From the NCBI GenBank assembly GCA_947445855.1, contig CANFEH010000010.1, positions 1 to 33,376 of the forward strand: a stretch of 33,376 nucleotides of DNA, in the 5' to 3' direction. Position numbers and translations under genes: made by a program. The notes under the pieces were generated by a model. The model saw only the letters and a program-made list of their open reading frames with translations, was not told the origin of the DNA and did no database searches. The DNA is from Zetaproteobacteria bacterium (lineage in GTDB: Bacteria; Bdellovibrionota_B; Oligoflexia; Oligoflexales; Bog-1112). The stretch's first letter is position 1; every line of letters begins with the position of its first letter. This document shows, one piece after another, positions 1 to 33,376 of the stretch.

Positions 1-2
1 GG

Positions 3-77
3 AACACATTCTGTGATGAAGACGGAAATATTCAAGAACTTTGCTCAAGGAGCTGGGCAAATTCTAACTTAAAATAA
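3..77 (+). CDS. Possible 3' end of a gene running in from outside the window
   Basis: Frame 3 is open from the window edge to a TAA at 75-77 and would encode 24 residues ending SRSWANSNLK. The stop touches the 29-bp repeat that starts at 76. Frame 1 is also open until a TAA at 70-72, so the reading frame is not certain. I recognise no family. If real, this gene ends exactly at the repeat boundary. Confidence 0.25.
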   Translation, partial: NTFCDEDGNIQELCSRSWANSNLK

Positions 78-104
78 ACCTCAATTATTTTACATAATTG
101 GTAT
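76..104 (+). repeat. 29-bp inverted repeat, left copy, with palindromic core
   Basis: This 29-base block occurs again as a perfect reverse complement at 33232-33260. Its centre is an inverted repeat: CAATTA (82-87), a 7-base asymmetric centre TTTTACA (88-94) and TAATTG (95-100). Two arms around a 6-8 bp centre is the form of tyrosine-recombinase core sites, but a dispersed palindromic element or a regulator site would look similar. It carries the stop codon of the minus-strand methyltransferase-like ORF at 90-521 and abuts the stop of the plus-strand fragment at 3-77. No recombinase gene lies in the window. Confidence 0.8.
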
Positions 105-521
105 TACTCCAATAATCATATCAAAATAATTATCAGAAAAATCTAACTCTTTTTTGTGATCTACTTTTCTTTCAAAAAGATTCCCTACAGGAGGCTTGTC
201 TTCAAAAAGAATATCTGTTTTATAAATTTCTACTCCATCTTCTTCAAAAGCAGCAGCATAACGATCTGCAAGTGTTGGGTGTAGTTCACAAGTGTCTTCT
301 CTTGCTCCTAAAAACAAAATCCTCTTAGGTTTTAGCTTTTTTATAGCTTCAACACCTGGTGACTTGTAAAACCCTTGTAAAAAAGCATGATAAGCAGATT
401 TTTTCTTAACATAAAAATCTGAAAAATCAGCTCCTAAAAGTTTAAAAGAAAAAAAGAAACAAACCAATAACTTAAAATATTTTACCTTCTCCTTCATTAT
501 GAACCTATAAACATATTTCAT
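90..521 (-). CDS. Exported methyltransferase-like protein, probably C-terminally truncated
   Basis: The 143-residue product starts with a hydrophobic export segment (about residues 15-30). A Rossmann-like strand KRILFLGA and a later strand DNYFDMIIG match the spacing of a class I SAM-dependent methyltransferase, where the second would be the motif just after the cofactor pocket. Only about half of such a fold is present; translation stops five residues later inside the 29-bp repeat, so the 3' part is probably lost. The ATG overlaps the upstream gene's TGA as ATGA, implying translational coupling. A second ATG at 497 also leaves a signal peptide. Methyltransferases are normally cytoplasmic, so the export signal is odd and the assignment is tentative. 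Confidence 0.4.
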   Translation of the reverse strand: MKYVYRFIMKEKVKYFKLLVCFFFSFKLLGADFSDFYVKKKSAYHAFLQGFYKSPGVEAIKKLKPKRILFLGAREDTCELHPTLADRYAAAFEEDGVEIYKTDILFEDKPPVGNLFERKVDHKKELDFSDNYFDMIIGVIPIM

Positions 522-1027
522 CTGACTTCAATTTCCTTAATATCTTTTGTTCGAATCAAATCTGCTAATTTTTTAGCAACTGCTTTATTCATTTCATCAG
601 CAGAAATTTTATTATCAATAATAACTCCAGTCATAGACTGAGGAGAGAAAAACTTTGGGAGCTTACTTGCAATAATAAAAACTTTTATCTTTTGAGAAGA
701 CTCTAACAACTCACTACTTACATCTGCTGCTAAATCTCCCATAGCAACTACTATATCAGCTTCTTTGACAGCAGCTTCGCCTGCAGAAAGAGCTGCTGCA
801 GGGTCATCATAACTATGAGAGAAGCTAAAGAAAAAATCTTGTCCCTTTTCTAGTCCTTCATTTTTTAAAGCAAGCATTAAAGACGTAAAGGTAATTTTAG
901 AATCAAAATTTTTATTAAAATCTTCTGTTTGGTAAAAAGATAGAGTTGGCTTTGAAAGCCTCTGCTTAAAGAAGTAAGCAGTCCCTACACAGAGACATAA
1001 TAGGCAAATAACAATAAACTTTTTCAA
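518..1027 (-). CDS. Membrane-anchored ABC_sub_bind-like protein, half length
   Basis: A 169-residue protein with an N-terminal membrane or signal segment (residues 3-20), then an alpha/beta domain. The strand EADIVVAMGDLAADVSSELL and the following IKVFIIASKLP resemble the first lobe of periplasmic binding proteins of the ABC_sub_bind (TrpX/YtrX-like) type, which usually have about 300 residues and two lobes. Only one lobe is present. Start: TTG at 1025-1027, supported by a strong AGGGAG ribosome site six bases upstream; no better start exists. It is the first gene of a two-gene operon with the methyltransferase-like ORF and has a good promoter candidate at 1083-1111. Ligand unknown; family call is moderate. 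Confidence 0.5.
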   Translation of the reverse strand: MKKFIVICLLCLCVGTAYFFKQRLSKPTLSFYQTEDFNKNFDSKITFTSLMLALKNEGLEKGQDFFFSFSHSYDDPAAALSAGEAAVKEADIVVAMGDLAADVSSELLESSQKIKVFIIASKLPKFFSPQSMTGVIIDNKISADEMNKAVAKKLADLIRTKDIKEIEVR

Positions 1028-1082
1028 GATTAACTCCCTTTAAACACAAAATAAAATTTTTTGTTGGTAGAATACACCACAG

Positions 1083-1111
1083 CTTATACCATTCTAAGAA
1101 CCTAGAGACAA
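1083..1111 (-). promoter_or_regulatory. Sigma70-type promoter candidate for the 1027-90 operon
   Basis: On the minus strand, TTGTCT (1106-1111) and TATAAG (1083-1088) are separated by exactly 17 bases. The start codon at 1027 would follow a leader of about 50 bases. Seen by eye only. Confidence 0.5.
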
Positions 1112-1126
1112 GAGCAATAAAGAACC

Positions 1127-1459
1127 TTAAAAAGGCAGAGGATTAACAGGACGTCTTCCCATTAGAAACGGATATTCAGCTTCTTTTTTAGGTCCAAAAT
1201 AGCTTGTCAGATAATCAAGGATTTTTTTTCTTGTCTCTTTGCTTTCAAATTTTAGCTTATGTTTATTTTCCATCCAAAGAAGAGTCGTGTCCCATTCTTC
1301 TCTTTTCATCTCTTGCTGAGAGACAAGACTTTCCGAGTGACAAAGGACACAATTTTGTAAAACAAGAATTTTATTTTCATCCTCTGGAAAATCATCTAAA
1401 AAAGCAGTGAGAAAAAAACTTATACAAAAAAGACTTAAGAACTTCCCTGTTTGATTCAT
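1127..1459 (-). CDS. sorB: Exported c-type cytochrome subunit, SorB-like
   Basis: The 110-residue protein has a signal peptide (residues 6-20) and one heme c attachment motif, CVLCH at residues 37-41. The length and single heme match the small cytochrome subunit of sulfite dehydrogenases (SorB), which takes electrons from the molybdenum subunit to the respiratory chain in the periplasm. A methionine near the C-terminus (FLMGRRP) could be the distal heme ligand. Its ATG overlaps the stop of the sorA-like gene as ATGA, so the two are translationally coupled. The symbol rests on pairing with that gene; other small cytochromes c are possible. Confidence 0.7.
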   Translation of the reverse strand: MNQTGKFLSLFCISFFLTAFLDDFPEDENKILVLQNCVLCHSESLVSQQEMKREEWDTTLLWMENKHKLKFESKETRKKILDYLTSYFGPKKEAEYPFLMGRRPVNPLPF

Positions 1460-2679
1460 AGAGAGGGCCCCTTAACAGTAACAGTAATCCTAGGCATAGC
1501 GTTATTAGCATAACCTTTTGGGTTCCAGTGCGAAACAATCATTGGTTGGTCTTTACCAGTAGAATCTTTTGCCTTAGCCCATATTTCAAAATAACCTTGA
1601 GAAGGAAGTGAAAGAGTAACAGACCACCTCTGCCAGGCAAAAGAGTTTCTTGGCTTTTCAAGTTTAGTTTTATGCCAAGTCACTCCAAAATCAAAACTTA
1701 CATGAACTGAATTAATTTTTTCTTCTCCAGTCCAAGCAAAACCTCTCACAGAAAAAGAATATTTCTCCTCATAAGAAATTTTTTCTCCTGATTTTGGATA
1801 AGTAATGATCGACTTGACAGGCATTTTTTCTAAAATTGTCCAGGTGTCATCAATGGCAACCTGATCCTCTGGAGCAATAGGGTAAGGAGGAAGTCTGTAA
1901 GAGTCTCCTTCCATCTTTGCCCCATCATGAACTCTATCACGAACCCAAAGACGCTTTAACCATTTGCCACTAGCAGAAGCAGGATAACCTGGACACACAA
2001 GACGAAGAGGAGCCCCATGCTCAGGAGGAAGGGGCTCGCCATTAAGTTCAAAAGCAAGAAGCGTCATAGGATGAAGAGCTTTTGCTATAGGAACACCTCG
2101 GGAGATAACAGGAGTGTCAAGATCACCACTCGGGTGTAAATCTAGAGCTTCATACGCCAGATAAACTGCAGAATTTTTTAACCCAACATAAGCTAATAAG
2201 TCTTTAACACGGATACCTTTCCAGAGAGGAGAAGCCACAGCTCCATAAGTCCACTGGAGACCTTTTGTTTTAGGATAAAACCCTGCACGTCCATTCCCAC
2301 CACACTCAAGAGTAAGTTGATACTCATAGTGAGGGAAAAGAGATTTTAACTCTTCCAGAGAAAAAGTTTTTTTTCTTTCAACCTCCCCATCTACAAGAAG
2401 GGACCAAGAAGAAAAATCTTTGCTGTAAGCAATTTCTGGAGTAATCCCATTACTTCTTAAAAACATTTTATGTGTAGGTGTTACTTGATCATCAAGTTCA
2501 TGCATCTTAGTTTCAGCACAAAGAGGCCTATCACAAAGAAGACGAAGGGGACTATCCTCTGAACCTGAAAGATCTTTTTCTTGCAAGACAGGATGAGCTG
2601 TCAGTTTTTCTTTATCATTAGAGATACTTACACATGAAACCAACACACAAGTGAGAGCAAGAGTTAGAAAAGAACTCAT
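1456..2679 (-). CDS. sorA: Sulfite oxidase-family molybdenum enzyme, lipoprotein (SorA-like)
   Basis: Sulfite oxidase fold: a molybdopterin domain with the motif ECGGNGR, whose cysteine (residue 126) is the expected Mo ligand, then a C-terminal Mo-co dimerisation domain (about residues 285-400) starting with the typical MPVKSIITYP strand and containing VSFDFGVTWHKT. Paired with a monoheme cytochrome, it probably oxidises sulfite or a related substrate in the periplasm. An upstream TTG (2694) is possible, but the ATG at 2679 has GGGGA eight bases upstream and gives a clean lipoprotein signal ending LVSC (Cys16). No twin-arginine motif is present, which is unusual because this cofactor is normally inserted before Tat export. 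The exact substrate is not shown by sequence. Confidence 0.8.
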   Translation of the reverse strand: MSSFLTLALTCVLVSCVSISNDKEKLTAHPVLQEKDLSGSEDSPLRLLCDRPLCAETKMHELDDQVTPTHKMFLRSNGITPEIAYSKDFSSWSLLVDGEVERKKTFSLEELKSLFPHYEYQLTLECGGNGRAGFYPKTKGLQWTYGAVASPLWKGIRVKDLLAYVGLKNSAVYLAYEALDLHPSGDLDTPVISRGVPIAKALHPMTLLAFELNGEPLPPEHGAPLRLVCPGYPASASGKWLKRLWVRDRVHDGAKMEGDSYRLPPYPIAPEDQVAIDDTWTILEKMPVKSIITYPKSGEKISYEEKYSFSVRGFAWTGEEKINSVHVSFDFGVTWHKTKLEKPRNSFAWQRWSVTLSLPSQGYFEIWAKAKDSTGKDQPMIVSHWNPKGYANNAMPRITVTVKGPSL

Positions 2680-2734
2680 AAAACTTATCCCCAAAGAATA
2701 GCTATCAGCAAGAAATGTAAGCCTTTTTATCGCC

Positions 2735-2763
2735 TTGTTTTTTACCTAAAGAAGGCTTATACT
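2735..2763 (+). promoter_or_regulatory. Promoter candidate for rhlE
   Basis: TTGTTT (2735-2740) and TATACT (2758-2763) are separated by 17 bases. Transcription would begin near 2770, giving a leader of about 85 bases before the rhlE ATG. The -10 box overlaps that of the opposing sorA promoter candidate. Confidence 0.55.
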
Positions 2764-2785
2764 ACCCTTTCTCAAAAAATCCAAA
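2756..2785 (-). promoter_or_regulatory. Promoter candidate for sorA-sorB
   Basis: On the minus strand, TTTGGA (2780-2785), 18 bases, then TATAAG (2756-2761). The -10 box shares bases with the plus-strand rhlE promoter, so polymerase could not occupy both at once. The -35 box is weak. Confidence 0.4.
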
Positions 2786-2854
2786 CAGAAGGCAACGAGA
2801 AGAGAAAAGTATTCTCCAAGCTAAGCCTTCTGAATCTAATAAGGTGTTTTTACA

Positions 2855-4030
2855 ATGAATTTTTCAGAACTAGGACTATGCTCTAGAATTCTTCGCGCTC
2901 TAGAAGAGAAGTCTTACACAACGGCTTCTCCCATCCAACAAAAAGCTATTCCTATTATTGCACAAGGATCCGATCTAATTGCTTGTGCACAAACAGGAAC
3001 AGGAAAAACTGCTGCTTTTGCTCTTCCTCTCATTGAACGTCTCGTAGGAAAAAATGAAGAATGGAGAAAAACGTCTGTTCTTGTCTTAAGCCCTACTCGC
3101 GAACTAGCTTCTCAAATCGTAGAAAACATCACACACTACACAAAATATCTTCCTATACGATGCGCAGCTATTTATGGTGGTGTCAGTAAAAGACAACAAA
3201 TCCAAGCTCTAAGCAAAGGAGTTCATATTATAGTAGCCACTCCAGGACGACTTCTTGATCACCTAGGACAAGGCACTATTGATTTACAGCATATTGAAAC
3301 ACTTGTCTTAGACGAAGCAGACCGTATGCTTGATATGGGCTTTATAAAAGATGTTTATAAAATTATGCGTGCTCTCCCGAGAGGAAAAAGACAAACACTT
3401 CTTTTTTCTGCAACCTTTTCAAATCAGATAAAAGACCTCAGCACAAAGTTTTTAAAAACTCCTGTTGTGATTTGTATTAACCAAGAAAATGCTACAGCTG
3501 ATAGAATTGAACAGACAATTCTTCATGTATCAAATACAAGAAAGCCTGACCTTCTTTCACACCTTATCCAAGAGAACAATTGGAAACAAGTTCTTGTCTT
3601 CACCCGAACAAAGCGTGGAGCTAACCGTCTTTCTGAAGAACTGAACAATGCTGGATACCAGTCAAGACCATTCCACAGCAATAAATCTCAGGAAGCTAGA
3701 CAAAAAACTCTAGAATCTTTCAAAAAACAAGAAGTGGATATTCTTGTAGCCACTGATATTGTCTCAAGAGGAATCGATATTTCAGACCTTCCACTTGTGG
3801 TTAATTATGATCTCCCAGAGCTTCCAGAAAACTACGTTCACCGTATTGGAAGAACAGGACGAGCTGGACGCACAGGACAGGCTGTATCTTTTGTCTCTCC
3901 AGAGCAACAAAAGTATCTAAAGCTCATAGAAACAATGCTTAAAAAAGAAATTCCAGAAGAACCTCTTCCTAATTTTAAACTTTCTAGAATCAAATCACTT
4001 CCTAAAAAGAAGAAAAAAATAAAGTCCTAA
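2855..4030 (+). CDS. rhlE: DEAD-box ATP-dependent RNA helicase, RhlE type
   Basis: A 391-residue superfamily 2 helicase that unwinds short RNA duplexes using ATP, acting in ribosome assembly and RNA decay. The complete set of core motifs is visible: Q motif (SPIQQKAIP, about residue 25), motif I AQTGTGKT (45-52), PTRELA, TPGR, DEAD (153-156), SAT (185-187), and the C-terminal HRIGRTGRAGR arginine-finger motif. The tail is short and lysine-rich (PKKKKKIKS), typical of RhlE-like proteins that bind RNA through a basic tail. Start: ATG with AAGGTG eight bases upstream. Monocistronic, divergent from sorA. The RhlE subgroup is inferred from length and N-terminal MNFSELGL. Confidence 0.9.
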   Translation: MNFSELGLCSRILRALEEKSYTTASPIQQKAIPIIAQGSDLIACAQTGTGKTAAFALPLIERLVGKNEEWRKTSVLVLSPTRELASQIVENITHYTKYLPIRCAAIYGGVSKRQQIQALSKGVHIIVATPGRLLDHLGQGTIDLQHIETLVLDEADRMLDMGFIKDVYKIMRALPRGKRQTLLFSATFSNQIKDLSTKFLKTPVVICINQENATADRIEQTILHVSNTRKPDLLSHLIQENNWKQVLVFTRTKRGANRLSEELNNAGYQSRPFHSNKSQEARQKTLESFKKQEVDILVATDIVSRGIDISDLPLVVNYDLPELPENYVHRIGRTGRAGRTGQAVSFVSPEQQKYLKLIETMLKKEIPEEPLPNFKLSRIKSLPKKKKKIKS

Positions 4031-4112
4031 AAAATCCAGCCCAAAATTCCTCCATTCTTTATTTGTGGTACTCTTTTTTTAGAGTTTTCTAACAATTTAG
4101 ATGGAGGTTTTT

Positions 4113-6125
4113 GTGATTTTTAAAAAAATCATTCTTTTGCTCATGTCTTTAGGCCTTTCTCACTCTCTTCAAGCTGAGCGAAGAGTGTCCCATGAAGGTT
4201 ATATCGAAATTCTTGTCTTTGATGATTTCGAAAAAAACAAACACAAAACAAAATATTTTCTACATTCTAAAAAAAATAATTTAAGAAAACCAAAAGACAA
4301 ACCTATTGAATTAGAGTTTAGTCAACTTCCCGGTCATCTAAAATTAGGACAAAAAATAAAAGTTAACTGCATTGAAAACGAAGATAATCTCGGAAGTAAA
4401 AATAAATTTTGTAAACTTAAAAATAAAGAAATCTTAGACATAGAGTCTTCTGCTACAGAAACTAAAGGAGCTTTAAAAACCCTCTGGATGGTGGTAGATG
4501 TTCAAGATGCGTCTGTTCCTCTTACTATAGATCAAGCCAAAACAAAAATGGATATGACTCATGACTGGTTTTATACAGCAAGTTTTGGACAACTTGGTGT
4601 CAATAAAGATCTAGATGCTAATGGAGAGTATGATATTTTTAGAGTTACTCTGCCCAACTATAGTAAGGCTTCGAATGGTTGTGATTACACCCTTCTACGC
4701 TATGAAGCCTTGACAGCTTTATATAACCAAGGTGTAAATCTTGATCTCTACAAGCATGATGTGCTTCTTATGCCTAATCTTGGCTGTGACTTTAGTGGAC
4801 TTGCTCATGTTGGTTGCGACAGCTATTGCGCAGCATGGATCCAGTCAGTAAATTGGGATCTTGTGTATCCTCACGAACTTGGACATAACATAGGCATGCA
4901 TCATGCTGCTACAGACCCTGAAAACGATGATGTGATTAACAGCGAATATGGAGACAAAAGTTGCCTTATGGGGAACACTCTCACCTCTGGTTATTTCAAT
5001 GCTCCTCATACAGCTGAGATGAAGTGGGCAAGTGAAGCTGATTCACGTATTAAGTTTGTAGATAATCCAGTGGGGACTTATTCTTTAGCACCTATGAGTG
5101 GTATTGAAGGTCAAACTCTAATGTACCGGTTTACCACAGATAAAAGATATTTTTTATCTTATCGTCGTCAAGGAGACTTTGACAAAGTCCCAAAGGGTCA
5201 TGCAAAAGGGATCACTCTTCATTCTTATATACCAGGAGGAAAGACTTACTACATTAAGACACTTGCACCTGGTCAAGAACTGATTTTTGAAACATTCCAA
5301 ATAAAATCACTTCTTGCAAATTCTGAAAAAGCAGAATTTAAAGTGAGCTTATGCAACCTAAAACCAGAGATCACAAAAGAAAAAAATTTCTACTCTGTCG
5401 ACACAGCTGGGACAGTTAACCTTAAGCTTACTGTCAAGAATACTCAAACTCCAGGTTGCGAACCAACTCAATATAATTTAAGCGCTATAAATCAAGAGCT
5501 AGCTTATAACCTGTCTCACGAAACCATTACTCTTGCCCCAGGTGAATCACAAGAAATCACAATTAATTTTCATACAACTGAATCTTCAAAAGAGTATTCT
5601 CTAGGATTACAAGTAAGCCCTAACCAAATGACATCTTTAATTTATAAACAAACAGTCGAAGTGTTAGCGTCAAGAGGAGCTCTTGATTTTCCACCACAAA
5701 TAAATCGTAAGTCTTACTCTGGATCATGGACCAAACTCCCAAACTTTCTAACCTTGACACCTACAGAATCAAAACTTGTCACAGACATATCGATAGGAGA
5801 ATATGGCACAAAAGATAGTTTTGCTCTTACTTTTGATGGCTATATCTATTTAACCGAAGGAATTTATACATTTAGTGTAGATTCAGATGATGGAAGCCGC
5901 TTTTATATAGCTAAAAATTTACTTCTTGATAGAGACGGGCTTGACCGTAGCACTGAAGCAACCAAAGGTTCTTTCCAAGTTGATGAAAAAGGATTTTATC
6001 CCATTCGTCTAGAATATTTTGAAAAAACTGGGACTGAATTTTTTGACTTACTCCTAAGTAAAGATGGTGGACTTTTTGAACCTATCCCATCAAATCTTCT
6101 TTTTCACTTTGAGCCCCAAAGTTAA
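4113..6125 (+). CDS. Secreted M11-like metzincin metalloprotease with PA14 domain
   Basis: Start: the GTG at 4113 has a perfect GGAGG (4103-4107) five bases upstream; the ATG at 4101 overlaps that ribosome site and is unlikely. The product (670 residues) has a signal peptide ending near LQA. The protease domain carries HELGHNIGMHH (about residues 254-264), the metzincin zinc motif HExxHxxGxxH, and a Met-turn SCLMG about 25 residues later; the surroundings (EYGD, GYFNAPH) resemble gametolysin (M11) proteases. A beta-sandwich domain with CARDB/NEW3-like character follows (about 400-520), then a PA14 domain (about 525-665, with TFSVDSDDGSRFYI) likely to bind glycans. It probably degrades extracellular or prey proteins. 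Its stop overlaps the convergent ispA stop by 4 bases. Confidence 0.75.
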   Translation: MIFKKIILLLMSLGLSHSLQAERRVSHEGYIEILVFDDFEKNKHKTKYFLHSKKNNLRKPKDKPIELEFSQLPGHLKLGQKIKVNCIENEDNLGSKNKFCKLKNKEILDIESSATETKGALKTLWMVVDVQDASVPLTIDQAKTKMDMTHDWFYTASFGQLGVNKDLDANGEYDIFRVTLPNYSKASNGCDYTLLRYEALTALYNQGVNLDLYKHDVLLMPNLGCDFSGLAHVGCDSYCAAWIQSVNWDLVYPHELGHNIGMHHAATDPENDDVINSEYGDKSCLMGNTLTSGYFNAPHTAEMKWASEADSRIKFVDNPVGTYSLAPMSGIEGQTLMYRFTTDKRYFLSYRRQGDFDKVPKGHAKGITLHSYIPGGKTYYIKTLAPGQELIFETFQIKSLLANSEKAEFKVSLCNLKPEITKEKNFYSVDTAGTVNLKLTVKNTQTPGCEPTQYNLSAINQELAYNLSHETITLAPGESQEITINFHTTESSKEYSLGLQVSPNQMTSLIYKQTVEVLASRGALDFPPQINRKSYSGSWTKLPNFLTLTPTESKLVTDISIGEYGTKDSFALTFDGYIYLTEGIYTFSVDSDDGSRFYIAKNLLLDRDGLDRSTEATKGSFQVDEKGFYPIRLEYFEKTGTEFFDLLLSKDGGLFEPIPSNLLFHFEPQS

Positions 6126-6991
6126 AACTTCCGATCAAGAAGAGAACTAAAGAAAGAAGATAGAGGGTGAGAATGCACAAGAGGTAAACTAGAAAAAACA
6201 CTAAGAGCTTCAGCAGTTAGATCTCTCGCTTCTTTCTCACAAGTTCTTTTGTCATAAATTTTTAAATAGGTCAGCTTGTCTTGCTCCTTGTCCTTCCCTA
6301 AGCTTTTTCCAGTTTTGTCAGATTCATCAAGCAGATCATCTGTAATCTGAAAGCTTTGACCTACAAGCTCTCCAAGTTTTTTGCAAGAGTCTAGAAAACT
6401 TTGATCTGAAATTCCTGCAGCAATCGAGCCAAGAGCACAAGCACACCCCAAAAGGGCTCCTGTCTTTTTCAGATGAATATGATCAAGATCCTCTTTTGTA
6501 TAATCATTTCTAGATGTCCAGTAGAGATCTAAAGATTGACCTAAAAGCATGCCTTTTGAACCAGAGGCTAGAGAAAGCTCTCCCACCATTTGTTCTTTTT
6601 GAAGAGAAGACAGATTTTCACTCTTTGTCAAAAGAAAAAAGGCATCAGTTAAAAGAGAATTACCAACAAGCAAAGCGGTCTGTTCATCATAAACAACATG
6701 GACTGTTTTGCGACCCCGTCTTAAAGAATCATTATCAAGAAGAGGCATATCATCGTGAACAAGACTATAGGTGTGAATCATTTCAAGAGCAATTGCTGCT
6801 TCAATGGCTTGTTCTTTTTTTCCACCAAGAGATTCGCACATCATGAGAACAAGAAGAGGTCTCACTCTTTTTCCTTGTCCACAAAGAGCATAAAAAATAG
6901 CTTCTGATAACCTAGAGTTTTTAGGATATTCTTTTTCTGTAAACTCTCTCAACTTAGATTCAAAGTACTGTCTTAAATTTTCTAGTTCCAC
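6122..6991 (-). CDS. ispA: Short-chain polyprenyl diphosphate synthase (farnesyl diphosphate synthase)
   Basis: Condenses IPP with allylic diphosphates to give farnesyl (possibly geranylgeranyl) diphosphate for quinones, heme O and undecaprenyl lipids. The first aspartate-rich motif is DDMPLLD (residues 80-86), with the two-residue insertion of bacterial type II FPP synthases, followed by RRG; the second is DDLLD (218-222). The 289-residue length is normal for IspA. Start: GTG with GGAAGAG upstream, inside the end of mvaD. It begins three bases after the mvaD stop and is the last gene of the isoprenoid operon. Product chain length cannot be fixed from sequence alone. Confidence 0.9.
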   Translation of the reverse strand: MELENLRQYFESKLREFTEKEYPKNSRLSEAIFYALCGQGKRVRPLLVLMMCESLGGKKEQAIEAAIALEMIHTYSLVHDDMPLLDNDSLRRGRKTVHVVYDEQTALLVGNSLLTDAFFLLTKSENLSSLQKEQMVGELSLASGSKGMLLGQSLDLYWTSRNDYTKEDLDHIHLKKTGALLGCACALGSIAAGISDQSFLDSCKKLGELVGQSFQITDDLLDESDKTGKSLGKDKEQDKLTYLKIYDKRTCEKEARDLTAEALSVFSSLPLVHSHPLSSFFSSLLDRKF

Positions 6992-6994
6992 AAG

Positions 6995-8011
6995 CTACTC
7001 TTCCGTTACAAAAAGTTTAGGCCCATCCCCTACTGCATCTAATAGAAAATGAGTCTTTGGAAAATCTCTTCTAAAATAAAAAAGAAACTCTTCTCTTTTA
7101 GAAAATTCACAAATCACATGAACATTAGCTCCTGCATCAATTGTAAAATAAGCTTCTAGATGAGTTTCTTGTCTAAGATTTCTAAGCCACGAAAGAAACT
7201 CTAAAGTGTTTTCTTTTAAATAGGAAAAAGGTTCCGCAGCTGTCATTAGAATAAAGTGTATCTCAAGAGCTTCTAATTCTAAAAGAGCCCCTAAAGATTT
7301 CATGTCTTTTTTTTCAAGAGCTTGTAAAAACAACTTTTCTCTTTCACAAAGACCAGATAAACGGACAGAGAAAAGAGGACTTGTGGGAACTCTCTTGTGA
7401 GCTTCTCGCGAGCTCAGATCTTTTTCTTCTTTTGACAAAATCACAATGGTGTCTGCTAGATCCCAATGAGACTTCGGCAAAAAACATGCGACTCTTTGTC
7501 CTTCTGGAGAAGAGCCTTTCTTCCAAACAACATAACCACCAAAAAGACTTCGACCAGCACTCCCAGATCCAAGACGAGCAAGCTGTGCTAGAGTTTCTCT
7601 TGAAAAACCTTTTTCCTCTAGCTCATGAAAAGAAGAAGATTCTGTCCAAGCCGCAATAGCTACTAAAGTTAAAGCAGCAAATCCACTAGCACTACTAGCC
7701 ACTCCTGAAGCTGTCGGAAAATTATTGTGTGTTGAAACTTCAAGAAAAGAGGGGAACTGATACTTCTTTTTTAAAAACTCAAGATGTTTTATGACTTTCA
7801 AAGAAAAAGAATCTTCTTGCTCATTTTCTCCTTCTTTTTTAAAAGAAAAATTTTTAAGACTATTTTGCACGCAAGCTGTTGTAAAAGTTTGACATTCATT
7901 CAAAGTCATGGACAAAGAATTATTAGAAGGCCATTGAAGCTTTTCATCTTGTTTTCCCCAATATTTAAGAAAAGCAATATTACTGGGAGCAGTTACTTTA
8001 TAAATTTTCAA
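6995..8011 (-). CDS. mvaD: Diphosphomevalonate decarboxylase
   Basis: Catalyses ATP-dependent decarboxylation of mevalonate diphosphate to IPP. A GHMP-fold enzyme: N-terminal TAPSNIAFLKYWGK with the YWGK signature, the ATP-binding loop TASGVASSASGFAAL (about residues 100-114), and GSGSAGRSLFGGYVVW. Start: the TTG at 8011 has AGGGGAG eight bases upstream and leaves 338 residues beginning just before the first strand, the usual family length. A longer frame from 8080 would overlap the kinase gene by 64 bases and add residues unlike the family. It sits five bases after the kinase stop and three before ispA. Confidence 0.9.
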   Translation of the reverse strand: MKIYKVTAPSNIAFLKYWGKQDEKLQWPSNNSLSMTLNECQTFTTACVQNSLKNFSFKKEGENEQEDSFSLKVIKHLEFLKKKYQFPSFLEVSTHNNFPTASGVASSASGFAALTLVAIAAWTESSSFHELEEKGFSRETLAQLARLGSGSAGRSLFGGYVVWKKGSSPEGQRVACFLPKSHWDLADTIVILSKEEKDLSSREAHKRVPTSPLFSVRLSGLCEREKLFLQALEKKDMKSLGALLELEALEIHFILMTAAEPFSYLKENTLEFLSWLRNLRQETHLEAYFTIDAGANVHVICEFSKREEFLFYFRRDFPKTHFLLDAVGDGPKLFVTEE

Positions 8012-8016
8012 AAAAT

Positions 8017-9066
8017 CTACTCCCCTATTTCTTGCAAGGAGACACCATACTGAATCCCTCTTTGATCTAAATTCCAACAATTTTCTTCATACCAACCAAG
8101 AGAGAGTAAAACTTTCTTTGCTTCACAAAGATTTTCTTCTTGACCAAAAAAAAGAAGGGCATCCTCTCCACCTGACCCTGTGGTTTTAAAAGTCCAAGTC
8201 TTATCAAACCCATCTACAACTTTCAGAGCTTCTTCCAAAGAACTAGGAAAAAAAGGACTCTTTCTCATAAGACTTCTATGTTGAGAGATAAGACTTATTA
8301 ACTCTTTTTCTAATATTTCTTTTTTTGATTCAAAAAAATCACTAAAAGACAAACTTAACTTTTGAGAAAGCTCAAAAAATTTTTCTTTTAATTGATTTTG
8401 AGAAAGCCAAGCATCTGTTTTATTCATAACTTCTTTTGTAACCGCTCCAGAACCTCCTATAAAAATATGAAGATACTTTTTTAAGCGTTGACTACAGAAA
8501 TCTAGTTTAGACCATTTCTCAGGCCAAAAAGAACCCTCAGGTTTATAAAGAAGCACTCCTCCTTCTTTTTGTGTGATAACGTCATAGCCAGAAGCTTTTT
8601 TTTGATATTTTTTTTGATCCTGAAAAGCTTTTTCTGCAAGACCCCAAGCGCGAGAAGAAGGAATTATTAATTCTTCTTTATTTAAAACTTTTTCAAATAG
8701 ATGCAAAGCGTACTGAACACCTAAACGCAAAGCAGAAGAACTCCCAAAACCAGAACTTACACAAAAATCACTCGTAATAAAAAAATCAAAATGTGGTAGT
8801 TTTTTTTCTTTGATAACAGAGTAAAGGCTAGACAGAAGAATATCTTCTGAATCTTGCAATTCTTCGACTCTTTCAAAAAAATAAGGCCTGTCCCACAGAA
8901 GAGAAGTCACACTCGAACAATCCTTAAAAGATCTCTCGATTCTAATTGTAAGATATTTACTTAAAGCGAGAGATAAAGAAGAAAATCCAGACATGACTGC
9001 ATACTCACCTGACAACATAATCTTGGCAGGTACTCTTACATGAATGACACAATTTTTATCAGGCAC
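8017..9066 (-). CDS. GHMP-family kinase of the mevalonate pathway, probably phosphomevalonate kinase
   Basis: A 349-residue GHMP kinase: motif 1 VPAKIMLSGEYAVMSG (residues 12-27), motif 2 SSGFGSSSALRLG (about 105-116) and C-terminal motif 3 KTTGSGGEDALLFF. GEYAV in motif 1 is usual for phosphomevalonate kinases, whereas mevalonate kinases usually have GEHAV, so the first is preferred; ASGYDVITQ is also PMK-like. Start: GTG at 9066, overlapping the fni TGA by 8 bases, with GGGGAT upstream. Lying between fni and mvaD, it clearly belongs to the pathway. The partner kinase is not in the window. Confidence 0.75.
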   Translation of the reverse strand: MPDKNCVIHVRVPAKIMLSGEYAVMSGFSSLSLALSKYLTIRIERSFKDCSSVTSLLWDRPYFFERVEELQDSEDILLSSLYSVIKEKKLPHFDFFITSDFCVSSGFGSSSALRLGVQYALHLFEKVLNKEELIIPSSRAWGLAEKAFQDQKKYQKKASGYDVITQKEGGVLLYKPEGSFWPEKWSKLDFCSQRLKKYLHIFIGGSGAVTKEVMNKTDAWLSQNQLKEKFFELSQKLSLSFSDFFESKKEILEKELISLISQHRSLMRKSPFFPSSLEEALKVVDGFDKTWTFKTTGSGGEDALLFFGQEENLCEAKKVLLSLGWYEENCWNLDQRGIQYGVSLQEIGE

Positions 9067-10414
9067 GTCCTATCCCCAAACGTTCAAGATAACTGTTAAA
9101 CTCTTTTTCTAAAGGTTCCCCAACTGTCAATTTCGTGGTCAAATCTTTGAGCTCGGAACATCCAGAAGCCAATAAAGTAATTTTAAGTTGATGCGAAAAA
9201 AGCTCAAGCTCTCTTATTACATCTTCAGAAGATTTAACAGCAGCTTTAAAAAGAGGTAGCCCCAAACCACACATAGAAGCTCCGAGAGCACAAGCTTTAG
9301 CAACAGTTTGTCCATCACGAACCCCCCCTGTGGCTGTAACTTCAAGTTCTTTACAAACATTTTTGACAGCAGCTAAGGTATAAGCTGTCGGAGCACCCCA
9401 GTTTCTAAAACTTCTTCCTAGGCGCCCATCTTCACTGGAAAGTCGGTAGGACTCAACTTGGCTCCAAGAAGTGCCCCCCTTGCCTCCAACATCAAGCACT
9501 CTTACACCTGCTCCTTCTAATTTTTTAGCAACATCAGAGCTCACACCAGAACCAACCTCTTTTACAATGAGAGGAGTCTCAAGATGCGAAGAAAGAGATT
9601 CAATCAATTTATAAAAACCTTTGAACTCTCTGTTACCTTCTTTTTGAACACACTCTTGAAGAACATTTAAATGAATAGCAAAAGCATCAGCCCTAACCAT
9701 GTCAATGGCACGTCTGCAGTAGTCGAGTGGATTTTTTTCTTTTAGTAAGTCTGAAAAACCAATGTTTCCAAAAAGAAAAAGATCTGGAAATTTTTCTTTG
9801 AGCACAAAAATTTTAGCATACTCAGGATGCTCAAGAGCAAGCCTCTGTGACCCAAGACCCATGGGAATCCGAAATTGAGAAGCTCCGTATGCTAAATTTT
9901 CGTTAATTCTTTGACCTTCAGAAACACCCCCTGTCATTCCTGTTATGAAGAATGGATATGCAAACCGTTTTCCAAGAAGAATCGTTTCTGTATTAATATC
10001 ACTTTCACTCAGCTCAGGGATTGCATCTGGTAAAAAACTGAGCCTTTCAAAACCAGTGAAACGAGAAGAAGACTCTACATCTTCTGTATTGCAAATATCA
10101 ATATGCTCGTTCTTTCTTAGTTGAATCAAAAGTTTTGCTATTTGTTCTCGAAAACGAGACGAATCAAAGCTAAACTCTAAGTAATTATTTTCAGCTTCTT
10201 TTAAAGAACCTTCAAAAGAAAAATCCTTTGCACCATCTCCTGATAGAATATGAAGAATACCCGCTCCAGATGACTTTTCTGAAAATTTTCTACTTTTATT
10301 TATATAAAAACAATCTTCTGATAAAGCCACAAGACGCACTTCACCTAAATCACTATGTTCACAGAGAAGCGGCCTGTACATAAAAATTTTATTACTTTGA
10401 TTTTTGTTGATCAA
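9059..10414 (-). CDS. fni: Type 2 isopentenyl-diphosphate isomerase with N-terminal extension
   Basis: FMN-dependent IPP:DMAPP isomerase. The core starts at about residue 98 with LRKNEHIDIC and contains the family blocks GFERLSFLPDAIPE, FFITGMTGG, MGLGSQR, KEVGSGVS, DVGGKGGTSW and ATGGVRDG. Normal family members have about 340-360 residues; this one has 451 because of about 97 extra residues in front. That segment looks globular and beta-rich, with no signal peptide or membrane segment, and I do not recognise it. Start: TTG at 10414 with GAGGT four bases upstream; an ATG 11 codons later has no ribosome site and would still keep the extension. First gene of the isoprenoid operon. Confidence 0.88.
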   Translation of the reverse strand: MINKNQSNKIFMYRPLLCEHSDLGEVRLVALSEDCFYINKSRKFSEKSSGAGILHILSGDGAKDFSFEGSLKEAENNYLEFSFDSSRFREQIAKLLIQLRKNEHIDICNTEDVESSSRFTGFERLSFLPDAIPELSESDINTETILLGKRFAYPFFITGMTGGVSEGQRINENLAYGASQFRIPMGLGSQRLALEHPEYAKIFVLKEKFPDLFLFGNIGFSDLLKEKNPLDYCRRAIDMVRADAFAIHLNVLQECVQKEGNREFKGFYKLIESLSSHLETPLIVKEVGSGVSSDVAKKLEGAGVRVLDVGGKGGTSWSQVESYRLSSEDGRLGRSFRNWGAPTAYTLAAVKNVCKELEVTATGGVRDGQTVAKACALGASMCGLGLPLFKAAVKSSEDVIRELELFSHQLKITLLASGCSELKDLTTKLTVGEPLEKEFNSYLERLGIGRA

Positions 10415-10430
10415 GTGACCTCGAACTCAT

Positions 10431-10459
10431 ACTTTAAATAAACACCTGAGAAAGAACAA
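10431..10459 (-). promoter_or_regulatory. Promoter candidate for the isoprenoid operon
   Basis: On the minus strand, TTGTTC (10454-10459), 17 bases, then TAAAGT (10431-10436). The leader to the TTG start at 10414 would be only about 10 bases, so the message would start just upstream of the ribosome site. The phased repeat array at 10476-10513 lies immediately upstream. Confidence 0.4.
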
Positions 10460-10475
10460 ACAGCAGACAGGTAAA

Positions 10476-10513
10476 TAGCTAGCAATTAGCTAAAACCTAG
10501 CTTATTTTGGCTA
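10476..10513. promoter_or_regulatory. Helically phased TAGCT direct-repeat array
   Basis: TAGCT begins at 10476, 10487 and 10498 (11-base steps), followed by a degenerate TGGCT at 10508. One site per DNA turn is typical of cooperative regulator binding on one face. The array sits in the 260-base divergent region between the isoprenoid operon and the PilZ gene, 17 bases upstream of the candidate -35 box of the operon. No regulator is identified. Confidence 0.45.
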
Positions 10514-10674
10514 AAAAATCAACTAAGAATCTCTCTTTTACATGATCTTTTGAGACTTTTACCCACGAAGAGCTTCCCTGATCTACCAAAGTAAGGTTAG
10601 AATAAGTAATAAGAACAAGGATCTATAAAAAATATTGGAAATACCTTCAAAGCCACTGAAGAAGGAGTAACAAG

Positions 10675-11028
10675 ATGACTATTGATCTTAGAAAGTATCC
10701 AAGATACCCATACCATCTTAAAATTCATATAACAAACGAGCAAGGAAACTCCTGGGACATGTCAACTCTTGACGTTTCTATTGAGGGTATGAGAATTTTA
10801 TCAAAACATAAAAATCTTGTTTTTGAACCAGAAACTCTAGTAACTATTCAACTAGAAAAGCAGAAAAATCTTGAGCCAATGATTTTTTCAGGAACAGTAA
10901 GACACTACTCTATAGAACAAAATGATGACATGATTTTTGGAGTGAGCATCACTAGCTTAAATGATGACAGTAAAACTCGTTGGAATTCAGTGATTGAGCA
11001 TGTGCGTCTCTCTACAAAAATAGTTTAG
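10675..11028 (+). CDS. PilZ-domain c-di-GMP-binding protein
   Basis: A 117-residue stand-alone PilZ domain. Both halves of the cyclic-di-GMP site are present: RxxxR (R6 and R10, in RKYPRY) and DxSxxG (D33, S35, G38, in DVSIEG). The remainder is the expected beta-barrel. Such single-domain proteins are effectors that change motility, surface or enzyme behaviour on binding c-di-GMP; the target here is unknown. Start: ATG with AAGGAG seven bases upstream. It is divergent from the isoprenoid operon and convergent with purA, its TAG overlapping the purA TAA by three bases. Confidence 0.9.
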   Translation: MTIDLRKYPRYPYHLKIHITNEQGNSWDMSTLDVSIEGMRILSKHKNLVFEPETLVTIQLEKQKNLEPMIFSGTVRHYSIEQNDDMIFGVSITSLNDDSKTRWNSVIEHVRLSTKIV

Positions 11029-12293
11029 CATGTGACAAAATCATTTTTGTTCGGTCCATTTCCAATATATTCAACTCTCACAGATGAAAGCTCTTCAATC
11101 GCTTTAATGTAAGTTTGAGCTTTTTCTGGGAGCTCTGCAAATCGTTTTACATTTGAAATATTTTCTTCCCAACCTTCAAACTCTTCATACTGAGCTTCCA
11201 TAAAAGTTAAGTCATGAAAACGATTTGAAAATTCTTTTACAATTTTGCCTGATTGATCTTTATAAGCTGTAGCAATTTTTAAAGTTTTGAAGCCTGAAAG
11301 AATATCAAGTTTATTGAGAAGGATTGAGTCAAACCCATTGATGTCTTGAGCATAACGCATAGCAACAGCATCAAACCAACCACAACGACGCCTTCTGCCT
11401 GTCGTAGCACCATACTCTTGACCTTTATCTCCTAGTAGTTTTCCTTCTTCACCCAAATCTTCTGAAGGAAACGAACCTCCACCCACACGGGTGATGTAGG
11501 CTTTTGCTACGCCATAAATTTTTGTGATTAACCGGGGATCAAAACCAATAGAACAAGCAGCACCAGCAGCAATAGTTGAACTTGAAGTCACATAAGGATA
11601 AGTCCCATGATTAACATCTAGAAGAACTCCTTGAGCACCTTCAAGAAAAATCTTTTTATTTGTACGAAGAATCATCTCACGCAAAAGTGTCTCAACATTT
11701 CCAGCGAAAGCAGATAAATGAGAAGAAGCGCAAAAGAACTCCTCCCAAACTTCTTTGTTCCTTTCAAAATAGGCAGCAAACTCATCTGACGCGCGACGCA
11801 TCTTATTCACCCAAGCTTCTCGATACTTTGGATTTAAGTACTCATAAAACTTAAGCCCAAGTCTAGATACTCTGTCTTGATACGTTGGCCCAATGCCTCG
11901 TTTTGTTGTACCAATAGGGTTCAGAGAACTTTCTTCTGATTTTTTATCTAAATGAATGTGCCACGGAGTAATCACAAAAGAATTCCATGAAACCATGACT
12001 CGTTTTGTAATCTCAGGAGATAACCTTTCAGAAAGAAGGCTTACTTCTTTCCACAATTCACCTGGATTAACAACAACCCCAGCTGTCAAAGCAAGAATCT
12101 GGTCATTGTTTCCAAAACCACAAGGGACTTGATGTAGAACAAGTTTTTCACCATCCACATAAATAGTGTGCCCTGCATTATTTCCTCCTTGAAAACGAGC
12201 CACCACATTGGCATCACGTGATAAATGATCACTCCATTTACCTTTTCCTTCGTCACCCCACTGAGCTCCAACAAGAACTGATACTTCTGCCAT
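11025..12293 (-). CDS. purA: Adenylosuccinate synthetase
   Basis: Joins IMP and aspartate using GTP to make adenylosuccinate, the first step from IMP to AMP. Diagnostic motifs are GAQWGDEGKGK at the N-terminus, FQGGNNAGHTIYVDG, and GTTKRGIGPTYQDR for IMP binding. Start: ATG at 12293 with AGAGGA seven bases upstream, giving MAEVSVLVGAQW and 422 residues; an in-frame start 13 codons earlier would add an unrelated leader. Divergent from purB, the next enzyme in the AMP branch, across a 98-base gap that probably holds shared control. Confidence 0.95.
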   Translation of the reverse strand: MAEVSVLVGAQWGDEGKGKWSDHLSRDANVVARFQGGNNAGHTIYVDGEKLVLHQVPCGFGNNDQILALTAGVVVNPGELWKEVSLLSERLSPEITKRVMVSWNSFVITPWHIHLDKKSEESSLNPIGTTKRGIGPTYQDRVSRLGLKFYEYLNPKYREAWVNKMRRASDEFAAYFERNKEVWEEFFCASSHLSAFAGNVETLLREMILRTNKKIFLEGAQGVLLDVNHGTYPYVTSSSTIAAGAACSIGFDPRLITKIYGVAKAYITRVGGGSFPSEDLGEEGKLLGDKGQEYGATTGRRRRCGWFDAVAMRYAQDINGFDSILLNKLDILSGFKTLKIATAYKDQSGKIVKEFSNRFHDLTFMEAQYEEFEGWEENISNVKRFAELPEKAQTYIKAIEELSSVRVEYIGNGPNKNDFVTC

Positions 12294-12319
12294 AGTCAAA
12301 TCCTCTTCTACAAAATACT

Positions 12320-12348
12320 CAGACTTTAACAAGAAAGAGTGTTATAAG
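12320..12348 (+). promoter_or_regulatory. Weak promoter candidate for purB
   Basis: TATAAG (12343-12348) is a good -10 box; 17 bases upstream is the poor -35 match CAGACT (12320-12325). The minus strand across the same bases reads TATAAC, so purA may use an overlapping element. Confidence 0.3.
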
Positions 12349-12391
12349 ACAAAACTTTTAAAAAAACTATGCTTTTGGAGCTTAACAAATA

Positions 12392-13780
12392 ATGGAAAAT
12401 TACTTCGCTTTAAGTCCTATTGATGGCCGTTACGAAAAGACAACATCTCGCTTGAAAAATTTTTTAAGTGAAGCATCTCTTATTCATTACAGGTTAAAAG
12501 TAGAATTACTTTGGCTTGAACATCTCTTAGAAGCTATGATCGAAAAAAATGTTGAGCCTGTATTAGAAAATTTAAAAAACTCTCTTTTGCAAATATCAAT
12601 ACTATCACAAAAAGACTACAGATCTTTTGCTCGAAGTGTAAAAGAAATTGAAAAAAAAACTAATCACGACGTAAAAGCTTGCGAATATTTTCTACAAGAA
12701 CTTTTTGACAAAAACAACCTTGACCCAAAGCTAAAAAGTTTAATTCATTTTGCTTGCACCTCTGAAGATATTAACAATCTAGCTTATGGGCTTATGTTAA
12801 AAGATTTACGACAAGAAATTCTTCTTGATCTCGAAAAAGATGTTGAATCTGCCTTAGCTCATATCTGTCAAGAAACAAAAGGGATGCCTCTCCTTTCTCG
12901 TACCCACGGTCAAGCTGCAACTCCTACAACACTTGGTAAAGAAATAGCAATTTTTCTTTACCGACTTAAAAAACAAAGACAAGAATTAGAAGCTCTTCCA
13001 ATTTATGGAAAAATAAATGGAGCGGTTGGAAACTACAATGCTCACCAGTTTACATTTCCAGAAACAAACTGGCCTCTTCTTTGTAAAAATTTTATAGAAA
13101 AAAAATTAGGCTTAAACTGGAACCCTTATACCACACAAATAGAATCTCATGATGGGCTTGCAAAACTTTGTCAAAACATAAGCCTAACTTCCACAATTTC
13201 CATTGGACTTTGCCAAGATCTCTGGAGTTATATTAGTGTGAATATTTTTGGTCAAAAAACTGTAGCACAAGAAGTCGGATCATCCACTATGCCCCATAAA
13301 GTAAATCCTATTGACTTTGAAAATGCTGAAGGAAACTTTGGGCTCGCTCGCAGTTTAGCGAATCACATGGCAGATAAACTCCCCATCTCAAGAAAGCAAA
13401 GAGATCTGAGTGATTCTACTGTTCAAAGATCTCTTGGAACCCTCTTTGGGCATTACTATTTAGCTAAAAGCGCTCTTTTAAAAGGACTAAAAAAAATAAC
13501 ACCAAGAGAAGATGTGACAAGAGAAGAACTTGAAAATCATTGGGAAGTTTTAGCAGAACCTATTCAAATGATTTTAAGACGATACGGTATAGACAATGCT
13601 TATGAAAAGTTAAAAGAATACTCAAGAGGCAAAGCTCTTAGCAAAGAAGAAATAAAAATTTTTGTGGAAAATTTAAATGAATTACCTCAATTTGAAAAGA
13701 AAAGACTTCTTGAACTAACCCCAGGGACCTATACTGGACTAGCTGAAAAACTAACAAAAGAAATCCTTTCTCTTAGGTAA
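12392..13780 (+). CDS. purB: Adenylosuccinate lyase
   Basis: Cleaves adenylosuccinate to AMP and fumarate, and SAICAR in IMP synthesis. A 462-residue member of the fumarase/aspartase superfamily; the signature GSSTMPHKVNPIDFENAEGN (about residues 295-314) carries the mobile catalytic loop, and SRTHGQAATPT holds the general acid histidine region. N-terminal LSPIDGRYE and length match the E. coli-type PurB rather than the shorter Bacillus type. GGAG lies 11 bases before the ATG. Its 3' end overlaps the convergent lipoate ligase-like gene by 8 bases. Confidence 0.95.
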   Translation: MENYFALSPIDGRYEKTTSRLKNFLSEASLIHYRLKVELLWLEHLLEAMIEKNVEPVLENLKNSLLQISILSQKDYRSFARSVKEIEKKTNHDVKACEYFLQELFDKNNLDPKLKSLIHFACTSEDINNLAYGLMLKDLRQEILLDLEKDVESALAHICQETKGMPLLSRTHGQAATPTTLGKEIAIFLYRLKKQRQELEALPIYGKINGAVGNYNAHQFTFPETNWPLLCKNFIEKKLGLNWNPYTTQIESHDGLAKLCQNISLTSTISIGLCQDLWSYISVNIFGQKTVAQEVGSSTMPHKVNPIDFENAEGNFGLARSLANHMADKLPISRKQRDLSDSTVQRSLGTLFGHYYLAKSALLKGLKKITPREDVTREELENHWEVLAEPIQMILRRYGIDNAYEKLKEYSRGKALSKEEIKIFVENLNELPQFEKKRLLELTPGTYTGLAEKLTKEILSLR

Positions 13781-14453
13781 CAACTCCACTTTTCCCAAGA
13801 AGATGTACTCTTTGATTATCTTGACTTTGAATCAATTCATCACTAAGCATTTCATGAAGAGCTCTTGGAAAACTTTTTGCAGTAGAATCTCTTAGCTCCT
13901 CTAAACTTCCACCACAAAGAATTTCAGAAACCCCTTTGATAAAATCTCTATGAGATTTTTTTTGTCTGTACTCTGGCTCTTTTGTGGGGTGTTTTAAATA
14001 GCGTTCAATCAGTTCTATTTTAGAATCAAAAAGAATAGAGGCTTGATAAAGCAAATAATTTCTACTTCTAAAAAGAGATGTCCCTGCTATTTTTTTACCT
14101 TCATAACACAGATCACTGATACCATCTTGATAAAGAGACGTTAAAGAAGGATGAAAAGAAGAAAGAGCTGCAATCAACGCCTTGTTTACTCGACAAAAAT
14201 AAAAATCATTGCGAAAATAATCTTTAACCCAAAGGCCAGCACTCACAACAAGGCAGCTCGCGTGAAGCAAAACAGCACCTCCTCCTCCATAACGCTTGAG
14301 GACAGGAACTCCGTCTGTTTTACAATTATCTAAATAAACTTCTTTCTCAGCATTATTTCCATTGCCTAAAACAACAAGAGTTTCTTTTGGAATAAAAACT
14401 TGAGTTTCAATATCTCTAGAGCAGTTCTTAAGAATTTGATCATCTATCCACAT
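13773..14453 (-). CDS. Lipoate-protein ligase A-like protein
   Basis: A BPL/LplA/LipB-fold protein of 226 residues. KRYGGGGAVLLH matches the lipoyl-AMP-binding motif (usually RRxSGGGAVYHD) and GISDLCYEGKKIAGTS matches the DI..GKKI.G block containing the conserved lysine. HRDFIKGVSEIL resembles the usual end of the catalytic domain; the LplA accessory C-terminal domain is absent. It could ligate free lipoate or transfer octanoyl groups. Start: ATG at 14453 with AAGGG seven bases upstream; a GTG at 14468 overlaps that site. Last gene of the ileS operon, 28 bases after mgtE. Confidence 0.75.
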   Translation of the reverse strand: MWIDDQILKNCSRDIETQVFIPKETLVVLGNGNNAEKEVYLDNCKTDGVPVLKRYGGGGAVLLHASCLVVSAGLWVKDYFRNDFYFCRVNKALIAALSSFHPSLTSLYQDGISDLCYEGKKIAGTSLFRSRNYLLYQASILFDSKIELIERYLKHPTKEPEYRQKKSHRDFIKGVSEILCGGSLEELRDSTAKSFPRALHEMLSDELIQSQDNQRVHLLGKSGVVT

Positions 14454-14481
14454 GAAGAAACCCTTCACAAATAGCAGAGCT

Positions 14482-15846
14482 TTATGAAAACCGGCTCATA
14501 ATAAAGCCAGCTATATTAATATAGATCACAATACCAGTCACATCCATACAGGTGGATATAAAAGGAGAAGACACAACTGCAGGGTCAAGTTTTAGTTTTT
14601 TAAAAAGAAAAGGAAGCATTGAACCTGCCATAGCACCACAAAGAACAAGAACCCAAACAGAAACCCCGAGTATCAGTCCAATCTTTGGATCTAGACCCCA
14701 GCTATAGGCTCTAAAATAACCAATAAAAGCCAAAATTGATCCAAGAACAAAACCAATCACCACTTCCCGAGACAACACTTTTAAAACTTCTGACTCAGAT
14801 AATTCTTTAATAGAAAGACCACGAATAATTAAAGAAGCCGCTTGTGTTCCAGAGTTACCACCAGAAGCACTTACAATAGGGAGAAAGAAAACAAGAAAAC
14901 TCCATTGACTAATGACATCCTCATAAGCTTTTAAAGTAGCACAAGAGATAAAACCACCAACAAAAAGAAGAGCCAACCAGCCAGCTCTTTTTTGAATCAT
15001 TGTATGAAGAGGTGTTTGAAAATAAGAATCTTCAAGAGCACCATGACCACCGAACTGATGAATATCTTCTGTTGCTTCTTCTTCTGCCACATCAAACACG
15101 TCATCACTTGTCACAAAACCAAGAAGTTTTCCTTTCTCACTGACAACTGGGAAACAACTTCTATCGTATTTTCTAAAAACTTGAACGGCTTCTGTTTCAG
15201 GATGAGAAGGATCAAGAGTGACAACACTCTTTCTCATAATTTTGTCTACAGAAACAGAAAGAGGATCAGTCGACACAAGAGTCGTTAATGAAACCTCCCC
15301 GATAAGCTCCTCTCTCTCATTCACAACGTATAGATAAGTAAGAGACTCATCAGAAAGGGTCTTAGTCCAACGAATTTTTTGAAAAGCTTCTTTCACAGTC
15401 ATATCAGGTGTCAGAGTCAAAAAATCAGAGCTCATAAGACGTCCCACAGAAGAAGGTGGGTAACTAAGAAGTTTCCACGCTACTTGCCTCGTCTCAGGAT
15501 TTAATTGAGAAAGACTCTTATCTCGAATTTCTCTTGGGAGTTTTTCAAGAAGCCTTGTTCTATCATCTGGCTCCATGCCATTAATCAGATAACTGACAAG
15601 AAGATCTGGAAGTTCCATTATAAAATCTTCTTGTCTTTCAAGCTCAAGGTGAGCAAAAACTTCTACACGCCTTAAACGCGGGAGCAAACGAAAAAGAGAA
15701 ATACTCTTAAACAAAGCAACTTCAGAAAAAATTTCAGCAATATCTGCATCTTCAGAATCTCGAAACAAAACTCTTAAATTAATATAGTCTTGTTTCTCTA
15801 AAAAATCGAGAACGAGCTCTTTTGTAATGAGAAGAGTGTTTTTCAT
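14482..15846 (-). CDS. mgtE: MgtE-type magnesium channel/transporter
   Basis: A 454-residue inner-membrane Mg2+ channel. Order of parts: N-terminal helical MgtE-N domain (about 1-125), two CBS domains (about 130-255) that sense cytoplasmic Mg2+ and gate the pore, a connecting helix, then five membrane segments (about 280-450). The pore segment contains PIVSASGGNSGTQAASLIIR, the family signature. Its ATG overlaps the stop of the upstream aminopeptidase gene as ATGA. No Mg2+-responsive leader can be expected at such an overlap, so control is presumably at the level of the operon and the CBS domains. Confidence 0.93.
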   Translation of the reverse strand: MKNTLLITKELVLDFLEKQDYINLRVLFRDSEDADIAEIFSEVALFKSISLFRLLPRLRRVEVFAHLELERQEDFIMELPDLLVSYLINGMEPDDRTRLLEKLPREIRDKSLSQLNPETRQVAWKLLSYPPSSVGRLMSSDFLTLTPDMTVKEAFQKIRWTKTLSDESLTYLYVVNEREELIGEVSLTTLVSTDPLSVSVDKIMRKSVVTLDPSHPETEAVQVFRKYDRSCFPVVSEKGKLLGFVTSDDVFDVAEEEATEDIHQFGGHGALEDSYFQTPLHTMIQKRAGWLALLFVGGFISCATLKAYEDVISQWSFLVFFLPIVSASGGNSGTQAASLIIRGLSIKELSESEVLKVLSREVVIGFVLGSILAFIGYFRAYSWGLDPKIGLILGVSVWVLVLCGAMAGSMLPFLFKKLKLDPAVVSSPFISTCMDVTGIVIYINIAGFIMSRFS

Positions 15847-16892
15847 TCTGATACCCTACACAAATATTCTGTTTTAGCTTTAAAATTTTTTCCTGGAGCT
15901 GTTTTCAAAGCTCTCAAGAAGCCTCCTACATTTTCAGCTTTTGAACAATGGTAGACTTTATCTAAAAACTCACTATCTGGCTGATACAAACCACTAGCAA
16001 GAACATCTGCATTGTTCCAAGACTCTTCTTTTCCTATAAAATCAAATTGCAAAAACTTTGGTTTTTTGACTTGCAAGAACTTCTGAAAAATAGTCTTTTT
16101 CCCTTGGTTTTTCTTTTCTAATGAATCTTCTTTTTTTAACCCTGTATAATAGAGATGAAGAGATTCTTTTAAGTCAACAAGCCAATAATAAAAAAACTTT
16201 CTGTCTGCTAAATAGGCTTCGTAAAATTTAAGTTCTTCTTGTTCTTTTTTCTTCTTTAAAAAATTTTTTGTCATCCGGTGAGACAAATAGGTAGCTAAGT
16301 GTTCGTTTGAAACTACATCGTTTTTTAACCAATAAGTTTTGTGCACTAGCTCATGAAAAATTGTCTCTACAAGAGCAAAATCTCTTTGCTTCAACATAGA
16401 AGAGTAGAGAGGATCAGAAAACCATCCTAAAGTAGAAAATGCTGTCACAGTCCCTTTTGATGTATCAAAATTTTTCTTTCCCCAACTATCGGCCTCCACA
16501 TCTCGATCACCTTCTTGAAAAAAACCTTGATAGGGAACTCGACCAATCACTGGATAAGACCACTCAACCCACTTCAGTTCAAATGGATAAGCTACCTGTA
16601 ATAGAAAGCTAACAGCTCTACTTTTTTCATTGAAAATTAATTCCTGGTAAGATTTTCCAACGAAAAGTTCCTCGTCTTCACAAAAATGCAAAGCTTCATT
16701 CACAAGACCTAGTTTGTCTTTTAGTTTTTTTTCTATCCTGTGACTTTTCTCTAGTTTAGCAACTTTTTCCTTTTTACTGTAGAGTTTATGCTGGTTATGC
16801 ATAATATTAAGGGAGTAACAAGCAGACACCCCCCAAAGAATAAAAATGCTAATTAAAGTTCTAAGTATTAGTTTTTTCAAGAGCAAACACAC
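15843..16892 (-). CDS. Predicted aminopeptidase lipoprotein (COG4324-like)
   Basis: A 349-residue zinc peptidase-like protein. N-terminal helix followed by GVSAC, a lipoprotein processing site, places it in the envelope. HELVHKTYW (about residues 180-188) is an HExxH zinc motif, followed by NEHLATYL, whose glutamate could be the third ligand. Layout and length fit the predicted aminopeptidase family COG4324 (Pfam Aminopep), known only by homology. GTG start with AAGGG nine bases upstream; it overlaps the end of ileS by 32 bases and mgtE by 4, so it sits inside a tight operon. Confidence 0.7.
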   Translation of the reverse strand: MCLLLKKLILRTLISIFILWGVSACYSLNIMHNQHKLYSKKEKVAKLEKSHRIEKKLKDKLGLVNEALHFCEDEELFVGKSYQELIFNEKSRAVSFLLQVAYPFELKWVEWSYPVIGRVPYQGFFQEGDRDVEADSWGKKNFDTSKGTVTAFSTLGWFSDPLYSSMLKQRDFALVETIFHELVHKTYWLKNDVVSNEHLATYLSHRMTKNFLKKKKEQEELKFYEAYLADRKFFYYWLVDLKESLHLYYTGLKKEDSLEKKNQGKKTIFQKFLQVKKPKFLQFDFIGKEESWNNADVLASGLYQPDSEFLDKVYHCSKAENVGGFLRALKTAPGKNFKAKTEYLCRVSE

Positions 16893-19800
16893 AAGTCATC
16901 CCTTCAATTTCTGAGCTTCCTAAGTGTTTCAGTGTGCATTCAGCACCACTTTTTTGGAGATCAATATCAAGAGCCAAAGTTTCTTTTGCAATATATTCTT
17001 TATTTTTTTCTATTGCGTTAAAAAGAACCCCTTCTGCTACAACTTGAAGATTAATTCTATCAGCAACATTTAGCTGACTTGATTTTCTCAAATTTTGTAC
17101 CCGATTGACAAGCTCTCTTGCCAAACCTTCTGCAATTAAATCTTCTGAAAGTGTTGTTTCCAAAAGAATTGTAACCCCAGATTCTGTTGAGATCATACGA
17201 GAATCTAGAGAATCTCGCACAATAAGGAAATCCTCTTCTGTTAAACTATAACCAAGAATTTCGCACTTTCCTCCTCCCTCTATTTGAGAAAGAATTGCCG
17301 CTACACTTTCTTGAGAAGCATTTAAACTAGAGAGTTCTTTTCTAAAAGCTCCCATCTGATGACCAAGCTTACTACCTAGAGTTTTTAGATTTGGCTTCAA
17401 CTCTAGTTTAACATACTCAGTCTCTTTCGTAGTATAAAGAATAGATTTAATATTAAGCTCTGACTTCAAAATCAAGTCTGCTGCTTCTAAAAGTTTTTTT
17501 TCTTCTTCACGTCTCACAACAACAACCATAGACGACAAAGGTTGTCTAATTTTTACTTTATGTTTTTGACGAAGTGACCTTCCTTGAGTGAGAGCAAGAC
17601 GAATCAGATCCATCTTTTTTTCAAGCTCTTTATTCACAAGTTTATCATCACTCTCTGGCATATCAGTCAAATGAACAGAAACTCCCTCTTCACTAGAATC
17701 CAGAAGAAGATTAAAAATACGGTCAGATAAAAAAGGCGCAAAAGGTGCAAGAACTTTAGTAAATTGAAGTAGAACATAATAGAGTGTGCTATAAGCTCCC
17801 TCTTGATCAGAAGAAAAACCACTGCTTTCTGTGCCTTCACCCCAAAATCTTCTTCTATTTAGTCTAATATACCAGTTTGTCAAATCATCAATAAAAGAAA
17901 AAATAACAGGAACAACCTGGTAAAGCTTATACTCTTGCATATAGAGATCAATTTCATTCACAAGACTTTGCAGACGCGAAACAATCCACTTGTCAGATTC
18001 ATCAGAAGAAAGTTTAAGCTTTCCTGCTTTTAACTCTTCTGACGGAACCCAATTGTCAGCTTCTGCATAAGTAGAAAGAAAACTATAAGCATTCCACAGA
18101 GGAAGCAGGGCTTGACGGATAATATCCTTCACCCCTTGATTTGTAAAACAAAGATCTTCTGCACGCACAAGAGGAGAGTTTAGCATATAGAGCCTCACAC
18201 TATCTGCCCCGTACTGATCAAGAAGCTCAAGAGGTGGAGTGTAGTTACGATTTCTTTTAGACATTTTCTTACCTCTCTCATCCAGGATGAGGCCATTGAC
18301 AATGGCATTTTTAAAGGCAGGTTTGTCAAAAAGAGCACTTGAAAGTACAGTCAAAGTGTAGAACCACCCTCTTGTCTGATCAAGACCTTCTGCAATAAAG
18401 TCTGCTGGAAAAGAAGTCTCAATACGATTCTTATTTTCAAAAGGATAATGCATCTGAGCATAAGGCATAGATCCTGATTCAAACCAACAATCAAAAACAG
18501 CATCAACAACATGCATATTACCGTCACAATGCTCACAAGGAACTGATATTTTACTGACAAACTGTTTATGAATGTCTTTAATTTCTTGACCTGATTTTTC
18601 TTCTAACTCTCTGACAGAAGAAAAAACATGAAGATGCTCTGCATTTCTTTCACACACCCAAACAGGAATCGGAGTCCCCCAAAAACGGTTACGACTAATA
18701 GCCCAATCACGAGCTCCTTCTAGCCATGTACCCATACGACCATTCTTAATATGAAAAGGGACCCAGTTAATTTGTTGGTTATTTGCTATGAGTCTTGACA
18801 CAATTTTTTCTACAGCTACATACCAAGAAGGCACAGCTTTATACATAAGAGGAGTGTCTGTTCTCTCATCAAAAGGATAACTATGAACAAGAGTGTCATG
18901 TCTTAAAAGAAGATTTCTATCTTTTAAATTTTTACAAATTTCTTTATCAGCATCTTTAAAGTAAAGACCTGAAAAATGAGAAACTGTATCTGTAAAACAG
19001 CCGCTGTCATCAATAGGATCAACTATTGAAATATTATTTTTTTTACACAAGAAGAAATCATCTTCCCCATAAGCAGGAGCCTGATGAACAATCCCTGTCC
19101 CATCTTCTGTTGTTACAAAGTCAGCTTTAAATATTTTAAAAGCATTTTTATGTCCCTTAAAATAATCAAAAAGAGGGAGATAACTCTTTCCGACAAGATC
19201 TTCCCCAGAAAAATTCTCAAGTATTTCATAAGAAAGATCTGTCACTTTTTTCTTTTTTGGAAAAATAAACTCAAGTCTTGATTCTGCTAAAATCCAAAAC
19301 TCTCCTGACTCAAGATCTCTTACTTTCACATAAGTCATTTGAGGATTCACTGCGAGTGCTAAGTTAGAAGGAAGAGTCCATGGAGTTGTTGTCCAAACAA
19401 GAAAGCTTGTATTAGCTTCTCCTGAAACAGGAAATTTTATAACCACAGAGGGGTCTTGAGTTTGTTTATAATTTTGGTTAGCTTCAAAGTTTGAAACAAC
19501 AGAAGATGTCCGAGGGGAGTAGGGAACAACCTTGAAGTCTTGATACACAAGACCTTTCTTATAAATTTCAGCAAAGACCCACCACACAGTCTCCATGAAA
19601 TCTTTATCCATTGTCCTGTACTGGTTGTCCCAATCAACCCAACGTCCAAGACGTGTAATCACTTTTTGCCACTCACTAGTATAATGCTGAACACTCTCTC
19701 GACACAGTTCGTTAAACTTATCGATTCCCATTTTAAGAATATCAGGCCTACCTTTTAGACCCTCACTTTTTTCAACTTCAAACTCAACAGGAAGCCCGTG

Positions 19801-20058
19801 ACAATCCCACCCAAAACGGCGATCGACTTGATAACCCTTCATAATCCAGTAACGCGGAACTACATCTTTTATAGTGTTTGCAAGCATGTGGCCATAGTGA
19901 GGAAGACCATTAGCAAAAGGCGGCCCATCATAGAAAGTGTACTCTTTTGCCATCTTTCTTTTTTCGTTTTGTTTCTTGAAAATATCATGAGATTCCCACT
20001 GGCCAAGAATCAATTCATCTAATTCTTTAAAATCAATTTCAGGACTGACTGACTTCAT
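16861..20058 (-). CDS. ileS: Isoleucyl-tRNA synthetase, type 2 (eukaryote-like)
   Basis: Charges tRNA-Ile; class I synthetase of 1065 residues. HIGH region: DGPPFANGLPHYGH near residue 30; KMSKR region: DERGKKMSKRNRNY. The FANGLPHYGH form, KMSKRNRNY and the long C-terminal tail without an evident zinc finger are typical of type 2 IleRS, which is eukaryote-like and in many bacteria insensitive to mupirocin. Editing (CP1) domain present (WTTTPWTLPSN). Start: ATG at 20058 with AGAGGAT four bases upstream; the frame extends 20 codons further without support. First gene of the ileS-aminopeptidase-mgtE-ligase operon. Confidence 0.95.
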   Translation of the reverse strand: MKSVSPEIDFKELDELILGQWESHDIFKKQNEKRKMAKEYTFYDGPPFANGLPHYGHMLANTIKDVVPRYWIMKGYQVDRRFGWDCHGLPVEFEVEKSEGLKGRPDILKMGIDKFNELCRESVQHYTSEWQKVITRLGRWVDWDNQYRTMDKDFMETVWWVFAEIYKKGLVYQDFKVVPYSPRTSSVVSNFEANQNYKQTQDPSVVIKFPVSGEANTSFLVWTTTPWTLPSNLALAVNPQMTYVKVRDLESGEFWILAESRLEFIFPKKKKVTDLSYEILENFSGEDLVGKSYLPLFDYFKGHKNAFKIFKADFVTTEDGTGIVHQAPAYGEDDFFLCKKNNISIVDPIDDSGCFTDTVSHFSGLYFKDADKEICKNLKDRNLLLRHDTLVHSYPFDERTDTPLMYKAVPSWYVAVEKIVSRLIANNQQINWVPFHIKNGRMGTWLEGARDWAISRNRFWGTPIPVWVCERNAEHLHVFSSVRELEEKSGQEIKDIHKQFVSKISVPCEHCDGNMHVVDAVFDCWFESGSMPYAQMHYPFENKNRIETSFPADFIAEGLDQTRGWFYTLTVLSSALFDKPAFKNAIVNGLILDERGKKMSKRNRNYTPPLELLDQYGADSVRLYMLNSPLVRAEDLCFTNQGVKDIIRQALLPLWNAYSFLSTYAEADNWVPSEELKAGKLKLSSDESDKWIVSRLQSLVNEIDLYMQEYKLYQVVPVIFSFIDDLTNWYIRLNRRRFWGEGTESSGFSSDQEGAYSTLYYVLLQFTKVLAPFAPFLSDRIFNLLLDSSEEGVSVHLTDMPESDDKLVNKELEKKMDLIRLALTQGRSLRQKHKVKIRQPLSSMVVVVRREEEKKLLEAADLILKSELNIKSILYTTKETEYVKLELKPNLKTLGSKLGHQMGAFRKELSSLNASQESVAAILSQIEGGGKCEILGYSLTEEDFLIVRDSLDSRMISTESGVTILLETTLSEDLIAEGLARELVNRVQNLRKSSQLNVADRINLQVVAEGVLFNAIEKNKEYIAKETLALDIDLQKSGAECTLKHLGSSEIEGMTCVFALEKTNT

Positions 20059-20161
20059 TTTATCCTCTTGTTTTTTCAAGGAAATCTTGGTTTTTGGTCG
20101 ATACTTCCGCAAATCCAAAGAAGCTAGAAATTCTTTTTCAAAACAAAACTCTGATTAGGAT

Positions 20162-20190
20162 TTGCTATCGTGACTGATAAAAGCTATTTT
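20162..20190 (+). promoter_or_regulatory. Promoter candidate for the ABC-F gene
   Basis: TTGCTA (20162-20167), 17 bases, TATTTT (20185-20190). The leader would be about 70 bases to the TTG start at 20266. Confidence 0.35.
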
Positions 20191-20199
20191 GCAACGGTT

Positions 20200-20228
20200 A
20201 GAATAACGATTTTGCTACCAATATGCAA
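20200..20228 (-). promoter_or_regulatory. Promoter candidate for the ileS operon
   Basis: On the minus strand, TTGCAT (20223-20228), 17 bases, TATTCT (20200-20205). The leader to the ileS ATG would be about 135 bases. I see no T-box or other riboswitch-like conserved element in it. Confidence 0.35.
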
Positions 20229-20265
20229 TCTTTCAATCTCCTTTTCTTATTTAGGTTAAAGACTC

Positions 20266-22203
20266 TTGATTAAATTAGACCATCTGAGCAAAGCTTACGG
20301 CTCAAAAATTCTTCTAGATAACATCAGCTATCATATCCCAGAAGGTTCTAAAATAGCTCTTGTAGGAAATAACGGCTCTGGAAAAACGACTCTTCTTAGA
20401 ATCCTTCTAGGAGAAGAAGAAGCTGACTCTGGAAGCGTTCTAAAACCATCTCGTTTATCTCTTGGGCATCTGAAACAAGAAGCTTCTCTTGATCCAAATA
20501 AAACAATTCTAGAAGAAGCTCTTGAAGGAGCAAAGAAACTTACAGAGCTCAAACAAGAACTAAGCGTTCTATCAAAAGAACTTCACGTTTCATCTCAAGA
20601 CGAACTGATTCATCGCTACTCAGAAGTAGAAGCTCAGTATGAAAAGCTAGGTGGCTACAACATCGAAGCTAAAGCTGAAAGCCTTCTTATGGGTCTTGGT
20701 TTCACAAAAGAAAAAATGAGTGACTCACCTGCTAGTCTTTCTGGTGGTTGGGCTATGCGCCTTGAAATGGCAAAGATGCTTGTGAATGACCCAAACTTTT
20801 TAGTTCTAGATGAACCAACTAACCATCTTGATCTTCCAAGTCTTGTTTGGTTTGAAAACTATCTAAAAAGTTACAAGGGAACTCTTCTTTTTGTGTCTCA
20901 CGACAAAGAACTTCTTGAGAAACTCCCTGATATAACTCTACACCTTCATAAAGGAATCATTCGAGTTTACCAAGGAAACTACAGTTCTTTCTTAAGACAA
21001 AAAGAAGAACGAGAACTTCTTGAACAAAGCCAGGTTTCTAACCTTGAAAAGAAAAAAAATGAACTCGAAAAATTTATCACTCGCTTTGGAGCCAAAGCCT
21101 CAAAGGCAAAACAAGCAAAGTCAAAAGAAAAACAAGTAGAAAAACTCGAAAAAGAAATTGAAGACATAGAATCAGGACAACAAGCAGACAGTAGGAAAAT
21201 GACTCTTATTCTTCCTCCACCTCCTCCTAGTGACCGAGTTCTTTATACAATTTCAAATGGCGCTATTGGTTACAAAGATATTCTCTTTGAGAAGATCAAT
21301 CTTCTTGTTGAAAAGGGACAAAAAATTGGAATTGTTGGAGCAAACGGTATTGGAAAATCCACTCTCCTCAAAACTATTGCCTGTGAAATTGAAGCTCTTG
21401 GTGGCAGTTTTCAAGCCTCTAGTCGCAATATTCTAGCTTATTTCTCTCAAAACTTAGTGGATAATCTTCCACCTAAAGGAAATCTACTTGATGTCGTTTT
21501 AAATAGCGCTGAAATTAGCTATAAAGAAGCCAGAACACTACTTGGAGCACTACTTTTTACAGAAGAAGATCTTGAGAAAAAAATTGAAGTTCTCTCTGGA
21601 GGAGAAAAAAACCGTGTCGCTCTTGCTTGTGTTCTTGCAAAAAAAGCTAACTTTGTTCTTCTTGATGAACCAACAAACCATCTTGACATTGAAAGTGTAA
21701 ACGCTCTGGTCGAAGCTTTTCAAAAATACACTGGAACAGTACTTTTTGTGAGTCACAACCGTTTCTTTATTAATTCCCTATCAAGTCACATCTTAGCTCT
21801 CTCAAAAACAAAGCAAGTCGATATCTTTGAAGGCAAATTAGATGATTACAAAAGACTTTGTCTTGTGTCAGGATTCCCTTATGTTCTAGAAGAAAATTCT
21901 GAAAAACAAAAAATCGAAGCAAAAAAAGAAGAAGTAAAAATAGTTTCTTACGAAGAAAGAAAATCTCAAACAAAAGAACTCAGTCGCCTTGAAAAACAAC
22001 TTCAAAAATTAGATCAAGAAATAGAGACACTTTCTAAAAAAGAAAAACTTCTCGAAGAAAAATTAGCAAAAGCTGCAGAAAACGGAACTCACGAAGAAAT
22101 GTCTGAAGTAAACAAAGAACTTTGGACAACACAAGAAAAAAAAGAAAAAACAGAAGAAGAATGGATGAAAACCTCAGAAGAATTAGAATCCTTAAAATCT
22201 TAA
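20266..22203 (+). CDS. ABC-F family ATPase (translation factor or ribosome protection type)
   Basis: Soluble 645-residue protein with two ABC ATPase cassettes and no membrane segments. First cassette: GNNGSGKTT (about 34-42), LSGGWAMRLEMAK, LVLDEPTNHLD. Second: GANGIGKST, LSGGEKNRVALA, VLLDEPTNHLD. Between them is a lysine/glutamate-rich coiled-coil linker (about 240-320), the part that reaches into the ribosome in ABC-F proteins; a second coiled coil forms the C-terminal 90 residues, as in Uup-type proteins. Start: TTG at 20266; MIKLDHLSKAYG is the expected first strand and no other start fits. The ribosome site is weak. The exact subgroup (YdiF/Uup/YheS) is not resolved. Confidence 0.88.
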   Translation: MIKLDHLSKAYGSKILLDNISYHIPEGSKIALVGNNGSGKTTLLRILLGEEEADSGSVLKPSRLSLGHLKQEASLDPNKTILEEALEGAKKLTELKQELSVLSKELHVSSQDELIHRYSEVEAQYEKLGGYNIEAKAESLLMGLGFTKEKMSDSPASLSGGWAMRLEMAKMLVNDPNFLVLDEPTNHLDLPSLVWFENYLKSYKGTLLFVSHDKELLEKLPDITLHLHKGIIRVYQGNYSSFLRQKEERELLEQSQVSNLEKKKNELEKFITRFGAKASKAKQAKSKEKQVEKLEKEIEDIESGQQADSRKMTLILPPPPPSDRVLYTISNGAIGYKDILFEKINLLVEKGQKIGIVGANGIGKSTLLKTIACEIEALGGSFQASSRNILAYFSQNLVDNLPPKGNLLDVVLNSAEISYKEARTLLGALLFTEEDLEKKIEVLSGGEKNRVALACVLAKKANFVLLDEPTNHLDIESVNALVEAFQKYTGTVLFVSHNRFFINSLSSHILALSKTKQVDIFEGKLDDYKRLCLVSGFPYVLEENSEKQKIEAKKEEVKIVSYEERKSQTKELSRLEKQLQKLDQEIETLSKKEKLLEEKLAKAAENGTHEEMSEVNKELWTTQEKKEKTEEEWMKTSEELESLKS

Positions 22204-22207
22204 AACT

Positions 22208-23440
22208 TTATTTCTTATTTTTCGAGCAACTAGGAGAAAGAGCACAAAAAGCTTTTTCTACTCTTTTGTCTTTTTTATTCAAAATAAAAAGCTCTTCTCT
22301 CTCTTTTAATTCCCCATATGAAACTCTTGTTCCAAGTTCAAAAAAAGGAAAATTTATTCCTTTTGGCATCATGAGATCCAAACAAGAAGTGGTGTTTTTT
22401 GTCAAACGAGAACAATATTTCCGCGTTGGATCATCTTCACAACTACCCTTGTAGGGATTAGCAAAATAGCCTTTAGCTCCTCTTTTTTCGTATCTATGAG
22501 TTAATACAGAACCAGAAGCTAAAATTTTAGGCCAAACTAAGTCTCGTAAAAAAAGCTCATCATCCCCATAAAGAAGACGGTACGGATAATATTCCATCTG
22601 TTTTAGAATATCTTTAAACCCTTCTCCTTTCGTATAAACCCCTCCCCACCAACTAGCAGTAAGCGGTCCAACACAAATAGGCACAAGATGCATACGATGA
22701 AACCTTAAACCACTAGCTATCCATTCTCCCACAGAAAAAAGCTCAGCAGCAGTTAAAATCCAATCTGCATCTCTTAAAACGAAACGAATTTTTTCTCCCT
22801 CAAGGAGGGGTTCATCAAGAATTAAAAATCTCCAGAAACTAGCATCACGAACAGTTTTCTCTCTCGCGTTATCTACATAAACAACTTCGACTCCGCGACT
22901 GAGAAGCTTTGTGACATAGTCACTAGAGAGTTCTCCTTTGAGAGGGCCCATTTTTTCTAAACGACTTGGATGACGCTTAGGACTATAAACACGAACTGTA
23001 AAACTCTCATATCCCCAATTTTTTTCTTCTATCCCATTTTTTTCTTTTACAAAAGTAAAGCTATCTAGATAATTCATGAGCCCATCTAAATACTCAGGCT
23101 TATCTCCAAACAAAGAAAAAGCAATGACTCGAGCTTCATCTTTTACTTTCCAGTATTTTTTCTTTGTCGATATAGGCACGTCTGATTCAATAAGTTCACC
23201 GTTTTCATCTTGAAAAGAGTATTTCCAAGCATCTATACGAGGACACTCAGGCTGACAGTCTGAACGATTGCGATTCATTTTAATTAAGGTGTGGTTGTAC
23301 GCTTCTGACATTCTCTTAGGCCCAAAAAGCTTTACAATAGGTACCCACTTATTATAGCTGCGATCAAAAGCATCATCGTGTTGACAAGAAGAAAAAAGAA
23401 AAAGAAAAAAAAATATCTTATTTTTCATACTTAAAAACAA
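22208..23440 (-). CDS. Exported lipoprotein with a glycosyltransferase-like core
   Basis: A 410-residue protein with a signal sequence ending FSSC (Cys19). The body resembles a nucleotide-sugar glycosyltransferase-type fold: ARVIAFSLFGDKPEYLDGL (about 103-121), FVLRDADW with a DxD-like DAD (224-226), VGEWIASGLRFHRM, WWGG and YGDDELFLRDLVWP (291-304). These blocks occur in this order in cytoplasmic glycosyltransferase-like proteins. A lipid-anchored periplasmic version is unexpected, since sugar nucleotides are absent there. Start: TTG at 23440 with AAGGGAG seven bases upstream; an ATG at 23428 is the alternative. It follows hbd by 40 bases and converges on the ABC-F gene with only four bases between stops. 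Activity unproven. Confidence 0.55.
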   Translation of the reverse strand: MFLSMKNKIFFFLFLFSSCQHDDAFDRSYNKWVPIVKLFGPKRMSEAYNHTLIKMNRNRSDCQPECPRIDAWKYSFQDENGELIESDVPISTKKKYWKVKDEARVIAFSLFGDKPEYLDGLMNYLDSFTFVKEKNGIEEKNWGYESFTVRVYSPKRHPSRLEKMGPLKGELSSDYVTKLLSRGVEVVYVDNAREKTVRDASFWRFLILDEPLLEGEKIRFVLRDADWILTAAELFSVGEWIASGLRFHRMHLVPICVGPLTASWWGGVYTKGEGFKDILKQMEYYPYRLLYGDDELFLRDLVWPKILASGSVLTHRYEKRGAKGYFANPYKGSCEDDPTRKYCSRLTKNTTSCLDLMMPKGINFPFFELGTRVSYGELKEREELFILNKKDKRVEKAFCALSPSCSKNKK

Positions 23441-23480
23441 ATGAAAACTCCCTTACAAAACTTTAAGAATGCGAAAAAAA

Positions 23481-24341
23481 TCAAGAATAAGAATAGACTC
23501 CTTGACCAACTTTTCTTCCTAAATAACCATTTTCTACATACTCTTGAAGAAGAAGAGACGGACGATATTTAGAATCTGAAGTTCCCTCGTAGAGAACCTT
23601 CATAATAGAAAGACAAGTATCAAGACCTATAAAATCAGCCAACTCAAACGGCCCCATAGGCTGATTAGTTCCAAGCTTCATTGCTTTGTCTATATCTTCC
23701 TTACTAGATAACCCGTCTTGTAAAGCAAAAAAAGCCTCATTAATCATAGGCATCAAAATCCTATTCACAACAAAACCAGGATAGTTTTTACTCAAAGTAA
23801 TTTCTTTATGAAGACTAGTCACAAACTCTTTTGAGATTTCTAAAGTTTGAGCATTTGTCCCAAGGGTTGTCACAACCTCAACAAGACGCATAAGAGGGAC
23901 TGGATTCATAAAATGAAGACCAATAAACTGAGAAGGTCTTCTGCTCGCCTCTGCTAAACGAGCAATTGAAATAGAAGAAGTATTTGAAGCAAAAATTCCT
24001 GTTTCTTTCACAACTTTATTCAGCTCAAAAAAAATTTCCTTTTTTTTTGCTTCATCTTCAACGATAGCTTCAATCACAATGTCAGCATTTTTTAATTCAG
24101 AAATTTTTGTCTCAAAATAAAGATTCTCTTTCAGAGAGGTAAAACTAGCTAAAGAAAGCTTTCCTTTATCTAGTAATTTTTCACAAGATTTATAGATACC
24201 ACTCTTGGCCTTCTCAAGCTGAGTTTGATTCACATCAAAAAGCTTTACTCTATAACCACTAGTGGCACACACCTGAGCAATGCCACTCCCCATTTGCCCA
24301 GCTCCGATAACACACACTTCTTCTAGTTGCTTTCTAGTCAT
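23481..24341 (-). CDS. hbd: 3-hydroxybutyryl-CoA dehydrogenase
   Basis: Oxidises or reduces 3-hydroxyacyl-CoA with NAD(P), in fatty acid or C4 metabolism. The N-terminal Rossmann loop is VIGAGQMGSGIAQ; GLHFMNPVPLMRLVEVV carries the catalytic histidine, and PGFVVNRILMPMINEA with QPMGPFELADFIGLD form the C-terminal domain. The 286-residue single-function length fits Hbd/PaaH rather than the FadB fusion. ATG start with AAGGTGAT upstream. It follows the NFU-type gene by 55 bases and may be cotranscribed with it. Confidence 0.92.
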   Translation of the reverse strand: MTRKQLEEVCVIGAGQMGSGIAQVCATSGYRVKLFDVNQTQLEKAKSGIYKSCEKLLDKGKLSLASFTSLKENLYFETKISELKNADIVIEAIVEDEAKKKEIFFELNKVVKETGIFASNTSSISIARLAEASRRPSQFIGLHFMNPVPLMRLVEVVTTLGTNAQTLEISKEFVTSLHKEITLSKNYPGFVVNRILMPMINEAFFALQDGLSSKEDIDKAMKLGTNQPMGPFELADFIGLDTCLSIMKVLYEGTSDSKYRPSLLLQEYVENGYLGRKVGQGVYSYS

Positions 24342-24396
24342 CAGATCACCTTTTAATTTGAGTTCACTACTTTAGTGAGTAAAAACTTTTGCAAGG

Positions 24397-24630
24397 TTAG
24401 TCGAGAAGAACTTCTTTTACTTCTGGCACTTTTTCTTTAAGAATCGGGGTGATCCCATTGAACAGAGTAATTTGACTAGAGGGGCAGCCTGAACAACCGC
24501 CATGAAGACTGATTGTGACAATTCCGTCCTCATAGGAGACAAACTCACAGCCACCTTGGTGAAGATCTAAATAAGGGTTTATATCTTCTTTTATCACTTG
24601 TTTAATTTTTTCCTGTATTTCTTGGCTCAT
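24397..24630 (-). CDS. NifU C-terminal domain (NFU-type) iron-sulfur protein
   Basis: A 77-residue stand-alone NFU domain with the cluster-binding CSGC motif (Cys46 and Cys49, in HGGCSGCPSSQITL). Such proteins hold a 4Fe-4S cluster between two monomers and pass it to apo-enzymes. IscU-type and A-type domains are absent, so it is a carrier rather than a main scaffold. Start: ATG with TAGGAGAGG upstream. It has its own strong promoter candidate at 24674-24702. Confidence 0.9.
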   Translation of the reverse strand: MSQEIQEKIKQVIKEDINPYLDLHQGGCEFVSYEDGIVTISLHGGCSGCPSSQITLFNGITPILKEKVPEVKEVLLD

Positions 24631-24673
24631 AGCCTCTCCTAATAGATTTTTTTAGTTGTCTTGCATTCCCGCG

Positions 24674-24702
24674 ATTATCTTGATTTTAATAGCGTTTGTC
24701 AA
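24674..24702 (-). promoter_or_regulatory. Strong sigma70-type promoter for the NFU gene
   Basis: On the minus strand, a perfect TTGACA (24697-24702), 17 bases, then GATAAT (24674-24679). This is the best promoter match in the window. It lies in the 100-base gap after ctaB and would start a leader of about 35 bases, separating the NFU gene and hbd from ctaB transcription. Confidence 0.7.
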
Positions 24703-24730
24703 GTTAAGCTCTTTTTAAGAGACTAATCGT

Positions 24731-25735
24731 TTAGGCTAGGGTGTGAAAAATCAAACGATCAGCTGTGTAGAAAAGAAAAAGAGCAAAAGTATAGAGACAA
24801 GAATAACGGAAAAGAGGCATAGCATAAAAATTATTATGCGCTTGGTAAAGTTTGTAAGCATCAAGGGAAAACTTAACACTTAAGCCTAATGTAATTAAAG
24901 TTGTAAAAAAGTAAATTTGCCCTGTGAAGTGGAGCGCTATTACACAAGGTATAAGTGTTAGCGTATAAAGAAAAATAACTTTTCTTGTTCTCTCATCTCC
25001 ATAGACAATTGGGTACATAGGAATTCCTGCACTAGCATAATCTTTTTTATACTTGAGACAAAGAGCCCAAAAATGCGGTGGGGTCCAAAGAACAATAATC
25101 ATAAAAAGAATCCAGCTTGCTACATTCAAAGAACCTGACACACCAGCACAACCCATCAAAGGCCCAATAGCACCAGCAACTCCTCCGATCACTATATTTT
25201 GCGGAGTACTTTTCTTGAGGTAGAGCGTATAGACAAAAACATAAAAAAGATGCCCAGAAGCTGCGATAAAAGCTGTGAGCGGGTTAACAAAAAAATAAAG
25301 AAGAGCAAAAGATATAGCCCCTAAAAACACCCCGAAGTTTATAGCAAAGGGCATGCTTATACGCTCCGAAGGAAGAGAGCGGGACCTTGTCCTTTTCATT
25401 TTTTTATCCACATCTGCTTCAAAGATTTGGTTAAAAATAGCAGCGGAACCAGAAGAACCAGCAGCTCCTAAAAGGATAAGAATAACAGTGGAAAGCTTGG
25501 GAGAGAGGCCCTCCACCATGAACATAGCTGGAAGAGCTGTGATCACAACAAGGAGTGTGATTGTTGGTTTAGTCATGGAAAATGCTACTTTCAAATTTTT
25601 AAAGAATTTGAAAAAGCTAATTTCATCATGAGAAGCTGTCTGAGAGAGCATAAGAAAATTATCCTTGGAGCTTAGATCTTTTTGGCTTTGTTCTTCTTGA
25701 GGAGAGTAGTTTTCTCTTTTTTTAAAATGTGTCAT
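24731..25735 (-). CDS. ctaB: Protoheme IX farnesyltransferase (heme O synthase)
   Basis: Adds a farnesyl group to heme B to give heme O for terminal oxidases, in the inner membrane. UbiA-family prenyltransferase: NQIFEADVDKKMKRTRSRSLP is the first aspartate-rich region (NxxxDxxxDxxMxRTRxR) and YKKDYASAGIPMYPIVYG follows the second, with about eight or nine membrane segments. The N-terminus has about 45 extra polar residues (rich in K, E, Q, S) before the first helix. ATG immediately follows the upstream TAA, so it is coupled to the small membrane protein gene. Its substrate farnesyl diphosphate is the product of ispA in this window. Confidence 0.93.
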   Translation of the reverse strand: MTHFKKRENYSPQEEQSQKDLSSKDNFLMLSQTASHDEISFFKFFKNLKVAFSMTKPTITLLVVITALPAMFMVEGLSPKLSTVILILLGAAGSSGSAAIFNQIFEADVDKKMKRTRSRSLPSERISMPFAINFGVFLGAISFALLYFFVNPLTAFIAASGHLFYVFVYTLYLKKSTPQNIVIGGVAGAIGPLMGCAGVSGSLNVASWILFMIIVLWTPPHFWALCLKYKKDYASAGIPMYPIVYGDERTRKVIFLYTLTLIPCVIALHFTGQIYFFTTLITLGLSVKFSLDAYKLYQAHNNFYAMPLFRYSCLYTFALFLFYTADRLIFHTLA

Positions 25736-25873
25736 TTATCTTTCTACCCAGCCCATCATCATTGGCAAGAAAACGCAAATAAAAAAAAGAACAGGAAAAA
25801 GAAGCATGATGAGGGTCAAGTAGATCCAACCAAAAAACTCTTTCTTTTCATCTCTTTGTACTGTGTTTTTCAT
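25736..25873 (-). CDS. Small single-span membrane protein upstream of ctaB
   Basis: A 45-residue ORF: a charged N-terminus (MKNTVQRDEKKE) and one long hydrophobic helix (about residues 13-40). A longer frame from a TTG at 25996 exists but its first 41 residues look non-coding and the ATG at 25873 fits better; an AGG is close upstream. Its TAA directly abuts the ctaB ATG. Position suggests a role in heme or terminal oxidase assembly, but no family is recognised. Confidence 0.5.
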   Translation of the reverse strand: MKNTVQRDEKKEFFGWIYLTLIMLLFPVLFFICVFLPMMMGWVER

Positions 25874-26008
25874 AGGGCCTAGGCATCCTTTCGAACAAGA
25901 TTTTGAACTGAAGTCTTCTGCTTGAAATTTTATACAAAAATTTAACACAAAATGTAAGGATTCTTCTTTGCTAGAACTTTTTCTTACAACGCACAAAAAT
26001 GCTCAACT

Positions 26009-26461
26009 CTAAAAAAGGCGCCTCTCCAACATGAAAACATTTTGAAAACCCTGATCTCTTAAATACATGGCTGCACTGAATGATCTTGTATCTTGGCTAG
26101 AGAGAACAAGAATTAAGTGCTCGCTTTTTTTTAATTCTAACAAACCGTTTTTGAATTCATGGTCACATAAATGTTTTAGAGGTTGAAAGGATTTGCCTAG
26201 GCTCATTTTTTCTAAAGACACATCAAGATAAATACATTCTCCTGCAGGAGGAAGTTCACCTTTGTATTGAATATTTTTGCTTTGTTTTTGGAGTTTAGAA
26301 AGGCGACTTTTTGTTTCATCTAGGAGTAAGCCGCTTTTAGAGCTAAGTTCTCCTACTGTTTTTAGCGACTGATGAGAGTCTAACAAAAAAACTTCTTCAA
26401 GAATCGTTTCTAAGTAAGGAAGTTTAAGCTCTTCTAACAAAGTTTCTTCTGTGATTTTCAT
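26009..26461 (-). CDS. Rhodanese-like protein lacking the catalytic cysteine
   Basis: A 150-residue protein: helical N-terminal part (1-60) and a rhodanese-like C-terminal half with ECIYLDV near residue 75 and HLILVLSSQDTRSFSAAMYLRDQGFQNVFMLE near the end. In active rhodaneses the loop after the strand is CxxGxRS; here it is SSQDTRS (121-127), so the sulfur-carrying cysteine is replaced by serine. It may be a non-catalytic partner or binding module. AAGG lies eight bases before the ATG. Divergent from the gamma carbonic anhydrase gene. Confidence 0.6.
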   Translation of the reverse strand: MKITEETLLEELKLPYLETILEEVFLLDSHQSLKTVGELSSKSGLLLDETKSRLSKLQKQSKNIQYKGELPPAGECIYLDVSLEKMSLGKSFQPLKHLCDHEFKNGLLELKKSEHLILVLSSQDTRSFSAAMYLRDQGFQNVFMLERRLF

Positions 26462-26542
26462 ATGGTAAGCCTTAAATACTTTGTTTGTGGTTCCTCTATT
26501 TTATTCGCTTTCAAGAAATTTTTCAAGCTGTAAGGAGACTCT

Positions 26543-27073
26543 ATGACAGTAAACACAACTGATATAACTCTGCGTCACTTTCAAGGCAAAGAACCTAAAA
26601 TTCATCCTTCAGTCTTTTTAGCAGAAGGAGTTCGTTTAATTGGTGATGTTCAAATAGGAGAGGATTCAAGCCTTTGGTACAATGTCGTGTGCAGAGGGGA
26701 TGTGAATTCTATTATTATTGGAAAAGGTTCTAATATTCAAGACAACTCTGTTGTTCATGTAAACCATGATGGCCCGAGTGTTCAGATCGGAAATCATGTC
26801 ACAGTTGGTCACTCTGTAACTTTACACGGTTGTACTTTAGAAAGCTTTTGTCTCATTGGAATGAACTCTTGTGTTCTTGATGGAGTTGTTGTGGGAGAAT
26901 CAAGTCTTGTTGCTGCAGGAAGTCTTTTAACTCCCGGTAAAAAATATCCTAGTAAAGTCTTGATACAAGGACGTCCTGCACGTGTTGTGAGAGATCTTAC
27001 ACGAGAAGAAATTGAAGGTTACCTCCGAATGGCTTCTATGCATTACATTCAGTTAAAAAAGCTTTATCTTTAA
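26543..27073 (+). CDS. Gamma-class carbonic anhydrase-like hexapeptide protein
   Basis: A 176-residue left-handed beta-helix protein built from hexapeptide repeats. The metal-ligand pattern is kept: histidines in NSVVHVNHD and in VGHSVTLHGC, and the proton-handling region WYNVVCRGDV (R and D conserved). Members such as YrdA and CaiE-like proteins bind Zn or Fe; many are of unproven activity. C-terminal RPARVVRDLTREEI is typical of the YrdA group. Start: ATG with AAGGAG six bases upstream. Followed after 56 bases by the ankyrin protein gene on the same strand. Confidence 0.88.
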   Translation: MTVNTTDITLRHFQGKEPKIHPSVFLAEGVRLIGDVQIGEDSSLWYNVVCRGDVNSIIIGKGSNIQDNSVVHVNHDGPSVQIGNHVTVGHSVTLHGCTLESFCLIGMNSCVLDGVVVGESSLVAAGSLLTPGKKYPSKVLIQGRPARVVRDLTREEIEGYLRMASMHYIQLKKLYL

Positions 27074-27135
27074 AAATATTTCTTTTATGTTTCAATTTGA
27101 GAAGCTTTTAAAATCTCTCTAAAGGAGAAATGGAG

Positions 27136-27747
27136 ATGAGTTTCTATTTAAAAACTTTGCTCTTTTTTTTACTTTACTCAAATCCCTCTCTCAAAATTTA
27201 TGCAAGTGATGACTTAGAAAACCCTCCTCTTGCGATAGCTTCTCTAGACGCTCCAATCACTGTTTTTCCTTTAGAAGAAGTTGTCATTACTGCACGACTA
27301 GCTACCCCAAGAGTTAGGACATTTCCAAAAATAATAGATGAAAGAATAGTCGATGGTGAAAGAATACCAACAATAGGTGAATTTAGAAAATTCATTACAC
27401 AAGGAAAAATCAAACAAGTTAAAAAATTTCTTCCTTTTCTTCCTCTCAACATTCAAGATGAGTTTGGAAATAGTTTTTTACATTTAGCAGTTTCTTCTAG
27501 AGAAATAGAAATAATTAACCATCTACTTAAAAAAGAAATAAAAACAAATCTAAAAACTTTTGCCTTAAGACAAGAAACAGCTCTTGAAAGAGCTGAAAGA
27601 TTTCAGTTTAGAGACGTTGTTAAAATTTTAAAACGTCATTTATCAAGGAAGAAAGGTATTAGTCAAGAATACATGATTGCAAGAGACTCAAATCCTTTCT
27701 TCTGCAATCCTTCAGAGGCTAAAGTACTTCCCCGTATAGGTCATTAA
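27136..27747 (+). CDS. Exported ankyrin-repeat protein
   Basis: A 203-residue protein with a signal peptide (about residues 5-24, ending near IYAS). The middle is a proline-rich beta segment without recognised family; the C-terminal part contains one to two ankyrin-type repeats, the clearest being NIQDEFGNSFLHLAVSSREI followed by INHLLKK. Start: the ATG at 27136 has AGGAG eight bases upstream; the earlier ATG at 27130 is only two bases from it. Its last 36 bases overlap the slt gene on the opposite strand. Periplasmic ankyrin proteins generally bind partner proteins; the partner here is unknown. Confidence 0.6.
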   Translation: MSFYLKTLLFFLLYSNPSLKIYASDDLENPPLAIASLDAPITVFPLEEVVITARLATPRVRTFPKIIDERIVDGERIPTIGEFRKFITQGKIKQVKKFLPFLPLNIQDEFGNSFLHLAVSSREIEIINHLLKKEIKTNLKTFALRQETALERAERFQFRDVVKILKRHLSRKKGISQEYMIARDSNPFFCNPSEAKVLPRIGH

Positions 27748-29850
27748 ATGACTAGCTTGTGCTTTTTTTTCTTTTAAGAGATGCTCATAAAACTTTTCAC
27801 TGACTAAAACAGATTTTACATAATCTCTTGTTTCTCCAAATGGAATCAACTCAGCCCACGCAATATCATCCTCTACTTGAATCGTCTCAGACCATTTATC
27901 CACACAAAACTCACCTGCATTGTAGGCTGCTACTATTTTATTTAAGTCGCCTCTGTAGAGCTCATCTAGTTTTTTTAGATAAGAACCAGATAGAGCTAAG
28001 TTTGTTTCTTTAACAAACAAATCTTTTTCAGGCTCAAAATTTTTTAAACTAAGCTCTTTTGCTCGAATAGAAGCTGTTTTAGGGATTAGTTGCATAAGTC
28101 CAAGAGCGTTCGCTGGGCTCTTAGCCTTTGGATTAAAAAGACTTTCTTTTCTACTGATAGAAAGAAGTAATGTTTTTTTAATAGAAAAATCTTTACTTAC
28201 TTTTTCAAAGTCATTTTTAAAAGCATCAGGATAATAAAGAGATAAAGCTTCAGGTACAGTTTTCCAAAAATCAGGGTACTGCTTTGAAAGAGCTTCTGTA
28301 AGAGCAATACTTCGAGGGTACATTTCAGCATGGAAAAAAAGTTTAGAAAGATACAAATAAAAATCTAAGTTTTTTGTTGTGAATTTTCTTGGGCTTGTCA
28401 GATAGTAGGTGTTTTCAAGTTCTCCTTGAGCTAACTCTGTAAGCCCTGAGGCTATAAGAATTTCAGCTCTTACAAGAGATATTAAAAGTTTATTGTTCTT
28501 GTCAATCTCTTCAGTTCTTCTCGTTTCTTTTTTTTCTTCTGTCGTTTTTTTAGGAAAGAAGTTTGTTAAATCTGAAGTGACGACTGTGTAAAAACTAAAA
28601 GGAAATTCTTTTTCTAATTTAGCCAAAAAAAACTTGCTTTCTTTTTCTTTGCCTAATTTTTTATAACTCCTGCCCAACCAAAAATAAATTTGATCTTTAT
28701 TGGATGCGTATTTTCTTTTTGACAAATAATTTTCCCAAGCAGTCACAGCTTTTTTAGTTTCTCCTTGGAGATAAAATCCAAAACCAAGAAGCCAATGGAA
28801 ATCCTCTATCCAATGATTTGGAACTTTTTCCTCTTCTAAGACTTTAGCTGCTAGCTCTGTCCCTAACTTGAAATCTCCATAATAAAAAGAAAGTCTAAAA
28901 ATTTTCAGATGATAAGCTTCAAACAAATACCCAAGGAGCGTGCTGCGCTGTTTCGAGTTTAGAGACTTCTTTCCTTGCTTTTTTATTTCTAAAAAAACAG
29001 CGCTAATTTCATCTTCTGCAAGTTTTTTCTCTCCTATCAAAGCTTGATAGCGAGCAGACCATAAGAGATCATTTATTTTATCAAGAGAACGTTCTGGCCC
29101 TCTAAGAGATGGTGGGAAAAGAGATTCCCCTTGAGACTTCCAAAGATCAGTCAGTTCTTGATAAGTTTTAGCAGATTCAAACCGCTTAGCAGTGTGTCTT
29201 TCATTTCTTGCTACAATATTTAAAACCTGAAAACTTAAATACTTGAAAGACTCATTTTCTTTAAGTTCTTCAAGAGCTTGCTTTAAAACATCTATGGATT
29301 CTTCTTTTTTGCTTTCTGCATCATAAAAAACTCCTAGCAAAACTTTATGAAGAAGAGAAGATTTTGCTTTTTCTGCAATGTATTTCTCTTCTAAAAGTTC
29401 ATCTGGTTTTGTGGCAATATGCTCTATTAAAAGCTGATCTCTTATGAAATTTTTTAGTATATTTTTTGTGTTTTCATGAGAGTTATCATTTTTTTGAAAC
29501 AACTTACTCACAAAATGATCAATTTGATAATCCTCTGCTTCGCCTAAAATAAATGGCTCTTCAAAATTCTTGTTTAGAAGAATTTGAGCCCAACTCTCAC
29601 TAAACTCGTCATTGAGATGACTCTTTTTTGAAAACAGCCTTTTCCATATTCTTGAGTCAAGATTTTTTCTGAAACCACTTTTCTTAGCTTCTAAAAACTC
29701 TCTAATATCAGTTGTGATCTCTGCCAAAGCTTGATTTTTTTCTATAATTTTTTGAAACTTTCCATAAGACTGTAAGAAATCTTCTTCACTTCCAAAAGCC
29801 AAACTAGAAAAAGAAAATAAAAAGAAAAGAAAAACAAAAAAATTTTTCAT
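27712..29850 (-). CDS. slt: Soluble lytic murein transglycosylase, Slt70-like
   Basis: Periplasmic enzyme cutting peptidoglycan glycan strands to 1,6-anhydro ends. Signal peptide (1-20, ending AFG), a long alpha-helical superhelix (about 30-550) as in Slt70, then the goose-lysozyme-like catalytic domain: SRKESLFNP with the catalytic Glu569, ALGLMQLIPKTA, VAAYNAG and IPFGETRDYV. 712 residues is a little above E. coli Slt (645). ATGA overlap with the upstream propeller-like gene gives translational coupling. Its 3' end overlaps the convergent ankyrin gene by 36 bases. Confidence 0.92.
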   Translation of the reverse strand: MKNFFVFLFFLFSFSSLAFGSEEDFLQSYGKFQKIIEKNQALAEITTDIREFLEAKKSGFRKNLDSRIWKRLFSKKSHLNDEFSESWAQILLNKNFEEPFILGEAEDYQIDHFVSKLFQKNDNSHENTKNILKNFIRDQLLIEHIATKPDELLEEKYIAEKAKSSLLHKVLLGVFYDAESKKEESIDVLKQALEELKENESFKYLSFQVLNIVARNERHTAKRFESAKTYQELTDLWKSQGESLFPPSLRGPERSLDKINDLLWSARYQALIGEKKLAEDEISAVFLEIKKQGKKSLNSKQRSTLLGYLFEAYHLKIFRLSFYYGDFKLGTELAAKVLEEEKVPNHWIEDFHWLLGFGFYLQGETKKAVTAWENYLSKRKYASNKDQIYFWLGRSYKKLGKEKESKFFLAKLEKEFPFSFYTVVTSDLTNFFPKKTTEEKKETRRTEEIDKNNKLLISLVRAEILIASGLTELAQGELENTYYLTSPRKFTTKNLDFYLYLSKLFFHAEMYPRSIALTEALSKQYPDFWKTVPEALSLYYPDAFKNDFEKVSKDFSIKKTLLLSISRKESLFNPKAKSPANALGLMQLIPKTASIRAKELSLKNFEPEKDLFVKETNLALSGSYLKKLDELYRGDLNKIVAAYNAGEFCVDKWSETIQVEDDIAWAELIPFGETRDYVKSVLVSEKFYEHLLKEKKAQASHLMTYTGKYFSL

Positions 29851-30806
29851 AATCCGTTTTCCAATCTAAAAAGAGCTATGTTTTTTTTAGAACGAGTAAC
29901 TAGATATGTTTGATTAATGTCAAAAGAAATAATTTTCTCCTGTTTCAAGCTTTTAAGCGAGTAGTGATAGCTCTTTTTTTTCTCTTTGTTATGAACTTCT
30001 AAGATTTGATCTTTAAAAAAATAAGCATCTACTTTTTTAGTAACCTTTGCAGCCACTAAATTATGCATGTCTTTAATGGGGATTTTTTGAATAAAAGAAC
30101 CTTCAACATCAAAAATAAATAAGCTTTTCAAACTAAAAACATAGAGAAAAGAATCATCGCTATCAATAAAGCTAAGTTTTTCTTTTGCATCTAAAAGAAG
30201 TTTTTCTTTTTTGTGAGAAGTTCTTTTTTCAAGCACATGATTATTTCTTAAGAAAAAAATTTTGTTCTGTTCTAAAGCGTAGAAAAAAGGTTCTTCAGAC
30301 AAGGAAAGTTCTTTTATATGAGAAACTTCTTTTGTCAGAGGATTGATCGTTTGAATGCCGTGATTTGTCACCCAGTGAACAAACCCCAGAGGATCTTTTT
30401 GAAGAGCTCTTGTAACAGTTTTGTTTTCAAAGAGAGATTTATAAGAGTAAAAAAGCAATTTCTCATCATCAACAATTTGAAACAAGTTCTTATCACTTGC
30501 AAGGTAAAGAGTATTTTTATCTTGCAAAACAGATTGAATTTCAAAACTTTGAAAAAGTTCTTGTCCAAATTTGATTTGTTCGAGTTCTTTTTTTTCTATT
30601 GTGAAACGCCACAAGAAATTTTGACCTAAAATCCAAAGAACAGGCTTTTCAAGAAGTCTTATTTCTTTAAAGGGGGCATCTTCTTTAAGAAGCTCTATTT
30701 GATCAGGATCAAATTCTATAGGGACAGCCTCCACAAAAGAAGTATTCCCACTGAGAAGTTTTCCTTTAAAAAAAAGAACAAGAAGTAAAAATTTCACTCT
30801 CTTCAT
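29847..30806 (-). CDS. Exported beta-propeller-like protein of unknown function
   Basis: The frame is open back to 30872, but the ATG at 30806 has AGGAGA seven bases upstream and gives a signal peptide (MKRVKFLLLVLFF...). The 319-residue product is made of repeated short strands of the type VLWILGQNFLW, TLYLASDKNLFQIV, FLYVFSLKSLFIFDV and TYLVTRSKKNIALFRL, spaced about 40-45 residues apart, which suggests a six- or seven-bladed propeller (WD40/YVTN-like). No catalytic residues are apparent. It is coupled to slt by an ATGA overlap and may hold or regulate the transglycosylase. Fold call is inferred from strand pattern only. Confidence 0.55.
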   Translation of the reverse strand: MKRVKFLLLVLFFKGKLLSGNTSFVEAVPIEFDPDQIELLKEDAPFKEIRLLEKPVLWILGQNFLWRFTIEKKELEQIKFGQELFQSFEIQSVLQDKNTLYLASDKNLFQIVDDEKLLFYSYKSLFENKTVTRALQKDPLGFVHWVTNHGIQTINPLTKEVSHIKELSLSEEPFFYALEQNKIFFLRNNHVLEKRTSHKKEKLLLDAKEKLSFIDSDDSFLYVFSLKSLFIFDVEGSFIQKIPIKDMHNLVAAKVTKKVDAYFFKDQILEVHNKEKKKSYHYSLKSLKQEKIISFDINQTYLVTRSKKNIALFRLENGL

Positions 30807-30837
30807 GAGTCTTCTCCTAAAAAGTTTAGGATAAGCT

Positions 30838-30866
30838 TTTAAAAATCGCTTATAATTTTTATGCAA
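30838..30866 (-). promoter_or_regulatory. Weak promoter candidate before the propeller-slt pair
   Basis: On the minus strand, TTGCAT (30861-30866), 17 bases, TTTAAA (30838-30843). It lies in the 90-base gap after holA. A TATAAG in the spacer is an alternative -10. Confidence 0.3.
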
Positions 30867-30896
30867 AAACACTTGAGGGAAGGAGGAGGCAATAAG

Positions 30897-31880
30897 TTAG
30901 AGAGCCAAAATAATCTGACTGAGATGAATCAGTTGCTGACTTCTTCCTCTTGATTTTAAAAAGAGGTCGGCCTCTACACATCGCCTCAGAGCTTCTCTTA
31001 GAGAAGCTTCCGAGTGTAAGTGCATATGCCTATTATACCTATTTCTTAGAAAATTTGGTAACTTAGAAGAAGATCCTATTTTCTTAAGAGATGAAGCTTC
31101 AGATTTAAGATAAAGAGCTGTACGGCAAAAATAGCTAATTATCCCAAGAATAGAAAGACCGTTATCTCCCGTATGAAGAAGATGAGTCATGCGTGCTTGA
31201 GCTTCTGGAAGTTTTTTCTCGAGTAGTAAACTCGTAAGTTGAAAGGCTTCTTCTTCTCTTAGTCCTTCAACAAAATTCTTGATTTCAGACCAAGAAAGCT
31301 TCTCTGATGTGCGCCCTTTGATAAGAGAGAGCTTATGAAGCTCATTCTGAAACCCTGTAAAGTTATTTCCAAACTGTTCCCCAAGAGCATCAAGTGCTTT
31401 TTGATCTAAGTTAAGACCTTCTTTTTCACAAAGAAACTGGAAAATATCTTTTTGTTCAAATGGCTTTGGGCTGTTACAAAGAATTTCAACTGCTTCTAAT
31501 CTTTTAAGTTCTGTTTTTAGCACGTTTTGAACACTAGCTTTGTTGTAAACAATGAGGAGTGTGTTTGTTAACTTTTTTTTGTGAGAGACCTCTTGCAGTA
31601 ACTGAGGAAGCTTTGGTGCTTGTTCAGCATTTACAAAAATATAATTAATTTCTTCAGCAAATAAGGACTCTTGTAAGAATTTTTCTTCGAAACTCTCGCT
31701 ATTTTCACTCTTTGCTTCTTGTCTCAAAGAAGAAATACCTTTTCTTGAAAGACTTAGCTGCAAATCATCCGTAGCCATACCAAGAAGAAACTCATTATCT
31801 CCATAGAGGAAAATTAATCGCTCTTCTTTGTGCAAGATGCTTTGTCTTACACTCTTTAGTTGTTTTATAGTGCTCGACAT
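30897..31880 (-). CDS. holA: DNA polymerase III subunit delta
   Basis: Clamp-loader wrench subunit that opens the sliding clamp. A 327-residue HolA: RLIFLYGDNEFLL at the start, the degenerate AAA+ core (TLLIVYNKAS; no ATP-binding loop, as expected), and the C-terminal domain with LGEQFGNNFTGFQNELHKLSLIKG, the standard DUF/HolA helical block. Six bases after the ppx/gppA stop, so cotranscribed. The clamp-binding hydrophobic residues lie in the N-terminal third. Confidence 0.88.
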   Translation of the reverse strand: MSSTIKQLKSVRQSILHKEERLIFLYGDNEFLLGMATDDLQLSLSRKGISSLRQEAKSENSESFEEKFLQESLFAEEINYIFVNAEQAPKLPQLLQEVSHKKKLTNTLLIVYNKASVQNVLKTELKRLEAVEILCNSPKPFEQKDIFQFLCEKEGLNLDQKALDALGEQFGNNFTGFQNELHKLSLIKGRTSEKLSWSEIKNFVEGLREEEAFQLTSLLLEKKLPEAQARMTHLLHTGDNGLSILGIISYFCRTALYLKSEASSLKKIGSSSKLPNFLRNRYNRHMHLHSEASLREALRRCVEADLFLKSRGRSQQLIHLSQIILAL

Positions 31881-31886
31881 AAAATT

Positions 31887-32849
31887 TTACTTTGTATCCT
31901 TAGGAGAGCTTGGGAGTGTGTCAAGAACAATTCCTTCTCTGATACCATAGTTAGAGATCTTCCAACAAGGGATCTTCAGCTCCTCTGTTAAGGCTTGGAG
32001 GACAAGAGTTCCTGCCAAAACAATCTCTGAGCGGTTTGTGCTAATTTTCCACTGATTACGAATCATAGAAGATTGCTTAAGCTGAGATAGCTTTCGACTA
32101 AAGTTATTAATTGATTTTCTGCTAAGAGAGTAACGATCTGGATTTTTAAGCCTCTTTCCTGTTTGATCTCTATAGTCCATAAAAGCCAAAGTCTTACCAA
32201 TGCCTGAGCAAATCACAGAACGCTTAAAAGAAAACTTTTTAAGTTCTGTGACAACAGGTGCTAAGGTTTTTAGAATTGCTTTTTGCAGTTGATCAATGTG
32301 TTCATAGCTTAAATTTTTGCCTTTATACTTCAAGTAGTTTGTCGTGAGAGTCACAGAACCAAGCTCTAAGCTCTTGAGATAAATAGGCTTTCCATTTCTA
32401 TAAAGTGCTATTTCTGTCGACCCTCCACCAACATCAAGACAAAGTATAGTTTTATCTCTCAGAAAAAAGCTTCGACTAATAGCTAGTCCCATGAGTCTAG
32501 CTTCTTCTTCTCCTGGTATGATTCTTACTTTTAGCTTTGTTCTTTTGTAGATATTAGTAAGAAGTTCTTCATTGTTTTTTGCCACACGCACAGCATGAGT
32601 AGCTACAACAATAAAGAGTGGGCGGTAATACTGAGCTCGCTCCTTCATTTTTTCAATAGCTTGATAGGTACTCTCTAGGGCGATATCTGTGAGATGCTGT
32701 GATTTCGTGAGCGAAGCCCCCAAACTAAGAATTTTTTTATAGCTTTTAAGACTTACAAGTCTTCCGCGCTCATCCACATACGCCAGTAGCATGTGAAGAG
32801 AATTTGAGCCAATATCCATGGCAGCTATAATTTGTACTGGCTTAGTCAT
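31887..32849 (-). CDS. Exopolyphosphatase / ppGpp phosphohydrolase family protein
   Basis: ASKHA-fold enzyme of 320 residues. Phosphate loops AAMDIGSNSLHM (about 9-20) and CLDVGGGSTEIALY (about 142-156) and the ATHAVRVAKN block are those of the Ppx/GppA family, which hydrolyses polyphosphate or converts pppGpp to ppGpp. It is the short single-domain form without the HD-like C-terminal domain of E. coli Ppx and GppA (about 500 residues), so the substrate cannot be told apart. First gene of the holA-containing operon; no clear promoter seen upstream. Confidence 0.88.
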   Translation of the reverse strand: MTKPVQIIAAMDIGSNSLHMLLAYVDERGRLVSLKSYKKILSLGASLTKSQHLTDIALESTYQAIEKMKERAQYYRPLFIVVATHAVRVAKNNEELLTNIYKRTKLKVRIIPGEEEARLMGLAISRSFFLRDKTILCLDVGGGSTEIALYRNGKPIYLKSLELGSVTLTTNYLKYKGKNLSYEHIDQLQKAILKTLAPVVTELKKFSFKRSVICSGIGKTLAFMDYRDQTGKRLKNPDRYSLSRKSINNFSRKLSQLKQSSMIRNQWKISTNRSEIVLAGTLVLQALTEELKIPCWKISNYGIREGIVLDTLPSSPKDTK

Positions 32850-33018
32850 TTGCTTTTATCGCACGTCTTTAGAGGTCTATTTCTAATAAACTTAGTTTTT
32901 CTTGCTGAAATCTTCTTATGCTTGGATATTAACATGAAGAGGAGCTTAAGCCTAGGGACAAACTAACAGAGAAAGAGAAGCTTTTTTTGTTATGAAACTC
33001 TCAAGCGGCAATGACGGT
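32850..33018. other. Intergenic stretch with no recognised gene
   Basis: Between the ppx/gppA start and the pentapeptide fragment. Only very short ORFs are present (one ATG at 32934 gives ten codons). No hairpin with a U-run, tRNA or clear promoter is visible. Confidence 0.5.
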
Positions 33019-33261
33019 CTATAATAGATTGCAACATTGGACTGTTGTTTGCTGAGAGGTTGATTTTGCTGGTACGTTATTATTAGGCCACCAAAGCGCC
33101 CCTCTTTCTAAACAATTTTCAAACGTAGCTTCGCCCCAATTAGTCATACTGAAATCAGCCCCGCTAAAGTCACATTCTTCGAACCTAGAACCCTTGAGCC
33201 TAGCCCCTACAAAATTAGCTCCCCGGAGGTTATACCAATTATGTAAAATAATTGAGGTTTT
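33019..33261 (-). pseudogene. Truncated pentapeptide-repeat protein gene
   Basis: An 80-codon open stretch on the minus strand, ending with TAG (33019-33021) and bounded upstream by an in-frame TAA (33262-33264). Residues 11-50 are eight consecutive pentapeptide repeats, such as NLRGA, NFVGA, RLKGS and DFSGA, followed by a 30-residue non-repeat tail ending CCNLL. Pentapeptide proteins form right-handed beta-helices. No usable start lies upstream: the first ten codons are the 29-bp repeat plus a little flank, and the only ATG is at residue 39, inside the repeats. The gene therefore looks cut at its 5' end by the repeat. Confidence 0.65.
33232..33260 (-). repeat. 29-bp inverted repeat, right copy
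   Basis: Perfect reverse complement of 76-104. Immediately beside it, on the side toward the window centre, the pentapeptide repeats of the broken gene begin. The base beyond the shared block differs between the copies, so identity stops at 29 bp. Confidence 0.8.
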
Positions 33262-33273
33262 TTAGGACAAAAA

Positions 33274-33376
33274 ATGCGACTATCCCAGAATGTTGCACTC
33301 GAAGAAAAATTTTATTGCCGTCATCTGTTCACACGATTTTTTGGGATGCTTAGAGTTGAGCGAGATCCCAAGATAA
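33274..33376 (+). CDS. Possible 5' end of a gene leaving the window
   Basis: An ATG at 33274 with TAGGA about six bases upstream opens a frame to the window edge (34 codons, starting MRLSQNVALEEKFY). The minus strand is also open for about 30 codons over the same bases, so coding is uncertain. I recognise no family. Confidence 0.25.
   Translation, partial: MRLSQNVALEEKFYCRHLFTRFFGMLRVERDPKI

Follow-up and report, generated by a model that had tools for sequence, protein, structure and literature searches.

The gene at positions 22208 to 23440 of the window, by which we mean the whole stretch of 33,376 nucleotides that was analysed, encodes a protein that is, at somewhat better than even likelihood, an exported lipoprotein anchored in the outer membrane, with a metal-dependent GT-A domain that adds a sugar onto a glycan of the cell envelope. 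Its family is an exported form of the known GT-A fold class and is without a characterised member. The preliminary description of this DNA had claimed that a glycosyltransferase-like domain with cytoplasmic relatives carries a lipoprotein signal, and this is what was found, as a signal-like N-terminal segment is present in 11 of 11 exported proteins (the window protein and 10 relatives) and the models point to a GT-A fold.

22208..23440, minus strand: whole gene, putative exported GT-A-type glycosyltransferase-like lipoprotein (open reading frame, relatives and AAGGGAG before TTG)

The gene and its surroundings

The open reading frame gives a protein of 410 amino acids from the TTG at 23440 and one of 406 amino acids from the in-frame ATG at 23428. 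The TTG is the likelier start because AAGGGAG lies about 7 nt 5' of it, and the signal segment is retained from either start. All four motif blocks noted earlier, SLFGDKPEYLDG, RDAD, GEWIASGLRFHRM and YGDDELFLRDLVWP, were found in the protein. Only 4 bases separate the 3' end of the gene from that of a convergent ABC-F-like gene, and a same-strand 3-hydroxyacyl-CoA-dehydrogenase-like gene stops 40 bases before its 5' end; both neighbours were named by eye. Three promoter-like sites were counted, which is not above the mean of 3.3 expected by chance, and three terminator-like sites against a mean of 1.0.

Elsewhere in the window, and named by eye, there are a mevalonate-pathway cluster at 6122-10414 (polyprenyl synthase, decarboxylase, kinase and type 2 isopentenyl-diphosphate isomerase), which is not the usual bacterial isoprenoid route; a metalloprotease-like secreted protein at 4101-6125 with the motif HELGHNIGMHH and a PA14-like C-terminal region; and a sulfite-oxidase-like protein at 1456-2694 with a lipoprotein-type signal LVSC, adjoined by a small cytochrome-like CxxCH protein at 1127-1459.

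The signal segment and the predicted location

23384..23440, minus strand: signal segment with basic n-region, hydrophobic core and lipobox FSSC (sequence, hydropathy and a Cys column in 9/11 exported proteins)

The N-terminus of the window protein is M(FLSM)KNKIFFFLFLFSSCQ, and when read from the ATG it consists of MKNK, a run of Phe, Leu and Ile and then FSSC (LFLFSSC), in which the cysteine, with numbering from the ATG, is Cys15. When the remaining chain was shuffled 2000 times, 15 of the shuffles had a hydropathy peak as high as that of the N-terminus of this protein. In all eight exported proteins tested the peaks were 2.47-3.12 and 11-47 of 2000 shuffles were as high; in nine other proteins they were 0.41-1.5, with 448-1468 of 2000 shuffles as high, and none of the nine was signal-like. 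The signal segments of L062-L064 were taken from reading the sequence and lie outside this test of eight. Translation starting after the signal had been named as a possible refutation, and it was not borne out since the signal segment is kept throughout the exported subgroup; such a start was rejected because the relatives retain both the signal and the stretch after it and because of the AAGGGAG before the TTG.

The lipobox cysteine stands in a single alignment column in nine of the 11 exported proteins, and the other two, L006 and L009, have the signal segment without this cysteine. Compared to the canonical [LVI][ASTVI][GAS]C, FSSC matches at -1 and -2 and has Phe rather than L/V/I at -3, and for this reason lipidation of the window protein at the cysteine is likely but not certain. 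By reading, Asp was found at +2 in none of the nine cysteine-bearing exported proteins, and by the E. coli rule, under which lipoproteins without Asp after the cysteine go to the outer membrane, this points to the outer membrane. LspA, LolA and LpxC, which represent the lipoprotein machinery and an outer membrane, were found in the window genome, and two further window proteins have a signal ending in a similar cysteine form, LVSC and VSAC. The protein would thus be exported by Sec, lipidated at the cysteine and sorted by Lol to the periplasmic or the outer face of the outer membrane.

The fold

The model of the window protein has a mean pLDDT of 80.9 and a pTM of 0.84. Its Foldseek matches were weak (best E 2.9e-3, none at or below 0.001) and were mostly GT-A enzymes and nucleotidyltransferases, and in a second structural comparison the highest Z was 9.4 and 37 of the 1000 chains had a Z of 8 or more. 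The model of L012, a short relative, has a mean pLDDT of 88.7 and matched GT-A enzymes clearly: Foldseek gave 165 matches at E <= 0.001, and in the second comparison Z was 8 or more for 961 of the 998 chains. L018 was in neither structure job. Where named, the top rows for L012 are GT-A transferases, including SpsA, TarP and TarS, which we take to be such enzymes; 3ckq is titled just a mycobacterial protein. The predicted fold of the window protein is therefore GT-A, with a clear match in L012 and a weaker one in the window protein itself, and the possibility raised earlier that the fold is unrelated was not borne out, being ruled out by the L012 matches (best E 3.8e-7 and Z of 12.2-13.6 in the best 50 rows).

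The window protein had no match above the cut-off in Pfam, NCBIfam or PHROGs, 15 relatives together with the window protein had none above the cut-off to any Pfam or NCBIfam glycosyltransferase family, and a sequence profile search of the PDB gave nothing usable, its few weak rows, phosphoribosyltransferases among them, having an E of at least 0.03.

The active-site residues

In excerpts of PMC7185993 the GT-A core is defined by the DxD, xED, G-loop and C-His motifs. The candidates for these in the window protein are as follows.

22763..22771, minus strand: DxD motif Asp220-Ala-Asp222, predicted metal/donor site (Asp identical in 23/23; end of model strand 213-219)
22559..22564, minus strand: xED-like Asp289-Asp290, candidate catalytic base (Asp290 in 23/23; start of model helix 289-305)
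22496..22498, minus strand: C-terminal His311, candidate third metal ligand, C-His (23/23; model strand 308-312)

The residues D220, D222, D290, H311, R200, F201, W236, H244 and P361 are invariant across all 23 sequences, and with nine such positions the conservation of the motifs exceeds chance. Asp290 is at the start of its helix and His311 is in the next strand, as is expected of xED and C-His, this mapping being drawn from motif order and secondary structure and not from superposed coordinates. The column of Gly262 has Gly in 21 of 23 sequences and would be the G-loop by its position. The window protein is probably an active, metal-dependent transferase. In such an enzyme the DxD pair and the C-His would bind the metal as well as the phosphate moiety of the activated sugar donor, and the acceptor would be activated by Asp290, as the fold and the conserved motifs suggest.

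Relatives and tree

Ten exported relatives were found, of which seven are long like the window protein and three are short. The long form is about 395-418 amino acids (the window protein, L006, L007, L008, L009, L062, L063 and L064) and the short form is about 270 amino acids (L011, L012 and L018). Matches were found in 5 of 56 related genomes, the window's own among the 56, and in 6 of 58 by an alignment-based search; among named bacterial contigs, 78 candidate stretches yielded 7 loci, and in the phylum of genome G059, 6 of 195 genomes matched. The exported family spans two phylum-level groups. Relatives without a signal came from viral contigs (8 loci from 74 candidate stretches), from phage records (6 of 50,697 records matched, of which three proteins were used) and, in the case of L065, from one bacterial genome. 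Among the papers listed on exported, periplasmic or extracellular glycosyltransferases, those on lipoproteins and predators included, none describing the family was seen, and the main text of PMC11656739, on predator protein families, is without the words glycosyltransferase and lipoprotein.

The count of 23 sequences excludes L010, whose reading frame is broken near the N-terminus and which was kept in some alignments and in the hydropathy test. L002-L005 duplicate L006, L009, L012 and L011, and each gene was counted once, as were the fetched copies L013-L017, L030-L035, L058 and L059. In the tree the long clade has a support of 100/100 and the short clade 100/98, and in the best tree both forms fall to the same side of a branch whose support is 52/90. 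A single origin of export for the two forms is neither shown nor rejected by this tree of sequences.

Several of the records are of interest in themselves. In the Akkermansiaceae relative L010 (4403-5293) the N-terminal part lies in another frame (L061), which indicates a frameshift or an assembly error. L019 (CAKLQH020000005.1), titled Acinetobacter phage MD-2021a, has recN, yqgE and rlmB around the match and looks like bacterial chromosome and not phage. The title of L007 (JABDBI010000005.1), Euryarchaeota archaeon, is probably wrong because its genes look bacterial and because its genome, G058, surfaces in the phylum search around G059. The viral-contig relative L029 (2998-4236) has a second, C-terminal domain that is glycosyltransferase-like by eye and is without a Pfam or NCBIfam match.

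What changed in the long clade

22664..22699, minus strand: residues 244-255 (HRMHLVPICVGP), which replace Arg-Asp...His and hold Cys252 (column-by-column alignment)
22382..22441, minus strand: Cys330, Cys339 and Cys349 of the long clade, probable disulfides with Cys252 (8/8 long rows)

Between the DxD and the WG motif, all 15 rows of short and cytoplasmic proteins have Arg-Asp...His. It is present in none of the eight long rows, all of which have (His or Gly)-(Leu, Val or Ile)...Cys at this site. The DxD is followed by Ser-Arg in the three short rows and in 11 of 12 cytoplasmic rows (Ser-Ile in L019) and by Trp in the long rows. Cys252, Cys330, Cys339 and Cys349 are present in 8 of 8 long rows and a further pair, Cys58 and Cys62, in 6 of 8; among the cytoplasmic rows no cysteine column is above 4 of 12. 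We infer from these columns that the substrate pocket is altered in the long clade and that the conserved cysteines probably form disulfides. The pocket would have been rebuilt and the disulfides would brace a protein that works outside the cytoplasm, roles which this conservation suggests.

Genomic context

In three genomes of two genera, which belong to the same family as the window organism, a run of four genes ends with the short form. A barrel-like exported protein comes first, followed by a PIG-L-type deacetylase whose signal is lipoprotein-like, a second barrel-like exported protein and the short transferase.

L012:3470-6417, L011:2541-5382 and L037:2734-5663: the four-gene run (exported proteins)

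Pfam PIG-L matched two of the deacetylases at 6.7e-8 and 9.1e-9 and the third narrowly missed the cut-off when its genome was searched, and the four scanned operon proteins called barrel-like by eye had no Pfam match. The run looks like an extracytoplasmic glycan-processing cassette. No PIG-L partner was matched in the window genome, which is 84% complete, and no glycan gene was found adjoining the window gene. By product names assigned by eye, no neighbours are common to the window, L006-L009 and L062-L064; a phosphoglycerate-mutase-like gene is common to L062 and L063 and a histone-like gene to L062-L064. The phage relative L020 sits within a cluster of annotated glycosyltransferases, and L065 carries PF13524, a glycosyltransferase domain, as a fusion.

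Proposed function and the donor question

The activity that we favour, that the window protein adds a sugar onto a cell-envelope glycan, raises the question of the donor. Bacterial nucleotide sugars are cytoplasmic and GT-A enzymes are thought to depend on them, and nucleotide sugars are not to be expected in the periplasm. As the usual fuel should be absent outside the membrane, the protein probably makes or modifies the sugar chains of a cell surface by a means that is undescribed. An intact-looking GT-A enzyme with export signals would mean an unknown route of activated sugars to the envelope, or another donor, or the modification of other cells. The window genome has a DPM1-like polyprenyl-phosphate-sugar synthase, whose best PDB match is dolichol monophosphate mannose synthase (E 1.6e-31) and whose link to the window gene is a guess, and PMT_2, the one GT-C family that was searched for, had no match in this 84% complete genome. 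That the GT-A domain of the long clade uses a polyprenyl-phosphate or other non-nucleotide donor outside the inner membrane, so that a soluble lipoprotein does the job of a GT-C enzyme, is an unlikely reading, akin to the lipid-linked donor raised in the preliminary description; what was counted for it is that pocket residues are altered in 8 of 8 long members while the catalytic residues are unchanged, together with the presence of the DPM1-like synthase and the absence of a PMT_2 match.

The donor problem would be solved without donor export by the cell itself if the exported enzyme acted on foreign glycans, of prey or host for example, with nucleotide sugars leaking from the dying cell. The active site is intact, the signal permits surface exposure and the long clade includes small genomes of 1.3-1.8 Mb (G058, G059, G233, G234 and G238), and host- or prey-dependent bacteria often have small genomes. 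However, long members are also present in genomes of 2.6 Mb (G003) and 3.1 Mb (G001), and no secretion or predation gene adjoins the window gene. For these metagenome bacteria we regard this explanation, which resembles the host or prey option of the preliminary description, as rather unlikely. A protein that works where donors should be absent and whose long clade has lost Arg-Asp...His might instead have kept the fold and lost the transfer, as a glycan-binding or scaffold pseudo-enzyme, an option that the preliminary description had put forward. It does not sit well with the residues, as DxD, Asp290 and His311 are unchanged in 8 of 8 long rows and every metal and base position is retained in the whole set of 23; a dead enzyme is expected to lose some of these, as COSMC did according to the excerpts of PMC7185993, and we consider it improbable.

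We give equally little credence to the proposal that the hydrophobic N-terminus is a mere membrane anchor of a cytoplasmic catalytic domain that uses ordinary nucleotide sugars. The cytoplasmic location of the usual donor, the two proteins without a lipobox cysteine and the non-canonical FSSC are in its favour, but the positive residues (MKNK) before the hydrophobic stretch favour a topology with the C-terminus outside, the cysteine is in the same column in 9 of 11 proteins, the long clade is rich in conserved cysteines and the partners in the sister operon are likewise exported. It is very improbable that the GT-A scaffold serves another chemistry such as nucleotidyl or phospho-sugar transfer: nucleotidyltransferases of the RmlA and GlmU types are among the matches of the window model, but the better model, that of L012, has glycosyltransferases throughout its top rows, the C-His and xED-like positions suit glycosyltransferases and the fusion in L065 is to another glycosyltransferase domain. 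For the explanation that we prefer, that of an exported envelope glycosyltransferase, we counted the GT-A matches, the invariant active-site residues, the signals and lipobox column together with LspA, LolA and LpxC, the support for the long and short clades, the cysteines of the long rows, the sister operon with its PIG-L-type lipoprotein and the links of L065 and L020 to glycosyltransferases. Against it we counted the expected absence of nucleotide sugars from the periplasm, the modest structural match of the window protein itself, the Phe at -3 of the lipobox and the two exported proteins without the cysteine, the lack of a glycan gene beside the window gene and of a PIG-L match in its genome, and the lack of a known substrate for any member or close relative.

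Comparison with known systems

The closest solved matches of the short relative are the GT-A glycosyltransferases PcManGT (6yv7), GpgS (5jqx), glycogenin (3u2w) and BcsA (9fp0). The fold is alike and the DxD, the xED-like Asp and the C-His are in the expected order, but the identity is 10-16% and the proteins described here are exported and probably lipidated. Compared to GT-A enzymes generally, the window family is without a member of known activity and lies outside Pfam, NCBIfam and PHROGs. The cytoplasmic relatives L019-L029 and L065, which are from phage or virus records and one bacterial genome, share the catalytic residues in every one of the 12 aligned rows, and there is a structural match to viral proteins in BFVD, for example A0A481Z110 of Mimivirus LCMiAC01 at E 7.7e-15. 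These relatives differ in having no signal segment, in keeping Arg-Asp...His and in having DxDSR (11 of 12; DxDSI in L019), whereas the long clade has DxDW. The short exported subfamily L011, L012 and L018, from sister genera, is alike in the signal with its lipobox cysteine, in the catalytic residues and in belonging to the taxonomic family f1, and differs in its length, in keeping Arg-Asp...His and in its operon, which also encodes a PIG-L-type lipoprotein and proteins that look barrel-like. Finally, injected toxins and the lipid-donor GT-C enzymes are examples of bacterial glycosyltransferases that are active away from the cytoplasm of their producer, and the window protein would be like them in this; the injected toxins have another mode of delivery and use host donors, and the GT-C enzymes differ in fold and have many helices in the membrane.
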